Shown: positions 1-64,000 of the stretch, piece after piece
How the letters are laid out: each line of letters begins with the position of its first letter
How positions within the stretch are numbered: position 1 is the stretch's first letter
Assembly (NCBI GenBank): GCA_937121175.1
Contig: CAKZKD010000003.1
Coordinates: forward strand, 310,001-374,000
Direction of reading: 5' to 3'
From: an uncultured Flavobacteriales bacterium
GTDB taxonomy: Bacteria > Bacteroidota > Bacteroidia > Flavobacteriales_G > Salibacteraceae
DNA: 64,000 bases
Notes under the pieces: generated by a model
Told to the model about the DNA's origin: nothing
What the model saw: only the letters and a program-made list of their open reading frames with translations
The model's database searches: none
Program-made: the position numbers and the translations under genes

Positions 1-3000
1 ATGTTTATCGGTCAGCTCGATGTAAATGACCCTAATTGCCAGTTGGGTTTTAACGGAGCATTGAACTTTCAACCCCACCAAGACACTTATCGTTTTAAGT
101 TGAAAATTGACACATTGTATCCCGTAATAGTCGGGTTAATCGACAGGGATTCTAGTGCATTTTTTAGTGGAAAGCTCGACGTAGATATGGTGGGAAGTAC
201 TTTGGACACTGCTAAGGGTAAGGCATATATTACTGATTTATTTTACGCTGAAAGAGACAGCTCTTTTGAGTTAGATACGCTCAATTTCGAATCGTTCGTT
301 GAAGACAGCTTGCGGCATTTGTACATGACCAGTTCTTTGGGTGACGTGGCCATTAAAGGAGACGCAATATTAAAAGGGGTTGATGAAGCGGTTGCCAAAA
401 TTTTGGATGATGCTGTACCTACCTATTTCGAAAAAGAATACAACGTTGCAGATAACCAAGGAGGATTGGTCGTGTATGCTTCGTTCAATGAAAAATTAAA
501 CGATGTGGTTTCTGTTTTCCTACCTGCTTTTCGAATCGATAGCAATTTGGAAGTAAGAGGGAGCTTGTTTCTCGACCCACCACTGTTGAATTTTTCAGCA
601 AAATCTCAAGGAATTTCGTACTCAACCTTTGTGCTCGATTCTTTTGAACTCAAAGGCGGATTCTCCGATTCAGTTTTTAATGTTGATTTGATTGCCGATA
701 CCATTTCTTTTAACAAGAACATTCGGGTTGAAAACTTAAACCTACAGTCTGGTTTTAGTGAGGATTCAGTAAACTTATACCTCGATTATTTCAACACAGG
801 AGATAAGCGATATGCAGGAGAAATAAACCTTACTGGAAAAATTTTAGGAGCCAAACACTTTGGTTTTCACCTAAATGATGCTTTTGTTGAAGTGGCAGAT
901 TCGGTTTGGGTATTCAACGACGAAAACTACGTCGAAATTGACTCTAATTTCATTAGGATTGACTCATTGAACGTGTCCAGTTTTGATAAATACATAAGTC
1001 TTCAAGGGCGAATTAGTGAATCGGTAAAGGATACCATTAATTTGGAATTTAATAACCTCAACCTTTCCAACATTGGAAGAATGACCAATAAAGAAGATTT
1101 GGTTTTAGGCGGGACAGCTTCGGGAAAAATCACCTCGCAAAGTACGTTGTCAAATCCTAATGTTTTAATGAATGTGTCCATTTTGGGTTTAGAGTTGAAC
1201 GAAATGCCTATAGGAAGTGGTGACCTCGTTTCGGTATGGGATAATGAGCAAAAAAGAGCGGAAGTTGATTTTGATTTAATAAGATTACCGGATTCCATTA
1301 TTCCGGACACGCTGCATAGCTTGAAGGTAGCAGGGTTTATTTACCCAAATCGCGAAAAGCACCAACTCGATTTAAAGCTAGGTACTCAAGGCTTTTATCT
1401 TAAATCATTAGAACCATTTACCAACTCGTTTATGGATAGTTTGGATGGTAAAGTAACTGGTTATATTCATGTTGATGGTGAGTTTACCCACCCCGTTTTA
1501 GAAGGTGAATTCGATTTAGTTGATACTAGATTAAGGGTGAAATATTTGAACACGCTCTATTTTGCAAAGAAGGAAAAACTGCGCATTGAAGAAGATTGGT
1601 TTGGTTTTGATAACTTGAAATTGATTGACCAAAACGGGAATAAAGCCAATACTATTGCTACGGTTTATCACACCAATTTTACCGATTTAAATTATGATGT
1701 AAGTGTGAAAATGGATTCGTTTTTAGTGCTAAATACCACCAAGTACGACAATGATTTGTTTTATGGTATAGGGCATTTATCTGGAGATATTAACCTCTCT
1801 GGCTATGACCAAACACTGATTATGGAAATGAATGCAAAAACAGCTAAGCAAAGTGAATTTGTAATTCCATTAACTGGAGCCGATGAGATTGGGCAGAGTG
1901 ATTTCATCACGTTTGTAAATTCTGATGGTTCTGTTGAACTTGAGAATCAAAAAGAGACCGATTTAAGTGGTATTGAAATGACTTTTAATCTTGACGTGGA
2001 TCCAACGGCTAAAGTTCGAATGATATTTGATGAAACCACAGGTGACGAATTAAGCGCAAGAGGAGATGGTAAAATAAAAATGCTGATAAATTCTGATGGT
2101 GATTTTGGAATGTATGGTAAATATAGGGTACTCAGTGGAGACTATGGTTTCACTTATAAAAATGCATTTTCAAAAAAATTCGTACTGGAAGAAGGAGGAA
2201 GTGTTTCTTGGAACGGTGACCCTGAGACAGCAAAGTTAGATGTTACCGCAATTTACAATGTTAGAGCACCACTTGGTGAACTTTTAGGTGACTCTACTAT
2301 GACATCCAAAATAAACAATCAATGTTTAATGAAAATGACAGGCTCACTAGATCAACCGGAAATAAATTTTGACATTCGTTTACCTAATGCTTCTCCCGGA
2401 ATAGCGCAACAGGTAAAAAGTCAGATGTCGTCGCAAGAAGAGGTAGATAAACAAGTGTTCTCTCTTCTTCTTTTCAATAAATATTCACCACCTCAAAGTG
2501 GTTTTAGCGCAGGAGGAATGGGGCAAGCTACAAGTAGCGATTTATTATCGAACCAATTGAACAATTGGATTTCAAAAATGGACAACAACCTGTTTGACCT
2601 AGGTGTAAATGAGGTGAAATCTGACGAAGTGGAGATTGCTGTGTCCAAAAAATTACTAGACGATAGATTGATCCTGGAAAGCAACGTGGGCGTAAACCGA
2701 ACGGGTGAAGATGGAACTACGCAAGAAGGCGAGGCCGGTCAGTTTGTGGGCGATTTTAAATTAGAATATCTTATTACTAAAAGTGGTAAAGTAAGAGGTA
2801 AGGTCTTTAATCGGACCGAGAACAGATCAAGCATTGAAAACGTAGATGGTGCGAATTCTCAGACTCAGGGAGTCGGTATTGTGCTCCGTGAAGACTTTAA
2901 CTCAGCAAAAGAGCTCTGGCAAAAGACGTTTAACAATCCAACTAGAAAGCAAAAACGAAAAGATAAAAAAGAAGAAAAAGCAAGAGAAAAAGCTACTAAG

Positions 3001-3015
3001 GAAGACGAAGATTAA
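1..3015 (+). CDS. TamB-like translocation/assembly module protein, 3' part (5' end outside window)
   Basis: This is the C-terminal part of a very large AsmA/TamB-type envelope protein, a family that bridges the inner and outer membranes and is implicated in lipid transport or outer-membrane protein assembly. The visible 1004 residues are almost entirely beta-rich repeats. The TamB (DUF490) C-terminal domain lies at about residues 640-930, recognisable by the GKIKMLI, GKYRVLSGDYGF and GGSVSWNGDP segments. The tail after about residue 970 is rich in Lys and Glu. There is no signal peptide or N-terminal membrane anchor, and Bacteroidota TamB proteins are usually well over 1300 residues, so the ATG at base 1 is almost certainly internal and the gene begins upstream of the window. 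The stop is immediately followed by the heptamer arrays. Confidence 0.85.
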   Translation: MFIGQLDVNDPNCQLGFNGALNFQPHQDTYRFKLKIDTLYPVIVGLIDRDSSAFFSGKLDVDMVGSTLDTAKGKAYITDLFYAERDSSFELDTLNFESFVEDSLRHLYMTSSLGDVAIKGDAILKGVDEAVAKILDDAVPTYFEKEYNVADNQGGLVVYASFNEKLNDVVSVFLPAFRIDSNLEVRGSLFLDPPLLNFSAKSQGISYSTFVLDSFELKGGFSDSVFNVDLIADTISFNKNIRVENLNLQSGFSEDSVNLYLDYFNTGDKRYAGEINLTGKILGAKHFGFHLNDAFVEVADSVWVFNDENYVEIDSNFIRIDSLNVSSFDKYISLQGRISESVKDTINLEFNNLNLSNIGRMTNKEDLVLGGTASGKITSQSTLSNPNVLMNVSILGLELNEMPIGSGDLVSVWDNEQKRAEVDFDLIRLPDSIIPDTLHSLKVAGFIYPNREKHQLDLKLGTQGFYLKSLEPFTNSFMDSLDGKVTGYIHVDGEFTHPVLEGEFDLVDTRLRVKYLNTLYFAKKEKLRIEEDWFGFDNLKLIDQNGNKANTIATVYHTNFTDLNYDVSVKMDSFLVLNTTKYDNDLFYGIGHLSGDINLSGYDQTLIMEMNAKTAKQSEFVIPLTGADEIGQSDFITFVNSDGSVELENQKETDLSGIEMTFNLDVDPTAKVRMIFDETTGDELSARGDGKIKMLINSDGDFGMYGKYRVLSGDYGFTYKNAFSKKFVLEEGGSVSWNGDPETAKLDVTAIYNVRAPLGELLGDSTMTSKINNQCLMKMTGSLDQPEINFDIRLPNASPGIAQQVKSQMSSQEEVDKQVFSLLLFNKYSPPQSGFSAGGMGQATSSDLLSNQLNNWISKMDNNLFDLGVNEVKSDEVEIAVSKKLLDDRLILESNVGVNRTGEDGTTQEGEAGQFVGDFKLEYLITKSGKVRGKVFNRTENRSSIENVDGANSQTQGVGIVLREDFNSAKELWQKTFNNPTRKQKRKDKKEEKAREKATKEDED

Positions 3016-3022
3016 AGTTTTT

Positions 3023-3057
3023 AATTCTCAATTCTCAATTCTCAATTTTTAATTTTC
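3023..3057. repeat. Short heptamer tandem array, unit AATTCTC
   Basis: Five head-to-tail 7-base units begin 8 bases after the TamB stop codon: three exact AATTCTC copies, then AATTTTT and AATTTTC. An 11-base spacer separates this array from the longer heptamer array with a different unit. Confidence 0.9.
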
Positions 3058-3068
3058 ACTCTCGAAAC

Positions 3069-3194
3069 CTGAATCCTGCATCTTGAATCCTGAATCCTGC
3101 ACCTTGAATCCTGTATCCTGAATCCTGCACCTTGAATCCTGCACGTTGAATCCTGTATCCTGTATTCTGTATCCTGAATCCTGCACCTTGAATC
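3069..3194. repeat. Degenerate heptamer tandem array, 18 units, consensus YTGNAYC
   Basis: The 126 bases divide exactly into eighteen 7-mers with no indels. The variants are CTGAATC, TTGAATC, CTGCACC, CTGCATC, CTGCACG, CTGTATC and CTGTATT. A higher-order pattern is visible: CTGCACC is always followed by TTGAATC, and CTGAATC-CTGCACC-TTGAATC occurs as a 21-base block three times, with one more copy carrying CTGCATC. The array lies between the convergent ends of the TamB-like gene and ribBA. I see no obvious coding function. Confidence 0.9.
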
Positions 3195-3232
3195 CTTTCC
3201 GCTAGACCTTAAAGCCTAATAAAAATTCAACA

Positions 3233-4354
3233 TTAACTCACAGGCACATTTTCTACAATTTCTAATCCGTAACCAACCAACCCCGTTCTAGCTTTTGCAT
3301 TATTGGTAATTAGTCGCATTTTACGAATTCCAAGGTCTCTAATGATTTGAGCGCCAACTCCATAGTCCTTGTCATCCATTTGCAATCCCAGGTCAATTTC
3401 TTGGTTCGGATTTTTCTCCAATTGTAGTTTGTACGTTTCTAGCTTGTTGATTAAGCCAAGTCCACGGATACCTTGCTGCATATAAACAACTGCACCACTG
3501 CCTTGTTTGTGAATAGCTTCAAATGCCTTGCTTAATATGGAAGGTTCATCGTGTTTGAAGGCGTTAAAAATGGCTCCTAAACTACTACTTGAATTTACCC
3601 GTACCAATACTTCGTCTTTTTCTGACCAATCTCCAAGAGTAACCGCTAAATGCTCGTCTCCAGTTGTTTTTTGGCGATAGCCAATCAAAGTAACTTCGCC
3701 GTATTCGGTGTTTACGTTAACTTCTACTTCTCGGGTAACAAGCGTTTCTTCCTTTAAACGATACGCCACCAAATCCTCAATTGAAATAACTTTCATATCG
3801 AATCGTTTGGCAATTTCTTTCAATTCTGGAAGACGAGCCATGGTGCCATCTTCGTTCATTATTTCAACCAAAACTCCACCAGGAGTTAAGCCAGCCATTC
3901 GGGCAAGGTCAATGGTAGCTTCAGTATGCCCAGTTCTACGCAGAACTCCACCTTCCTTGGCTCTTAGTGGGAAAATATGACCGGGTTTTCCTAAATCATT
4001 TGGGTTGGTATCTGGGTTAATTAATGCTTGAACGGTTAAAGCTCGGTCTGAAGCAGAAATACCAGTAGTACAACCGTGCCCATTTAAATCTACAGAAACC
4101 GTAAATGGTGTTGCGTGCAAAGCCGTGTTGTCTGTAACCATAAGTTCTAGCCCCAATTCATCACAACGAGACTCGGGTAATGCACAGCAAATAAGACCCC
4201 TACCATGAGTGGCCATGAAGTTAATTATCTCAGGTGTAATGTGGTCTGCTGCAGCAATAAAGTCACCTTCGTTCTCGCGGTCTTCATCATCAACAACAAT
4301 TACAATTTTGCCGTTCTTAATATCTTCTATCGCTTCTTCAATTGTATTTAGCAT
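3233..4354 (-). CDS. ribBA: RibBA: DHBP synthase with degenerate GTP cyclohydrolase II domain
   Basis: This is a riboflavin biosynthesis protein of 373 residues. The N-terminal half is 3,4-dihydroxy-2-butanone-4-phosphate synthase and keeps the hallmark [11 protein letters not shown] (about residues 21-31), THGRGLIC and RTGHTEAT (near 138) motifs, so it should form DHBP from ribulose 5-phosphate. The C-terminal half (from about residue 205) aligns with GTP cyclohydrolase II by GIRGLGL-NK and RLITNN, but the stretch that normally carries the three zinc-binding cysteines (consensus CLTGD...SLRCDCG) reads [15 protein letters not shown] here and has no cysteine. I infer that it no longer hydrolyses GTP. 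I chose the ATG at 4354 because the homologous N-terminus ([11 protein letters not shown]) follows it and a TACTTTTG box lies just upstream. An in-frame codon at 4426 would add 24 atypical residues. Confidence 0.93.
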
Positions 4355-4376
4355 TCCCTGAGATTTTTTACGGCGG

Positions 4377-4384
4377 CAAAAGTA
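4377..4384 (-). promoter_or_regulatory. Candidate -7 box (TACTTTTG) for ribBA
   Basis: On the minus strand the sequence is TACTTTTG, matching the Bacteroidota TAnnTTTG box, and it lies 22 bases before the ribBA ATG. No TTG at the expected -33 distance is visible, so only half of the promoter is supported. Confidence 0.4.
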
Positions 4385-4434
4385 AGCATTCGCTTTAGAG
4401 CCGTTGCGCGTAAATTTTGATAACATTTGTTGTA

Positions 4435-4983
4435 ATGTCAGACCTGCAGGTTACCATTTTGTTTGCATTTGTTCTCGTTATTATTGGTTTAATAATAGGG
4501 GGATGGGCAGTGCTTAAAATTGCGCGCCATTTTCGTATTCGGTCAATAAAAAAGCGGCTGAATAGAGGAGTGCAAAAAGAAAAAGAAGCCGCACAATGGT
4601 TGAAAAAAAACGGCTATAAAATAATTGATTATCAAGCCACTCTAAAGTATAGTTTGCTGGCAAATAAAGAAGAATTTTCAATTGCTGTTACTCCAGATTT
4701 TATGGTGGAAAAGAATGGAACCAAAGCAATTGTAGAAGTAAAGTCGGGTGAGGTCGCACCAAAAATTGAAAACAAAGCTACCAGAAGGCAATTGCTTGAA
4801 TACCATTTCATTAAACCAGATTTACCCTTGTATTTATTGGATATGGAACTAAAAGAACTGCGGTTAATTGAGTTTGGGCAAAATAGAAAAACTGCACAGC
4901 CTTCCAATTGGAAATTCTGGGTTGGGTTATTTTTGGGAGCGGCACTTGTAGCCGTGCTTTGGTATTTTCTTAAAGCCAGATAA
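4435..4983 (+). CDS. Membrane-anchored PD-(D/E)XK (RecB/Cas4-type) nuclease-like protein
   Basis: This 182-residue protein has a transmembrane helix at each end (about residues 3-25 and 160-180) around a soluble core of about 130 residues. The core has the layout of a RecB-type PD-(D/E)XK nuclease: a conserved GxxxEKEAAQWLKKNGY helix, TPDF near residue 87, IVEVKSG near 100, and a QLLEY (QxxxY) motif near 118. These are the metal-binding D, the E-x-K pair and the RecB-family C-terminal motif. If active it would cut DNA at the membrane, but a structural or NERD-like role is possible. Its ATG is divergent from ribBA. A TTG at 4417 would add six residues. I do not recognise a named gene. Confidence 0.75.
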   Translation: MSDLQVTILFAFVLVIIGLIIGGWAVLKIARHFRIRSIKKRLNRGVQKEKEAAQWLKKNGYKIIDYQATLKYSLLANKEEFSIAVTPDFMVEKNGTKAIVEVKSGEVAPKIENKATRRQLLEYHFIKPDLPLYLLDMELKELRLIEFGQNRKTAQPSNWKFWVGLFLGAALVAVLWYFLKAR

Positions 4984-4994
4984 ACGCAGTACAG

Positions 4995-6062
4995 CTATTG
5001 CAGTTTGAGTTTTATTTTATCCTGTAATCTCCGAATAACTTTTGGGTCGGGATTTGGTGGTAGGTTGTATTTAGCGTCATACAATTCGTAGGTTCTTATG
5101 TAAAGTGAGTCTTTGTATTTATAACTAAACGGTTCTATTTCGCTGAAATCTTTTCGGATTCCACTTATTGGAATTTTAACGTTATCGACGTAGTTCGTTC
5201 CGCTATAGATTTCGAACGCTGCGCTTTTGTTGTAAATACCGAACAAATTGAACATCGGAAGTATCAATAAAATCGTTAGAGCAACCCAGCTAATGCGCTT
5301 CGTTTTGTACAAAAATTTAGTGCTGAATTCAGGGTCATTTTTTCCAAACCCTATCCAAAGCATTGCCATCATTCCTAGGTTCCAAATCCAAATAATTGGG
5401 TTAGTGTCCACTCCAACTGGGCCCAATAAAATCAGTATGGTAAAGTGCATTCCTAATAAGCCCAACACCGCATAAAAGGAAACACGACGAAATAACAACC
5501 CTAAGGATAATAGAATTTCAGCATACGGCATTATGGCCGAAATACCGAAAATTTCTGTTTTGAACGAGCTGAGGTAATTCGTTATTGGCGAAACTACATA
5601 AGGAATTACGTAATCGTTAAATCCTGGGTTCAATTTGAATAAGCCAGCCCAAACGTAAAAACCTACCAAACCTAATCGGACTGCCCATTCTAGGTACTGT
5701 AACGGTTCGTATTTTCTGTACAATCGTTGGAGTGGAATTAATAGCGTGAGTAATGCCAGACTCTGCATAAACCATGGCTGTATTCTATGCCAATCTTGCA
5801 TTCCTACCAATGCAATAAGAACAATTCCAATTCCCAATGGTAGTCTGCTTTTCGGGAAAATGAGCAAGGTTAGCAAATAGGCGATGCCAATTCCGGTAAT
5901 TATTTTTTGAGCAATGGGAAGTAGGGTAGGTAGAAATTCAACAACTGGAATTTGAGGAAGACCTTCAAATTGGAACCACAACCGCCAAGAAAAAGCAATG
6001 GAAAAAAGTAGATTTAGCAGCAATATGCGCACTATCCAGAAAAGTCGATTGCCAACACTCAT
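4995..6062 (-). CDS. Polytopic membrane protein, DoxX/HTTM-like
   Basis: The 355-residue protein has about eight hydrophobic helices, followed by a C-terminal soluble segment of about 80 residues ending in a basic tail. The middle contains WAGLFKLNPGF, followed by helices of the spacing seen in DoxX and HTTM (vitamin-K-carboxylase-like) membrane domains. I see no catalytic motif that would fix a function. It converges on the nuclease-like gene (12-base gap) and diverges from pyrD. The assignment is to a broad membrane-protein type only. Confidence 0.6.
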   Translation of the reverse strand: MSVGNRLFWIVRILLLNLLFSIAFSWRLWFQFEGLPQIPVVEFLPTLLPIAQKIITGIGIAYLLTLLIFPKSRLPLGIGIVLIALVGMQDWHRIQPWFMQSLALLTLLIPLQRLYRKYEPLQYLEWAVRLGLVGFYVWAGLFKLNPGFNDYVIPYVVSPITNYLSSFKTEIFGISAIMPYAEILLSLGLLFRRVSFYAVLGLLGMHFTILILLGPVGVDTNPIIWIWNLGMMAMLWIGFGKNDPEFSTKFLYKTKRISWVALTILLILPMFNLFGIYNKSAAFEIYSGTNYVDNVKIPISGIRKDFSEIEPFSYKYKDSLYIRTYELYDAKYNLPPNPDPKVIRRLQDKIKLKLQ

Positions 6063-6124
6063 ATTGTCAAATTTAAGTTGCCGAATGTGTGAAAAGTGTG
6101 CATAACCGAACCCTTTTCAACACC

Positions 6125-6152
6125 TTGCCGTGAACGGTGCGAATTACCTTTG
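6125..6152 (+). promoter_or_regulatory. Candidate promoter for pyrD (TTG-N17-TACCTTTG)
   Basis: TTG at 6125-6127 and TACCTTTG at 6145-6152 are 17 bases apart and fit the Bacteroidota -33/-7 pattern. The ATG of pyrD follows 17 bases after the box, and this position argues against the in-frame GTG at 6137 as the start. Confidence 0.55.
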
Positions 6153-6169
6153 ACCAAAATTCAAAAGGT

Positions 6170-7201
6170 ATGTACAAGCTTTTTTTAAAACCATTTCTAT
6201 TTCTTTTAAACCCAGAAAAAGCACATTATTTCACCACCGGAATGCTGTCCATTGTGCTTTCCATTCCTGGCATGAAATCAATGTTCGCTGCATTGTTCCA
6301 AGTGAGTGATAAACGACTGGAACGCGAAGTTTTTGGAATTAAGTTTCCGAACCCAGTTGGACTAGCGGCAGGTTTCGATAAAGAAGCCAAACTCTACAAA
6401 AATATGGCACACTTGGGCTTTGGCTTCATTGAAGTGGGAACCATTACCCCAAAAGGACAACCCGGTAATCCAAAACCCAGATTATTCCGATTGACTCAAG
6501 ATGATGCTTTAGTCAATAGAATGGGATTTAATAATGAAGGACTGGCTGGTGCTGTTGAGCGATTAAAGTCGAGAAACTCGAACCTTATTATTGGTGGTAA
6601 TATCGGTAAAAACAAGATAACTCCTAACGAAAAAGCAACTGAGGATTACACGATTTGTTTCGAAGCCTTGTTTCCGTATGTCGATTATTTTGTGGTGAAT
6701 GTAAGTTCACCTAATACACCGAATTTGAGGGCTTTACAAGATAAAAAGCCATTAACCGAATTGCTTTCGACCTTGCAAGAATTGAATCGTAAAAAACCAA
6801 CCTCGAAACCAATTCTTCTGAAAATTGCTCCGGATTTAACTACCGAACAATTAGACGATATTGTTGAAATTGTTGCTGATACAAAAATTGCTGGGTTGAT
6901 TGCTACAAATACGACATTGAGCAGAGAAGGACTTAACAGTTCCAAGGAATTAAAAGAACAACAAGGAGGCTTGAGTGGTAAACCGGTTCGAAAAAAATCT
7001 ACAGAAGTCATTAAATACTTGCGCAAAAAATCAAAAAGCTCATTTCCGATAATCGGAGTAGGAGGGATTCATTCAGCAGAAGATGCCATGGAAAAATTAG
7101 AAGCAGGTTGCGATTTAGTTCAGGTTTATACTGGTTTTGTGTATGAAGGCCCAGCGTTGGTAAAGCAGATTAATAAGGGGATATTACAACAATTGACTTA
7201 A
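6170..7201 (+). CDS. pyrD: Dihydroorotate dehydrogenase (quinone), class 2
   Basis: PyrD oxidises dihydroorotate to orotate in pyrimidine synthesis and passes electrons from FMN to the membrane quinone pool. The 343-residue protein has the class 2 N-terminal hydrophobic helix ([19 protein letters not shown]), the FMN/substrate segments [21 protein letters not shown] and NRMGFNN, the catalytic serine region [11 protein letters not shown] near residue 178, KIAPDL, ATNTT, GGLSGKP and GVGGI. The 5' end is set by the ATG after a good promoter. Its 3' end overlaps the convergent trmH gene by 18 bases. Confidence 0.96.
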
Positions 7202-7891
7202 CCCCTTTCGTTGATAAAAATCAGTTACCAAAATCTTAGGTTTTTTCAATGTTCTCAGTCCCCATTCCAGTTTTAAGAAAACTTGTTCCTCATTGGATAA
7301 TTGCCAAATTTCTTTATTCATCTTAGCCAGTTTCGCTCGCATATCTTGTAATATAAGAGCAGAAGAAACTGAAACATTAAAACTTTCCGTAGCGCCATAA
7401 ATGGGGATGCGCAAATGCACATCAGCTTTTTCCATTACAATAGGGCTAACTCCCGCTTTTTCGCTTCCAAAAAAGAAAGCTGTTTTGTTATCGGGTATGA
7501 AGTCTGGTAATTCTATGTCGTTGTGATGCGGAGTGGCCGCAACAATCGTGTAATCGTTTTCTTTTAGCTCATCCACACAACTCACAATTCCTACCTCCGC
7601 TTTGTGGCTTTTAATGCTCACCCAATGTTCGGCTCCCATCGCCATTCCACGTTGAACTTTAAAGTTGTTTTCGTCTTCCATGACGTGCACGTCTTGTATT
7701 CCAAAACACTCTGCACTTCTGACCAACGCACCCGAATTATGCTCGTGAAAAATATCCTCGACAGCAATTACTACATGTCGAGTTCTGTTCTCCAACAAAC
7801 GCTCAAATAGTTCCTTGCGCTCGTCGGTTAAGAATACCGAAACGTCGTTCCACAATTCACATTGCTGTTTATAGTTTAGCGATTGCCACAT
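7184..7891 (-). CDS. trmH: tRNA (guanosine-18-2'-O)-methyltransferase TrmH, SPOUT family
   Basis: This SPOUT-class enzyme of 235 residues uses S-adenosylmethionine to methylate the ribose of a tRNA guanosine. It shows the three SpoU motifs: [13 protein letters not shown] with the catalytic arginine, [11 protein letters not shown], and the knot motif [18 protein letters not shown]. The short N-terminal helical extension and C-terminal extension resemble TrmH rather than the rRNA methylases. The gene converges on pyrD with an 18-base tail-to-tail overlap and diverges from tpiA. Confidence 0.9.
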
Positions 7892-7969
7892 GCAGCGAAA
7901 TTATAAGAGAATCTCAGATTTCCCGCTTTGAAAAGCTTACCTATTTTTGGCAACCCTAAAAAACGCACC

Positions 7970-8716
7970 ATGAGAAGAAGTTTGGTACTCGGAAATTGGA
8001 AACAAAATACCACTAAAAGCACTGCTTTAGAGTTGCTTACAGATTTATCTAAGGAATTGAACGATAATCCAACCAAAACCGAATTGGGGGTTATTCCACC
8101 TGCTTTAGTTGTTCAAATGGCCGTCGAGCAATGTCAAAACTCCGCTTTCGAAGTTGGGGTACAAAACGTATCGAGTACAAATGCTGGAGCATTTACTGGT
8201 GAAGTTGGTGCTGATATGGTTGCTTCAATGGGTGCGAAGTACGCACTGGTAGGTCATTCTGAACGGCGTGAATATTTCAAAGAATCTGCTGATGATTTAG
8301 CAAATAAAATAGTTCGTTGTTTAGAGCATGATTTATTGCCTGTTTACTGTATTGGTGAGCAATTAGAAGTGCGGCAATCAGGAGATTATTTGGCCTTCAT
8401 AAAAAACCAATTGGAAGAGGTGTTTTCTCAATTGCAACCGGAGCAAATTACAAATTTGGTAATTGCCTACGAACCGGTTTGGGCAATAGGTACGGGGGAA
8501 ACAGCTTCAGCAGAGCAAGCGCAAGAAGTGCATGCGATGATTCGTCAATTGGTTCATGCAAAAATTGGAACGGATAACATAACTATTCTTTACGGCGGAA
8601 GCTGTAAACCTAGTAATGCTAAAGAATTGTTTAGTCAACCAGATATTGACGGAGGACTCATTGGAGGCGCTTCATTAAACGCGAAAGATTTTGTTGCAAT
8701 TGCTAATTCCTTTTAA
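7970..8716 (+). CDS. tpiA: Triosephosphate isomerase
   Basis: This glycolytic enzyme interconverts dihydroxyacetone phosphate and glyceraldehyde 3-phosphate. The 248 residues match the normal family length. The catalytic residues are at their canonical positions: Lys11 in GNWKQN, His near 95 in GHSERR, and Glu near 167 in AYEPVWAIGTG. The phosphate-binding LYGGS and GGLIGGASL segments close the barrel. I chose the ATG at 7970; a TTG at 7928 would add 14 residues ahead of the barrel's first strand. A TATTTTTG stretch at 7942-7949 could be its -7 box. prmA follows after three bases, so the two are probably co-transcribed. Confidence 0.97.
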   Translation: MRRSLVLGNWKQNTTKSTALELLTDLSKELNDNPTKTELGVIPPALVVQMAVEQCQNSAFEVGVQNVSSTNAGAFTGEVGADMVASMGAKYALVGHSERREYFKESADDLANKIVRCLEHDLLPVYCIGEQLEVRQSGDYLAFIKNQLEEVFSQLQPEQITNLVIAYEPVWAIGTGETASAEQAQEVHAMIRQLVHAKIGTDNITILYGGSCKPSNAKELFSQPDIDGGLIGGASLNAKDFVAIANSF

Positions 8717-8719
8717 GTT

Positions 8720-9559
8720 ATGAAATACATTGAAGTAGAATTTACATTCAATCCTGAAGAAATTGACGGAGAAATAGTACTCGCAGAAATTTCGGATTTA
8801 GCATTCGAAAGTTTTGCAGAAGAGGATGGTAAAATTTTGGCCTACGCTCAGGAAGAGGATTTTGATGCAAGTGCACTCAAGGATTTTCAATGGTTAAAAG
8901 ATAATCCAGTTAAATTCAAACAAAACCAAATCAACGATATTAATTGGAACGAAGAATGGGAGAAAAACTTTGACCCAATTGAAGTTTCTGACAACTGTAT
9001 AGTTCGTGCTACTTTTCACAATGTCGAAAAGGAATACGAATACGATCTGTTGATAGACCCAAAAATGTCTTTTGGAACAGGCCATCATGCTACAACACAT
9101 TTGGTTTTAAAAAACATGTTCCAGTTCAATTTTGAAGGAAGTCAAGTCTTGGATATGGGAGCTGGTACAGGAGTATTAGCAGTTTTAGCGATAAAATTGG
9201 GTGCAGACCATGCTTTAGCCATCGACAATAACCCGTGGGCGTTCGAAAACGCAATGGACAATGTAAAGTTGAACGATTGCGAAGGAAAAATAACCGTTGA
9301 AATAGGGGAGTCTGAATTAATTCAAGGAAAAACCTTTAACTACATTCTAGCGAATATTAATAGAAATGTAATTCTAGCCGATTTACCTCATTATGAAAAA
9401 GCGTTGGCAAAAGATGGGGCATTATTGGTAAGTGGTATTATGAATCACGATGTGCAATTTGTACTGGATAAAGCCAAAGAAGTTGGTTTAGTTCTTGATT
9501 CCTTGGAAGAGAAAGATAACTGGAATCTATTCGTGTTTAAGAAATTGTTGATAGATTAG
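8720..9559 (+). CDS. prmA: Ribosomal protein L11 methyltransferase
   Basis: PrmA trimethylates ribosomal protein L11 using S-adenosylmethionine. The 279-residue protein has the PrmA N-terminal substrate-recognition domain, the FGTGHHATTHLVL motif, a class I methyltransferase glycine loop VLDMGAGTGVLA (from about residue 140), the acidic AIDNNPWA strand, and the active-site ANINRNV segment. It starts three bases after tpiA and is followed 23 bases later by the large secreted-protein gene, suggesting one transcription unit. Confidence 0.95.
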   Translation: MKYIEVEFTFNPEEIDGEIVLAEISDLAFESFAEEDGKILAYAQEEDFDASALKDFQWLKDNPVKFKQNQINDINWNEEWEKNFDPIEVSDNCIVRATFHNVEKEYEYDLLIDPKMSFGTGHHATTHLVLKNMFQFNFEGSQVLDMGAGTGVLAVLAIKLGADHALAIDNNPWAFENAMDNVKLNDCEGKITVEIGESELIQGKTFNYILANINRNVILADLPHYEKALAKDGALLVSGIMNHDVQFVLDKAKEVGLVLDSLEEKDNWNLFVFKKLLID

Positions 9560-9582
9560 TCAGTTGTTATAACAGCTTTAAT

Positions 9583-12500
9583 TTGCAGTTGCTCCGTGCA
9601 CTTTCCGTAATTATTTGTTTGATGTGTTTTTCCTTAATTGGAACTGCACAGATTGATCGTACACCTTTCCCACACGACTCCACCCAGTTTTTTGAACGGT
9701 TAGAAAAAATGTTCAAGGAACTGAATGTTGGAAAAGCAGAAGGGCGAAAATTCATCAAAGAATTTGAACCTATTTGGTTTGGCGGAAACTTCGATCCTGA
9801 AATTAGAGAGGTTATTTATACCACTTGCGACAAAATGAACGAGAAGCGAATGCTTCCGCTTTCAGAGTTTAAGGCCTATTTACTTGCCGTAACTGCGTAT
9901 GTGAAGAGTGAGCGCGAAATTGAAAAATTCTCCGAATGGCATGACATTGTTGAACATAAATTGAAAGGACGCAGTAAGCGTCGATATCAAGAGTTTCTGG
10001 TTTTTAGTGAGTATTTGTTCAATGAGAATGCGTTGTACAAAACCAATTTAACTGTCTGGAAATCAGATAACCCATATTTCAGAATTTATTGGGATGATCA
10101 ACTAAAACAACCTGTTGTAGAAATAGAAGAGTTGGATTTGAAGTGCTTAGCTAAAAAAGACAGTGCCTCAATATTTGAAACAAAAGGAAAGTATTATCCA
10201 GACAAGAAACTGTGGAAAGGTTACGGTGGAATTGTGAACTGGCAGCGTGCTGGATACGAAGAAAATCAATTGGTTGCTAAAATTACGCGCTACGAAGTGC
10301 AAATGAACCATTCAAGTTATAAGGCCGATTCGGCAGTCTTTAGTAATGCTATTTATTTTGGGTCTTCTAAACTAATTGGAGATTTGGAGGACAGAGTTTT
10401 AGCGAATGTAACAGAAGATCATTCGACTTATCCGAGGTTCGATTCCTACAACGATAATTTAGAGATTCAGAATATTTTCCCAAAAGTGGATTATCACGGA
10501 GGATTCATTCAACGTGGAAATAGTTTCATTGGAAAAGGAAGTGATGAAAAACTAGCCAGAGTTGTCATTAATAGAAACGGGAAACCGTTTGTCGAGGCCT
10601 ATGCACACACATTCGTAATTCGAGAAAGTAAATTATCGGCAGAACCAGCAGAGGTGCTGATTTACTTAGATGGAGATACCATATTTCATCCCGGACTTAA
10701 TTTTAAATTCGATAATTCTAAACGTACACTAACGCTGTACAGAAATAAAGTGGGACGTTCAAAAGCTCCATTCTTCAACCACTTTCACGATTTAGATATG
10801 CACGTTGAGGAAATGGTTTGGAATATAGATGGAAATATGTTTCAGTTGAAACCGCTCATTGGTAATACAGACCGGTCGGCTTTGTTCGAGTCGAAAGATT
10901 ACTATCGGGCTTATCGTTACGATGAATTGTACGGTCTCGACAACCGACATCCTTTAGTAATTCTTAAAAAATGCTCGGAAGAAATGGGGTTAACAGAACT
11001 CACCACTTCTGATGTTGCTGCATGCTGGCATCTTCCATTTGTTGAGGTCGAACGAACACTTATGGTACTTTCAAATATTGGTTTTGTAAAGTTTGATTAC
11101 GATACTAAAATGGTTGAGATTTTGCCCAAAACATTTAATTACGTACAGGCGAGGTTAAAGAAAAGAGACTACGATATTATTCAAATAGTTTCAGACCCAC
11201 CAATCAGAAATGACAGGCAGTGCAAGGGCAACGATCATAATGCAGATTTTAATATTGACTCTTCGTACATGCAAATTCACGGAGTTCGGGGAATAAATTT
11301 ATCCGATTCGCACAACGTAACTATTTACCCATTGAATTGCGAGATTTTGTTGAGACCAAATCGGGATTTTGATTTTTCAGGTGTTGTAGTGGCAGGTAAC
11401 TTAGAGTTTTTTGGCCGTGACTTTAAATTCGAATACGATTCGTTCCAAATAAAAATGCCAAAAATTGACTCCATGAGAATTAATGTAAACATGGAAGAGT
11501 TGGATAAGTATGGTCAACCAAAAAAGAAGCGAGTAAAAACTGTAATTGAACAAATTAATGGAAAACTAGAAGTCGATAAATTCAATAATAAATCAGGTAA
11601 ACGCGCCATTAAAAGGTGGCCGGTGTTCACAAGTTATGAAGAATCATATACCTATTACGATCGTCCAGAAATAGAGGGTGGAGTCTATCATCGAGAAGAT
11701 TTTTATTTCAAGTTGGAACCCTTCGAATTCGATAGTTTGGACAACTTTGAAAACTCCAGTATTGAATTTAAAGGAACTTTTAAATCAGCTGGTATTTTCG
11801 AAGAATTTGAGGAAACACTCTCCTTACAAACTGATTATTCACTCGGATTCATTCATCCAACACCCGATGAAGGAATGCCGATGTACGATGGTAAAGGCAC
11901 GTTTACCGCCGACATATTATTGAGCCATGAAGGACTAAAGGGGACGGGATATGTGGATTACATTACTTCAACTACAGAATCTCAAAGTTTTTTCTTCCAT
12001 CCAGACTCTGCTTATGCAACAGCCCAGCAATTTGTTGTTGAATCGCAGTATCCAGGCCCTCCAGAATTCCCAAATGTCGAGGGAACAAACTTAGATTGGC
12101 ATTGGTACCCTTTCGAAGATACATTATTAGCTTCAAACTATGCTGACCCTTTTAGTATGTATGAAGCCGACAGAACATTTGATGGCACATTAATTTATAA
12201 TCCAGATAGTTTAATTGGTACTGGAAAGCCTGGTGAGCGTGGAAAATTTGAATTTGATAAAGCCATCACTGTCTCAAACGAAATTAGATTTAAATTCTAT
12301 GAGTTTTTTGCTGATACAGCTGACTTTGCACTTAAGACAGGTTCCTTAGGTGATTTGGGTTTCGATACCAAAAATATGAATGCTCACGTAAGTTTTAAGG
12401 ATAGAATTGGCCATTTTACAGCTAACAGTGAGGAATCGTCAGAAATATTATTTCGGAAAAATGAATACATGGCACACATGGACGAATTTACTTGGTACAT

Positions 12501-14097
12501 GGATGATGACTTGGTTGACCTTACTGCGAAAAAACGTAATGTACAAGAAGGCGCAGGTGGTGAAGTTGAAATTGAAGGAGCCAAACTTGTCGATATTAGT
12601 AAACACGATAAATCGATTCAAGACAGTTTGTTCTTCTATTCTAGCTCCTGTAAATTCGATATTAAGAGGGAAATTATCACTGCCGATAAAGTTCCATACG
12701 TTGATATTGCCGATGCTCGAATAATTCCAGATAGCGGAAGAATTGTAGTCCTTAGAGCGGCTGAAATAAAACAGCTTAAGAACGCTCAAATCATCGCGAA
12801 CCGAGAAAACAAATTCCATAAAATCTACAATTCTACCCTTGATATTGAAAATCGAGTTGATATGAAAGGAAAAGGAAAGTACGATTACAAAGATATTGAC
12901 GGTGTGGTTTCCGTAATTGAACTTTCCGAAATTTTTGTGAGCTCACAATTGCAAACTAATGCTACAGGGGATATTCCGAAAACCCAGGACTTCTATTTGA
13001 ACACACGTTTCAGGTACCAGGGAGGTGTCGAATTGGAGTCGAGTAAAGAACTACTGCAGTTTTCGGGTTTGACCCAAGTGGTGCACGAATGTGAACAACT
13101 TACCACGCCATGGATTCAATTTGAAGCCTATTTAGATCCAATTGATATTCTCATACCAATTGACACAAATACAACAACCGAAAATGGTAAAAAAGTACAC
13201 GTAGGCCAGATGATGGGAAGTTTACCAAGCAAAGTTTATTCTCTATTCGGCGGAATACCTGCAAAACCAAATGATGATATTATTTCAACAGTCACTGGTG
13301 TGATTGGGTACAATTTCAGTCAAAAGGAATATAGAGTCGGTAGCGAACAAAAAGTAAATATTCCGAATCTTACGGGTAATTATTTTGTGCTGAAAACAGA
13401 GGAATGTATCGTTAATTTTGAAGGAGAACACGGTTGGGGAGCGGATGTAGGTAGAGTAGAAATGAAACCAATAAGTCGGTTGAGACACAACCTAAATAAT
13501 GACTCGGTTTCGTTGCAAACCTCTCTATTGCTAGATTTTTTCTTTGAAGATAAAGCGATGAAAATATTGGCAAAAGATTTCGAAGAGTCACAAAATGATA
13601 GAGTAGATTATGATGATGCTACTTATTCTTACGGACTGAAATCGATAATTGGAGAAGAAGAAGGAAATAAAATAAAGGCCGACGTGGGTTTGACAGGTAA
13701 AATGAAAAAAGTACCTGATGAGCTTTCCAGTTTACTATTCATAACCAATATGGAATTGTATTGGAATCATCAAAAAATGGCATTTCAAAATAGAGGTCAA
13801 ATTGGAATTGGGAATTCGTATAAAAATCAGGTTAACAGAATGGTAGATGGTAAGTTTGAAGTAAAAATCAAACGATCTGGAGACCGATTTATGATGCAAA
13901 TCAAAAAAGATAAGTCGGATTGGTACTTCTTTACTTACGCGGTTGAAATAATGCAAACCGTATCTACAAATGACAAATATAACTTAGCAATAAAAGACGC
14001 CAAAAAGACCAAACAAGAACGAACCAAGGGTCAAGCAAAGTTTAAATTCATCCCTACAACTAGAGCAAAGGCCAATCAACTATTACGGCAATTTTAG
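9583..14097 (+). CDS. Very large secreted/envelope protein of unknown function
   Basis: The 1504-residue product begins with a signal peptide (RALSVIICLMCFSLIGTAQ, cleavage near residue 23). I recognise no domain. After a short helical N-terminal part (about residues 25-150) most of the chain is beta-rich, with repeated strands of the kind seen in OstA/LptD-N or TamB-like solenoids, for example SGVVVAGNLEFFGRDF near residue 605. One segment around 455-515 looks helical, like a small winged-helix or docking unit. Asp/Tyr/Phe content is high and cysteines are few. No transmembrane helix or type IX sorting domain is visible, so it is probably periplasmic or attached to the outer membrane. The start is uncertain: only TTG codons (9583, 9589) precede the signal-peptide core. 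Confidence 0.85.
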   Translation: MQLLRALSVIICLMCFSLIGTAQIDRTPFPHDSTQFFERLEKMFKELNVGKAEGRKFIKEFEPIWFGGNFDPEIREVIYTTCDKMNEKRMLPLSEFKAYLLAVTAYVKSEREIEKFSEWHDIVEHKLKGRSKRRYQEFLVFSEYLFNENALYKTNLTVWKSDNPYFRIYWDDQLKQPVVEIEELDLKCLAKKDSASIFETKGKYYPDKKLWKGYGGIVNWQRAGYEENQLVAKITRYEVQMNHSSYKADSAVFSNAIYFGSSKLIGDLEDRVLANVTEDHSTYPRFDSYNDNLEIQNIFPKVDYHGGFIQRGNSFIGKGSDEKLARVVINRNGKPFVEAYAHTFVIRESKLSAEPAEVLIYLDGDTIFHPGLNFKFDNSKRTLTLYRNKVGRSKAPFFNHFHDLDMHVEEMVWNIDGNMFQLKPLIGNTDRSALFESKDYYRAYRYDELYGLDNRHPLVILKKCSEEMGLTELTTSDVAACWHLPFVEVERTLMVLSNIGFVKFDYDTKMVEILPKTFNYVQARLKKRDYDIIQIVSDPPIRNDRQCKGNDHNADFNIDSSYMQIHGVRGINLSDSHNVTIYPLNCEILLRPNRDFDFSGVVVAGNLEFFGRDFKFEYDSFQIKMPKIDSMRINVNMEELDKYGQPKKKRVKTVIEQINGKLEVDKFNNKSGKRAIKRWPVFTSYEESYTYYDRPEIEGGVYHREDFYFKLEPFEFDSLDNFENSSIEFKGTFKSAGIFEEFEETLSLQTDYSLGFIHPTPDEGMPMYDGKGTFTADILLSHEGLKGTGYVDYITSTTESQSFFFHPDSAYATAQQFVVESQYPGPPEFPNVEGTNLDWHWYPFEDTLLASNYADPFSMYEADRTFDGTLIYNPDSLIGTGKPGERGKFEFDKAITVSNEIRFKFYEFFADTADFALKTGSLGDLGFDTKNMNAHVSFKDRIGHFTANSEESSEILFRKNEYMAHMDEFTWYMDDDLVDLTAKKRNVQEGAGGEVEIEGAKLVDISKHDKSIQDSLFFYSSSCKFDIKREIITADKVPYVDIADARIIPDSGRIVVLRAAEIKQLKNAQIIANRENKFHKIYNSTLDIENRVDMKGKGKYDYKDIDGVVSVIELSEIFVSSQLQTNATGDIPKTQDFYLNTRFRYQGGVELESSKELLQFSGLTQVVHECEQLTTPWIQFEAYLDPIDILIPIDTNTTTENGKKVHVGQMMGSLPSKVYSLFGGIPAKPNDDIISTVTGVIGYNFSQKEYRVGSEQKVNIPNLTGNYFVLKTEECIVNFEGEHGWGADVGRVEMKPISRLRHNLNNDSVSLQTSLLLDFFFEDKAMKILAKDFEESQNDRVDYDDATYSYGLKSIIGEEEGNKIKADVGLTGKMKKVPDELSSLLFITNMELYWNHQKMAFQNRGQIGIGNSYKNQVNRMVDGKFEVKIKRSGDRFMMQIKKDKSDWYFFTYAVEIMQTVSTNDKYNLAIKDAKKTKQERTKGQAKFKFIPTTRAKANQLLRQF

Positions 14098-14127
14098 TGT
14101 ACTTTATTTTTTTTCTTTGCACGCTCG

Positions 14128-14826
14128 ATGGAAAGCGTTGAATCACTCGAAATATTTGGCTTAGTGACTGCATACTTGTTGGGTTCTATTCCAACGGCTG
14201 TATGGGTTGGACGTGTGTTTTATAACAAAGATGTAAGAGAATATGGTTCTGGAAACGCTGGGGCAACCAATACCTTTCGGGTATTAGGCAAAAAAGCAGG
14301 TATTCCGGTTCTGCTTTTCGATATTTTTAAAGGGGTACTTTCGGTTTATCTGGCACAGTATTTTGTCGATTACCCAAAAGGTTCCGAAGATTTTGTGAAT
14401 TACCAACTAGTGCTAGGAGTTGGAGTGTTGGTCGGGCATATATTTCCGATTTACGTCGGTTTTCGAGGAGGAAAAGGTATCGCAACGCTACTTGGAATAA
14501 TGATTGCAATTCACCCACAAGCCGCATTCAGCTGTATAGGTGTATTTTTAGTTGTGTTCTTATTAACAAAGTATGTTTCATTAGGCTCCATGATTTCGTC
14601 TGTATGCTTTCCGCTATTAATTATTTTAGTGTTTAAATTGGAGATTCCATCTTTGGTCATTTTCTCTATTTTCATTGCAATAATGGTTCTTATCACACAC
14701 CAAAAAAATATTGAGCGCTTGTTACGAGGTGATGAGAGTAAAGCTAATATCAACCTTAAGCTGCGGAAAACTAAGTCTGAAGGAATAGACGCATACGAGC
14801 AGTTCAATTTAGACGAAGATCAATAA
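14128..14826 (+). CDS. plsY: Acyl-phosphate:glycerol-3-phosphate acyltransferase PlsY
   Basis: PlsY makes lysophosphatidic acid from acyl phosphate and glycerol 3-phosphate at the inner membrane, the first step of phospholipid synthesis. The 232-residue polytopic protein shows all three PlsY active-site motifs: GSIPTAVWVGR, GSGNAGATNTFRVLG, and GHIFPIYVGFRGGKGIAT. It ends in a soluble tail of about 30 residues that is longer than usual. It follows the 1504-residue protein by 30 bases and precedes the 2292-residue protein by 10, so it sits in the middle of an envelope operon. Confidence 0.95.
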   Translation: MESVESLEIFGLVTAYLLGSIPTAVWVGRVFYNKDVREYGSGNAGATNTFRVLGKKAGIPVLLFDIFKGVLSVYLAQYFVDYPKGSEDFVNYQLVLGVGVLVGHIFPIYVGFRGGKGIATLLGIMIAIHPQAAFSCIGVFLVVFLLTKYVSLGSMISSVCFPLLIILVFKLEIPSLVIFSIFIAIMVLITHQKNIERLLRGDESKANINLKLRKTKSEGIDAYEQFNLDEDQ

Positions 14827-14836
14827 TCAAATCGAA

Positions 14837-17800
14837 GTGAAAATTCTCCCCCTACATAAAAGTCTTCAAATCTGTCTAACAATAATTATGTTATTCAGTA
14901 CTTGTAAAATAGGTACTGCTCAAGACTTTAAGAGCGAAAAGCAATTAATAAAAGGTGCTGACGATTTTTTTAGTCAAAAGCAGTACAAGGAAGCCATTCC
15001 GTTGTATTCAACCTTGGTAAGTAATTACCCCAAAGATCCCACCTATAACTATAAGTATGGTGCAAGTTTACTTTACGGATCTTCCGATAAAGAAAAACCA
15101 ATCAAGTATCTAAAGTTTGCTATCTCACGACCAGAGGTCGATCCAATAGCATATTTCTATTACGCGGAAGCCTTGCATTTAAATTACGAATTCAACCAAG
15201 CTATCAAATTTTATAAGAAGTTCACCAATAATGCGAACAACTCAACAATCAAAAAAAATACAGTTGACAACCAAATCAGACAATGTGAAAACGGGAAAAC
15301 GCTGTTGAAAACCATAACGGACCTAATAGTCCTGGATGAGAAGAAAACCCGAGAGCAAGATTTTTATAAAGTTTATGACCTAAGTGCTCAAGGAGGTCAA
15401 ATCTTGGTTAAGATTGACGAATTTCGTTCACCTTATGAAATAAAAAACGATATCAATGGTCTGTTCTATTTTCCGAAAGATGCGGACAAAATATTTTTTA
15501 GTAGCCATACTCTTGATAACCGAAATGGCAAAGATCTTTATTACGCAATTAAAAATGAGGATGGTTCTTGGTCAAAACCAATAAGTTTAGGAAAAAATAT
15601 TAATACGGACTTTGATGAAGACTTTCCTTATATGTCTTCTGACGGTACTACCCTATACTTCGCATCTCAAGGACACAATAGCTTAGGTGGTTATGACATT
15701 TTTGTCTCACGGTTAGATACAAACTCAGGAGAGTGGACTTCACCACAAAATCTTGATTTTGCAATCAACACTCCTGCAAACGATTACTTGTTTATTCCGG
15801 ATGCGAGTGGTGAAACTGCATTTTTTGCAAGCGAGCGTTCAACACCTGTAGGAGAGGTGAGTGTCTATCAAATTAATATGGAGAGAGTTCCTCTCGATTT
15901 TACATTTATTTATGGTGGATTTACTGCAGAGACTACAAAAAAAGCCAATATCAAAGTTGAAAATGTAGAAACTAACGCAATAATTGGAGAGTACACCACT
16001 GATGAAAATGGGAAATACAAGATTAAATTGCCAAATGACGGTAAATTTAGATTCCTGGTGGATTATGAAGGAAGCGATGTCACGCATTCAGGTGAAGTTG
16101 ATTTAAATGAAAGAAATACCTTCAAGCCGCTGAAACAAGAAATGCTTGTTATGGGACAAGGTACCGATAACGAAAAATTAATCATCAAAAACTTAGTTGA
16201 TGAAGAGGTGGAAGAAGATGTAACCCTTACTGCAGCGTTTTTTAAAGAAAAAGCAAAACTTAAGGTTAATAAAGATAAGTACAAGGATAAAAAGCCAAAG
16301 CTTACCACTCCAGTGGTTAAACCAGCTGGCGTAAGCCAATCTACTGAGCAACCTAATATGATTGCCGATAGTAGGGAAGAACAAGGCAAGGCGGCAAGTA
16401 ATATTGCAGAAGAATTGGTTATTAACACTAACGACACCTCTTCTAATGATGGACCAGCATTGACTGTAAATGAAGAACAGGGTTCGCAAGATTCAGGAGT
16501 TTCTGGCTCTGATAATTCTGAGGATGAAAGTTCTAATTCTGGAAATGCAGACACACAAAATGTAATTTCAAATGAATCTAAAGTTGATGGGAGCACTGGT
16601 TCAGTAGCATCAAATACTACAAATGTTGAAGCTGGAAACGAAAGTGAAGGATCAAAAGAAGCAGGTAGTTCTTCGGGTGATTCGGAGAGTGGTAGTGTAA
16701 CCTCAGGCAATGTTAGCGGAGGAGATATGAATTTTGCCTTTGCGTCTGATGCCGAAAAAATAGCCTTTAAAAGTGCATTAATTCCTGCCGCTGGAGCAGC
16801 GAAAAATGTTTCTGAGCAGGCAATTAAAAACAATCAACAGGTTGCCAATAATTCTGCAAAAATGATGGACTTGCAAGCTGAGGCAGCCCAAAATATTTCG
16901 GATCGCAAAAACATGGAAGCGGCAAAACTTAAAGCGGAAGCAAGTAATGAATTAGCCATTCTTAAAACACTAGAAGAAGTAGATGAATCTTCAAATGAAT
17001 TTAAAGCAGTTCAAGAAAAACTAGACCAAGCAGAACTATTGGAAAAGCAAGCAATAATTGCTGCTAAAGCTTCAACTGAATTAATCTCCGATAAGGTGTC
17101 TTTAGAGCGAGTTGTAACGCAAGGAGCCCAACTAGCGAGTTCCATTATTAATGAAACGACTGAAAATTCTAGCGAAGAAATAGGTGCATACAATCAACTC
17201 CTTGAAGAGGAAGCAGATCAAGCATACAATATTTATGAGCAACGGGCAGTTGCAGAAGCAGCGCATAAAGAAGAGGAAAAAGAGTACCAACATTTTGCAG
17301 ATGAATTGGCAGCCTTGAAGCTTGAAATGGCTGATTCTGAGCAAATAATTGAACAAAAGGAAACTGCGTTAAAGTCGGCCAAAGGAAAAGAAGCAAAGGA
17401 TGTAGAATCAGAATTGCTACAAGAAAAAGCTGCACTGTCGGCAATGGAAGAGAAAGTAGCTAAGGATGAAGTTGAAGTTGCTAAATTAAAGGAGGAATCG
17501 GAAGAACAGGAAGCTGAATTGGCAGCATTTGATGCCATTATTTCTGATTTAACAACTAACGAAAGTTACACTGAGTTGGCGGCTGCGCCAAATGTAATTG
17601 ATGGTGCAGGGTCAATAAATGATAGCCGTTCTACGGAATCAAATATTGTTGAAGATAATTTAGCTCATGTTGAAGTAACTACAAGCTCGAAGGAAGGGTT
17701 TGAGGCTAACCAAAATCTGCAAGCAGGAAGTGAATTGGCAGTTACTCCAAACTCGAATGATGAGCCTCTTACGAGTAATTCGGTCGAAAATTCTAGTAAC

Positions 17801-20800
17801 GAATCTTCAAATAACTCGAATACAGATGAAGAAGCTAACGCTGCTGGAAATTCAACTTTAGATGATGTTGCGGTAAATAATGAATTATCATCCTCCAATG
17901 AAAATGAAAATGAAAATGAAGTTCACGATGATGTGCAAGGAGCTAACGAAAATGCTGCTGAAATTATAGGTACTGTTGAGTCCGAGAATGGAGATGAAAT
18001 GATTGCCCAGCAGCGAACTAGTAGCTCTCAAGAAGAAAAAGATATACTTGCAGATAATGCTACAGCGCCTTTGGCAGTAGCAAATGTGCCAAGCAACTTA
18101 TCCAATGTGAATACTGAAATTCCTGAAGTGGATACCAAATTTACATTGTATCCCGATTTTGAAGAAGGGGACACCCTAAGTCAACTGGAACAGGACTTAA
18201 TGCCAAGTGAAGGCAATGAAACTTCGGCTTTTATTCCAGAAAATTCATTGGCTGCTTTGAGTAATGAGGATCAGTCGCTGCGTGCTCAGATGAAAACAGG
18301 CTACCACCAAGCCTATATGGAAGAGTTTTTTGAATTGGCCGAGGAAGAGGATGAATATACTAAAGCGGTAAACACTTATGTGTTGAATCAGAGTTGGTTG
18401 TTGGATGTAGAGAAGGAAATCAATTACCTAGAAAGCATCGAAGGAGAAGTTCCACAAGAACAGTTCTCTGCAGTAAAACAACGAAAAACGGCCTTAGAGA
18501 GTTTTCGGGATACAAAATTGAATGATGTAGAATCATCTAAAGAAAAGTTGGAAGAGGCAACTGCATCCCAAGACCAAAATACGGGTGAAATGGCCGCTGA
18601 ATTCAGAGGCGAAATGAATCGAGTTTTTGAAGGAAAAGGAAGACTAAGTTCCGAAGAAATCGCTGAAGAAAAAGCCAGAAGAGAAGAAGATGAAAAACGA
18701 AAACAAGAAGAACTTCAGGCAAGAATGGCGGCTGCGCAGGCAAGTGCTGCAAGCCAAGAGCCTAGTGATGCTGCTGGAGAATCGACAAACGAATCGAGTG
18801 ATGGAAGTGATTTAGGATTTGCCGATAATGGAACCCAAGCAGAGCAAGAAGAAGGTGGAGCTGAAAACGAATTGGCAGCGGCTACCGAAAATGAAGCAAA
18901 TGGTGAAAGCTCAGCAAACGCTTTGGATAACCAAGGTGCAATTTCAAGAGAAGAGAACACAAAAGAAAATGGAATCGAGGCAACCAATGGCGTTGATAAT
19001 GATGGAAGCTCAACTGCCTCTTCTGAAGAAAATGCGAGTAGTTCAAATGAAAATTCAACTGCTGATTTAGCAATTGAAGGTGAGGACGGAACTGAGATTG
19101 ATGATTTAAGTTCCAGTGACGCAAATAGGGGAGATGCAGAAAACGAAACGTCTGCTAGCGCTGGTAGTGATTCCGGAAATAATTCGGCTCAAAATAATGG
19201 CAACTCGAACCTAGAAAATAATTCAACGAAAAATGGAGTTGAAGACGATGCTGGTGAGTTGGGCAATGCAGAAAGTGGTGCAGCAGGAAATTCAAATGAA
19301 AATAACGCGTTGGGTCAACAAGAATCTGGTGTTAATGGAAACTCTAACAGCAACAATGGCTCGAACGGAAGCAATAATTCACAATCTAACTTTTTGACTA
19401 ATTCTGCTACTGTACCACCTGTTGCGAAAACAAATTCTGGTGAGATTATTCCAAACAAGAATGAGGATAAGCTGGCGGAGGTTTTGAACATGCAGAATAC
19501 TGGAACTGTGGAAGCAATAGTTACCGATTATACTGCTAAAATTGACAAAGAAGAAAACGAAAAGAAGGCAGTAGCTGAGTCGGAACGAAAGCTAATTCGA
19601 GACAAACAAAAGGAATTTGCTAATTCTGACAAGAAGAGACAGCAAGAGCTGGCAAATGAAATAAGAGAAGAAGAGCAGATTGTAGAATTGATGGAACAAG
19701 AAGCTGAGATTTTGGAGTACAACAAAGCAGCTGTAGGTCGTGCAGCCGATAATGTTTTGGCCTCGCAACCAGGCGACGAACGTGATTCTGAAAAAGAGTT
19801 GAAAAAAGCGCTTGTGGTGGAACAGGAGGCTGTTGAAACTAGAGAATCTGCCTCAGCTCGTTCAGCAGAAAAAGCAAGAGGAAAAAAGAAGAAGGCGGCA
19901 AAGGCTGATGAGGTTGATGCTTTAAACCACCGTGCGGATAAGTTGGAATTTGAGGCCAATAGTTTAAAAGAGCTTTCTAAAGAGTTAGAAAAAATTGAAG
20001 AGGAAGTTCTAACTGCAGAAGCTGGTGGAAATGGTCCTGTTGTTTTGCCTAAACCAACAAGAACATTGTCGCAAGCAGAAGTTCAAGAGATTCAAAGTAC
20101 TGATGAGTTTGCAGCTTATGATGAGGATAGAAAGGGTGCCATTAAGTCGTACAAGAAAGCTCAAGTATTGTATCAAGAGAAAATGTCTTTAGAGGCTCAG
20201 AACAAAGTGATTGATGCTGAGATACAAAACGTAAAAACGGATATCTCTAATTCCACCGACGAAACTCAGAAAGAAGAATTGATGTCCAAACTTGAAGATT
20301 TGGAAACTAGCAAGGTAGATAATACCAAATTGATGAATCAGAAAGAGGCTGAATCAAGAGCGGCATACAGTGCTTACAATAAGCAAAATGCGGCTGCAAT
20401 AAATAAATTGAAATCGGTTGAAGGAGAGCAAGGCGAAAAACTGATTGCATTAGCCAATACAGCAGAAATTAATGGAGTTTATTCGCTAACAAGTTCAGGA
20501 ACGAGTACCGTATTGGCTTCTAATGGAACTGATACAAACGAGAACGGACAAGGAAATCCATCGGGCCAAAAGAATCAATCTACTCAAGAAGGTGGTGAAG
20601 GATATTCTACCGATAAATTCAATAGAGTGGTGCAAGGAATCGATAATTACCCAGCTGAGCTATCGGATGCAATATTTAAAATGATTGATTTTAACGAAAG
20701 TCTTTACAGTGAGGATAATCCAATCCCTATGAACAATAACCTTCCTACTGGCTTGGTGTATAAAGTGCAAATTGGAGCATTTAGAAATGCCCCTCCCCAA

Positions 20801-21715
20801 GATATTTACAAAGGATTTGCTCCGGTTAGGGGAGAAACAACACGTCCGGGTTGGATTCGATACACCGCAGGATTATTCAATGATAAGAGTCAGGCTAGGT
20901 TGAAGCGAAATGAAATTCGCGCCTTAGGCTACGAAGATGCGTTTGTTGTGGCGTATTTAAATGGAGAGCGGGTTTCTTTGGCTAGGGCTAAGGACATAGA
21001 AACTGGAGCTGAAAAAGTACCGGTTGTAGCTTCAAATCAATCGGTTAATGTTGCCGCAGGAGAAACTCCTGTAGTACCAGTTTCTGCTGTTACTGGTGAA
21101 GTGAAGCAATTATCGGATATAAAAGGTTTAATGTACACCGTTCAAGTTGGCGCATTTAAAAATCAAGTTACCTCAAATGAGCTTTTCGGTATTTCTCCAT
21201 TAATCGAATATCGTGCAGGTAACTTATATAAATACGGTTCTGGAATTTACAACAACCTAGAAAGTGCAAGCGGTGCAAAAGATAAAATTCAGGCGCTTGG
21301 TGTTGCTGATGCATTTGTAACAGCATTCTTTGATGGAAATAGAGTATCGATGGACGAAGCTTTGAACTTAGCAAATGCCGGTGGGAATTTTGCAACCGAG
21401 CAGCCAGTAACCATAACCACACCAGTGACAAACTCTTCTGCAGGAATTAATTTTAGAGTTCAAGTTGGAGCCTATCGTCAAGAGGTGCCAGTGGAGGATG
21501 CTAAAATTATTCTCAGTCTATCGAACTTAGGACTCGACGTACAAAAAGAAGGTGATTTAACGCTTTATACAGCTGGTAACTATTCTTCATATGCGCAAGC
21601 GAAGCAAATGCAAACACAGGTTGTTAATCAAGGTTTAGACGGTGCTTTTGTTGTAGCGTTAAGAAATGGAGAAAAAATTGACTTACAGGAAGCAATTCAG
21701 CTCTCTGGTCAGTAA
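14837..21715 (+). CDS. Giant TPR / PD40 / triple SPOR-like envelope protein
   Basis: The 2292-residue protein starts at a GTG and carries a signal peptide (to about residue 28, GTAQ). In order come TPR helices (about 33-135), a PD40/WD40-like propeller piece with SSDGTTLYFAS and GGYDIFVSRL (about 210-325), a carboxypeptidase-regulatory-like beta domain (about 355-425), and a huge acidic low-complexity and coiled-coil region rich in Ser, Asn, Glu and Ala (about 500-1950). At the C-terminus are three SPOR-like repeats beginning VYKVQIGAFR (near 1973), MYTVQVGAFK (near 2096) and NFRVQVGAYR (near 2204). SPOR domains bind denuded peptidoglycan glycan strands, and TPR-PD40 pairs occur in Bacteroidota envelope proteins such as PorE. 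I infer a periplasmic tether between envelope layers, perhaps at division or gliding sites. It follows plsY by 10 bases. Confidence 0.85.
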   Translation: MKILPLHKSLQICLTIIMLFSTCKIGTAQDFKSEKQLIKGADDFFSQKQYKEAIPLYSTLVSNYPKDPTYNYKYGASLLYGSSDKEKPIKYLKFAISRPEVDPIAYFYYAEALHLNYEFNQAIKFYKKFTNNANNSTIKKNTVDNQIRQCENGKTLLKTITDLIVLDEKKTREQDFYKVYDLSAQGGQILVKIDEFRSPYEIKNDINGLFYFPKDADKIFFSSHTLDNRNGKDLYYAIKNEDGSWSKPISLGKNINTDFDEDFPYMSSDGTTLYFASQGHNSLGGYDIFVSRLDTNSGEWTSPQNLDFAINTPANDYLFIPDASGETAFFASERSTPVGEVSVYQINMERVPLDFTFIYGGFTAETTKKANIKVENVETNAIIGEYTTDENGKYKIKLPNDGKFRFLVDYEGSDVTHSGEVDLNERNTFKPLKQEMLVMGQGTDNEKLIIKNLVDEEVEEDVTLTAAFFKEKAKLKVNKDKYKDKKPKLTTPVVKPAGVSQSTEQPNMIADSREEQGKAASNIAEELVINTNDTSSNDGPALTVNEEQGSQDSGVSGSDNSEDESSNSGNADTQNVISNESKVDGSTGSVASNTTNVEAGNESEGSKEAGSSSGDSESGSVTSGNVSGGDMNFAFASDAEKIAFKSALIPAAGAAKNVSEQAIKNNQQVANNSAKMMDLQAEAAQNISDRKNMEAAKLKAEASNELAILKTLEEVDESSNEFKAVQEKLDQAELLEKQAIIAAKASTELISDKVSLERVVTQGAQLASSIINETTENSSEEIGAYNQLLEEEADQAYNIYEQRAVAEAAHKEEEKEYQHFADELAALKLEMADSEQIIEQKETALKSAKGKEAKDVESELLQEKAALSAMEEKVAKDEVEVAKLKEESEEQEAELAAFDAIISDLTTNESYTELAAAPNVIDGAGSINDSRSTESNIVEDNLAHVEVTTSSKEGFEANQNLQAGSELAVTPNSNDEPLTSNSVENSSNESSNNSNTDEEANAAGNSTLDDVAVNNELSSSNENENENEVHDDVQGANENAAEIIGTVESENGDEMIAQQRTSSSQEEKDILADNATAPLAVANVPSNLSNVNTEIPEVDTKFTLYPDFEEGDTLSQLEQDLMPSEGNETSAFIPENSLAALSNEDQSLRAQMKTGYHQAYMEEFFELAEEEDEYTKAVNTYVLNQSWLLDVEKEINYLESIEGEVPQEQFSAVKQRKTALESFRDTKLNDVESSKEKLEEATASQDQNTGEMAAEFRGEMNRVFEGKGRLSSEEIAEEKARREEDEKRKQEELQARMAAAQASAASQEPSDAAGESTNESSDGSDLGFADNGTQAEQEEGGAENELAAATENEANGESSANALDNQGAISREENTKENGIEATNGVDNDGSSTASSEENASSSNENSTADLAIEGEDGTEIDDLSSSDANRGDAENETSASAGSDSGNNSAQNNGNSNLENNSTKNGVEDDAGELGNAESGAAGNSNENNALGQQESGVNGNSNSNNGSNGSNNSQSNFLTNSATVPPVAKTNSGEIIPNKNEDKLAEVLNMQNTGTVEAIVTDYTAKIDKEENEKKAVAESERKLIRDKQKEFANSDKKRQQELANEIREEEQIVELMEQEAEILEYNKAAVGRAADNVLASQPGDERDSEKELKKALVVEQEAVETRESASARSAEKARGKKKKAAKADEVDALNHRADKLEFEANSLKELSKELEKIEEEVLTAEAGGNGPVVLPKPTRTLSQAEVQEIQSTDEFAAYDEDRKGAIKSYKKAQVLYQEKMSLEAQNKVIDAEIQNVKTDISNSTDETQKEELMSKLEDLETSKVDNTKLMNQKEAESRAAYSAYNKQNAAAINKLKSVEGEQGEKLIALANTAEINGVYSLTSSGTSTVLASNGTDTNENGQGNPSGQKNQSTQEGGEGYSTDKFNRVVQGIDNYPAELSDAIFKMIDFNESLYSEDNPIPMNNNLPTGLVYKVQIGAFRNAPPQDIYKGFAPVRGETTRPGWIRYTAGLFNDKSQARLKRNEIRALGYEDAFVVAYLNGERVSLARAKDIETGAEKVPVVASNQSVNVAAGETPVVPVSAVTGEVKQLSDIKGLMYTVQVGAFKNQVTSNELFGISPLIEYRAGNLYKYGSGIYNNLESASGAKDKIQALGVADAFVTAFFDGNRVSMDEALNLANAGGNFATEQPVTITTPVTNSSAGINFRVQVGAYRQEVPVEDAKIILSLSNLGLDVQKEGDLTLYTAGNYSSYAQAKQMQTQVVNQGLDGAFVVALRNGEKIDLQEAIQLSGQ
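17897..17920 (+). repeat. Hexamer repeat AATGAA x4 inside the giant gene
   Basis: Four perfect AATGAA copies encode an Asn-Glu run in the low-complexity region. Because the unit is a multiple of three, copy-number changes would keep the frame. Confidence 0.8.
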
Positions 21716-21720
21716 ATTTG
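21713..21720 (+). promoter_or_regulatory. Candidate -7 box (TAAATTTG) abutting clpS
   Basis: TAAATTTG overlaps the stop codon of the giant gene and ends four bases before the clpS ATG. It fits the TAnnTTTG consensus. No good -33 TTG is visible, so it may be fortuitous. Confidence 0.35.
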
Positions 21721-21724
21721 CACT

Positions 21725-21994
21725 ATGAGCGAACAAGTATTAGAACAGGAGTTAACTGAAGTTTCAGCCACAGATAAGCATCGTGTCGTGTTGTTCAACG
21801 ACCACGTAAATTCATTTGATTACGTAATTGATACATTGGTTGAGGTTTGCGAACATGACCCAATTCAGGCAGAGCAAGTAAGCCATATAGTGCATTACAA
21901 AGGCAAATGCGATGTAAAATCGGGCGAACGAAGAAAGCTGATTCCGATTTGTAACGAGCTGCTAAGAAGAGGGCTTACCGCGGAGTTGTCGTGA
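21725..21994 (+). CDS. clpS: ATP-dependent Clp protease adaptor ClpS
   Basis: ClpS delivers proteins with N-degrons to the ClpAP/ClpCP protease. The 89-residue protein has the family core: HRVVLFNDHVNSFDYVIDTL, containing the N-degron-binding Asn-Asp pair, then the helix ending AEQVSHIVHYKGKCDV with the conserved His of the binding pocket, and a C-terminal helix. The length is normal. It lies nine bases behind the giant SPOR-repeat gene. Confidence 0.9.
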   Translation: MSEQVLEQELTEVSATDKHRVVLFNDHVNSFDYVIDTLVEVCEHDPIQAEQVSHIVHYKGKCDVKSGERRKLIPICNELLRRGLTAELS

Positions 21995-22077
21995 ATCGAA
22001 TTAATTCCATTCTTCTGAATGCAAGGTGATTAATTATTTCATCAAACTTTTTTGGGAATTTTTCGTAACTTGTGTTC

Positions 22078-22470
22078 ATGATTAAACCAATTATCATTTC
22101 CTTCATTTTTTGCTTTTCTGTTTTATCTGGTTCAAGCCAAATTATGGTGTTAGACTATAATCCAGAGTTAAAGGAAAAAGTGCAATTTGAATTAGATATT
22201 CCTTCCGATCAACTCATAATAGTTTACCCTTTGGTTAAGGTGTTTTCCACAAAAATAATTGCTGCTGTTGATTATGGTCAAAAACGCAGAGCGATCAGGA
22301 GTATTGCTTATTTGAGCTTTTCAAAAAAGAAAGAGAAGAAAAACAAAACGAAAATCAAAACCAAAAAGAAAGTGTTCGATTCTGAAGCTAATATTCTAAA
22401 TTACTTTGTTTCGAACGGATACACTTTAATAGATGGAGAACCACGTTCCTTTATTTTTCAGAAAAAGTAA
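22078..22470 (+). CDS. Small secreted protein of unknown function
   Basis: The 130-residue protein has a signal peptide (IKPIIISFIFCFSVLSGSSQ). The mature part has a beta-rich start and then a strongly basic Lys-rich stretch (KKKEKKNKTKIKTKKK, about residues 82-97), followed by a short conserved-looking end (NYFVSNGYTLIDGEPRSFIFQ). I recognise no family. The ATG at 22078 gives a clean signal peptide; a GTG at 22072 is in frame. It converges on the DUF2130 gene with three bases between stops. Confidence 0.7.
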   Translation: MIKPIIISFIFCFSVLSGSSQIMVLDYNPELKEKVQFELDIPSDQLIIVYPLVKVFSTKIIAAVDYGQKRRAIRSIAYLSFSKKKEKKNKTKIKTKKKVFDSEANILNYFVSNGYTLIDGEPRSFIFQKK

Positions 22471-22473
22471 AGC

Positions 22474-23712
22474 TTAATTGTCAATCTCAACATCAGGTAG
22501 TTCCAATACTGAACTCGAAGCCAAAGAATTCCCAGCTATTCCCTTAATAGAACCAAACAAATTCGAAATATTTTCTTGTACCACCCAAATCTGTTTTTCG
22601 CGCTGACTCCAAATTTTGTGCATTGCCTTTTTCTCAGAATTTAGTTGGTGCACCATAGCGTCGTAATTCTCTACAATTCGTTTTATATTTTGTACAAATT
22701 CGTTACCAGTAAGGTAAGTGTACAGCAATTCCATTTTTTCGCCCTTATTCTCCTGCGAAGCAGACGCAGCGTGTGTTTTAATTAGTATTTCTCTAAGTAC
22801 TACGGCCAAACTTTGCACCTCTTGGTAGCCGCAAATCCAAACTCCGTCTTTTTGTCCAAAGCGATCCATTTCCTTGGGCATCGTTTCCGTTACCAAAACT
22901 GCAATATCGGCCTTACAAGTGATTTGATCTTGTTTTAATTTATCAATCCAATCGCCAGCAAAAGCTTTGGTACGCTTACTCTCATATACGATTTTACCAC
23001 AAACTTGTTGCTGCGTATTTACCACATTTTGAATAATATCCGCTCCTCGAACTCCTTTAGGTACTTCTTCTATTTGGTCGAACGGAAATTGGCGGGCAAG
23101 CAATTGTTCAATAGCCAACTCTTGCACTTCACCTTGCATTTGCATTGAGCCTTGTTCGGCTTTGCGCTTCATCTCTTCGGCTAGTTTTTTATTGTCGTCG
23201 ATTTGTTTAATCAGCTTTACTTTTTCCAATTCGAATGTTTCTCGTTCTTTTTTACGCGCCTTTTCTTCAATTTCTTGCTGGCGTGACAAGAGTTCTTTTT
23301 CGGTTTTGAGAGCTAAGTTTTCTTGCTGTTCAATTAACGCCTGTTCTTTTTTTAGCAGTTGCACTTCTTTTTCTTGGAGAACCCGATTTTCATTTTTTCG
23401 CTTTTCGTTTTCTTCTACCAGTGCCTTCATTTTTAAAGCAACAGACTCTTGTGTTTGTTCCTCAATTTTCTTTTTTTCTTGCTCTAATCGTTGATTCAAT
23501 TTTTCAAGAAACAATTCATTTTCGCGCTCTTTTGTTTTCTGAAACGCTTCTCGTTCTTTTTCCAATTGACTACGTTCATTACTAAAACGCTTAGATTGTT
23601 CGGCTAGTTTTTGTTCAAATTCTTTTTTTAGATGTGCTTCAATTTTACCCGCTAATGCTTCTTCAACAGCAAACTCGTGACTACAATTTGGGCATTTTAT
23701 TTTATCGGACAT
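22474..23712 (-). CDS. DUF2130 protein: zinc-finger-like N-terminus, long coiled coil, nuclease-like C-terminus
   Basis: The 412-residue protein starts with a CPNC motif (one CxxC pair, residues 8-11). It continues with a very charged coiled coil (about 28-195) and ends in the DUF2130 domain (about 200-380). In that domain RGADI, IVYESKRTKAF (near residue 242) and WIDKLKQDQ have the order of a PD-(D/E)XK nuclease core. It may act on DNA or a nucleoprotein complex; the role is not known to me. A minus-strand TATTTTTG at 23739-23746, 26 bases upstream, could be its -7 box. Confidence 0.85.
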   Translation of the reverse strand: MSDKIKCPNCSHEFAVEEALAGKIEAHLKKEFEQKLAEQSKRFSNERSQLEKEREAFQKTKERENELFLEKLNQRLEQEKKKIEEQTQESVALKMKALVEENEKRKNENRVLQEKEVQLLKKEQALIEQQENLALKTEKELLSRQQEIEEKARKKERETFELEKVKLIKQIDDNKKLAEEMKRKAEQGSMQMQGEVQELAIEQLLARQFPFDQIEEVPKGVRGADIIQNVVNTQQQVCGKIVYESKRTKAFAGDWIDKLKQDQITCKADIAVLVTETMPKEMDRFGQKDGVWICGYQEVQSLAVVLREILIKTHAASASQENKGEKMELLYTYLTGNEFVQNIKRIVENYDAMVHQLNSEKKAMHKIWSQREKQIWVVQENISNLFGSIKGIAGNSLASSSVLELPDVEIDN

Positions 23713-23771
23713 AGGTTATAAAGCAATTAGATTTTTATCAAAAATAAAGCAATGCTCATCAAGTATAGAGC

Positions 23772-23807
23772 AAAAAAAAGTCCCAGCTTGAAACAAACTG
23801 GGACTTT
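23772..23807 (-). terminator. Intrinsic terminator of the cold-shock gene
   Basis: The arms AAAGTCCCAG (23777-23786) and CTGGGACTTT (23798-23807) form a perfect 10-bp stem. Read on the minus strand the hairpin is followed by a run of U (A-tract 23772-23779). It lies 23 bases beyond the cold-shock stop codon. Confidence 0.9.
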
Positions 23808-23830
23808 AATCAATGATTAAAAAAAATATA

Positions 23831-24022
23831 TTAAGCAGCTTTTACATTTACTGCGTTAAGACCTTTTCTACCTTCTTTAAGCTCGAACTCAACATCGTCA
23901 CCTTCTTTGATTTCATCGATTAATCCTGTTACGTGTACAAAGTATTCTTTGTTCGTCTCTGTTTCTGTAATAAATCCAAATCCTTTAGATTCATTAAAAA
24001 ACTTTACTGTTCCTTTATTCAT
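23831..24022 (-). CDS. Cold-shock domain protein (CspA family)
   Basis: This is a 63-residue single-domain OB-fold protein that binds single-stranded RNA/DNA and acts as an RNA chaperone. Both RNA-binding motifs are present: KGFGFI (RNP1, residues 13-18) and YFVHV (RNP2, about 27-31), in which the usual first residue of VFVH is Tyr. It is monocistronic, with a candidate promoter 25 bases before the ATG and a strong terminator after it. Confidence 0.95.
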   Translation of the reverse strand: MNKGTVKFFNESKGFGFITETETNKEYFVHVTGLIDEIKEGDDVEFELKEGRKGLNAVNVKAA

Positions 24023-24047
24023 GATATATTATAAAAAATTAAGAGCG

Positions 24048-24055
24048 CAAAAGTA
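24048..24055 (-). promoter_or_regulatory. Candidate -7 box (TACTTTTG) for the cold-shock gene
   Basis: The minus strand reads TACTTTTG, 25 bases before the ATG, matching TAnnTTTG. The -33 region has no clear TTG. Confidence 0.45.
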
Positions 24056-24123
24056 GTCTTATTTATTCGTAACAGATGGTTTTGTGCATTTTACTTTAGT
24101 TTCTTTCTGAAATACAGTTGGTT

Positions 24124-25968
24124 CTACGATTTTGGTTTTAAGTAATTTAGAATTGGTTCTGCATTCATTGTATTACTGTCTAAGGATGCGAACTCAAATT
24201 TTCCAAGCCGACCAATACCATTGTGTTTCTTTAAATAGAACTGTTTTTGGTGATGTTCGTTGTAATATTTCCTCAAATATTTCATAACTATTCTACTATC
24301 GTAAGGTCCTTTCCTTAATAGAACAAAAACGTTGTCTTTATTAATGGCCGCCTTATGAAAGTTCGGGGCCATACCTGCTTCTTCAAGTACGTTCTGTTGA
24401 TGAAAAGATTGATTGTTCCAGCCTCCAGAAATCACAACGGGTATTTGTTTCCAATATTCAATGGAGTTAAATGGAAGTTGGTATTCATATCTAAATGAAG
24501 ATGCGACCATGTACAATATGGCATTATCCGGCAAAGCATCTGACCAAGTTCTAATGTTTTCGTACATGATTTCTTGGCGTTCTTGGGCAATTTTAAACTT
24601 GTCTTTAGCCTTGTTTATATCGCTTATAAAATAGGTTTGAGCAGTTAGAAATAGGATAAAAGCACCGCTTGTTTTAGCGAAATAGGAAACGGTGTATTTT
24701 CTATGTTCTTCAAAATCAATGGATTTTAAGTAGAAAACTGCCCATAAAAACGCAATCCACATAGCAACAATGACTCGAAAAGGATAACGTTCTAACCCAA
24801 AGACCAGATAAATACTAATAGCAATAAAAGTGACGCCAAGTGCAAATAGCATAGTTTTTTGTTTCCAAGAAAAGAAGGATAAAAACAGCAATAGAAATAC
24901 CAGCCAGGGTAAGAAGGCTGCATCAGAGACGAAATTGAGAGCGTCAGTTGCCATGGTGCTAAATGACAAATCATAATTTTCAAAGAATGTATTATCGAGG
25001 TTATCAATTCCACGTGTAAAACTCAACGAATTGTAAGCTACGTTAAACTTTTCGGCCGTGAATACCTCGGGGTCTAAATACTGCCAAGATTTTATGATTT
25101 TATAATCGTTTTCAGACCACCCAATAGACTTGTATAGTTCTGCCGTTTCGTCCGAGTATTTTAAAAATTCGTAATCTATGAACTGTGATTTTGCGATGTT
25201 TAATTCAAACCATTTTGCCCAAACTTCATGCTGTTGATAATGGTTTACATCCAGAGTCCGAAAGCCGTAAACGCATATTATTACTGTTAATATCCAACTC
25301 AAAACAATACCACCAAATAGGGTTTTGTTGGATTTTGTTTTCTTCAGAATCCACCAAAATCCTGCGATGGAAAGAAATGGAGCAAAGAAAGCGGCGACAA
25401 GTACAACGCTGTAATATCGAATTAAACCGGCGAGTAAAACCAGTAGGCCGGCGTGCATAAGAAGTGTTACACTGCTAGTTTTACGACTTGGTGATTTGTG
25501 AAGAATAGACGTGAAAAGAATAATACCGGCGGTGGCGCATACAATTGAAACTATTGTAAACTGCAAGTGCCAAAGGCCTGGCATCAGGCAAGCAAAAGTT
25601 GCAAAAAGTCCTATGATAAAGGATAGAACATTTAGCCGTTGTCGCCAAGCAGCAAACAACATAGTGGCTAGGGCTAATCCTTGTGTAACTACCAAAAAAT
25701 AAGGATACCACGTAACCGTTGGAAACAGTTTGTACAAGGCGGCTATTCCGTTTCCTAAAATGAAATTCACGTAGAGTGAATCACCAGATGGTGCTGATGA
25801 TGCCCATACTCCTTGCAAAATCATTTGAATGCCCATATCGTCGTTACTACCGAAAACGGGTTGACCTATGAACGTAAGGTACAAGAAATGAAGTAGTGCT
25901 ACTATTGCAGCACTAAACGCGAATAATCTAAATTCTGATTTTTGTATTGATTTTAGAATTGAAGACAA
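24124..25968 (-). CDS. Large polytopic membrane protein, possibly GT-C glycosyltransferase-like
   Basis: The 614-residue protein has about eleven or twelve hydrophobic helices over the first 450 residues and then a soluble C-terminal domain of about 150 residues. After the first helix comes a loop with GSNDDMGIQ, which has the paired acidic residues in the first outer loop typical of GT-C fold glycosyltransferases that use lipid-linked sugars. That resemblance is the only functional clue. It lies four bases downstream of msrB on the same strand, so the two are likely co-transcribed. Confidence 0.7.
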   Translation of the reverse strand: MSSILKSIQKSEFRLFAFSAAIVALLHFLYLTFIGQPVFGSNDDMGIQMILQGVWASSAPSGDSLYVNFILGNGIAALYKLFPTVTWYPYFLVVTQGLALATMLFAAWRQRLNVLSFIIGLFATFACLMPGLWHLQFTIVSIVCATAGIILFTSILHKSPSRKTSSVTLLMHAGLLVLLAGLIRYYSVVLVAAFFAPFLSIAGFWWILKKTKSNKTLFGGIVLSWILTVIICVYGFRTLDVNHYQQHEVWAKWFELNIAKSQFIDYEFLKYSDETAELYKSIGWSENDYKIIKSWQYLDPEVFTAEKFNVAYNSLSFTRGIDNLDNTFFENYDLSFSTMATDALNFVSDAAFLPWLVFLLLFLSFFSWKQKTMLFALGVTFIAISIYLVFGLERYPFRVIVAMWIAFLWAVFYLKSIDFEEHRKYTVSYFAKTSGAFILFLTAQTYFISDINKAKDKFKIAQERQEIMYENIRTWSDALPDNAILYMVASSFRYEYQLPFNSIEYWKQIPVVISGGWNNQSFHQQNVLEEAGMAPNFHKAAINKDNVFVLLRKGPYDSRIVMKYLRKYYNEHHQKQFYLKKHNGIGRLGKFEFASLDSNTMNAEPILNYLKPKS

Positions 25969-25972
25969 TTGC

Positions 25973-26413
25973 TTAGTCCATTTTTATCGATGCCGAATTT
26001 ACGCAATACCTAAGCCCGCTTGGTTCAGGGCCATCCGGAAAAACATGGCCTAGGTGAGCATCGCAAGTATTGCATTGAATCTCAACTCGAATCATTCCAA
26101 AAGATTCATCTTTAATGTATTTGATTGCGTTTTCTTTTATCGGTTGAGTAAAACTAGGCCATCCAGATTTTGATTCGTACTTAATTGTAGAATCGAATAG
26201 GGGAGTCTCGCAACATTTGCAAGAATATATTCCAGCATCGTAACTGTAGCACAAATCGCCAGAACCTGCACGTTCTGTTCCGTGTTCTCGAGTTATGCGA
26301 TATTCCTCTTCGGTCAACATTTCACGCCACTCTGCATTGGTTTTTTCAATGCGCTTTTCAGGCGTTGGGTTTCCGTTATTTGAAAAACTAATTATTGAAT
26401 TCCAGTTTATCAT
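25973..26413 (-). CDS. msrB: Peptide-methionine (R)-S-oxide reductase MsrB
   Basis: MsrB reduces the R form of methionine sulfoxide in proteins. The 146-residue cytoplasmic-type protein (no signal peptide) has the two zinc-binding CxxC pairs (CKCC and CNTC), SGWPSF, HLGHVFPDGP, and the catalytic cysteine in RYCVNSASI. It lies between the glycine-rich secreted protein upstream (six bases from that stop) and the large membrane protein downstream. Confidence 0.96.
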   Translation of the reverse strand: MINWNSIISFSNNGNPTPEKRIEKTNAEWREMLTEEEYRITREHGTERAGSGDLCYSYDAGIYSCKCCETPLFDSTIKYESKSGWPSFTQPIKENAIKYIKDESFGMIRVEIQCNTCDAHLGHVFPDGPEPSGLRYCVNSASIKMD

Positions 26414-26419
26414 ATTTCT

Positions 26420-28414
26420 TTAATGGGTTACAACAATTTTACGTTGAATAATGCCTTTGTCTGTTTCTACTTTTAGCAAGTAAACACCTTCAGTATCTAA
26501 TTTGATTTCGGTGGATTTTGTTCCTTGGAATACACTTTTGGTCATTAGTTTACCCGTTAAATCAAATATGGAGAAGGATTTAATAAACATTGTTTTACTT
26601 ATAATATTGAACTCACCATTACTCGGGTTTGGTGCAATAATAAAATCATTTAGATTTCCTTTTTCCTCATCAATGGAGCTTACGAAGTATAATACGCAAT
26701 CACTAGTGTCAACGCAACCATCTTTTCGCACTATCACTGCATACTCTCCAAACTCTGCTATTTTGGGTTCAAATTCTTGTAAGGTGTCTTTTGGTTCTCG
26801 GTTCAGAGAATCACAATTAATCCATTGGTATATAGCATTATTCTGATTGGATTTCCATTTGTTGGGAAATTCATTTCCCAGAGAAGTTGTATAACCTGTA
26901 ACTGAAACCGTTGAGTCGATGGAAGTCACTTTTAAATCAATATTTTTAATTACTGAACACCCACCTGCATTCAATGCAGTATCCTGATAGGTTCCACTTG
27001 TAGTCCAAACGTATTTTCCGCTTGGGCTTGTATAAGAGTTACATGCAGAAACAGTATCGAGAAGCACTTTATCTAAAGTATTGTCCGCTAATGATAAGCT
27101 GGTTATTGTGGCCCCATTAGTTCCGTCTGCTCCACCATTTTTATCTCCAATATTACAGCCGTTTTGAGAAGATGAAGCAATCTCACCAGCGAGGCCACCT
27201 CTGGTATTGATTATAGCAGAGGAATAGGTTGCGTTTGGTGGAAAGGCAATAACGCCACCGCCACCTCCGCCTCCAGGACCGCTACAGTTACTCGTGCCAA
27301 TGTTATCTACAAATACTCCGTTTCCGCCAGCAGCAGAAAGGGTTAGCGTGCTTGAAATCGAATTTACATCCAAAATAATGGAGCCTCCAGCGCCGCCGCC
27401 GCCGCCGCCTTCTCCTTCAGAGTTTGTTCTGCCTGTGTTTCCGTTTGTGTAAATTCCTGACCGATTGGTTCCTTTTATTTCAGGAGTAATGATGAGAATA
27501 ATTCCTCCTCCGTTTTCTCCACTTTCACCTACTATTCCGGCGTTATTTCCGTGTCCAGAGCCACCGCCGCCGCCCATAAAAACGCGTCCATTTGTAATTT
27601 CAGTGGCCAGTGATTTTGAATTTAATCCTTCTAAGGAACCACAGGCAAAAGCTGAGTTTTTTATACGTTGTCCACCAGCGCCACCTGCTCCGTAGTTCGC
27701 GCCGCCAGAACCACCTCCGTTGTGGTTGTTACCACCACCGCCGCCGTTAGCTTGCGGCCCACGGCTGCATTCTTTCCCATTAATATAGGCTGCAATTCCT
27801 TCTCCTTTTACCGATCGGTCATTTGCCGATGTTCTACTCGAATGATAGGTAGTTGGGCTTATAAATACGCACCCACCTCCAGATTCCAAGGCGTCTCCAC
27901 CACGGAAACCTTTACCTGTCATATCTATTGAATATTGGTCTAAATCTAAAGAACCGTTACTTTTAATGGCAAGTACACCGCCTTTGTTTCCATCCCAAGA
28001 ATCTCCAGTAACTATACCCGTCAGTTTTGCTCCGTTTGAATATTCGGGCACTTTCACCAATTGAACTTTTCCTGATGGGTTGTAAGGATGATTAAACGGA
28101 TAATTGAAAAAGACCGAGGAGCCATTTACCGAACAAACTATTTGAAGCTCGTAAAATCCAGCAGCATTGTAATTATTTATCGTTCCAAAATTTCCAGATT
28201 GAGTTTCGTTTATTTCTGCACCTTGCATTTGAATTATTAAAACCAAATCGCCAGCCTGAAATGAATTTGTACCAGAAACTGTTGCAGAGTAGTCGCCAAT
28301 ATTAATTGCGGTGACGTTCGAATATTGATTTACAACTCCATTAATACTGGTTTGGGCAACAGTATAGAATTGAAAAGAAATTAGTGCTAAGAGTGTGAGT
28401 AGCTTTTTTGTCAT
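26420..28414 (-). CDS. Glycine-rich secreted protein with type IX sorting domain
   Basis: The 664-residue protein has a signal peptide (LLTLLALISFQFYTVAQ) and a very glycine-rich middle (about residues 170-420, with runs of six Gly such as GEGGGGGGAGG). A cysteine-containing beta region follows at about 455-580. The C-terminal type A sorting domain starts near residue 590 with IIAPNPSNGEF, continues through FDLTGKLM and ends GVYLLKVETDKGIIQRKIVV. That domain directs export by the type IX secretion system and attachment to the surface. The Gly-rich part resembles surface or adhesive proteins. GCC-type codon runs make the DNA locally GC-rich. Confidence 0.88.
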   Translation of the reverse strand: MTKKLLTLLALISFQFYTVAQTSINGVVNQYSNVTAINIGDYSATVSGTNSFQAGDLVLIIQMQGAEINETQSGNFGTINNYNAAGFYELQIVCSVNGSSVFFNYPFNHPYNPSGKVQLVKVPEYSNGAKLTGIVTGDSWDGNKGGVLAIKSNGSLDLDQYSIDMTGKGFRGGDALESGGGCVFISPTTYHSSRTSANDRSVKGEGIAAYINGKECSRGPQANGGGGGNNHNGGGSGGANYGAGGAGGQRIKNSAFACGSLEGLNSKSLATEITNGRVFMGGGGGSGHGNNAGIVGESGENGGGIILIITPEIKGTNRSGIYTNGNTGRTNSEGEGGGGGGAGGSIILDVNSISSTLTLSAAGGNGVFVDNIGTSNCSGPGGGGGGGVIAFPPNATYSSAIINTRGGLAGEIASSSQNGCNIGDKNGGADGTNGATITSLSLADNTLDKVLLDTVSACNSYTSPSGKYVWTTSGTYQDTALNAGGCSVIKNIDLKVTSIDSTVSVTGYTTSLGNEFPNKWKSNQNNAIYQWINCDSLNREPKDTLQEFEPKIAEFGEYAVIVRKDGCVDTSDCVLYFVSSIDEEKGNLNDFIIAPNPSNGEFNIISKTMFIKSFSIFDLTGKLMTKSVFQGTKSTEIKLDTEGVYLLKVETDKGIIQRKIVVTH
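27390..27409 (-). repeat. Triplet run encoding poly-glycine in the type IX cargo gene
   Basis: Six consecutive GCC triplets on the plus strand (GGC on the coding strand) encode a Gly run. Similar but shorter runs occur nearby at about 27257-27272 and 27560-27576. Confidence 0.7.
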
Positions 28415-28513
28415 GCGATTGAATTTGGCTGAAAATTACACAAAATACCGCAATCCATTTTCTCGGTTTAAAGTCAATAAGCATGATTAAATACAGTTTG
28501 TTAAATGTGGAAT

Positions 28514-29200
28514 TTATTTTTCGATATGGTAGCGAACCAAGCGCCTTTCAAAATGACTTTCCCCTAATTGCACTAGGTAGAAGTACGTGTTCATAACAAC
28601 ACCAACTTGTTTCGCATAATATTTATGAAATACGGCTGGTGTGTCTTTGAAGTGGTCATCAAAATTTAAAATACTTGTAGTCTCCACCTCAAGAACGTCG
28701 AAATCTCCAGCAGGAACCGATATAGTTAAACCTGGATCCTTCATAACCCTGTAGCTCACGATACCATCTGGTTTATTATTAACCTGTTGATTTATTGTAG
28801 ATAGGGTATCGCCAACCGACATTACTGAAAATACTGCTTGACCATAATTATCGTAAATTACATTATCGATTTCAACCAAGTGCTCCTCAGGCAGAACTGT
28901 TGTTGCTGGTTCAATCGATTTGTTTACAATATAGGCTGTATCTCCTATGGTTTTTATTCCACTGACAAAAACACTGTCTTGTATATGATTCAAAAGAGTT
29001 TCTGTTCCATTATTTTCTACTTTGTAATGGTGATAAATCCAGTATGTACCTTTTTTAAAATGAGTGTAATTTGTTGATTTAGGCAATCGAATAACGGCAG
29101 GTCGATTTACAAGTTTGTGTTCATTTTGGATTTCTTCTTTCTTTTTACAAGAAAAGAATAGGAGTACGCATGCTGACGGTATTAAAACAATAGACTTCAT
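28514..29200 (-). CDS. Predicted lipoprotein of unknown function
   Basis: The 228-residue product starts MKSIVLIPSACVLLFFSCKKKEE. This is a signal peptide with a lipobox-type cysteine (FFSC), so it should be lipid-anchored. The mature part is beta-rich with YWIYHHYKVENNGTE near its start, and ends with a segment about a methyl-rich barrel-like fold (GVVMNTYFYLVQLGESHFERRLVRY). No family is recognised. The ATG at 29200 was chosen because an in-frame extension up to 29308 would place 36 polar residues ahead of the signal peptide. Confidence 0.75.
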   Translation of the reverse strand: MKSIVLIPSACVLLFFSCKKKEEIQNEHKLVNRPAVIRLPKSTNYTHFKKGTYWIYHHYKVENNGTETLLNHIQDSVFVSGIKTIGDTAYIVNKSIEPATTVLPEEHLVEIDNVIYDNYGQAVFSVMSVGDTLSTINQQVNNKPDGIVSYRVMKDPGLTISVPAGDFDVLEVETTSILNFDDHFKDTPAVFHKYYAKQVGVVMNTYFYLVQLGESHFERRLVRYHIEK

Positions 29201-29355
29201 AATTATTAATTTGGGGTGTAAAGAATAATAAGCGAAGTAGAATTGTTCGTCGGGCAGTAAGTTTTGTTTGGTCAGAGAACGCGTTGTGTTTTTATTATTG
29301 TCTTTCAACTAAAAAAAAGGGAAATTCAGTAAGAGTGGTAGGATAGGAAGTACGA

Positions 29356-30351
29356 CTATTCCCAGTTTTTTGGAACGCCTCGGTTTATTTCTATATCGTT
29401 GAATGAGGCTGGGTTTTTAATTTCCGTCTTCTTTGCCCAAGCCCAAACTTCTTTTAATCCGGCGTGTAGCGAAATGTACGTTGATTTTCCAAAATCATTA
29501 TCGGCTTTTTGGTGTGAACTTAAGGCATGAACCACTTCGTTTCTGGCTTCTATATATTGGATAACGCCCCTTTTGCCATTCAGTTCAAATAGCATTTCAA
29601 CCAATTCGTTTATGGAGTTAGTTGCGTTTCCACCAAGGTTATAAATTTCGTTTTTGGTGTTGGGTAATGTTATGCACTTAGCTATAGAGATGCTAACTGA
29701 TTTAATAGGTGTAAACGCACGTGTTTGTTCACCTGTACCGAAAATGGTGAGAGGCTGATTACTCAGAAGTTGTCGCATAAATATCCCTATTACATTTCGG
29801 TAGGGGTCGGATAAGTTTTGCCCAATTCCATAAACATTGTGTGGCCTGAAAATCGTGTAATCCAAACCAAATTGCTCGTGAGCAGCCTTTAAATCTAGCT
29901 CTACTGCAAGTTTTGCAATTCCATAAGGGTCTTCGGGTTGTGGAATGTCTGTTTCTGAAAAAGGAATTTGCCCTGAGCCGTAAACAGCTATAGATGAGGT
30001 GAAAACAAATCGTTTTATGTTGTATTTAACCGATGCGTTGATAAGGTTTATTGATCCAATTATATTGTTGGAATAATTAAATCTCCTTATGAAATGACTT
30101 AATCCTTCAGCGGCGTACGCAGCCAAATGAAATACATAGTCAAATTGGTGTTCTTTAAAAAGTTGGTCAATTAATTCTACATCTAAAATCGAACCTTGAA
30201 CAAAATGGCAACCTTGCGGGAGATTTCTCTTAAAACCGCCTGATAAATCATCTAAAATAATGACGGTATTACCTGCATGTACAAGCTCATTTGCAACATG
30301 AGACCCGATAAAACCAGCACCGCCTGTAACTAAGACTGTAGGCTTCGCCAT
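29356..30351 (-). CDS. NAD-dependent sugar-nucleotide epimerase/dehydratase
   Basis: This is an extended short-chain dehydrogenase of 331 residues. It has the NAD-binding loop TGGAGFIGSH (about residues 9-18), the catalytic Ser region FTSSIAVYG, and the YxxxK pair in PYGIAKLAVE (near residue 145). FRPHNVYGIGQ and GTGEQTRAF match the substrate-binding half of UDP-glucose 4-epimerase-like enzymes. The exact sugar substrate cannot be read from the sequence. Its ATG overlaps the stop of the upstream inositol-monophosphatase gene as TAATG, implying translational coupling. Confidence 0.9.
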   Translation of the reverse strand: MAKPTVLVTGGAGFIGSHVANELVHAGNTVIILDDLSGGFKRNLPQGCHFVQGSILDVELIDQLFKEHQFDYVFHLAAYAAEGLSHFIRRFNYSNNIIGSINLINASVKYNIKRFVFTSSIAVYGSGQIPFSETDIPQPEDPYGIAKLAVELDLKAAHEQFGLDYTIFRPHNVYGIGQNLSDPYRNVIGIFMRQLLSNQPLTIFGTGEQTRAFTPIKSVSISIAKCITLPNTKNEIYNLGGNATNSINELVEMLFELNGKRGVIQYIEARNEVVHALSSHQKADNDFGKSTYISLHAGLKEVWAWAKKTEIKNPASFNDIEINRGVPKNWE

Positions 30352-31142
30352 TATTTAAAATATTGTTGAATAGAGGAGAGGTACTCATTGTGTAATTCAG
30401 AATTGTCGGCCAAAATGGTTTTTCCATGAACGAAATCACTCCCACCTTTCCAGTCAGAAACTGTTCCACCTGCTTGCTGAACAATAAACGCTCCACCAGC
30501 AACATCCCATGGGTTAAGTCCGTATTCGTAAAACCCTTCAACCCGACCACAAGCTACATAAGCTAAGTCTATTGCGGCCGAACCTAATCTTCGTAACCCG
30601 CTGGTCGTTTTCATAAAATGCTTGAGTAAGTCTAGGTATTCATCTACTTCGTTATAGTCGTGATATGGGAAACCGGTAGCCAACAATGATAAATGATGGT
30701 CTTTTTGTTTAGAAACCGAAATCTCAGTTCCGTTCAAATAGGCTTTTGATCCTTTCCAGGCGTAAAATTGTTCATTTCCACTTACTTCAAGCACCATCCC
30801 AAGTACCAATTCATCTTTTTCTTCCAGCGCAATGCTTATGGCAAACATTGGAATTCCATGAATAAAATTAGTGGTTCCGTCAATGGGGTCAATAATCCAA
30901 TTGAATCGCTCACCAACTTTGGTTGAAGTTCCTTCTTCTGCAATAAAACCTGCCTCCGGGAGTAGGTTTGAAAGGCCTTTCACCAATAATTCTTCTGATA
31001 GTTTATCAACGTGAGTAACGTAATTGTGCAGGCCTTTTATTTCAACTTCGTTGGTGTCAAAATTTTGGCGTTCTAGTAGTATCCGTTCTCCAACCGATTT
31101 TGAAAGTTTGTTGACTTGTGCGCAAAGTTGTTCGTAATTCAT
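30351..31142 (-). CDS. Inositol monophosphatase family protein (SuhB-like)
   Basis: This is a Mg-dependent phosphatase of 263 residues. It carries the metal-binding motifs FIAEEGT, IDPIDGTTNFIHG (near residue 86) and NPWDVAGGAFIVQQAGG. Family members hydrolyse inositol phosphates, other sugar phosphates or 3'-phosphoadenosine phosphate; the sequence alone does not choose between these. It is coupled by one-base TAATG overlaps on both sides, to mtaB upstream and to the epimerase downstream, which points to co-expression in a fixed ratio. Confidence 0.93.
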   Translation of the reverse strand: MNYEQLCAQVNKLSKSVGERILLERQNFDTNEVEIKGLHNYVTHVDKLSEELLVKGLSNLLPEAGFIAEEGTSTKVGERFNWIIDPIDGTTNFIHGIPMFAISIALEEKDELVLGMVLEVSGNEQFYAWKGSKAYLNGTEISVSKQKDHHLSLLATGFPYHDYNEVDEYLDLLKHFMKTTSGLRRLGSAAIDLAYVACGRVEGFYEYGLNPWDVAGGAFIVQQAGGTVSDWKGGSDFVHGKTILADNSELHNEYLSSIQQYFK

Positions 31143-32455
31143 TAGGCCGAAATGGGTTCTAGAACGGTTGCGATTACATTTCCGTCACCATTAATTTTTT
31201 CAAGATAAACCCGTTCGATTTTATTCACTTTTTCTTGGTCGAATGGAGTGGTGACTTTGACGTAGTTTTCAGTAAAACCATTCATAAATCCATCTTCGTT
31301 TGTTGCCTCCCACAGCACGGTATGCTCTGTTCCGATTTGAGATTCGTAGAATTTTCGTTTCATCTTTGAAGACAAAATTCGCAGCTTTTTACTGCGTTCA
31401 TTTCGCTTTTGCAGTGGTACAACTTCTTCTATCCGCAATGCGGTGGTATTGTCCCGCTCAGAGTAGGTAAATACGTGTAAATAAGAAACATCCAGCTCCT
31501 TCAAAAAATCGAAGGTGGTTTGAAATTCTTCGTCTGTTTCGCCCGGAAATCCAATAATAACATCGACTCCAATGCACGCATTAGGCATGAGGTCTTTTAT
31601 CAATTTTACACGGTTTCGGTACAAATCAGAAAGATATTTGCGCCGCATATTCACTAATAACTTGTCCGAACCACTTTGCAGTGGTATGTGAAAGTGCGGC
31701 ACAAATCGTTGCGAATCGCTAACGTAGCTTATGATTTCATCGCTCAATAAATTGGGTTCGATACTGGAAATTCTGAATCGATCAATGCCTTCAATTTTAT
31801 CCAGTTCTTTGACCAAATCGAAAAAGGTTTCATCAGTTCCTTTTCCGAAATCACCAATATTTACTCCAGTTAAAACAACCTCTTTAGCCTCCGATTTCGC
31901 TACTTCTCTGGCCGTTTTTAGGGTTGCTTCAATGGTGTTGCTTCTGCTTCTGCCTCTGGCCAGTGGTATGGTGCAAAAGGCACAGAAATAATCGCACCCG
32001 TCTTGAATTTTCAAAAAACTTCTCGTTCGGTCTCCAGATGAGAAGGAGGGAAAAAACTCTTTTACTTTTCCGATTTTATCGTACAGGGCAATTCCTTCTG
32101 TTTTTTTCTCCAGTTTATCAATGTAGTCCAGCGCGTTAAATTTTTCGTTGGCACCAAGTACAAGGTCAACACCTTCGATTGATTTAATTTCTTCAGGTTT
32201 CAATTGGGCATAACATCCAACTACAATAACGTATCCTTCAGGATTCGTTCTTAAGGCTTTTCGAACAATGTTTCTACATTTTTTATCGGCATTGTCGGTA
32301 ACCGAACATGTGTTAATTACGTAGCAATTAGCGAATTCTGAGAAATCGACAGTTGCAAACCCTTGTTCGTTAAAAGACTTGGCAATGCTCGATGTTTCCG
32401 AAAAATTGAGCTTACAACCTAGGGTATAAAATGCGACTTTTTTGTTCGGGTGCAT
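31142..32455 (-). CDS. mtaB: tRNA t6A37 methylthiotransferase MtaB
   Basis: This radical-SAM enzyme adds a methylthio group to N6-threonylcarbamoyladenosine 37 of tRNAs reading ANN codons. The 437-residue protein has the N-terminal UPF0004 domain with three cluster-binding cysteines (TLGCKLN, NTCSVT, GCYAQ). The radical-SAM motif CDYFCAFC follows near residue 153 with IPLARGRSRS, and a C-terminal TRAM domain completes it. ALYTLGCKLN-type N-termini (here AFYTLGCKLNFSE) are diagnostic of MtaB rather than MiaB. The small lipoprotein gene lies 27 bases upstream on the same strand. Confidence 0.95.
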   Translation of the reverse strand: MHPNKKVAFYTLGCKLNFSETSSIAKSFNEQGFATVDFSEFANCYVINTCSVTDNADKKCRNIVRKALRTNPEGYVIVVGCYAQLKPEEIKSIEGVDLVLGANEKFNALDYIDKLEKKTEGIALYDKIGKVKEFFPSFSSGDRTRSFLKIQDGCDYFCAFCTIPLARGRSRSNTIEATLKTAREVAKSEAKEVVLTGVNIGDFGKGTDETFFDLVKELDKIEGIDRFRISSIEPNLLSDEIISYVSDSQRFVPHFHIPLQSGSDKLLVNMRRKYLSDLYRNRVKLIKDLMPNACIGVDVIIGFPGETDEEFQTTFDFLKELDVSYLHVFTYSERDNTTALRIEEVVPLQKRNERSKKLRILSSKMKRKFYESQIGTEHTVLWEATNEDGFMNGFTENYVKVTTPFDQEKVNKIERVYLEKINGDGNVIATVLEPISA

Positions 32456-32482
32456 TGGGTGCTGCTATTGAGTTACGTTTAA

Positions 32483-32764
32483 TTAAACTGAACAGGTAGT
32501 TTTTTCAAATACTTCAAAGTTAAACCCATCTTTGAATCCGTCGTAAGTAGTTGAGTCCTCAAAGCTTTCACACCATTCGCCACTTTCACTGTCCTTTAGT
32601 TTTTCCTCATATTGTTTTACCGAGGAAGTTGGCTCGTACAATGGGAATTCTTCACCATCCGAAGTGGCGCTTGATGTGGTGGTGCAAGTGCATTTTTGAT
32701 CCTTTTTACAAGATGTAAAACCAATAGAAATGAGCAGACCAATTAACGCAAAAGTGTATTTCAT
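32483..32764 (-). CDS. Small cysteine-containing lipoprotein
   Basis: The 93-residue product has a short signal peptide and lipobox (IGLLISIGFTSCKKD). The mature chain is acidic with Thr/Ser runs and four further cysteines (CTC near the start, WCE, and TTC near the end), which could form disulfides. I recognise no family. The ATG at 32764 was preferred over the TTG at 32770. A TAATTTTG box (minus strand, 32785-32792) precedes it by 20 bases. It may lead the mtaB operon. Confidence 0.7.
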   Translation of the reverse strand: MKYTFALIGLLISIGFTSCKKDQKCTCTTTSSATSDGEEFPLYEPTSSVKQYEEKLKDSESGEWCESFEDSTTYDGFKDGFNFEVFEKTTCSV

Positions 32765-32784
32765 AACCAACTTATTTAGGGGTG

Positions 32785-32792
32785 CAAAATTA
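32785..32792 (-). promoter_or_regulatory. Candidate -7 box (TAATTTTG) for the small lipoprotein and possibly mtaB operon
   Basis: It matches TAnnTTTG on the minus strand, 20 bases before the lipoprotein ATG. No clear -33 TTG is visible. Confidence 0.4.
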
Positions 32793-32822
32793 ATGGATTA
32801 TAGAGTTTTATTGACTTTTTGT

Positions 32823-34040
32823 TTATTGGATAACTTTCTTAAATTCCTGGAAATAACTTGGAAATGATTTTTGTACAACTTGCTCATTTTCAATGATTAC
32901 AGGTCTAATAAATCCAATAATTGAAAAAGCCATTGCCATTCTGTGGTCTTGGTATGTGTTGATTTTAATCGGACCAACATCGGCATTGATTTTACCTTTT
33001 ATTTTCAGGGAGTCTGCTGTAGAATTAGTTGTAATTCCAAATTTCACCAATTCAGTTTCCAAAGCTTGTATTCTATCGGTTTCTTTTATGCGTAGCGATT
33101 TCAGACCTGTGGCTTTTAATTCAACTCCTAAACTGGCACACAGAACTACCATTGTTTGAGCAAGGTCTGGACAATGGTTAAAATCAATTGCTAATTTAGC
33201 TGGTAACGCATGGTTTGCAGACTTGGAAATGCATGCTCCGAAAGCATTGAAAACCGTGTTTACTCCAAAATGTCCTTCAAACATTTGTGCTAGGACGGCA
33301 TCTCCTTGCAACGAATCAGGTTTTAGCCCCCGTAGTTGAATTTGACCTTTTAGTGATAGAGCAGTTAGCGCATAAAAATAACTCGCAGCCGACCAATCAG
33401 TCTCTAATTGAAGTTCAGCAGGTTTAATTTCTTTCTGAGTTATGCGAATGGAGTTACTTTGCCATTCGGACTCAATGCCAATTTTAGACAGTAAGCCAAG
33501 TGTCATGTCTATGTATGGTTTTGAAGAAATTTGGCCTTCAAGGTTCAATACAAAATTTTTGATGTGAAATGGAATGGAAAGCAGAAGCGCAGTTATGAAT
33601 TGACTGCTGATGCTAGCATTAATGGTCAACTCATTTTTGGTTGGTTGGTGGGCAGCATGAATTTTAAGGGGTGGAAAACCGTCGTTTTTCAAATAAGAAA
33701 TGAAGGCCCCGATTTCTTTTAGTGCATCCACAAGAGCTTTTATTGGCCTTTCTTCCATTCGCTGCGAGCCATGAATTTCTATCGAACGATTCGAAAATGC
33801 ATAATACGCAGTTAAAAACCGCATAGCAGTGCCAGCATCTTCAGTGTTTAATATTTCACAAGTTGATTTTAGTGCGTTTATGAGAACCACAGTGTCATTG
33901 GCCTTTGATACGGTTTTGATAGAAATTTTGTTCCTCGAATTGGCTTGTAAAACCAATGCGCGATTGCACAAGCTTTTAGAAATTGGCAATTCAACTACTC
34001 CAGATATGAAGTCCTTTTTTGCATGAATTTCAATAGCCAT
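32823..34040 (-). CDS. aroA: 3-phosphoshikimate 1-carboxyvinyltransferase (EPSP synthase)
   Basis: AroA condenses phosphoenolpyruvate with shikimate 3-phosphate in the aromatic amino acid pathway. The 405-residue protein shows PISKSLCNRAL with the catalytic lysine near the N-terminus, GTAMRFLTAYYA, the SSQFITALLL substrate segment, and TYQDHRMAMAFSI near the C-terminus. It is slightly shorter than enterobacterial AroA. Its ATG overlaps the stop codon of the upstream TPR gene as TAATG, so it is translationally coupled to an unrelated-looking partner. Confidence 0.95.
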   Translation of the reverse strand: MAIEIHAKKDFISGVVELPISKSLCNRALVLQANSRNKISIKTVSKANDTVVLINALKSTCEILNTEDAGTAMRFLTAYYAFSNRSIEIHGSQRMEERPIKALVDALKEIGAFISYLKNDGFPPLKIHAAHQPTKNELTINASISSQFITALLLSIPFHIKNFVLNLEGQISSKPYIDMTLGLLSKIGIESEWQSNSIRITQKEIKPAELQLETDWSAASYFYALTALSLKGQIQLRGLKPDSLQGDAVLAQMFEGHFGVNTVFNAFGACISKSANHALPAKLAIDFNHCPDLAQTMVVLCASLGVELKATGLKSLRIKETDRIQALETELVKFGITTNSTADSLKIKGKINADVGPIKINTYQDHRMAMAFSIIGFIRPVIIENEQVVQKSFPSYFQEFKKVIQ

Positions 34041-35995
34041 TATTTGCAGTACTTTTTAATGATTTTGTAGGCATCGGAAATTCCAAGTTCCCCAGCCTTA
34101 CTAAGGTCGTTGCATGCTTTTTTAGCGTTTTCGAGAAACAAGTAACTCAAACCTCGATTCAAGTAGGCTTCTTTGAACTCTTCATTGATTTTTATTGCCT
34201 TAGAATACGCATCGATTGAACCGTCAAAGTCGCGTTGTTCGGCCATAACGATGGCCTTGTTGAACCATGCATAATAAAATTCGGGCTCTAGTTTAATGGC
34301 TTTTTCGTACAGGTCTTCAATTTCTTTTAGTCGAATGTTTACCGTTTCTACGTCCTTTAAATCAGAAGTTTTATAGTCGTCACCAACGTTGATAAAGTCG
34401 CCATTTCCTGCCTCTAATTTTAGCAATAGTTCGAGTAAATCAAGCATAGTGTTGGCCTTGTTGAAATAGGCTAAGGCTGAATTTGGGTTAGTTAGAATTA
34501 ATGTATCGTAAGTCGCAATTGCGTTATTGAAATCAAATTCAGCTTTATAATTGGTTGCCTGCCACAAGTAATGACGTTCATCTTTTACACCCTTAGCATC
34601 TAGGTTTTTTTTCAATGTCGATTGCTGATAGCTCACCTCTGGTGTTTTTTCATTCAAAAGGTAATTGCTCACATAGAAAAACGGCTGATTTTTATATTCG
34701 GTGTTGAATTCGTTGATTATTGAAGTATTGTAGTACAAGTGCGATTTTTCAACTTCGGTGTAATTCATGCTTTTCATTTCGAAAAAAGGCATGGTTAGTA
34801 TTACGAGACGTTGTTCTTCTGCATTAAAATTGGGATGGTAAAAATCTGCATCCATTTGAGTGAATCGTTTCAAAATTTCTTCTTCTTCAAGATTGTATTC
34901 TTTCTCACGATTTTTTCCTCTAATGCTATTTCCTTTAATAAAATCAAGTTGAGCTCCGGCTTCATTGCCAAGCTTTCTGCGCACAAATGCGCGATTGAAC
35001 CATGCATCTTCCATATCTGGGTATAGTTCAATGACTTCGGTATATTCTTCCTCAGCCAATTTGTATTTATCCATTTTGTGGTAGGTGAGTGCCAGGTGAA
35101 AATGTGCAAGAATGTTGTTTGGGTTAATATCAATAACCCGAGAATAATCGTAGGCAGCATTTTCGTAACGATCCTGTTTTATGCGAACATTTCCACGGTT
35201 GTAAAACGCAAGAGCGTTACTTGGATTCAAATCAATAACCTTAGAATAGTTTTCATCCGCTAATTCGTATTCTAATCGATCTGCATATATGTTTCCTTTT
35301 ATAAAATAACCCAACGAAGAATTTGAATCTCGGGCAATTGCCGAATCGCAATTTGTCAAAGCCAATTTGTACTCCAGCAAGGCATTATTTGCAACTGCTT
35401 TTCTTAACCATGGCTCCGCATTTTCGGGCTCAATTTCAATGGCTAAATCAAAGTCTGTAATAGCTTCTTTGTACTGTTCCAGTTGATTTTGGACAATACC
35501 CTTCAATAAATAGCCCGATGCCAAATACGGATTTATTGAAATGGCTTTTTCTACGGTTTTTAATGCTTCTTCATAATCTTCTATTTGTACCTCGCTGTTT
35601 GCTTTCTGAATAAATAGAAAATAGTTAAGTGGGTCAATTTTAATAGCCAATTTATAATCTTCTATGGCCCCAAAATGATCACCGTACATGGATCGGGAAA
35701 TTCCTCGATTTTGAAACGAAGCCGCACTCAACGGATTAATGCGAATGCATTGTGTATAATCCTCGGTTGAACCTTTATAATCACCTAACCTATACTTTGC
35801 AGATGCCCGTAGAAAATAGCCGTCCATTACATACGGTTTTGCTTTTATGGCAAAGTTTAGTCGTTGAATGGCAAGCGTGTAGTTCTGATTCTGCAAATCT
35901 TCGCGAGCGAGTGCAATGTACTTTTCGGCATTTAACTGGCCAAAAACTTCAAGGGCTCCAACTGACAGGAAAAGGATTAAAATGAATTTTCTCAC
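34040..35995 (-). CDS. Secreted tetratricopeptide-repeat protein
   Basis: From the GTG at 35995 the product has 651 residues. It begins with a signal peptide (RKFILILFLSVGALEVFGQ) and then carries at least eight consecutive TPR units (about residues 20-340), a beta-containing spacer (about 350-470) and three or more further TPRs to the end. TPR arrays are protein-binding scaffolds; the partner is unknown. The ORF is open to an ATG at 36028, but a TTG-N18-TACCTTTG promoter match covers exactly that segment (36000-36028). I therefore prefer the GTG, which would make the transcript nearly leaderless. It is coupled to aroA by TAATG. Confidence 0.85.
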   Translation of the reverse strand: MRKFILILFLSVGALEVFGQLNAEKYIALAREDLQNQNYTLAIQRLNFAIKAKPYVMDGYFLRASAKYRLGDYKGSTEDYTQCIRINPLSAASFQNRGISRSMYGDHFGAIEDYKLAIKIDPLNYFLFIQKANSEVQIEDYEEALKTVEKAISINPYLASGYLLKGIVQNQLEQYKEAITDFDLAIEIEPENAEPWLRKAVANNALLEYKLALTNCDSAIARDSNSSLGYFIKGNIYADRLEYELADENYSKVIDLNPSNALAFYNRGNVRIKQDRYENAAYDYSRVIDINPNNILAHFHLALTYHKMDKYKLAEEEYTEVIELYPDMEDAWFNRAFVRRKLGNEAGAQLDFIKGNSIRGKNREKEYNLEEEEILKRFTQMDADFYHPNFNAEEQRLVILTMPFFEMKSMNYTEVEKSHLYYNTSIINEFNTEYKNQPFFYVSNYLLNEKTPEVSYQQSTLKKNLDAKGVKDERHYLWQATNYKAEFDFNNAIATYDTLILTNPNSALAYFNKANTMLDLLELLLKLEAGNGDFINVGDDYKTSDLKDVETVNIRLKEIEDLYEKAIKLEPEFYYAWFNKAIVMAEQRDFDGSIDAYSKAIKINEEFKEAYLNRGLSYLFLENAKKACNDLSKAGELGISDAYKIIKKYCK

Positions 35996-35999
35996 GGCC

Positions 36000-36028
36000 C
36001 AAAGGTAGGCAGGGTAATATATCATCAA
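36000..36028 (-). promoter_or_regulatory. Candidate promoter for TPR-aroA (TTG-N18-TACCTTTG)
   Basis: On the minus strand TTG (36026-36028) and TACCTTTG (36000-36007) are 18 bases apart. The box ends five bases before the GTG at 35995. Confidence 0.55.
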
Positions 36029-36094
36029 GAAACTGATTGTTATTCTTTTTATAGTTCCGTTTTAATCCTAATTTCGCTCTCTCAAATTAGAAGA

Positions 36095-36595
36095 ATGAAA
36101 AAGTCAACAGTAGCGGTTTATGCTTCAAACGAGAAAGCAATAAACGCAGTAAAACACTTGGTGAAACACGGAATTCCAGAAGACGAACTTTCAATTGTTG
36201 GTCAAGGACAATTGGTTGAAGACCATATTCATTTTGTACCTGTAAAGCAGTATAAAAAAGTGCCTTTATTTTTAGGTGTTGGAATTGGTGGAGTTTTAGG
36301 ACTCTTGGTAGGAATGGGCATTATTGACCTTCCTTTTTTAAATAGTGCAGACAATTCTGGCGGATTTGTAGGTACATTGTTAGGTCTTGTATTTGGGGCA
36401 ATTATTGGAGCAGTTGTATCTATTGTTATTTCTTTGATCATAAGAAAAGATGACTTAGTACTACTTCAAAAACATATCGACAACGGAAGTTATGCGGTGG
36501 TAGTTAAAGGTTCTGAAAGCGATATTACAAAGTCAAAAGATTTGTTGCATGCCACTTCTGGTCATCAAAAATCGGTTCACTTGAGTGGAAAATAA
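36095..36595 (+). CDS. YflT-like (general stress protein 17M-type) membrane protein
   Basis: The 166-residue protein starts with a small alpha/beta domain of the general-stress-protein 17M/YflT type (TVAVYASNEKAINAVKHLVKHGI, then ELSIVGQG). Two glycine-rich membrane helices follow at about 55-75 and 88-118, and a C-terminal alpha/beta segment (LQKHIDNGSYAVVVKG). Such proteins are often stress-induced in other bacteria, but the biochemical role is unknown. It is monocistronic and ends in a clear terminator. Confidence 0.75.
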   Translation: MKKSTVAVYASNEKAINAVKHLVKHGIPEDELSIVGQGQLVEDHIHFVPVKQYKKVPLFLGVGIGGVLGLLVGMGIIDLPFLNSADNSGGFVGTLLGLVFGAIIGAVVSIVISLIIRKDDLVLLQKHIDNGSYAVVVKGSESDITKSKDLLHATSGHQKSVHLSGK

Positions 36596-36617
36596 AATCC
36601 AAAAAAATTGAATAATG

Positions 36618-36648
36618 AAGCCTTGTCGTTTTCGATGAGGCTTTTTTT
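36618..36648 (+). terminator. Intrinsic terminator after the YflT-like gene
   Basis: The arms AAGCCTTGTCG and CGATGAGGCTT form an 11-bp stem (two G-U pairs) with a TTTT loop. A T-tract follows at 36642-36648. It lies 22 bases after the stop codon. Confidence 0.9.
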
Positions 36649-36703
36649 GTACCAAAAGTTACAATTTGAGAACCTATTCTTTACCAAATTTGTTGTCATA
36701 GAA

Positions 36704-37702
36704 ATGGAGCAATATTTTCAGATATTCATTAACGGTTATACCGGCTATGCGAATTATTTGTGGTATGAAATTACTCATCCCACCTTGCACAACTACTTCT
36801 ACTGGTTAATACTGATTTCAATTTTTTTTCTTGCACTGGAATGGTTGAAACCGTGGCGCGAAAACCAGAAAAAATTTAGAAAAGACTTTTGGCTCGATGC
36901 ATTCTATATGTTTTTCAATTTCTTTTTGTTTTCATTACTCATTTACAATGGCCTTTCTGATGTAATTGTAGAGTTAACGAATTCAGCTGCTTCGGCAGTT
37001 TTAGGATTCTCCTTCCAGTCTGTAAACCCCATGGAATCATTCCCGTATTGGTGTGTATTGTTAACCGGTTTCATTGTTCGAGATTTTGTGCAATGGTGGA
37101 CGCACCGCCTTTTGCATAGAATGCCGTTTTTTTGGGAGTTTCATAAAGTTCACCATTCGGTAAAGGAAATGGGCTTTGCTGCTCACTTGCGCTACCATTG
37201 GATGGAGACTATCGTTTACAGAACAATAGAGTACTTGCCTCTAGCTTTATTAGGAATTGGATTGTACGACTTCTTTATTATTCATTTATTTACGCTCGCA
37301 ATAGGTCACTACAACCATTCCAACTTCTCGACGAAAGGAATTTATACCGCGGGTGTTTTAGGGCTACTTGTTTCCATATTCATTATTGACCAAACTGGTA
37401 TGGAAATCTTAAATGCAATTGCTTGGGTTATTGGAATGCCCATAGTTTTTGCACTGGTCGTAGGCCCTTGGATGAAATACATTTTTAATAGTCCTGAAAT
37501 GCACATTTGGCATCACGCTCAAACCATACCAGATAACAGAAAATATGGAGTTAATTATGGTATTTCCTTAGCCGTGTGGGATTACATTTTTGGTACTGCC
37601 AAAATCCCCAATGATGGTAAAAATATTGAGCTCGGTTTTGAGAATGATGAGAAATTTCCTAAAACATTCGTTGGACAAGTCACTCATTTAAAATCAAAAT
37701 AA
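36704..37702 (+). CDS. Sterol desaturase / fatty acid hydroxylase family protein
   Basis: This is a di-iron membrane oxygenase of 332 residues. It has four to six membrane helices and the family histidine boxes HRLLH, FHKVHHS, GHYNHSN and HIWHHA, preceded by HLRYHW. Family members hydroxylate or desaturate lipid chains, carotenoids or alkylglycerols; the substrate here is unknown. The ATG at 36704 was chosen because upstream in-frame codons (TTG 36608) lie inside the preceding terminator hairpin. It converges on the J-domain gene with 17 bases between stops. Confidence 0.88.
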   Translation: MEQYFQIFINGYTGYANYLWYEITHPTLHNYFYWLILISIFFLALEWLKPWRENQKKFRKDFWLDAFYMFFNFFLFSLLIYNGLSDVIVELTNSAASAVLGFSFQSVNPMESFPYWCVLLTGFIVRDFVQWWTHRLLHRMPFFWEFHKVHHSVKEMGFAAHLRYHWMETIVYRTIEYLPLALLGIGLYDFFIIHLFTLAIGHYNHSNFSTKGIYTAGVLGLLVSIFIIDQTGMEILNAIAWVIGMPIVFALVVGPWMKYIFNSPEMHIWHHAQTIPDNRKYGVNYGISLAVWDYIFGTAKIPNDGKNIELGFENDEKFPKTFVGQVTHLKSK

Positions 37703-37719
37703 ATTCTAGGTTATTTTTC

Positions 37720-38280
37720 TTATTGGTCTGAGAATACATTTTTGAAATCCAGTTTCCATAACTTGAATTGTTGATAGACCTTAATAATTATGTAGATGAG
37801 CAAACAAACCATTCCGAGGAGAACAACATTATTGCTGCTTCTCAAATATGCCATTAGAACGAAAAAGAAAACCGCGAAAAGGCCAGTATAAACCACCACT
37901 TGCATGCCGTAATAAAGCAATCGGTATTTCCAGAAATTATGTTCATCGGTAAACGCGGTGTTTTCCTTTTTGTAAGTTGTGTACTTCATTTTAGAGTATC
38001 GCGTTGCTCGGTCTCTTGGATGCCTTGAACCGCGTTGCGTTTTCTTTTTTGCTTTTTTGTAGCTTGCCTTTGTGTTGGTGTATGTGGCGTATTTGGAGCG
38101 TTTTTTTCGTTCAATAAAATACTCATAGGCCTTAGTAATTTCAATGAATTTTTCTCGACTACTCGATGGTAGATTTAGGTCTGGATGATAGAGTTTGGCT
38201 TTTTTTCGGTAAGCTCGTTTTATTTCCTCCAAACCAGCCTCAGAGCTAATGTCTAACAGTCGGTAATATCTATAAAGCAT
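37720..38280 (-). CDS. Membrane-anchored J-domain (DnaJ-like) protein
   Basis: The 186-residue protein has an N-terminal J domain (residues 1-65) with the HPD signature at 32-34, which stimulates Hsp70 ATPase. A very basic linker rich in Lys/Arg/Tyr/Thr (about 60-110) follows, then two transmembrane helices (about 125-147 and 150-170) and a short tail. There is no Gly/Phe or zinc-finger region, so it is a type III J-protein that would recruit DnaK to the inner membrane. Confidence 0.9.
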   Translation of the reverse strand: MLYRYYRLLDISSEAGLEEIKRAYRKKAKLYHPDLNLPSSSREKFIEITKAYEYFIERKKRSKYATYTNTKASYKKAKKKTQRGSRHPRDRATRYSKMKYTTYKKENTAFTDEHNFWKYRLLYYGMQVVVYTGLFAVFFFVLMAYLRSSNNVVLLGMVCLLIYIIIKVYQQFKLWKLDFKNVFSDQ

Positions 38281-38326
38281 TGGTTAATTTGGTTTTACTA
38301 TACATCAATACCTATTGAGTTTGCAG

Positions 38327-38968
38327 TTATTGAGTTTTAATTCGGAACTGCTTTCTATGTTTTTTACCCATTAAAAACAGATAACCAGTTCCCAGTACAG
38401 TAGGAAGTAGCCAATTTACCACCACAATTCCTGTAATGTTCTGTATTGCACTAAATGCCGTGAGGGCGGCAATAAACGAAATTGTGTATCGAGTATAATG
38501 TTCAAAGTACCATTGCATTTTGTTTCCAGAAAGTTGGTGATAGTTTTTTTGAGTAAATAGACTGAGTACGTCTTTGGTTACATTAACTCCGAATATTAAA
38601 CCAAAAACCGAGAATATTACACCAAAATTGACATTGCCTTTTGTAAGGAAATAAATTGCCGAAACACAAATACTAATTGCGCAAAGTAAACCTGTAATCA
38701 CTAGTATTTTGTCGAACAATGTCTTAGGAGGAGCTTTGACCATGGCAAATCGAGTTCCAGAAATTGCATAATACAATCCAAATAGCCCTAAAAATGTAAT
38801 GAGTAAGCCTCCAACTGCTGCGCCAGAAGCTACCAAAACAAACCAAGTTAACAGGTAGGCTTTACCAATTATTCGATGCGTTTTAGTGCCTTTTTTAAGA
38901 AGGTACTGCAGTAGGCCAGCTACAAACACAACGTACCCAGAAATACCGTGAATCAAGGAAACATCCAT
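38327..38968 (-). CDS. Polytopic membrane protein, DUF2306-like
   Basis: The 213-residue protein has about six transmembrane helices. The layout (HGISGYVVFVAGLLQYLLKKGTKTHRIIGKAY, a helix-loop with a conserved-looking HRxxG) resembles small DUF2306-type membrane proteins with possible haem or quinone ligands. The function is unknown. The ATG at 38968 was chosen because the alternative TTG start at 39010 would run, in another frame, through the small ORF just upstream. Confidence 0.65.
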   Translation of the reverse strand: MDVSLIHGISGYVVFVAGLLQYLLKKGTKTHRIIGKAYLLTWFVLVASGAAVGGLLITFLGLFGLYYAISGTRFAMVKAPPKTLFDKILVITGLLCAISICVSAIYFLTKGNVNFGVIFSVFGLIFGVNVTKDVLSLFTQKNYHQLSGNKMQWYFEHYTRYTISFIAALTAFSAIQNITGIVVVNWLLPTVLGTGYLFLMGKKHRKQFRIKTQ

Positions 38969-38978
38969 CCAAATCTGA

Positions 38979-39068
38979 TTATTTCTTTTTCTTTTTAGAT
39001 AAAAATACAACCGCGAGAGTAGGGATGATGCAACAAAGAACGATAATGATATAAGTAGTAGTATCCAT
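38979..39068 (-). CDS. Micro-ORF: 29-residue single-helix membrane peptide with penta-lysine tail
   Basis: On the minus strand an ATG at 39068 opens a 29-codon frame, ending in TAA at 38979. The product has a short polar start (MDTTTY), one hydrophobic helix (IIIVLCCIIPTLAVVFL) and the tail SKKKKK. This is the layout of a single-pass small membrane protein with a cytoplasmic basic end. It lies 10 bases upstream of the DUF2306-like ATG, same strand. No ribosome-binding site is obvious, as with most genes here. It could also be a chance ORF. Confidence 0.5.
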   Translation of the reverse strand: MDTTTYIIIVLCCIIPTLAVVFLSKKKKK

Positions 39069-39133
39069 GATTATAGTTTTGTAAAACGTCCAAAGTAAAT
39101 ATTTATCCTAAACTATTAATCGCTGCTAACTTT

Positions 39134-39166
39134 TTGTGGTTGATGGTTGTGGCTTATTTACTTTTG
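39134..39166 (+). promoter_or_regulatory. Candidate promoter for aroQ (TTG-N22-TACTTTTG)
   Basis: TACTTTTG at 39159-39166 matches the -7 consensus. A TTTTTG tract ending at 39136 gives a TTG 22 bases upstream, slightly long. The aroQ ATG follows 16 bases after the box. Confidence 0.45.
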
Positions 39167-39182
39167 AGAAAAATTGAATCTC

Positions 39183-39620
39183 ATGCGCGTACTGCTTCTT
39201 AATGGCCCTAATCTAAACCTACTCGGAAAGCGCGAACCTGAGATTTACGGTACTCAATCCTTCGAAGATTACTTTCGGGAACTGAAGCAAGAATTTAAGG
39301 GTATAGAATTGACCTATTTCCAAAGCAACGTGGAAGGGGAGTTAGTGAACAAGCTACATGAAGTGGGTTTTAAAATCGACGCAGTTGTTTTTAACGCTGG
39401 TGGATACACACATACCTCGGTAGCCATAGCAGATGCAGTTGCAGCAATAGAAACTCCGGTGATTGAAGTTCATATTTCTAATGTGCATGCAAGAGAAGAA
39501 ACCATCCGCCATCAGTCACTTATGGCTAAAAATTGCCTTGGGGTGGTTAGCGGTTTTGGTTTGATGAGTTACAATATGGCGCTACAGTATTGCCTAAAAA
39601 AGCTTGTATGTAAGCGCTAA
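39183..39620 (+). CDS. aroQ: 3-dehydroquinate dehydratase, type II
   Basis: AroQ dehydrates 3-dehydroquinate to 3-dehydroshikimate in the shikimate pathway; aroA of the same pathway is 5 kb away. The 145-residue protein has the type II signature LLNGPNLNLLGKREPEIYG with the catalytic tyrosine, FQSNVEGELV, FNAGGYTHTSVAI and EVHISNVHAREE with the catalytic histidine. I chose the ATG at 39183, two codons inside a TTG at 39174. The 3' end overlaps the convergent barrel-like gene by 27 bases. Confidence 0.96.
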   Translation: MRVLLLNGPNLNLLGKREPEIYGTQSFEDYFRELKQEFKGIELTYFQSNVEGELVNKLHEVGFKIDAVVFNAGGYTHTSVAIADAVAAIETPVIEVHISNVHAREETIRHQSLMAKNCLGVVSGFGLMSYNMALQYCLKKLVCKR

Positions 39621-41072
39621 CTGTAAGTTGCTGGTCCAAGTGATATTTCGGTTGTAGTCACTTTTTGGATTAGCGGCGAATTGTGAAATGGTAACAGCAA
39701 CGTTTTCGGATTCTCTGCTTCCGTAATTCACATTGTAATAGCAACTTAGTCGTAGTTGAGGTGAAAAATAATAATAGGTTTCTAGTCCAGTTTGTAGATT
39801 TAAATTGATTGACTCTTGAATAGGTGCTAAGGGTAATTGGTTATTTAATGTTGAATTTAATGCCAGGCTGGCTCCTCCGTATAGAGAAATATACGTTCGA
39901 TTTGTTGGGTAAATTCCAAAATTGTCCCGCACATTTATCCTGTAACTAATGTTGTCGGAGTTATTGGAAAGTTGGTTGAAGAGGTTTCCATCCTGCAGCG
40001 CGGTAGAATTTGTCCTGTTGTTATTTGCTAGGACTTCTATCCCTGCAGAAATATCGTTCTGAAGCACCTGTGAAATGGGTGAGAACCAATTGTATTTTGT
40101 AAAAAGAGCAATTCCATTTGAAATAGATTCACTCTTGTCGTTTGAACTCAAATGAGGATTTGAACCAACTTTAAAATCCGCGGTACTTTCAGATTCACGA
40201 AAGAAAGTTGAGGGTTTAAAACCAATTTGTAATAACCATCCTATTTGGCGAAACTTGTTGACTGAGTAGTTCCAGTTGTCTTGCAAAATGGTGTGGTATG
40301 CCACATCATCTTTTTTTAGTATTCCTTGAGATTGGAGAAGGGAGTCGATTGATTTTAGTTCATAAATTCGTTTGATTCTAGAATCAAAAAAACGTTGATT
40401 TTTCACATAAATGGTAAGGTCTGAAATGGCATCAATTTCTTCTAATGTAGGCTCTCGATTGAGTAAACCTTCTTTTCTCAAATCATCAAGAATAAACAGA
40501 ACGATTCGTGCATCCGATACATTTTCAACTCGTCCTAAACCGTAACCAATTTCTGCATTTAGTTGTGCTCGCCGTTCACTACTCCCACCAAATATCCATG
40601 GATTAGTTACGTCATTGTTAGATTGTTTATTTTCAGAATAGCTAGTACTTGCTGACGGATTAATTACAATGTGCTGCAATTGGTCTCCGAAGAAATAGAA
40701 TCGATTTTGCGATGTATGCTGCAGGCGGCCAATAAAACTTTGGCGATTTATGTCTCGATTTGTAATCTGTCCCGATACCCGATCCCCACTAACAGATATT
40801 TGGGTATTTTGATTTCCTTGATATTGTTCAGAGTTAAGTACGGAATAGTACCTCGTTGAAAACGTACCGTTAATATCATCATAGTTTTCAGTTGTTGTTC
40901 CACCCGAGTTATCTGAAATGCCACTGTTTGAGTGTTGCCTTAAATTCACATTAAACTCCAATAAATTTAATTTGAATTTGGGGTTTTTAATGGTTTTTAA
41001 ATCGAAGGAGTCGATTTGGCCGTTTAATTGAAAGCATGGTGTTAGTGCGAGTACCAGGATTAATCTTTTCAT
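39594..41072 (-). CDS. Candidate outer-membrane beta-barrel protein
   Basis: The 492-residue protein has a signal peptide (RLILVLALTPCFQLNGQ). The chain is rich in alternating polar/aromatic strands, has many Ser/Asn/Gln residues and no membrane helices. The C-terminal strand ends LQLALTYKLF with a terminal Phe, the usual sign of a BAM-inserted barrel. A helical segment around 175-225 interrupts the strands. I recognise no named family. It converges on aroQ with a 27-base overlap. Confidence 0.7.
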   Translation of the reverse strand: MKRLILVLALTPCFQLNGQIDSFDLKTIKNPKFKLNLLEFNVNLRQHSNSGISDNSGGTTTENYDDINGTFSTRYYSVLNSEQYQGNQNTQISVSGDRVSGQITNRDINRQSFIGRLQHTSQNRFYFFGDQLQHIVINPSASTSYSENKQSNNDVTNPWIFGGSSERRAQLNAEIGYGLGRVENVSDARIVLFILDDLRKEGLLNREPTLEEIDAISDLTIYVKNQRFFDSRIKRIYELKSIDSLLQSQGILKKDDVAYHTILQDNWNYSVNKFRQIGWLLQIGFKPSTFFRESESTADFKVGSNPHLSSNDKSESISNGIALFTKYNWFSPISQVLQNDISAGIEVLANNNRTNSTALQDGNLFNQLSNNSDNISYRINVRDNFGIYPTNRTYISLYGGASLALNSTLNNQLPLAPIQESINLNLQTGLETYYYFSPQLRLSCYYNVNYGSRESENVAVTISQFAANPKSDYNRNITWTSNLQLALTYKLF

Positions 41073-41160
41073 AAGGAGTGTTTGGGTTCCTTAGCAACCA
41101 ATTTTTACGCCATAATCCTAATCCCATGTTAATCTTCTGTTAATTAAACCCTTAAACATA

Positions 41161-41196
41161 AAAAAAGCCCTATTCAAATTAATGAATAAGGCTTTC
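41161..41196 (-). terminator. Intrinsic terminator after the coiled-coil/nif3 unit
   Basis: The arms AAAGCC-C-TATTCA and TGAATA-A-GGCTTT form a 12-bp stem with one C-A mismatch and a six-base AATTAA loop. The A-tract at 41161-41167 becomes the U-tract on the minus strand. It lies 21 bases beyond the stop of the coiled-coil gene. Confidence 0.85.
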
Positions 41197-41217
41197 ACAG
41201 AATTTTATTTCTAAAGA

Positions 41218-41991
41218 CTAGAAGTTCGCTTGCATTTTTTCAGCTTCTTCGTTTGCTAACTCTTCATCAACCAAAATACGACCACAATGTTCGCTAATGA
41301 TGATTTTCTTTCTCGCTCTAATATCCAACTCACGTTGCGGAGGAACCATAAAGAATGAACCTTGAGTAGCACCATTGATTACTGGTACAACTGCCAACCC
41401 ATGAATAGAGTTGTTTCTGATTCTTCTGTATCCTTCAAGCAATCTAATTTCAATGTTCTCAGCATAAGTATCTGATAATTTCAATAGTGCTTTTTCTTTC
41501 TTTTCGTTCTGAGAAATAATGTTGTCTAATTCACCATTCTTTAGAGCTAAGTCACCAGAACGTTCTGTCAACTTCTCATCAGCAAGAGCAAGAATCTCTT
41601 TTTTATTTTCAATTTTTACTTTGAATTCATTGATTCTCTTTTGAGCCAATTCAATTTCAAGTTCTTGAAATTCTACTTCCTTAGTAAGTGCTTCGAATTC
41701 TCTACTATTCTTAACATCTTCTAATTGTTTCTTGTAGCGAGCAATTTGCGCTTCAGAATCTTTGATGCTTAATTTCTTTTTTGAGATGTCACTGTCCAAA
41801 GATTCCATTTCTACGTTGAGTTTGTCCACTCGAGCTTGAATCTCACTGATTTCAAGTTCTAAATTCTCAACTTCTTTAGGTAATTCACCTCGGGTTGCAC
41901 GAATTTCATCGATTTTCGAATCGATTAATTGTAAATCATATAGAGATCTTAGTTTCTCTTCGATAGTCGCAACTGCAGCTTTTTTAGCCAT
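41218..41991 (-). CDS. Coiled-coil protein of the CT398/DUF164 type with eroded zinc ribbon
   Basis: The 257-residue protein is a long coiled-coil hairpin (about residues 10-185) followed by a C4-type zinc-ribbon-like end. In the family the ribbon is built from two cysteine pairs. Here only one cysteine is left (EHCGRILV), with FMVPPQ retained between, so zinc binding is probably lost. Related proteins are proposed to help nucleic-acid or export complexes, but the function is unsettled. It is 10 bases downstream of nif3, a neighbourhood common in many bacteria. Confidence 0.85.
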   Translation of the reverse strand: MAKKAAVATIEEKLRSLYDLQLIDSKIDEIRATRGELPKEVENLELEISEIQARVDKLNVEMESLDSDISKKKLSIKDSEAQIARYKKQLEDVKNSREFEALTKEVEFQELEIELAQKRINEFKVKIENKKEILALADEKLTERSGDLALKNGELDNIISQNEKKEKALLKLSDTYAENIEIRLLEGYRRIRNNSIHGLAVVPVINGATQGSFFMVPPQRELDIRARKKIIISEHCGRILVDEELANEEAEKMQANF

Positions 41992-42001
41992 ATATACTTA
42001 A

Positions 42002-43096
42002 TTAATAGTAGTTTACCGGATTTGTATTTACTTCCGTCAAATGGACGGCAAATTTAGGAAATTTTTCTTTGAGAAAATCCCCAATTAATTCAATTGTGAA
42101 TTGTTCACTTTCGTAGTGTCCTATGTCCGCTATCACTAGCTTTTCTTCATGGTCGAAAAATTCATGATACTTAAAATCGCCAGTAATAAATACATCTGCT
42201 CGAACGGCTTGAGCATTTCTTAGCAGAAAACTGCCAGAACCTCCAGACCAAGCAATGCGTGTAATCTTGTTTTTTAAAATCTTGGTATGTCGAATTACTT
42301 TTAAATTAAATCTAGATTTTAGCCCATCAAAAAACTCGGGAACTTCCATTTCTGATTCCAAATCGCCGTACATTCCAGCACCTATGTACTGGTGACTATT
42401 TAATGTATCATAGATTTCATAGGCAACCTCTTCGTACGGATGGGTGTGGTTCAATGTAGCCAAGAGATTATTTTTTTTATATGCTTCAAAAACCACTTCT
42501 ATTTTGGTTTCTGCCTCTAAGTGTCTTTCATTTGTATTTCCAATGTGTTGGCTTGCAGCTTCATTTGCTTTGAAAGTTCCTGTACCATTCGAATTAAATG
42601 AACACTCGGCATAGTTACCAATACTTCCTGCTTCAGCTTCAAAAAGTGCATTACGAACTTCATCGGAGTTTTTCTGAGGGCAATAAGTCACCAACTTTTG
42701 TAAAATGTTGGTCTTTGGAGCTAAAATTTTTGGTGAATTGATGCCTAATAATTGTCCAATTTTAGCATTAACTCCAGTTTTCACATTGTCTAAATTGGTG
42801 TGGATTGCGTAGATGGAAATGTCATTTTTTATGGCTTTGAGTACAGTTCTTTCAATGTACGTTTTACCTGTCAAACTTTTTAGACCACTAAAAACAATTG
42901 GGTGATGAGCCACAACAAGATTGCAGTTTTTATGAATAGCCTCATCAATGGTTGCCTCAATAGAATCTAGACAAATTAGCACCCCAGAAACTTCCATGCT
43001 GCGGTTGCCTACTATAAGGCCAGAATTGTCATAGCCTTCTTGAAGTGCAGGTGGGGCTAAAGATTCTAATTCTCTTATTATTTCGGATAATATCAT
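42002..43096 (-). CDS. Nif3-like dinuclear metal centre protein (GTP cyclohydrolase I type 2 family)
   Basis: The 364-residue protein has the two halves of the NIF3 fold with metal-binding histidines and acids: AHHPIVFSGLKSL and HTNLDNV in the N-terminal half, and ADIGHYESEQFTIEL in the C-terminal half. The PII/CutA-like insertion domain of the long form lies between them (about residues 130-235). Members form hexameric toroids; the true substrate is not established despite the cyclohydrolase label. It diverges from lpxK and has a TACTTTTG box 17 bases before the ATG. Confidence 0.92.
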   Translation of the reverse strand: MILSEIIRELESLAPPALQEGYDNSGLIVGNRSMEVSGVLICLDSIEATIDEAIHKNCNLVVAHHPIVFSGLKSLTGKTYIERTVLKAIKNDISIYAIHTNLDNVKTGVNAKIGQLLGINSPKILAPKTNILQKLVTYCPQKNSDEVRNALFEAEAGSIGNYAECSFNSNGTGTFKANEAASQHIGNTNERHLEAETKIEVVFEAYKKNNLLATLNHTHPYEEVAYEIYDTLNSHQYIGAGMYGDLESEMEVPEFFDGLKSRFNLKVIRHTKILKNKITRIAWSGGSGSFLLRNAQAVRADVFITGDFKYHEFFDHEEKLVIADIGHYESEQFTIELIGDFLKEKFPKFAVHLTEVNTNPVNYY

Positions 43097-43113
43097 GGTT
43101 CAAAATTCTACCT

Positions 43114-43121
43114 CAAAAGTA
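43114..43121 (-). promoter_or_regulatory. Candidate -7 box (TACTTTTG) for nif3
   Basis: It matches TAnnTTTG on the minus strand, 17 bases before the ATG at 43096. The -33 element is not clear. Confidence 0.45.
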
Positions 43122-43153
43122 GTGTTCTGTGGTTGATTATTCCTTCGAAAGCA

Positions 43154-43183
43154 TTGTTAAGCTTTCAAATCAATGTAAATTTG
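43154..43183 (+). promoter_or_regulatory. Candidate promoter for lpxK (TTG-N19-TAAATTTG)
   Basis: TTG (43154-43156) and TAAATTTG (43176-43183) are separated by the ideal 19 bases. The box ends only six bases before the lpxK ATG, so the transcript would have almost no leader. Confidence 0.6.
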
Positions 43184-43189
43184 CAGCCC

Positions 43190-44251
43190 ATGAAAATTGT
43201 ACGCTTTTTCCTTTATCCTTTTGCCTTGATTTACGGCGGCGTAATGACTATTCGCAACTTTTTATTTGATACTGGAGTTTTGCCATCCGAACTTCATTCT
43301 TTACCAATAATCGCTGTCGGCAATCTTTCGATGGGAGGTACTGGTAAAAGCCCTCATGTAGAGTACTTGATTAGGCTACTGAAACGCAGGGCAAAAATTG
43401 CAACGCTCAGTCGGGGATATGGCCGAAAAACTTCTGGTTTTATAGAAGTTGCGCCTACACACTCATTTTTGGAAGTTGGTGATGAGCCCAAGGTTTTCAA
43501 AAAGAACTATTCATACCTCAATGTTTTTGTAGATGCGAACAGAAACCGAGGAATTCGAAAAATTCAGGAACTATATCCGGAAACAAAGTGCGTAATATTG
43601 GATGACGCATTTCAGCACCGTTCTGTAAAACCAGGGTTGTCTGTATTGCTTACAGATTACAGCAAATTGTATATAAAAGATATGATGCTGCCTACCGGCG
43701 GACTACGAGAACCTCAATGGGGTGCCCAACGTGCCGATATTATTGTTGTAACAAAATGTCCGTCGATTTTTTCTCCGGTTGATGCTAGAGCTATTCGCAA
43801 GCAGTTGAAAACCAAGCCCTATCAAAAAGTTTATTTTTCATACTTGTCATACGGAAATGTAAAACCGGTTTATGAAAATGAACATCCAAAAAATATTAAG
43901 CTGAGTAAGAATCAGAACATTGCATTGTTTACCGGAATTGCCAAACCATCCATCTTGGAATATCACTTGAAGGATGAAGTCAATGAAATAAAGCATTTGC
44001 GATTTGGGGACCATCATAATTTCATGATTAACGACATACAAAAGATATTAAAGGAATTTGATCAGCTAAAAGGCGATAAAAAAATTATACTTACAACTGA
44101 GAAGGACGCGGTAAGACTCAAATCTGCAGGAATAAAAGAATTATTGGGAGACAAGCCTATATACTATATTCCTGTGCAAGTGCAGTTTCACGGTAAAGAC
44201 AAAGAAGAATTTGACGAACAAATAATTGAATATGTTACAAGAAATAAATAG
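43190..44251 (+). CDS. lpxK: Tetraacyldisaccharide 4'-kinase
   Basis: LpxK phosphorylates the 4' position of the lipid A disaccharide precursor at the inner-membrane face. The 353-residue protein has an N-terminal hydrophobic anchor (RFFLYPFALIYGGVMTI), a Walker A-type motif in GNLSMGGTGKSPHVEYL, the SRGYGR segment, and CVILDDAFQHRSV with the catalytic/metal acidic residues. It ends in a TEKDAVRLK motif. The ATG at 43190 follows a well-spaced promoter; a TTG at 43133 is upstream of that promoter. It overlaps the purine nucleoside phosphorylase gene by 20 bases. Confidence 0.95.
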   Translation: MKIVRFFLYPFALIYGGVMTIRNFLFDTGVLPSELHSLPIIAVGNLSMGGTGKSPHVEYLIRLLKRRAKIATLSRGYGRKTSGFIEVAPTHSFLEVGDEPKVFKKNYSYLNVFVDANRNRGIRKIQELYPETKCVILDDAFQHRSVKPGLSVLLTDYSKLYIKDMMLPTGGLREPQWGAQRADIIVVTKCPSIFSPVDARAIRKQLKTKPYQKVYFSYLSYGNVKPVYENEHPKNIKLSKNQNIALFTGIAKPSILEYHLKDEVNEIKHLRFGDHHNFMINDIQKILKEFDQLKGDKKIILTTEKDAVRLKSAGIKELLGDKPIYYIPVQVQFHGKDKEEFDEQIIEYVTRNK

Positions 44252-45044
44252 TACAGCTGATTTTTTAAAATCGAAACTTACTTCATTGCCAGAAATTGGA
44301 ATTGTGTTGGGTTCAGGTTTAGGAGGATTAGCCAATAAAATTGAAGCTGAAGTAGCATTTGATTATTCAGAAATTCCAAATTTTCCTGTTTCAACGGTAG
44401 AAGGTCATGCAGGTAAATTAATTTTTGGAAAATTGGGTGGTAAAAACGTTGTTGCCATGCAGGGTCGATTTCATTATTACGAAGGTTATGGAATGAACAA
44501 AGTTGTTTTTCCGATTCGAGTAATGAAGCAGTTGGGTATATCTCATTTATTGCTTTCCAATGCATGTGGTGGTGTGAATGAAACGTACGAAATAGGAGAT
44601 ATTATGATTATCAACGACCACATTAATTTGTTTGGAGACAATCCATTAATGGGGCCTAATGTTGATGAGCTTGGTACTCGTTTTCCGGATATGAGTGAGG
44701 CTTATGAGAAGTCTATGATTTCAAAGGCACATGCTATTGCCAAACACAATGGAATTAATGTGCAAGAAGGCGTATATGCAGGTGTTAGTGGTCCTTGTTT
44801 AGAAACTCCAGCAGAATACAAGTACGTACGAATTATTGGTGCTGATGTTGTTGGAATGTCAACTGTGCCAGAAGTAATAGCTGCGCGTCACATGGGCATT
44901 CCGTGTTTTGCATGTTCTATAATTTCAGATTTGGGCGTGGAAGGAAAGATTGTTGAAGTAACCCACACTGATGTTCAAGAAGTTGCTGTTAAAGCAGAAC
45001 CACTTATGACCACTATTTTTACAGAATTAATAAAGGAGCTTTAA
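44232..45044 (+). CDS. Purine nucleoside phosphorylase
   Basis: This is a trimeric-type PNP of 270 residues that splits purine nucleosides with phosphate into base and ribose 1-phosphate. It has the phosphate-binding loop GIVLGSGLGG, FPVSTVEGHAGKL, the AMQGRFHYYEGY segment, NACGGVN and VYAGVSGPCLETPAEY. The ATG at 44232 lies inside the lpxK coding end. It converges on the M48-like peptidase gene with five bases between stops. Confidence 0.94.
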   Translation: MLQEINSTADFLKSKLTSLPEIGIVLGSGLGGLANKIEAEVAFDYSEIPNFPVSTVEGHAGKLIFGKLGGKNVVAMQGRFHYYEGYGMNKVVFPIRVMKQLGISHLLLSNACGGVNETYEIGDIMIINDHINLFGDNPLMGPNVDELGTRFPDMSEAYEKSMISKAHAIAKHNGINVQEGVYAGVSGPCLETPAEYKYVRIIGADVVGMSTVPEVIAARHMGIPCFACSIISDLGVEGKIVEVTHTDVQEVAVKAEPLMTTIFTELIKEL

Positions 45045-45049
45045 TAGAA

Positions 45050-45925
45050 TTACTCCGCTGATTCTTGGTAGGTAAACTCTTCAACTTTACCGACTTTGAA
45101 GCTTGAGTTGTAATTGGTGTTAGACCAAATTATCCCTTTTGCATCGACGCCGTAAACGCTTCGCCCGTATTCAATTTTCCAAGAAAAATTGGTAGATTTC
45201 GATTCAAGTTTTTTGCCAATTTCAATCGCTCTTCCTCGTTCATTAAACCAAATTACTTGGTCGTTTACATTTATGTAATACACATTTTCATCGCCGTTAA
45301 ATGTGCATTTATACAAGTATTTTTTGGATTCAGAATTTTCTGGATGGTAAGTTCGCTCCAGTACCTTGTGGTCAAGGTTTAACGCTGCGGCTTGCATCCA
45401 ACCTTCTGCCAATGATGTAATTCTCGACAGGATAGGAGGGTGGTGAATAGTATCTGAAATTCCTCCAATTTTTTCTAAACTCAATAAAGCAGATTCGGCT
45501 TGCTCAAGCGTTGCTCCCATGCGCTGTAAAATAAATCCGCTAAAATGGTCTGCTACTAACTCATTTCCAGGATTAGTTTTTCCACTTTTTTCAGTGTGTC
45601 CGGCTAGGTGGTGGCCAATTTCATGAGCCAAAACACTGTACGCACTCCAATCGGTTTCGGTTTGAATACGCAACCGTTGAATAAATTGAGGGTTGTATCC
45701 AATGTATCTGTCTCCGTGTTTCGTGTAGGCTATTACATTCGGTATATCTAGTTGAACAACTTTAAAGTCTGGTGGTAACCCAATGTAATTCAGTATGTTG
45801 GTTGTGGCTTCTTTAACAATTTTATCTGCTTGGTACGATAGGTTTTCCTGAGAAGTAGTCTTGTCTTCTTGGCTATTTCCAATCGTTATGTAGGATAGAG
45901 TTAGTATAGTAAAAAGCAGTCTCAT
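45050..45925 (-). CDS. Secreted M48-type zinc metalloprotease-like protein
   Basis: The 291-residue protein has a signal peptide (RLLFTILTLSYITIGNSQ) and a gluzincin core: HEIGHHLAGH near residue 101 (the HExxH zinc motif) with the third ligand probably in NELVADHFSGF about 20 residues later. The protease part spans about residues 45-170 and the C-terminal third is beta-rich with repeated VYYINVNDQ-type strands. It is periplasmic or secreted. Its ATG overlaps the end of the ABC exporter gene by four bases (ATGA). Confidence 0.87.
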   Translation of the reverse strand: MRLLFTILTLSYITIGNSQEDKTTSQENLSYQADKIVKEATTNILNYIGLPPDFKVVQLDIPNVIAYTKHGDRYIGYNPQFIQRLRIQTETDWSAYSVLAHEIGHHLAGHTEKSGKTNPGNELVADHFSGFILQRMGATLEQAESALLSLEKIGGISDTIHHPPILSRITSLAEGWMQAAALNLDHKVLERTYHPENSESKKYLYKCTFNGDENVYYINVNDQVIWFNERGRAIEIGKKLESKSTNFSWKIEYGRSVYGVDAKGIIWSNTNYNSSFKVGKVEEFTYQESAE

Positions 45926-47682
45926 GATGTTAGTTCAGTTGCAAATTGCATGTCGTACAACTTTTTGTAGAACCCATTGTGATTAAGTAATTCGGTATGA
46001 TTTCCACTTTCTACTATTTTACCATCATCAACCACCATTATCCGGTCGGCTTTCTGAATGGTCGCCAATCGGTGAGCGATTATTATTGAGGTTCTGTTTT
46101 CCGTAATCTTCTCAGTAGCAGATTGTATCAATTCTTCAGATTCGGTATCAACGGAAGAGGTGGCTTCATCCAAAATTAAAATTCCCGGGTTGTAAAGGTA
46201 GGCTCTTATAAATGCAAGTAATTGTCGTTGCCCGACCGATAATGTACCCCCGCGTTCACCCACCTCATAGTTGTAGTTATTCGGAAGTTTCATTATAAAA
46301 TCATCGGCCCCCACTTTTCGAGAAGCTTCTCGTACCTCTTCTAACGTAATTCGTGGATTATTTAGGGTAATGTTATTGTATATAGTGTCGGAGAAAAGAA
46401 AAACATCTTGGACCACAATGCCTACGTGCTTTCTAAGAGATTGTAATTCAATATCTTGAATGAGAACGCCATCTACTTCAACCGAACCTTTTTGATATTC
46501 GTAAAACCGACCTAGTAAATTAATAATGGATGACTTTCCAGCACCAGTAGGGCCAACCAAAGCAACTTTTTCTCCGGGTGCTACTTTTAGGTTGATGTCT
46601 CTGAGTATCCATTCGGGTTCGTTGTAGGCAAACCAAACATCTTTGAAATTAATTTCTCCCTTTAGGTCTTTAAGCTGAAAGTTTCCTTCATTTTCGATTT
46701 TGGCATCAGTGTCTAATACCTTGAACACCCGCTCAGAACTTACCATTCCCATTTGTAGGGTATTAAATCGGTCAGCTAATTGCCTAATCGGGCGAAACAA
46801 CATGTGAATGTAGAGTATGAATGCGACCATACTTCCAAACGTTACCGTTTCATCGATAATTCCTTTTGCTCCAATCCAAACGAGTAATGCAAGAGAAATG
46901 GCACTTAACATTTCTACCACTGGAAAAAAGATTGCATTCGCCCAAACGGTTCTTATATGAGCGTTGCGGTGCTTTTTATTAATCACTTTAAACTTCTCGT
47001 ATTCTTTTCGTTCTCTGTTAAAAATTTGAACGATGTTCATGCCCGTTATGTGTTCCTGGACAAAGGCATTTAGTCGGGAAACTTCAGTTCGAACATCTTG
47101 GAAAGCAGATTTTATTGCTCGATTAAACATTCGAGTTGCAATTAATAAAACTGGAATTGAAGCTAAACTAAGCAATGCTAACCGCCAATCCGTATAAAAC
47201 ATTAGTACGATGACGACTACTAATTTCAGAATGTCTCCAACAATAATTAGAATTCCGTTTGAAAAGACATCAGCAATGGTTTCAATGTCGGAAACAACTC
47301 TGGTAACCATGGTTCCTATTGGTGTTTGGTCAAAGTATTTTAGTTTGAAGGAGGTGATTTTATGATAGGTCTCTTCTCGCAAATCTTTTATAACATTTTG
47401 TCCCACCCAGTTGGCCATGTAGGTTTGGTAAAACTGAACAATAGTTTCTACAATTAACAATACAATCATTCCAATCGTTAGCCAGAGTAAAAGTTCGCCG
47501 TTAGGTTGCAGAATGGAATTATCTAAAGTGTATTGCACCAAAATTGGACGAGTTGGACCCAGAAAACCTAACATAAATGTCAGCAATCCGGTAAAATAAA
47601 AGCGCTTTCTATAAGGAGCAACGTACTTTAGAATTCGATTAAAAATTTTAACGTCGAATACTTTTCCAGTAATTTCACTCAT
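45922..47682 (-). CDS. MsbA/multidrug-type ABC exporter (fused membrane and ATPase domains)
   Basis: The 586-residue half-transporter has a six-helix exporter domain (about residues 15-310) and a C-terminal ATPase with Walker A GPTGAGKSS (near 380), the signature LSVGQRQ (near 479), Walker B ILILDEATSSVD (near 500) and the AHRLAT switch. Such proteins homodimerise and flip lipids or drugs; lpxK nearby fits a lipid A flippase but does not prove it. It overlaps truA by eight bases and the metalloprotease gene by four, forming a tight operon. Confidence 0.93.
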   Translation of the reverse strand: MSEITGKVFDVKIFNRILKYVAPYRKRFYFTGLLTFMLGFLGPTRPILVQYTLDNSILQPNGELLLWLTIGMIVLLIVETIVQFYQTYMANWVGQNVIKDLREETYHKITSFKLKYFDQTPIGTMVTRVVSDIETIADVFSNGILIIVGDILKLVVVIVLMFYTDWRLALLSLASIPVLLIATRMFNRAIKSAFQDVRTEVSRLNAFVQEHITGMNIVQIFNRERKEYEKFKVINKKHRNAHIRTVWANAIFFPVVEMLSAISLALLVWIGAKGIIDETVTFGSMVAFILYIHMLFRPIRQLADRFNTLQMGMVSSERVFKVLDTDAKIENEGNFQLKDLKGEINFKDVWFAYNEPEWILRDINLKVAPGEKVALVGPTGAGKSSIINLLGRFYEYQKGSVEVDGVLIQDIELQSLRKHVGIVVQDVFLFSDTIYNNITLNNPRITLEEVREASRKVGADDFIMKLPNNYNYEVGERGGTLSVGQRQLLAFIRAYLYNPGILILDEATSSVDTESEELIQSATEKITENRTSIIIAHRLATIQKADRIMVVDDGKIVESGNHTELLNHNGFYKKLYDMQFATELTS

Positions 47683-48439
47683 AACTACAAATATTGGGAT
47701 AAGCTATTTTGTGTAGGAAAAGTCCTTTGGCAGGTGCAGAAGCGCCCGCATTACTTCTTTCTTTTGTAGATAGGAGTGTCTTAAATTCGGCTAATGTTCG
47801 GGTTTCCAATCCAACTTCTAGTAAAGTGCCAACGATAGCCCGAACCATATTTCTTAAAAACCGGTTCGCCGAAATTTCAAATAAAGCACCTGCATCTGTT
47901 TTTGCCCAGGTAGCAGAAGTTACATGGCAAATACTAGTAGAATTATCAGAACCAATTTTCTCGAAACAAGAAAAGTCTTTTTCTCCCAACAATTCGGCGC
48001 TGGCTTTATTCATTAATTCAATATTTGGCTGTTTGCCATAAATGTAATGTGCTTGATCAATGGTAAACGGGTCTTTTTTGAACAGCACATGATATTGGTA
48101 AGTTCTTGCCGTTGCATCAAACCGGGCATGTAACTTATTATCTACTTGCGTAATTCTTTGAATTCCAATGGTTTTGCCTAAAATGCTATTGAGTTTAAAA
48201 CACAAGTTTGCTGGGTCTATGTCGGCGGTGGAATCAAAATGAGCGAAAAAGGACCTCGCGTGAACTCCAGCATCCGTTCTTCCGCAACCAACAATTTCAG
48301 TTTTTTGTTGCAATGCTAAAGTTAGCGCTTCCTCAATAGATTGCTGAACAGAAGGAGCATTGTTCTGTCGTTGCCAGCCACTGAATGTGCCACCATCGTA
48401 ACTCAGTTCAATAAACCATCTTTTGTCTTCCTTTTTCAA
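47675..48439 (-). CDS. truA: tRNA pseudouridine(38-40) synthase
   Basis: TruA converts uridines 38-40 in the tRNA anticodon arm to pseudouridine. The 254-residue protein has ELSYDGGTFSGWQRQ, the catalytic aspartate in GCGRTDAGVHA (near residue 54), FDATARTYQY and RFLRNMVR. The start codon is a TTG; no ATG is available nearby and the conserved core begins about eight residues later. A TAAATTTG box ends five bases before it (48445-48452, minus). It leads the truA-ABC-protease operon. Confidence 0.94.
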   Translation of the reverse strand: MKKEDKRWFIELSYDGGTFSGWQRQNNAPSVQQSIEEALTLALQQKTEIVGCGRTDAGVHARSFFAHFDSTADIDPANLCFKLNSILGKTIGIQRITQVDNKLHARFDATARTYQYHVLFKKDPFTIDQAHYIYGKQPNIELMNKASAELLGEKDFSCFEKIGSDNSTSICHVTSATWAKTDAGALFEISANRFLRNMVRAIVGTLLEVGLETRTLAEFKTLLSTKERSNAGASAPAKGLFLHKIAYPNICSYE

Positions 48440-48444
48440 GGCTG

Positions 48445-48452
48445 CAAATTTA
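48445..48452 (-). promoter_or_regulatory. Candidate -7 box (TAAATTTG) abutting truA
   Basis: It matches TAnnTTTG on the minus strand and ends five bases before the TTG start of truA. The nearest TTG upstream is 25 bases away, longer than usual. Confidence 0.4.
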
Positions 48453-48574
48453 ATCCATACATTTTGGTGAGGCTGACCAATAAGTAGTTTGGCAGTTAAA
48501 TTTTAAGAACAAGAATTAACCATTTTGCCTCTTGCATTACTTTTTTGTAAAAGCTTTTTATTTTTCTTCGCGCG

Positions 48575-49570
48575 ATGCGACGGTATTGGTTGTTAATAGT
48601 TGGCTTGCTGGGGTTGAATGCGTCGGCGCAGTTACTGCACAAAATAGAGGGTGTAAATTTGGTAAGTCACAAACTTCCAACAGAGTATAATTGCATGCCG
48701 GACATTGCAGGCATCGGCGCAAATTGGGTTTCTGTATGTCCATTTGGAATTATGGACAAAAACAGCACAGATGTTATCTTTAATTCAACAATCAACTGGT
48801 TTGGTGATAGAGATCAGGGTCTGAAAAAATCTATCGCTCAGGCTAATAGAAGCGGACTTAAAGTTTGTTTGAAGCCTCAATTGTATGTTAAGGGAATGGG
48901 TTGGCCAGGAGATTATAATCCCGGAAAAATACTTTGGCCAGTTTGGGAAGAAAATTATACCAAATACATTTTATTTTTAGCAGAAATTGCTGAACAGGAA
49001 GATGTTGATATGCTTATGGTGGGTACTGAATGCAAGTCGTCAATTAGATTAAGACCGGAGTATTGGACTTTCTTGATTGATACAGTGCGCTCAGTATATT
49101 CTGGACAATTGAGTTATGCATCCAATTGGGATAATTACAATAATATTCCCTTTTGGAATCAATTGGATGTGATTTCCATTGATGCCTATTTTCCGTTGAG
49201 AAAAGAAAAAACGCCAGATACTGAAAGCATTGAAATTGCTTGGAAGCCAATTATAAAGAAGTTGGATGAATTCGCGAAAAAATATAATAAGACTATTCTT
49301 TTTTCTGAGTATGGATATCGAAGCACCGATAATACTGCTTGGCAACAATGGTTAATTGAATCGAGACCCGTTGATGAAAAGATAAATTTACAAGCACAAC
49401 TTAACGCTTATCAGGGGTTTTATTCTGCGATTTGGAATAGGCCATGGTTTGCTGGAGGGTTTATTTGGAAATGGTATTGTTTGCCAAATTCAGGTGGAAT
49501 TGAAAATTCAGACTACACTCCACAAGGAAAGCCAGTACTTTCGGAAATTGAAAAAATCTATAAACAATGA
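48575..49570 (+). CDS. Secreted GH113-like glycoside hydrolase, copy 1
   Basis: The 331-residue protein has a signal peptide (YWLLIVGLLGLNASAQ) and a TIM barrel like GH113 beta-mannanase-type enzymes. Probable acid/base and nucleophile glutamates are in MVGTECKSS (near residue 151) and LFSEYGYRS (near 244). Other barrel signatures are KPQLYVKGMGWPG, ASNWDNY, VISIDAYFPL and GGFIWKWY. Substrate is unknown. Its stop overlaps the start of a second copy by four bases (ATGA). Confidence 0.8.
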   Translation: MRRYWLLIVGLLGLNASAQLLHKIEGVNLVSHKLPTEYNCMPDIAGIGANWVSVCPFGIMDKNSTDVIFNSTINWFGDRDQGLKKSIAQANRSGLKVCLKPQLYVKGMGWPGDYNPGKILWPVWEENYTKYILFLAEIAEQEDVDMLMVGTECKSSIRLRPEYWTFLIDTVRSVYSGQLSYASNWDNYNNIPFWNQLDVISIDAYFPLRKEKTPDTESIEIAWKPIIKKLDEFAKKYNKTILFSEYGYRSTDNTAWQQWLIESRPVDEKINLQAQLNAYQGFYSAIWNRPWFAGGFIWKWYCLPNSGGIENSDYTPQGKPVLSEIEKIYKQ

Positions 49571-50622
49571 AAATAGCTAATATTCTTCTGCTTGTGTTAG
49601 TGATTAGTTGCTCCTGTAATAAAGACAAACTTGAAATTCCAAAGTGGGTAGATACTAGGAATCAGGATTTTGAACCTATAAAAGGTGTAAGTTATGTGGC
49701 TACTAGAAATGAAATTACCGCCACCGAAATGGAACCTGTAAAGGCGGTAAATGCCAATTTTATTGCAGTTATTCCATTTGCTCTAGGAACGAATGGAGAT
49801 CCAACCTTACGATTTGATGATAATCATCAATGGTGGGGTGAAACCGTTGAGGGAGTTCGAAAAACAATAGAATTTGCAAGGGAACAAGACCAACAAATTA
49901 TGATTAAACCTCAAATTTGGTTCAGAGGAGGTTTATATACCGGAAACTTTGAATTGGATAATGAAAAAGATTGGTCAGAATTTGAGGAGAATTATTCACG
50001 GTACATTAAAAAGTTCGCAGTGATTGCTGAAGAAACTAACTCCGAAATTTTTTGTATCGGAACGGAGTTAGAAACTTTTATCGAAAATCGTCCAAAATAT
50101 TGGAAGGATTTGATAGCAGAACTTAGAACGATTTACGCAGGTAAACTTACCTATGCAGCAAATTGGGATGCCTACAAAAGAACTTGGATTTGGGGAGATT
50201 TGGATCTGATAGGAATTGATGCGTATTTTCCATTATCTGATGAAAAGGTGGTAACCAAAGATAGTTTGGTTAAAGGATGGAAACCTTGGATTAAAGAAAT
50301 GAAGCAAGTTTCGGAGCAATTTGATAAAAAAGTTTTGCTTGCAGAATGTGGTTACAGAAACGTTGAATTTGCAGGAAAAAAACCTTGGGAGTCTGATAAC
50401 GACGGACGAGTCGAAAATCAAAACAATCAAAAAATTCTATATCAAGTAATGTTCGAGGAGGTCTGGTCGCAGAGTTTTGTAGTAGGTGGATTTATTTGGA
50501 AATGGTTTCCTCAACATTCGCAAACAGGCGGAGTTGGGGATTTAGGTTTTACCCCTCAAAATAAACTAGCCGAAGAAGAATTGAGATACCAATACTCGCT
50601 TGTTCATACATTGGATGAATAA
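49567..50622 (+). CDS. GH113-like glycoside hydrolase lipoprotein, copy 2
   Basis: The 351-residue protein is a paralogue of the preceding gene: it shares KPQIWFRGG, IGTELETF (probable acid/base Glu near 165), AANWDAY, LIGIDAYFPL, LAECGYRN (probable nucleophile near 259) and GGFIWKWFP. It differs in being a lipoprotein (LLLVLVISCSCNKD). The pair would place one soluble periplasmic and one lipid-anchored enzyme. Both glutamates are kept, so both may be active. Confidence 0.8.
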   Translation: MKIANILLLVLVISCSCNKDKLEIPKWVDTRNQDFEPIKGVSYVATRNEITATEMEPVKAVNANFIAVIPFALGTNGDPTLRFDDNHQWWGETVEGVRKTIEFAREQDQQIMIKPQIWFRGGLYTGNFELDNEKDWSEFEENYSRYIKKFAVIAEETNSEIFCIGTELETFIENRPKYWKDLIAELRTIYAGKLTYAANWDAYKRTWIWGDLDLIGIDAYFPLSDEKVVTKDSLVKGWKPWIKEMKQVSEQFDKKVLLAECGYRNVEFAGKKPWESDNDGRVENQNNQKILYQVMFEEVWSQSFVVGGFIWKWFPQHSQTGGVGDLGFTPQNKLAEEELRYQYSLVHTLDE

Positions 50623-50665
50623 CTAAAAAAGGTGGAGTGGTTCTTTCCTAATTTGCAATTGAATT

Positions 50666-52657
50666 ATGTTGCAAAAAAATGGGATTTGGGAGCGTATTGG
50701 ATGTTTAGGAATCCGGGAAGGGAATAATTCTGTATCGAATGCAATATTCAGAACTAATCAGCTATCGATTGTTCTCTTTGGTTTTACTTCATTCTTTTTT
50801 AGTATTCATTTTTACCTTCAGGAATTTACAATTGCCGTAAGTCTGTTACTTGCTGCTTTTTTGTTTGTTTCGACTTTGGTTTTTACTGCAGTTGAATTGA
50901 CAAAGCTGTCGAGGTTCATGCTCTCTTTCTTAATTGTTCCGGTAATGAGTATTCCATTATTTGCTTTCGGTGAAATGGAATCTGCAAATTTTAAAGTGTG
51001 GCTGTATTCGGCTATTGCAACGAGTACATTACCTCTTTTTGTGTTCTCAAGAAAAAATGAAAAGGGAGCTATTGCTCTTGGCTTGTTTTTTAATATTTCA
51101 TTACTGTTTTCTTTCCAGTACCTGTTCATGCTTGCGGATGTTACGTTCTATGATTCAATTGCAAAAGGTTCGTATGGAATTTCTATACCGCCACAGTTAA
51201 ATGTGTTTTCAGTGACCTTAGCTGCCTATGCATTGTTCGATCATAATTTTTTGGCGATGAACAAGAGCCAAGTTGTGGAAGAGGGGGGGCAACAAAACGA
51301 TCTTACTTCTCAATATATTAAATCAAAACACGAACAATACAATGGGTTGGCTAAACTAAAGTCATTATTAAATGCTCATCGAGTAAGTGTGTACATAGAA
51401 AAGGAAATTGGTGTTTTAGAATTGTCGGAAGAAATACAAAACAAGGATTTACCTGTTTTAAACAAAACATTTCGCTTTAGCTCGAATGATGGGTATGACG
51501 CCGTGTTAAGCACAAATCAGACTATTGTTTTTGATGTTTTGAACGATACTCGAACTAGAGAATTTTATTCGGATACAACGTATGACTATCAAGTTTTAGC
51601 CTCTTTGGAAATACCATTTTTTAATGGTCTTACCGCAGCAGGTGTGGTGAGGTGCGAAGTTAACGCTGGAAAAGCGCAATGGACAAACCATGAACTATCA
51701 GAAGCAACTAAACTAGTGAAGGAACACACCTCTCACATCTTAATAAATCCACGAAAAGCAATTCAGACCAAGGAACAATTTGAGGAACAGAAAAAGTTGA
51801 TACTCAACCAGAATAATGAGTTAAAACAACAGCAAAAGGAATTAGAGAAAGCATTGAAGAAACAAAAAGAAACACAACAAGAGCTTGCTACTAAAGAGGC
51901 AGAGGCTAGAAGCTTGTTGAAATCTATAAGTGATCATAATTATGTTTTTGAATACAATAGGAGAGGAGACATTATTTGGCTAAATGAAAAATCGTTGGGT
52001 TTATTCGATATGACGCTTGAAGAAGTTAGAGGCATGAATTGGAGTGAATTTGATTTAAGTTTTGTTCAAGGTAATGGCTTGGAGTTTAATTTGGGGCAAT
52101 CTTTCTGGAGAGATTTACTTGCAGGAAAAAGTATAAAAAGGGAAACAAGAGTATCAGTAAAGGGCACAGAAACATGGGTGGCAGCAACGTTTTTGCCGAT
52201 TTTAGATGAATATGGAAAACCAGTTCGCATTCTAGGAATTGCTCAGGATATTACAGATATTCATGATCAACGTGAACAAATCAAAGAGCAAAACCAGCTT
52301 TTGGTAGAAACACAAGAAGAAGTGGTTCGAATTAATAATGACCTTGAAAAAAGAGTTAAGGAACGAACTCAAGAAATAAAGCTTCAGAAAGAACAACTTG
52401 TTGAATATACCTATATAAATGCACACATGCTGCGCGCTCCGGTTTGCAACATTCTTGGTTTGGTAGAGTTACTCGATAACTCAGATGTGAACCAAGAAAA
52501 TAAAGATGTGATAAACTTTCTTCACAAAGCCGCATTTGAGTTGGATGATATTGTCAGTAAGATTAATGAAACATTAAGGGAAGGCTACAATGTAGATCGG
52601 AACGCATGGAAAAACAAAGCCAATAAAGCAATTCTTTCAAAAGAGTTGGAGGCATAA
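50666..52657 (+). CDS. Membrane GAF-PAS sensor with histidine-kinase-type dimerisation helix but no ATPase domain
   Basis: The 663-residue protein has about six N-terminal transmembrane helices (about 30-195), a GAF-like domain (about 215-360), a coiled coil (about 365-415), a PAS domain with its PAC tail (about 420-530; ILGIAQDITDI), a second coiled coil (530-575) and a HisKA-like helix pair starting INAHMLRAPVCNILGLVELL with the candidate phospho-acceptor His near 586. The chain ends about 78 residues later; N, G1 and G2 boxes of HATPase_c are absent. It may signal by partnering with other kinases or by phosphotransfer. It follows the GH113 pair by 43 bases. Confidence 0.85.
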   Translation: MLQKNGIWERIGCLGIREGNNSVSNAIFRTNQLSIVLFGFTSFFFSIHFYLQEFTIAVSLLLAAFLFVSTLVFTAVELTKLSRFMLSFLIVPVMSIPLFAFGEMESANFKVWLYSAIATSTLPLFVFSRKNEKGAIALGLFFNISLLFSFQYLFMLADVTFYDSIAKGSYGISIPPQLNVFSVTLAAYALFDHNFLAMNKSQVVEEGGQQNDLTSQYIKSKHEQYNGLAKLKSLLNAHRVSVYIEKEIGVLELSEEIQNKDLPVLNKTFRFSSNDGYDAVLSTNQTIVFDVLNDTRTREFYSDTTYDYQVLASLEIPFFNGLTAAGVVRCEVNAGKAQWTNHELSEATKLVKEHTSHILINPRKAIQTKEQFEEQKKLILNQNNELKQQQKELEKALKKQKETQQELATKEAEARSLLKSISDHNYVFEYNRRGDIIWLNEKSLGLFDMTLEEVRGMNWSEFDLSFVQGNGLEFNLGQSFWRDLLAGKSIKRETRVSVKGTETWVAATFLPILDEYGKPVRILGIAQDITDIHDQREQIKEQNQLLVETQEEVVRINNDLEKRVKERTQEIKLQKEQLVEYTYINAHMLRAPVCNILGLVELLDNSDVNQENKDVINFLHKAAFELDDIVSKINETLREGYNVDRNAWKNKANKAILSKELEA

Positions 52658-52723
52658 AAGCACTACTACTTCACGTAGAAAAGTAAACTTAGTTTAATTC
52701 GAAGCCCCTTCTTTAAAACATTG

Positions 52724-52757
52724 ACAAAAAAAACTCCCAACTGAAACGCTGGGAGTT
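52724..52757 (-). terminator. Intrinsic terminator of the CPA1 antiporter gene
   Basis: The arms AACTCCCA (52732-52739) and TGGGAGTT (52750-52757) form an 8-bp stem. The A-tract 52726-52733 gives the U-tract on the minus strand. It lies 27 bases beyond the antiporter stop and may also serve the convergent sensor gene. Confidence 0.85.
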
Positions 52758-52783
52758 CTTTAGTCAATATTAGGTTGCGAATA

Positions 52784-54364
52784 TTACAAGTATTTCTTTA
52801 CCAGTTTTTCTATCGTCATTCCTTGAACTAGAATTGAGAACACAACCACACAATATGTAATTGTAACAATTAGGTACTTAACGTCTGTTCCTATTTGCTC
52901 ACCACTTAATGAAAGCGCTAAGGCAATTGATATTCCACCTCTTAGGCCACCCCACGCTAGAATAGGAATGGTGCCTTTTGCAGAACGTTTGAAGAAATCA
53001 AGAATAGTTACAGGTAAGGCAACTCCGATGAATCGTCCAGCTAGAATAATAAAAATGCTAATGATTCCAATTTGGAAGAAGGCACTTGAACTTTCTTCAA
53101 TGATAATAAGCATTTCAAGACCAATAAGTATGAACAGAATAGCGTTCATTGCCTCATCAACTAGGTGCCAAAACTTCATAACATACTCACCAGCAATACC
53201 TTCAATTTCTTCTCCATTTTCATCAAGTTCTCCATGGCTAGCGTTTCCTCGGCCAATAATAAGGCCCATAACCACCATAGCTAAAGGTGCCGAAATATGA
53301 AGGTGAACGGCGATTTGAGTTCCAACCAAAACAAGTGCTAGGGTAGTAAGTACCTCAAGCTCTTCGTGAGCATTGTCAATTACAACCAATAACCAGTAGC
53401 CTAATGCCCCAAACACAGCACCTAATAAAAGTCCACCAAACACTTCTTTTCCGAATAGAAACGCAACTGAACCGGCAGTAATTTCTTCGCTTCCGCCATG
53501 GCTAGAGCCACCAGTGGCAATAGCTAAAATTGTAATAAATACAACAACACCAATCCCATCATTAAACAAAGACTCACCTTCAATTTTTATTTGTAAGTTT
53601 TTGGAAATGTTTGTTGTTTTTAAAATTGCCAAAACCGCAATTGGGTCAGTAGGTGAAATTAGTGCACCCAGTAATAAGCAATGAATAAACTTAATATCCA
53701 TATTTAAATCGAACAACCCTAAGAAATAGAAAATCGCCGTTCCAATCAAAAATGTTGAAATTAATGTACCGAAAATGGCAAGAATGAAGACCGATGCAGA
53801 CTCCTCTTTAAGTTTATCGATATCAACATGCAACGCTCCAGCGTATAGAAGAAAACTAAGCATTATATTCAGAAGAACCTCAGTGAAGTCAACGTTTCGC
53901 ATAATGTTTTCAGCTCCTTCTCGCAATGAAGGGAAAATAAAGCCAGCGGCTACAATCAGTAAACTTAGAACCAATGCTTGCAGCATCAAACCTATAGTAC
54001 CGGGTAACTTTATATAATGAATGTTGATGAAAGTGAATAAAGCTGCCAACAGTACCAGTAAGGCAATTAAGTCAAGCGTTGACATTCCTTGGCTGTGTCC
54101 ATGGCTATCATGGCTTTCCGCCTTAGCTGAAGTATGATTGTGCGCTTCTTCAACAACTTGCTCTTCCTCAGTTACTGGTTCCATTACAACAGCTTCTTCT
54201 ATATTTTCTGTCTTTACCGGTTCAGTAACGATTTCTGTTTCCGTTTCGTTCGAATTCATACCATCCGAAATTTGGTTTCCTTCTTCTTGACCAAAGGTCA
54301 ATCCCATCATAAAAATGCCGATTACAGACATAAATATGAACTTAAAGCTCCTTCTCATTTTCAT
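52784..54364 (-). CDS. CPA1-type Na+/H+ antiporter with secreted-style acidic/His N-terminal extension
   Basis: The 526-residue protein is a monovalent cation/proton antiporter of about twelve helices. It contains the transport-site motifs LISPTDPIAVLAIL and GESLFNDGIGVVVF (the family ND pair), plus GRFIGVALP and a RGGISIAL arginine helix. Unusually, the transporter core (from about residue 95) is preceded by a signal peptide (FIFMSVIGIFMMGLTFGQ), a Glu-rich stretch (about 28-75) and a His-rich patch (HNHTSAKAESHDSHGHS). It probably exchanges Na+ or K+ for protons. Confidence 0.92.
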   Translation of the reverse strand: MKMRRSFKFIFMSVIGIFMMGLTFGQEEGNQISDGMNSNETETEIVTEPVKTENIEEAVVMEPVTEEEQVVEEAHNHTSAKAESHDSHGHSQGMSTLDLIALLVLLAALFTFINIHYIKLPGTIGLMLQALVLSLLIVAAGFIFPSLREGAENIMRNVDFTEVLLNIMLSFLLYAGALHVDIDKLKEESASVFILAIFGTLISTFLIGTAIFYFLGLFDLNMDIKFIHCLLLGALISPTDPIAVLAILKTTNISKNLQIKIEGESLFNDGIGVVVFITILAIATGGSSHGGSEEITAGSVAFLFGKEVFGGLLLGAVFGALGYWLLVVIDNAHEELEVLTTLALVLVGTQIAVHLHISAPLAMVVMGLIIGRGNASHGELDENGEEIEGIAGEYVMKFWHLVDEAMNAILFILIGLEMLIIIEESSSAFFQIGIISIFIILAGRFIGVALPVTILDFFKRSAKGTIPILAWGGLRGGISIALALSLSGEQIGTDVKYLIVTITYCVVVFSILVQGMTIEKLVKKYL

Positions 54365-54404
54365 GTTTTTTTGCTACGTTAAATAGATTATTGAGTGTAT
54401 CGAC

Positions 54405-54433
54405 CAAAACTAATAAACTTTTGAGAATGCAAA
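54405..54433 (-). promoter_or_regulatory. Candidate promoter for the antiporter gene (TTTG-N17-TAGTTTTG)
   Basis: Minus-strand TTTG (54430-54433) and TAGTTTTG (54405-54412) are 17 bases apart. The ATG at 54364 lies 40 bases after the box. Confidence 0.5.
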
Positions 54434-54516
54434 GAAATCCTAATTATCAATTTAAGGTACTGTTTATCAATCTGTTAATTGATATTTGATTGTTGAAACT
54501 CAGTGGTTTCCAAACC

Positions 54517-54546
54517 TTGGTTAACTTGTTTAGTTTTCTATTTTAG
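54517..54546 (+). promoter_or_regulatory. Candidate promoter of the A-B-A-B-A array (TTG-N19-TATTTTAG)
   Basis: TTG (54517-54519) and TATTTTAG (54539-54546, one mismatch to TAnnTTTG) have the ideal 19-base spacing. The first array gene starts 25 bases later. Confidence 0.45.
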
Positions 54547-54571
54547 TGGCTTCTCAAAAAACAAGATTAAA

Positions 54572-55093
54572 ATGAGCTTTAAGGTTGGCAGTCTCGCATT
54601 ATTAGCAGTTCTTTTCTCGGTTCAGTTTGGATATGCGCAGCGTAAGAAAGGTAAATCGCAAAAGGAGACGCCTCAGATGACAGTTAATGAAAGCTGTACC
54701 TACAAGGAAACTGCCGAAAAAATTAAAGTCGAAATTGCCCCATTTAAGTTAGATAAGATAACTCCTGCAAAAATTCATTATAAGGCCTATACTCAAGTTA
54801 AGGAAATTGCTATTCCTATCTATCACAGTACGAAATATAAATTTGTGATAAATGCTGAGGGTATGCCAACAGGAGTGGAAATGAAGCTCACTGATAAACC
54901 ACATAAATTATCTACTGCAAAAGTGCTAACCCAAACAAGCGCCAAAACTTTTAGCTATGAAACACCGGCTGATTTCGAAGGGTCGCGTGTCTATTTAACC
55001 ATAAAAATACCGGGTGACCCTGAGTATAATAATCATGTTCGGAACCGTGGTTGTATCCTTGTGGGTGCTGGCTATGAAGATATCGACTTTTAA
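54572..55093 (+). CDS. Array family A, copy 1: small secreted protein
   Basis: The 173-residue product has a signal peptide (LALLAVLFSVQFGYAQ), then a basic RKKGKSQK stretch found only in this copy. It is followed by the family A domain of about 130 residues: a Cys near its start (ESCTY), APFKL, VKEIAIPIY, a KYKFVINAEGMP segment, DKPHKL, and RNRGCILVGAGYED at the end. Two cysteines that bracket the domain are conserved in all three copies and could pair. The predicted fold is all-beta. No named family is recognised. The ATG at 54572 was chosen over an upstream in-frame codon at 54503 that lies before the promoter. Confidence 0.8.
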   Translation: MSFKVGSLALLAVLFSVQFGYAQRKKGKSQKETPQMTVNESCTYKETAEKIKVEIAPFKLDKITPAKIHYKAYTQVKEIAIPIYHSTKYKFVINAEGMPTGVEMKLTDKPHKLSTAKVLTQTSAKTFSYETPADFEGSRVYLTIKIPGDPEYNNHVRNRGCILVGAGYEDIDF

Positions 55094-55173
55094 GGATCAA
55101 AAAACGATATGTCTAGGAAAACCCAGTTCAGTAAATTATATATATTCGCAACTAAAGCTTAAAAGCATAAATA

Positions 55174-56043
55174 ATGAATAAGAAAATCAGTTCAATATTA
55201 GTGGTGGCATCATGTATGCTAGCAATTTCTTGTGGAGAAACACAAGCTCCAAACGCTAATCCGGTTGAAGATAACGAAGAGGCGGTTGTCGAAGACGTTG
55301 TAGTTGCTGAAGAAGAAAACGAAGAACCAGAATTTATAATTCCTTCGGCGCTACAAATAAGTGCTATGTTCAAAAATTCTGGACTTTCATATATTGAGGG
55401 AATTACTAACTCTCCAGAAAATGTATCAAACTATCACTCGAAATTTGAAAAGCTTTTAAATTTTGGAGTATATAGTGGAGATTTGTTTTATTGTATTCTA
55501 AATGATCAATCTCAAAAATCAATACAATACTTAAAAGCGATCAGACAATTGGCTGATGAAACCGGAATGGCAGGAATTTTCAATGCAGGGCCATTATTTG
55601 AAAGATTTGAAGCTAATATTGGAAATAAAGATTCTGTATTCAATATCATGCTTGAGTTTCAAGAGAAAACTGATGTTTTAATAGCTGAAAATAACGAAGA
55701 GCATTCGGCAATGGTAATTTTTGCAGGTGCATGGGTTGAAGGAATGTATATTGGACTTGATGCGGCAAGAAATGATGGTAATGAGAACCTGAAAGCTCGG
55801 TTGGCAGAGCAAATGACGATAGTGGAGAATATTATCAGTGGATTGAAATATCAGCCCAACAGAAATGAACAGGTTAAGGGAATACAAGCACAATATCAAG
55901 CAGTGTATGATTACTTCATGTCTATCGAAGGTGTGAAAGGAGAAGATGAATATTCCTATGACGTTTCAGCTTTAACAGATGAAAACTGGATGAAGCTATA
56001 TGAAATGGTTCGAGATTTGCGTAGCGATATAACTAAATCATAA
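55174..56043 (+). CDS. Array family B, copy 1: helical lipoprotein
   Basis: The 289-residue product is a lipoprotein (ILVVASCMLAISCGET) with an acidic linker (about residues 25-50) and then a helical domain of about 230 residues. That domain is shared with the second B gene: LPSALQI-type start (here IPSALQIS), SGLSYIEGITNSPENV, LNFGVYSGDLFYCILNDQSQKS, GNKDSVFNIMLEFQEKTD, and FAGAWVEGMYIG. The function is unknown. It lies 80 bases after A1 and 26 before A2 and is probably in the same transcript as A2, B2 and A3. Confidence 0.8.
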   Translation: MNKKISSILVVASCMLAISCGETQAPNANPVEDNEEAVVEDVVVAEEENEEPEFIIPSALQISAMFKNSGLSYIEGITNSPENVSNYHSKFEKLLNFGVYSGDLFYCILNDQSQKSIQYLKAIRQLADETGMAGIFNAGPLFERFEANIGNKDSVFNIMLEFQEKTDVLIAENNEEHSAMVIFAGAWVEGMYIGLDAARNDGNENLKARLAEQMTIVENIISGLKYQPNRNEQVKGIQAQYQAVYDYFMSIEGVKGEDEYSYDVSALTDENWMKLYEMVRDLRSDITKS

Positions 56044-56069
56044 TTTACTAAATTCTAATTTTGAAAAAC

Positions 56070-56543
56070 ATGAGAAATTTATTTTTGGTTATTGCTCTGT
56101 CGATTTCAACCTTGGCCATTCAAGCTCAAACTGTTCGTAATTCATGTAAGTGGGATGACGCAGTAAAAAAGAAATGTAAGGGAGATTTAAAACCCTTTCA
56201 TTACTATGCATTTAAAATTACGAAGATTACATTTTCGAATAAAAGTCAATTTAAGGAAGTTGAGGTTCCTTTGTTCCACGATGCGAATTATAGATTCGTT
56301 TTCAATACGGAAGGCCTTCATCAAGATATCAAAATTGAAATCTACGATAAGCCAGCAAGCAACTCCAGTAGAAAGAAAATTTACGATGGCACAAGCCATG
56401 AAAGACATTTTGTTTACGACCCTCCAAAGAGTGCAACGCACAATAGAATTTACATTGATTATATTATCCCAGCGTCAAGCAACACTGATGCAAGTGTTAT
56501 AGATAAAGGGTGTATCATTTTTTACTCAGGGTTTAAAAACTAA
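56070..56543 (+). CDS. Array family A, copy 2: small secreted protein
   Basis: The 157-residue product has a signal peptide (LFLVIALSISTLAIQAQ) and the family A domain: SCKWDDAVKKKC, KPFHYYA, KEVEVPLFHD, YRFVFNTEGL, IKIEIYDKP, and DKGCIIFYSGF at the end. Compared with A3 it shares the PLF-D, VFN-E, IKI-IYD and KGC blocks, so A2 and A3 are closer to each other than to A1. It lies between the two B lipoprotein genes. The ATG at 56070 was chosen; a TTG at 56061 is in frame. Confidence 0.8.
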   Translation: MRNLFLVIALSISTLAIQAQTVRNSCKWDDAVKKKCKGDLKPFHYYAFKITKITFSNKSQFKEVEVPLFHDANYRFVFNTEGLHQDIKIEIYDKPASNSSRKKIYDGTSHERHFVYDPPKSATHNRIYIDYIIPASSNTDASVIDKGCIIFYSGFKN

Positions 56544-56570
56544 TTATTATTACTCAAAGTATTCCTAGAA

Positions 56571-57440
56571 ATGGATAAAAAGATAATAGCAGCAATTTGT
56601 ATTTCTACCATGATAATGGGTTCATGTGGAGAAGCAACAACGGAGCAAGTTTCAAAAGAAGAACAAGCACAAGATGATTTGCTAAATGAAATGGCAACTG
56701 AAGGAGAGGATGTAGAAGAAGAATCTTTTTACCTGCCTTCTGCTCTTCAAATAGGTTCGATTTTTCAAAAGTCGGGGTTAAAGTATATTGAAGGAATCAC
56801 TAACTCGCCCTCAAATGTTGAGCAATACATTACCAAGTCTCAGAAAATTTTGAACTTTGGAGTGTATTCGGCTGATTTGGCATATATCATTCTTAATGGT
56901 CAAAGTCAAAACGCCACAGAATACCTAAAAACCATTAAAGTTCTTTCTGACAAAATTGGCTTCGGAGCTGTTTTTGAATCTCAAGACTTGATGGAAAAGT
57001 TTGAGAGAAGCTTAGGCAATCAAGATTCCATTATCAATGTGATGATTGATATTCAAATGCAAACGGATATGTTCGTTGATGAAAATAATTTGCAGGATGT
57101 TACCTACATTATCTTTGCAGGGGCTTGGGTAGAAGGTATGTATCTTGGCGTCAAGGCATCGAATCAAGAAAACCAGCATATGATTTCCGGTAGATTGGTA
57201 GAGCAAATGACCATTTTGGATAATCTAGTTCGAGCTCTACGGTCGAACAAAAATCTTACAGAAGATGTCGAACAGCTATCAAAGGATTTGAACAAACTTG
57301 ATAAGTTTTTCATGCGCTTAGAGGAGAATAAAAATTCGCAAAATATTGCGTCGTTTAGAGATTACAAAATTTCAAAAGAGCACTTAGCCGAATTATCTGA
57401 AATGATAATTGAATTAAGAACTCGAATTACTAAAGTTTAA
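56571..57440 (+). CDS. Array family B, copy 2: helical lipoprotein
   Basis: The 289-residue product has exactly the length of B1. It is a lipoprotein (ICISTMIMGSCGEA) with an acidic linker. The domain repeats the B blocks: LPSALQIGS, SGLKYIEGITNSPSNV, LNFGVYSADLAYIILNGQSQ, GNQDSIINVMIDIQMQTD, FAGAWVEGMYLG, and a basic-acidic C-terminal helix ending ELRTRITKV. The equal length, conserved blocks and alternating positions show that an A-B pair was duplicated in tandem. Gap to A2 is 27 bases; A3 starts 12 bases after its stop. Confidence 0.8.
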   Translation: MDKKIIAAICISTMIMGSCGEATTEQVSKEEQAQDDLLNEMATEGEDVEEESFYLPSALQIGSIFQKSGLKYIEGITNSPSNVEQYITKSQKILNFGVYSADLAYIILNGQSQNATEYLKTIKVLSDKIGFGAVFESQDLMEKFERSLGNQDSIINVMIDIQMQTDMFVDENNLQDVTYIIFAGAWVEGMYLGVKASNQENQHMISGRLVEQMTILDNLVRALRSNKNLTEDVEQLSKDLNKLDKFFMRLEENKNSQNIASFRDYKISKEHLAELSEMIIELRTRITKV

Positions 57441-57452
57441 ATTAGAGAAGTA

Positions 57453-57959
57453 ATGAGAATTTTATTATCAGTAATATGTTTGGTTGCTTCGAGTTATTTG
57501 TCTGCTCAGCAAGCAGCTTCTTCATACTGTCCAAAATCGGATGTTGTTGTTAAGTGCAGAAAAGCATTAGTTCCGTTTAAGTACACCAATATGGTGACGA
57601 ATCGTATTGTTTTCAAGAGATTCAATTACGTAAAAGAAATTAGTATTCCTTTATTCTATGATGCTAGATATCGCTTGGTTTTTAATGCTGAATTGTTGCC
57701 AAAGGATATCAAAATAAGGATTTATGATGCGCCACAAACCGAAAAGAAACGTGAACAACTTGCTGAGTTCGAAAGCTCACAAGGACAATTCACATTTGAG
57801 CCTGATGCAGCTACTGGCTTGTACGAAGTTTATGTAGATTTTCTCATCCCTGCTTACATAGCTGAAGATGGTTCATCATTTATTAAAGGCTGTGTTATTT
57901 TAATGACCGGATATGAAGACGAAGTATCTGACGCCTTCGGAGATAGTGGTTCAGAATAG
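57453..57959 (+). CDS. Array family A, copy 3: small secreted protein
   Basis: The 168-residue product has a signal peptide (ILLSVICLVASSYLSAQ). Its family A blocks are SYCPKSDVVVKC, VPFKYTNM, VKEISIPLFYDARYRLVFNAEL, IKIRIYDAP, VYVDFLIPAY and FIKGCVILMTGYED, and it has an acidic tail unique to this copy. It is the last gene of the array and is followed 22 bases later by a perfect terminator. Confidence 0.8.
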   Translation: MRILLSVICLVASSYLSAQQAASSYCPKSDVVVKCRKALVPFKYTNMVTNRIVFKRFNYVKEISIPLFYDARYRLVFNAELLPKDIKIRIYDAPQTEKKREQLAEFESSQGQFTFEPDAATGLYEVYVDFLIPAYIAEDGSSFIKGCVILMTGYEDEVSDAFGDSGSE

Positions 57960-57981
57960 AAATGAAATTCAAATAAATTTT

Positions 57982-58006
57982 AAAGTCCCTTATGGGACTT
58001 TTTTTT
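57982..58006 (+). terminator. Intrinsic terminator of the A-B-A-B-A array
   Basis: The arms AAAGTCCC (57982-57989) and GGGACTTT (57994-58001) pair perfectly around a four-base TTAT loop. A T-tract runs to 58006. It lies 22 bases after the A3 stop. Confidence 0.93.
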
Positions 58007-58027
58007 GCTCAATACTTTCAAGTTATT

Positions 58028-58558
58028 ATGTTTAGATTAGAATTTGAAGCACCACTTGAAAAACACGATTCTTCTTTGGGCTGGTATTACATAATTTATG
58101 TACCGTTAGAACTTATTTCAGAATTTGGAACTGAAAAAAATCCAAGGGCCAAGGTTACATTCAATAAAAAGGAAGTTGCTCACATTTCAGTTAAAAGTAA
58201 AGGCGATGATAGGTTTGTAGTTATTAAGAGTAAGCTTAGAACTAATCTTGGGTTGGTCGTTGGCGAGTTGACTCACGTTATAATAGAAAAGGATGACTCA
58301 AAGTTCGGTATGCCCATGCCTGAAGAGTTTGGAGAAATGTTAGCTCAGGAAGAAGAGGCCGAACGCTATTTTAATGCACTGACACCTGGAAAGCAAAGAA
58401 GCTTAATTTATATGGTGTCTCAGCTCAAAAATTCAGAACCCAGAGTTAAAAAGGCGTTGGCAATTATTGAACATCTTAAGGAACAGCAGGGAGAATTGGA
58501 TTTTCGAGTACTGAATCAGAAAATCAAGGAAGTGAATAATAGATTTAAATCAATTTGA
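58028..58558 (+). CDS. DUF1905 / YdeI-like protein
   Basis: The 176-residue cytoplasmic protein has an N-terminal DUF1905 beta-barrel domain (FRLEFEAPLEKHD, GWYYIIYVP, LGLVVGELTHVIIEKDD; about residues 1-95) and a C-terminal YdeI/OmpD-associated helical part (LTPGKQRSLIYMVSQLK, RVKKALAIIEHLKE). The molecular role of this family is unknown. The ATG at 58028 was chosen because the in-frame codon at 57992 lies inside the preceding terminator hairpin. Confidence 0.85.
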   Translation: MFRLEFEAPLEKHDSSLGWYYIIYVPLELISEFGTEKNPRAKVTFNKKEVAHISVKSKGDDRFVVIKSKLRTNLGLVVGELTHVIIEKDDSKFGMPMPEEFGEMLAQEEEAERYFNALTPGKQRSLIYMVSQLKNSEPRVKKALAIIEHLKEQQGELDFRVLNQKIKEVNNRFKSI

Positions 58559-58577
58559 TTTCTTTAAGGAATGCAAA

Positions 58578-59054
58578 TTAAAAGCGAGCCATTTTTAAGG
58601 CGGTTATTGCAGCTTCAACACCTTTGTTGCCGTGCTTGCCGCCGGACCGGTCTCTACTTTGCTCAATGTTGTTATCCGTAAGAACACAAAAAATAACTGG
58701 TTTCCGTGTTTTTATGGACACATCTTTTATGCCTTGCGCAGCAGCTTCGCAAACAAAAGTGAAGTGCTCAGTTTCACCTCTAATTACACTTCCAACACAA
58801 ATCACTGCATCGTACTTTTTTTGTTCTAAGCAAAGTTGAGCCCCAAGCGGTAACTCGTACGTTCCCGGAACATGCTTAATATCAATGTTTCCTTTTTTTA
58901 CGTTGTGTTTTAACAAAGTATCAAAAGCACCTTGAGCTAAGGCAGAAGTTATCTCCTCGTTCCATTCTGCAACAACTAGTGCAATGTTGAGGTGTTCTCC
59001 GTCAGGAACTAAATTGTGATCGTACTCCGAAAGATTGTTGTGAATTGTTGCCAT
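58578..59054 (-). CDS. ribH: 6,7-dimethyl-8-ribityllumazine synthase
   Basis: RibH joins the RibA-branch pyrimidine with the RibB product DHBP to form lumazine, the penultimate riboflavin step. The 158-residue protein has VVAEWNEEITSALAQGA, VPGTYELPLGAQ, VICVGSVIRGETEHFTFVC and the FCVLTDNNIEQSRDRSGGKHGNKG segment, with the conserved His and Arg. It converges on the DUF1905 gene. It lies downstream of the TPR membrane-protein gene but is separated from it by that gene's terminator. Confidence 0.96.
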   Translation of the reverse strand: MATIHNNLSEYDHNLVPDGEHLNIALVVAEWNEEITSALAQGAFDTLLKHNVKKGNIDIKHVPGTYELPLGAQLCLEQKKYDAVICVGSVIRGETEHFTFVCEAAAQGIKDVSIKTRKPVIFCVLTDNNIEQSRDRSGGKHGNKGVEAAITALKMARF

Positions 59055-59060
59055 GCTGTA

Positions 59061-59098
59061 AAAATAAAAAATCCCAAACTGGAAACCAGATTGGGATT
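59061..59098 (-). terminator. Intrinsic terminator between the TPR membrane-protein gene and ribH
   Basis: The arms AATCCCAA-A-CTGG and CCAG-A-TTGGGATT form a 12-bp stem with one A-A mismatch and an AAA loop. The A-tract at 59061-59070 is the U-tract on the minus strand. It lies 28 bases after the TPR gene and only 7 bases before the ribH ATG. ribH expression would therefore need read-through or antitermination if it lacks its own promoter. Confidence 0.85.
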
Positions 59099-59126
59099 AA
59101 AGTTTGAATTGTTTTTAAGTTTCAGT

Positions 59127-59822
59127 TTAACTATTCTCAGCTAAGGTTTTAGCCTTGTAATAGTATTTCTCAACATTTCTACCTTCTGTTGAAGAACCGT
59201 AGTTATCCATTATGTTCTTATAAGCTTCTTTTGCTTTATCATAGTTTCCAGCCGCTTCAAAAGCTTTACCGGCTTTCATAAGATATATTGGAGAACTGAA
59301 TTCGTTCTTATTAAGGTTAGCAGCTTTCATATATGCAGCGGCTGCGGCTTCTACATCACCTAATTCAGCATTGGCGTCACCAATAGCGCCCTGTGCTACT
59401 GTTGCTACTATCAAATCATCACTAGAGAATGAACTCAACGATTCTATTGCACCTTCATAGTCTCCTTGTTTGTAATAAATAAGACCTATGTAATAATCTG
59501 CAAGAGCTCCGGCATTAGTAGCTCCGTATTGATCCTTAATATCTTCAAAACCTAAGTAATTTCCATCACCGTATAATGCTTTATCTAAAGAATCTGCTTC
59601 AAAATACTGTTGAGCTTTCCAAATTTCAATACTTGCCTCTTCTTCAAGAGGAGCCAAGTAGAGATTTGTATATCCAAAGAAAAGACCAACAACAACCACT
59701 ACGGCAACGATGGCCATAGAAAGTGTTTTTTTGTTGTCTTCGATGAACTGTTCAGTTTTGTTGATACTTCCGCCAATATCAACAATTACTTCGTCTTGGT
59801 TTTCGTCTTTTGTTTTAGCCAT
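59127..59822 (-). CDS. Membrane-anchored TPR protein (YfgM-like)
   Basis: The 231-residue protein has a cytoplasmic head, one transmembrane helix (about residues 35-57) and three or four TPR units in the periplasmic part (about 85-220). These include ADYYIGLIYYKQGDYEGAIESL and GKAFEAAGNYDKAKEAYKNI. The layout matches YfgM-type Sec-associated proteins, but sequence alone does not prove that role. It diverges from recF; a TATATTTG box (59844-59851, minus) is 21 bases upstream. Confidence 0.85.
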   Translation of the reverse strand: MAKTKDENQDEVIVDIGGSINKTEQFIEDNKKTLSMAIVAVVVVVGLFFGYTNLYLAPLEEEASIEIWKAQQYFEADSLDKALYGDGNYLGFEDIKDQYGATNAGALADYYIGLIYYKQGDYEGAIESLSSFSSDDLIVATVAQGAIGDANAELGDVEAAAAAYMKAANLNKNEFSSPIYLMKAGKAFEAAGNYDKAKEAYKNIMDNYGSSTEGRNVEKYYYKAKTLAENS

Positions 59823-59843
59823 TTTTCTCTAAAAATTGAGCGG

Positions 59844-59851
59844 CAAATATA
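59844..59851 (-). promoter_or_regulatory. Candidate -7 box (TATATTTG) for the TPR membrane-protein gene
   Basis: It matches TAnnTTTG on the minus strand, 21 bases before the ATG at 59822. No -33 TTG is visible. Confidence 0.4.
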
Positions 59852-59944
59852 CTTTTTTTAACTGTTCGATTTTAGCCGTTTATGAGCAATATTATTTACC
59901 AGTTTTTACATCGCTAAGGCAATTCTAAAAACAGTTGTTTCGGC

Positions 59945-59952
59945 TACCTTTG
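59945..59952 (+). promoter_or_regulatory. Candidate -7 box (TACCTTTG) for recF-dciA
   Basis: It matches TAnnTTTG and ends 15 bases before the GTG at 59968. It overlaps the in-frame TTG at 59950, which argues against that upstream start. The -33 element is not clear. Confidence 0.4.
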
Positions 59953-59967
59953 AATCAAAATTTTGGT

Positions 59968-61071
59968 GTGGTTTTAACCGAATTATCAGTAGTTAATTTT
60001 AAAAATTACTCGGAAGCTTCAATTGAAGTTTGCTCGAACATTAATTGTTTTCTTGGAAATAATGGACAGGGTAAAACCAATCTGTTAGACGCTATATATT
60101 ACTTGGCCTTTTGTAAAAGCTATTTTAACCCTATCGATAGTCAGAATATAAATCACGATTCTGAGTTTTTTGTGGTTCAAGGTGGCTTTGATAGAGAAGG
60201 GAAATCGGAAAAAATATTTTGTGGTTTAAAGAAAGGGCAGAAGAAACAGTTTAAACGGAATAAAAAGGAGTATTCGAAACTTGCCGAGCACATAGGGTTG
60301 GTTCCTTTAGTTATGGTGTCTCCATCAGATAGTGAATTGATTTTGGGCGGGTCGGAGGTTCGTCGTAAGTTTGTAGATGGAGTCATTGCTCAATTCAATC
60401 CAGTGTATTTGGATAATTTGCTCAATTACCAAAAATCTCTAACCCAGCGCAATGCACTGCTAAAGTCATTTGCAGAGAATCGATATTTTGATGAAGAATC
60501 TTTAGCGATTTGGGATCACAAAATGCAACAGTATGGGTTTCCAGTTTTTGAGGAGCGAAAGGCGTTTTTAGATGAGTTTATTCCTATTTTCCAAGAGTAT
60601 TATCAATTACTTGCTCCAGATTATGAGTCCGTTGGGCTTAAATATGTGTCTAAATTAGAAGAGGGTACTTTATTGGAACTATTGGCCGCTTCCCGACAAA
60701 AAGATGGTGCATTAAGATATACTTCTGTTGGTGTACACAAGGACGATTTAGTTTTTGAATTGGGGAATCACCCCATGAAGCGATTTGGTTCTCAAGGACA
60801 ACAGAAGTCATACCTATTAGCATTGAAGTTGGCGCAATTCGAATACATAAAAAGAAAAAAAATGACCAAACCAATGATTTTGTTGGATGATGTATTTGAC
60901 AAACTTGATAATACAAGAGTGGAAGCACTTATTAAATTGGTGAGTGACCCAGAATTTGGTCAGATTTTTATCACTGATACAAGCAAGAAAAGAATTGAAC
61001 CCATTTTGAAAAAAATAGGAAAGGAATTCAAGACTTTTAATGTAGAACGTGGAAAGGTTGTAGAATTATGA
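59968..61071 (+). CDS. recF: DNA replication and repair protein RecF
   Basis: RecF is an SMC-like ATPase that loads RecA at single-strand gaps with RecO and RecR. From the GTG at 59968 it has 367 residues, close to the family norm, and begins LTELSVVNFKNYSEASIE as RecF proteins do. Walker A GNNGQGKTN is near residue 29, the signature-like SQGQQKSYLLALKLAQ is near 273, and Walker B MILLDDVFDKLD follows. TTG codons upstream (59935, 59950) are possible starts but overlap the candidate promoter box. The DciA-like gene overlaps its stop by four bases (ATGA). Confidence 0.93.
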   Translation: MVLTELSVVNFKNYSEASIEVCSNINCFLGNNGQGKTNLLDAIYYLAFCKSYFNPIDSQNINHDSEFFVVQGGFDREGKSEKIFCGLKKGQKKQFKRNKKEYSKLAEHIGLVPLVMVSPSDSELILGGSEVRRKFVDGVIAQFNPVYLDNLLNYQKSLTQRNALLKSFAENRYFDEESLAIWDHKMQQYGFPVFEERKAFLDEFIPIFQEYYQLLAPDYESVGLKYVSKLEEGTLLELLAASRQKDGALRYTSVGVHKDDLVFELGNHPMKRFGSQGQQKSYLLALKLAQFEYIKRKKMTKPMILLDDVFDKLDNTRVEALIKLVSDPEFGQIFITDTSKKRIEPILKKIGKEFKTFNVERGKVVEL

Positions 61072-61358
61072 GCGACAAAAACGAACATACGTTAAAGCAA
61101 TTGCTAGATAACATGTTGGATAAGTACAAGCTTACTGACAAATTAGATGAAGTTGATTTAGAATCTCATTGGGAAGAGATTATGGGCTCTATGATAAACA
61201 AACACACCCTGCAACTTAAGGTTCAAAATCAGAAACTTTACTTAAAATTGGACTCTCCAGTATTACGCCAGGAATTGGTTTACGGAAAGACCCTTATCAT
61301 TCAAAAAGTAAATGACTTTGCCAAGAAAGAGCTTATTACCGATGTGGTTTTTAGGTGA
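61068..61358 (+). CDS. DciA-like DUF721 protein
   Basis: The 96-residue protein has the DUF721 core: KQLLDNMLDKYKLTDKLDEVDL, SHWEEIMG, KLQLKVQNQ-type strands and LRQELVYGKTLIIQKVND. In other bacteria DciA helps load the replicative helicase, and DUF721 genes commonly sit beside recF. It is translationally coupled to recF (ATGA) and converges on the plsC-like gene with 33 bases between stops. Confidence 0.88.
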   Translation: MSDKNEHTLKQLLDNMLDKYKLTDKLDEVDLESHWEEIMGSMINKHTLQLKVQNQKLYLKLDSPVLRQELVYGKTLIIQKVNDFAKKELITDVVFR

Positions 61359-61391
61359 AAGGAAGGCAGTTGAATTTCAAATACAAGTTAG

Positions 61392-62666
61392 CTAGTTGAG
61401 TTTAGCATTATTTCTTAAAGCTAACAGTTTTGATTTTACGTCGGATTCAAGTTTTGAAAACGCTAATGCATTTCTCCAGCTCTGAACGTACTCATGATAA
61501 TTAATCGTAAAAAAAGCAATAATGGCGAGCACAAATGGGGTGAGAAGTGCAAGCTTCCAATTATAGAATGAAACGCTTATCATTAAGGCGAGGACAACTA
61601 ATAGGTTAGTTACAAGCAAAGCTCCATACCGAATTGAGTTTTGGAAAATAACTTGTTTGATTTTTTTATCGGCAATGTGCTTCGCGAATTCAAACTGAAA
61701 GATGTTCAATAGAATTCCAAATACGTAAACAGGAAATCCAACTAAAGTAACGATGGCTCCAAAAAACAAATTGGGAGCCGCACCAGCAAACACTTTATCC
61801 GAAATATTTAGGCTTTTTAATTCATCCAAATATTGTTTCGTATCTGCATCCAATTCAGCTCGTTCATCAGAATCAGTTCCGATTTCATTTAATCTGTCTG
61901 CAATCGATTTTTCTAATCTAAACCTAGATTCCTGGAATTGTAACCAAGGAATCGTCTTTGTAGGATTGTCATTTCTCGCAATAATTACTAACCGTTCAAA
62001 CAAATCATCATTTTCAGGATGCTCGATGTGTATATAATCCCTTTTCATGCGAGCAGCCATTTCTTTGGTTAGTTTGGTTAAAGCTTGGTTTTCATCTTTC
62101 TCGTAGATCTCGCGGTAGTCATTTAAACAAATAGGCTCGCCTACATTGGTCATTACTTCAGTTCTGAATTCACGGGGGTAAGTGTAGTTATTCATTACTG
62201 GTAAAATTTGTAAATCAATATCCCAGCCATGTTTAGTTACAGCACCAAATGCCATACGTGCTGTTCCTTTTTTAAGGCCGCGCAATCGCTTTTTTTGAAC
62301 ACAATCTGCCTCTGGGAAAATCAGTATGTTCTCATTATTTCCTAATAAATCATACGATTGTTCAAAACTGCTTTCGTTTCTTTTCACATTATCAATTCCA
62401 TCTCGGATTCTGAACATTGGAATTTGTCCAAGGTTCCATAAAAACCATCGTTTGACAGGCGTATTAAAAATATCTCCTCGAACAATAAAATACATACGAC
62501 TGAGGATTGTGGCCGCGTAAACAATAGGGTCGATAAATGCATTGTTATGATTACTAATGAAAATGGTTGGCTTTGATAAATCTACTTTGTTCTCCTTTAT
62601 TATAAAGTGCTTGAAAAAAACACGGTAAAGAATAATACATAGAATCCAAACGGGACGATATAGCAT
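61392..62666 (-). CDS. PlsC-like lysophospholipid acyltransferase with C-terminal membrane domain
   Basis: From the ATG at 62666 the product has 424 residues. The first 25 residues are a membrane helix (YRPVWILCIILYRVFF). The acyltransferase domain (to about 230) has ISNHNNAFIDPIVYA, in which His and Asp are separated by five residues (HX5D) instead of the usual four, and FPEADCVQKKRLRGLKKGTAR. A helical part follows, then two pairs of C-terminal transmembrane helices (about 300-400). It presumably acylates lysophosphatidate or a related lipid. The reading frame is open for another 107 codons upstream, but that part overlaps the next gene and lacks conservation signs; the promoter box supports the short form. 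Confidence 0.87.
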   Translation of the reverse strand: MLYRPVWILCIILYRVFFKHFIIKENKVDLSKPTIFISNHNNAFIDPIVYAATILSRMYFIVRGDIFNTPVKRWFLWNLGQIPMFRIRDGIDNVKRNESSFEQSYDLLGNNENILIFPEADCVQKKRLRGLKKGTARMAFGAVTKHGWDIDLQILPVMNNYTYPREFRTEVMTNVGEPICLNDYREIYEKDENQALTKLTKEMAARMKRDYIHIEHPENDDLFERLVIIARNDNPTKTIPWLQFQESRFRLEKSIADRLNEIGTDSDERAELDADTKQYLDELKSLNISDKVFAGAAPNLFFGAIVTLVGFPVYVFGILLNIFQFEFAKHIADKKIKQVIFQNSIRYGALLVTNLLVVLALMISVSFYNWKLALLTPFVLAIIAFFTINYHEYVQSWRNALAFSKLESDVKSKLLALRNNAKLN

Positions 62667-62688
62667 AGAAACAGGTGTGAATGATAGA

Positions 62689-62720
62689 CAAATGTAAAAT
62701 ATTTGGTTTCGGATAATCAA
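62689..62720 (-). promoter_or_regulatory. Candidate promoter for the plsC-like gene (TTG-N21-TACATTTG)
   Basis: Minus-strand TTG (62718-62720) and TACATTTG (62689-62696) are 21 bases apart. The ATG at 62666 follows 22 bases after the box. Confidence 0.5.
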
Positions 62721-62738
62721 TGCTGAAAATCGAATTCC

Positions 62739-62746
62739 TACTTTTG
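62739..62746 (+). promoter_or_regulatory. Candidate -7 box (TACTTTTG) abutting the seven-helix protein gene
   Basis: It matches TAnnTTTG and ends four bases before the ATG at 62751. A second in-frame ATG at 62775 would leave a more normal leader. The -33 element is not clear. Confidence 0.4.
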
Positions 62747-62750
62747 TGTA

Positions 62751-63458
62751 ATGGAAAAAATTGCAGTGGAGATAATGGGTTTGCATCTTTATGAGCCCGT
62801 TACCTATCTTTCTGACCTTATTCTTGCTGGATTCTCCATTTTTTGGTTCACAAGACTTAGAAAGGAGGGTGATCAGGATACAATGAGTAATTCCTTCTCT
62901 AGGTATTTTTTGTTTATGGGTATAGGTCCATTCATATCCGGTCATGCGCATCTTTTTGACCATTACATTCATCATAATTATTTCCATGTAATAGGGTGGA
63001 GCCTAGCAGCTTTTGGAACTTATAATTTTCAGAAAGGTTGTGCGATGGATTTTTCAGTAGATTTAAAGAATCGCATCAATTGGATTATTAAGGCGTTACT
63101 GGTGTCAAGTATTCTTTTCTATTTCGCCTATCAGTTTTTAGTAGATGTCGATACAGAAAAAACAACAGTAGGTGTACCCGGATTTATGGCTGTTAGTATT
63201 TTTACTGCAGTTGGTTATTTGGCCTTTTTAGTGCCTATGAATTATGTAAAATTCACGAAAGAAAAAGATGCTGGTTCAGGATTGATACTCTTGGGTATTG
63301 TTATGACAGCAGGTACATTGGTTTTGCATTCTAAAAAGTTTTCTCTAAGTCCGCATATTAATTACAATGTGTTGGCTCATATAGTTCTGATAATTTGCTA
63401 TTACATGTATTTTTTGGGGATGAGAAAAAAAATCAGAGGTTATGAAGAAACTGATTAA
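62751..63458 (+). CDS. Seven-helix integral membrane protein of unknown function
   Basis: The 235-residue protein has seven hydrophobic helices and histidines in the loops and helix ends (GHAHLFDHYIHHNYFH near residues 64-79, LVLHSKKFSLSPHINYN near 185), which could bind metal or haem. It resembles DUF6962-type seven-helix proteins, but I am not sure of the family. The start could be 62751 or 62775. Its end overlaps the start of the M14 peptidase gene by 17 bases. Confidence 0.7.
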   Translation: MEKIAVEIMGLHLYEPVTYLSDLILAGFSIFWFTRLRKEGDQDTMSNSFSRYFLFMGIGPFISGHAHLFDHYIHHNYFHVIGWSLAAFGTYNFQKGCAMDFSVDLKNRINWIIKALLVSSILFYFAYQFLVDVDTEKTTVGVPGFMAVSIFTAVGYLAFLVPMNYVKFTKEKDAGSGLILLGIVMTAGTLVLHSKKFSLSPHINYNVLAHIVLIICYYMYFLGMRKKIRGYEETD

Positions 63459-64000
63459 CGAGGCTTCTGAGAACTATCGTGATTTTAAACACCCAAATAT
63501 TAATTCAAAAAAACTAACCTATACCGAGTTTGCACCCCAACTTGAAAAACTAAAAGCGCTTAATTTTTTAACCGTAAAACAAATCGGAGTTTCGATCGAA
63601 CGGCGTCCAATTCACTCCATTCGCTTCGGTAAAGGGCCTAAAAAAATCATATTATGGACGCAAATGCACGGCAACGAAGCCACTGCTACTCGTGCATTGT
63701 TTGATTTTTTTAGTTTGTTGCAATCATCTGGGTTCAGTGAATTGAGAAACCAGTTGTCCAATAAAATCGAGCTTATTGCAATACCGATGCTAAATCCTGA
63801 TGGGGCAGAACGCTATCAGCGCAGAACAGCCCTGGATATTGACCCAAACCGAGATGCTGTAAGACAACAGACACCTGAAATTCAGACACTATTTTCTATT
63901 ATCGAAGCAGAAAAACCCGACTGGTGTTTCAATATGCACGACCAACGAAACTTGTTTAACGTTTCAGGCGAAAATACACCTGCAACCATTTCTTTTCTTT
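63442..64000 (+). CDS. M14-family zinc carboxypeptidase, 5' part (runs off window)
   Basis: An ATG at 63442 opens a frame that stays open to the window end (186 codons seen). The product has the M14 zinc site: TQMHGNEATATR with His76 and Glu79, the substrate-binding IPMLNPDGAERYQRR and DPNRDA segments, and the third zinc ligand His166 in CFNMHDQRN. There is no signal peptide, so it is a cytoplasmic-type member. The usual catalytic Glu lies beyond the window. It overlaps the preceding membrane-protein gene by 17 bases, in another frame. Confidence 0.88.
   Translation, partial: MKKLINEASENYRDFKHPNINSKKLTYTEFAPQLEKLKALNFLTVKQIGVSIERRPIHSIRFGKGPKKIILWTQMHGNEATATRALFDFFSLLQSSGFSELRNQLSNKIELIAIPMLNPDGAERYQRRTALDIDPNRDAVRQQTPEIQTLFSIIEAEKPDWCFNMHDQRNLFNVSGENTPATISFL

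Follow-up and report, generated by a model that had tools for sequence, protein, structure and literature searches.

Two protein families, a helical lipoprotein (B) and a small secreted protein with a predicted beta-sandwich fold (A), are encoded by neighboring genes within a 64,000-nucleotide stretch of DNA (the window) from an uncultured Flavobacteriales bacterium. We propose, with a probability of roughly 0.6, that the B-A pair serves an ABCG-like exporter as its module on the envelope side, with B lipid-anchored in the periplasm and holding A. The exporter, which co-occurs with B and is often adjacent to the pair, is a third component that the original prediction, made from the letters of the window, had missed. 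Proteins that would otherwise remain anonymous "hypothetical proteins" become in this way an old pair that tracks with a specific exporter, that is, a testable three-part envelope system, for which the array in the window provides two intact B-A pairs for biochemistry.

An array of two unrelated secreted families

The array comprises five close-packed tandem genes, all on the forward strand, in the order A1-B1-A2-B2-A3, and the open reading frames of the window bear out both the alternating order and the protein sizes that had been claimed for it. Secreted proteins with a predicted GOLD-like beta-sandwich are encoded by A1 (54572-55093, 173 aa), the leading copy without a B of its own, by A2 (56070-56543, 157 aa) and by A3 (57453-57959, 168 aa). 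Alternative starts are possible for A1 (a GTG at 54503) and A2 (a TTG at 56061). The two helical lipoproteins, B1 (55174-56043) and B2 (56571-57440), are each 289 aa long, with lipoboxes ending in AISC-G and MGSC-G, respectively; B1 is the upstream neighbor of A2 and has one-to-one orthologs in relatives. A candidate promoter, TTG-N19-TATTTTAG, was read from the sequence at 54517-54546 on the forward strand. Support for a sigma-70 promoter was dropped, as a generic scan yielded no more sites than shuffled sequences and Bacteroidota promoters are outside its scope. The perfect terminator described for the end of the array is present on the same strand at 57982-58001, where AAAGTCCC-TTAT-GGGACTTT and a T tract constitute an intrinsic terminator with an 8-bp stem and a tetraloop (-11.6 kcal/mol, z -3.9). 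A gene for a Na+/H+ exchanger adjoins the array.

B1 and B2 are 41% identical (BLASTP E 8e-81) and the three A proteins are mutually 26-36% identical (E 2e-20 to 8e-37), while BLASTP comparison of the A and B copies of the array found no similarity between them, in keeping with the earlier description of two unrelated families. The shared features listed in that description are likewise visible on the alignments: common cysteines and PF, KE-IP and KGC/GC blocks in the A copies, and EGITNSP, FGVYS-DL and FAGAWVEGMY blocks in the B copies. Proteins of the A family lack a lipobox; their N terminus resembles a signal peptide, and two of their cysteines are invariant. Two alignments, of 36 and 37 B proteins, show no variation at the lipobox cysteine, and this identifies B as a bacterial lipoprotein.

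B and A are families without named relatives in the libraries searched. The original prediction could name neither, and neither A nor B, searched singly, obtained a meaningful score or a match to a characterized family in Pfam-A, NCBIfam, PHROGs or PADLOC; searches of Pfam and NCBIfam with a diverse set of 34 A and 37 B relatives returned noise only. Among solved structures, the B profile found coiled-coil-like matches confined to the C-terminal helices (occludin, E 0.001, and RPN9), and the A profile found one weak match, to BspA (E 3e-4). We found no paper in the open literature on the B-A pair or on GOLD-domain lipoproteins. The pair is patchily distributed, being common in Crocinitomicaceae and in many uncultured families of Bacteroidia and rare in the phylum sample. 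In a class sample of 100 relatives, B was found in 79 and window-type A (relatives of A3) in 40, and roughly 50 of the genera sampled from the class have kept the pair; B was found in five of the 247 genomes of an even phylum sample. This rarity and patchiness may perhaps be the reason that no profile exists for either family. Three types can be distinguished by eye: besides the window type, there is one marked by "HNGQ...YSGQ.YR" and one by "FISDGQ.YRALL".

Pairing of B with A and a predicted complex

The original prediction had proposed that A and B are partners and had named their adjacency in other genomes as a test. We counted an A gene as the neighbor of a B gene when it lay on the same strand, downstream and within 300 nt, using profiles broad enough to include diverged relatives. 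By this count, an A gene follows 119 of the 132 B genes that could be tested, and thirteen have no A beside them. Conversely, 157 of the 163 A genes, drawn from 2817 open reading frames examined, are preceded by a B or another A (119 and 38, respectively), and the remaining six are all leading A1 genes of the array type seen here. The gap between B and A has a median of 18 nt in 82 window-type pairs, many loci have the order B-A-A or B-A-A-A, and a scan of named genomes recovered 78 loci, including those of Crocinitomix algicola and C. catalasitica. The genome of the window carries, outside the array, one B followed by a diverged A (A') at G000:C2 and two B genes without A at G000:C5. The broader idea that A is missing from B genes outside the array was rejected, as most of them have a diverged A'; of the B hits that had first looked unpaired, nearly all have such an A' directly downstream.

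The two families also diverge in step. At 36 loci that carry B, A and thrS, the B and A distances are correlated at 0.62, and correcting for thrS leaves a partial correlation of 0.54, a value reached by none of 2000 permutations. Together with the adjacency and with a confident model of the fused pair (below), this correlation beyond thrS upholds the partnership, and we consider B and A very probably to be physical partners.

The unit of repetition, on the other hand, differs from the one first proposed. The array does consist of repeats, as claimed, but the real unit is B-A, with B upstream, rather than A-B, and it is the leading A1 that does not fit the repeat. In trees, A1, A2 and A3 form separate orthologous lines that are kept in about eight related genomes, and one relative (locus L075 of genome G011) carries B-A-B-A-B-A, with a B preceding its A1 ortholog. 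Because of this relative, the A-B-A-B-A order is best read as a B-A array without its first B, whether that B was lost here or gained there, and not as a duplication of an A-B pair.

Modeled alone with AlphaFold2, A2 gave a pLDDT of 95.2 and a pTM of 0.87. GOLD domains make up most of the best matches to this model among solved structures, those of p24 proteins and of Sec14-like proteins being the closest (Z 8.2-8.9, rmsd 2.3-2.7 Å over 92-97 residues), and the model has a GOLD-type beta-sandwich, in a resemblance of fold only and at a modest Z of 8-9. Bacillus Ena fibers equal the GOLD score against A2 and CUB domains fall somewhat below it, and we therefore speak only of a GOLD-like sandwich. 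No Pfam GOLD family was found at E<=1 among 34 A members, and A is not filed as a member under the curated GOLD/EMP24 profile. A is thus confidently predicted to be a GOLD-like beta-sandwich, with no closer assignment than that.

B2 and A3 share a reading frame, with a single TAA and twelve bases between them, and reading the stop as a residue yields a single chain. This chain was modeled with an alignment of 28 other naturally in-frame B-A pairs together with unpaired rows. The model, which covers the true pair alone, joined through the stop codon, has a mean pLDDT of 88.8 and a pTM of 0.87 over 444 residues, 61 of which are poorly ordered. Two freely oriented domains would be expected to give a pTM well below 0.87, and AlphaFold therefore places A on B with confidence; a B-A complex is accordingly a prediction from one fused chain. 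Many CUB-like and similar matches to the fused model extend from residue 27-32 of B through about residue 431, in A, and a tether segment of B may therefore give an edge strand to the sheet of A. The model suggests that this strand is added by residues of about 45-54 of B2, which end in S-F-Y-L just before a conserved P-S. A Foldseek search with the fused model returned no match below 1e-3.

An ABCG-like exporter as a probable third component

The associated exporter is a protein of about 1020 residues with a TerB domain, an ABC ATPase and an ABC-2 membrane domain. The ATPase lies N-terminal to the membrane domain, which is the ABCG-type architecture, and the profile of the protein is nearest, among solved structures, to ABCG transporters; it matches chains of ABCG1 and ABCG2, the latter over both the ATPase and the membrane domain (E 1e-45). 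The stretch between TerB and the ATPase looks FHA-like by eye, and its best match among solved structures is the kinase MEK1 (E 0.18). The exporter belongs, as a variant, to a known transporter type. ABCG-type exporters include FHA-ABC fusions such as the mycobacterial Rv1747. Relative to these, the N-terminal TerB domain is what sets the exporter apart, and we know of no B-A pair associated with Rv1747. We found no paper in the open literature on TerB-FHA-ABC proteins in Bacteroidetes.

Evidence for a link to B-A comes from both gene order and occurrence. Of 40 loci, 15 have the exporter gene immediately downstream of B-A, and one (L170) has it immediately downstream of B alone. Eight genomes from the same family as the window (G004, G007, G011, G013, G017, G020, G021 and G024) also have the exporter either divergently oriented to window-type B-A or in its vicinity. 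A flavoprotein often lies between the two in these eight genomes. The order in G011 is exporter, Na+/H+ exchanger, B-A-B-A-B-A, with an exchanger of the same kind as that beside the array in the window. Of the class-sample genomes, 74 carry B together with the exporter, five (three of them incomplete) carry B but no exporter, 21 lack both, and none has an exporter without B (Fisher p 3e-17; p 4e-12 when each family is represented by a single genome). B and the exporter occur in an identical set of five genomes in the phylum sample, and all 242 others carry neither.

The main competing explanation, which we think somewhat unlikely, is that B-A is an envelope complex in its own right, serving for example the maintenance of the outer membrane or peptidoglycan, and that its link to the exporter reflects only the shared ancestry of one Bacteroidota branch. 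Consistent with such a complex, window-type B-A usually sits beside thrS-infC-rpmI-rplT, most window-type loci being by thrS and not by the exporter, and in the window's genome neither of the two exporter copies adjoins the array, one lying about 105 kb away beside smpB and the second on another contig. The regulatory phosphoprotein SiaC (PF09345), which several lineages encode next to the exporter, has a similar phyletic pattern, occurring in about 69 of 79 B-positive genomes and two of 21 B-negative ones, and common lineage therefore accounts for part of the co-occurrence of B and the exporter. A strict linkage of SiaC itself was rejected, as nine or more B-positive genomes of the window's family have no SiaC. 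Shared ancestry would not, however, readily account for the tight B-A-exporter runs of the Type III loci (the 15 of 40 regions above), for the window-type pairs that adjoin the exporter in several Crocinitomicaceae, or for the coincidence of B and exporter carriers in the same five phylum genomes. On balance, adjacency and co-occurrence argue that the exporter is probably linked to B-A, though lineage sharing may inflate the co-occurrence.

Location, proposed mechanism and other readings

The export signal (LES) that directs Bacteroidota lipoproteins to the cell surface consists of K-(D/E)2 at +3, or an S-D-D-D-like motif, after the lipid-bearing cysteine (PMC5080379). Such a signal followed the cysteine in none of 84 rows with a lipobox-like motif (about 80 of them B, with possibly a few A rows), and it is for this reason more likely that B faces the periplasm than the cell surface. 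A is more likely to be periplasmic as well; no outer-membrane secretion tag was noticed in it. The model first put forward, in which a lipid-anchored B binds a secreted A at the cell surface or in the periplasm, is still the best reading, with the periplasm now favored of the two. Although B is, like SusD-like proteins, a lipoprotein of the same phylum, it differs from these LES-bearing surface complexes both in the rows checked for the signal and in having no TonB-dependent receptor beside it.

We hypothesize that B, anchored by its lipid and facing the periplasm, binds A stably as a 1:1 complex. A would be a GOLD-like beta-sandwich stabilized by a disulfide between its invariant cysteines. 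In the model, the acidic tether of B appears to rest with its end (F/Y-x-L-P-S) against the sheet of this sandwich, with the helical core of B packing on A. This complex would serve as the envelope-side module of the TerB/ABC ATPase/ABC-2 exporter, in presumed physical contact with it, and would probably receive, gate or deliver the cargo that the exporter moves across the inner membrane, the several B-A versions acting as parallel adaptors. In predicted fold, A resembles the GOLD domains of p24/TMED cargo receptors, Sec14-like/supernatant protein factor and ACBD3. No sequence relation to these was found, and A differs from them in being bacterial, secreted and stand-alone, in having a conserved GC motif and in its pairing with a helical lipoprotein. 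A tentative candidate for the cargo is a lipid or another hydrophobic molecule, proposed solely because what is generally known of ABCG transporters and GOLD domains points to lipid-like substrates. It is possible, though doubtful in its full extent, that B, A and the TerB-ABCG exporter make up an undescribed trans-envelope export machine, in which a lipoprotein-held, GOLD-like A would accept a lipid or hydrophobic product in the periplasm and Sia-type phospho-signaling would control the exporter from the cytoplasm in some lineages.

The combination of a lipoprotein with a small secreted protein that has conserved cysteines, in several divergent pairs per genome, also calls to mind a weapon or inhibitor (A) with a lipid-anchored immunity protein or carrier (B), the copies of which have been diversified by conflict. 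We regard this as very improbable: A1, A2 and A3 are kept as one-to-one ortholog groups across genera, the pair stays by thrS in many lineages, unlike fast-turnover effector-immunity pairs, it has a recurring exporter partner, and the known defense and toxin families of Pfam-A, NCBIfam and PADLOC gave no match. An accidental neighborhood of two unrelated secreted families, in favor of which there is nothing beyond the absence of a known function, is refuted by 119 pairings among 132 B genes, with 163 A among 2817 open reading frames, and by the correlated evolution of B and A.

Exporter genes and their neighbours

The window's own genome carries two genes for the ABCG-like exporter, in which a TerB domain is joined to an ABC ATPase and an ABC-2 membrane domain (G000:C3 256197-259202 and G000:C27 52554-55547; loci L196 and L197), and smpB adjoins one of them. 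In several lineages the exporter is adjoined by SiaB-like (DUF6272) and SiaC genes (L191 5541-6487, L192 3589-4551, L206 96-455, L209 305-682, and L210 8705-9645), an adjacency that suggests possible phospho-control of the exporter. Among Crocinitomicaceae, a flavoprotein resembling pyridine-nucleotide-disulphide oxidoreductases recurs between the exporter and B-A pairs of the array's subtype (L199-L204, e.g. L201 2783-4294).

Further B genes in the window's genome

A further pair of a B lipoprotein and a diverged A protein (A'), itself diverged and of a different subtype from the array, lies on the minus strand at G000:C2 264636-266022 (L010 4637-6023), flanked by dprA-like and tatD-like genes that were named by eye. 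We also observed two divergently transcribed B-like genes lacking A, with thrS adjoining, at G000:C5 202-2029 (L009); this arrangement by thrS is kept within the window's family (also L148, L151, L161, and L178). Other B proteins carry a P-S tether motif ahead of their helical core, and one of the two divergent genes lacks this motif.

Other genes of the window

Beside the array lies a Na+/H+ exchanger gene (52784-54364, minus strand) whose product has an acidic, His-rich N-terminal extension, and this neighbourhood is conserved at seven loci. Directly 3' of the array terminator is a DUF1905 and OmdA/YdeI fusion (57992-58558, plus strand). Elsewhere, a 1504-aa protein (9583-14097, plus strand) had no match in a Pfam search; downstream of its gene are a plsY-like gene and then one for a 2292-aa PD40/SPOR protein.
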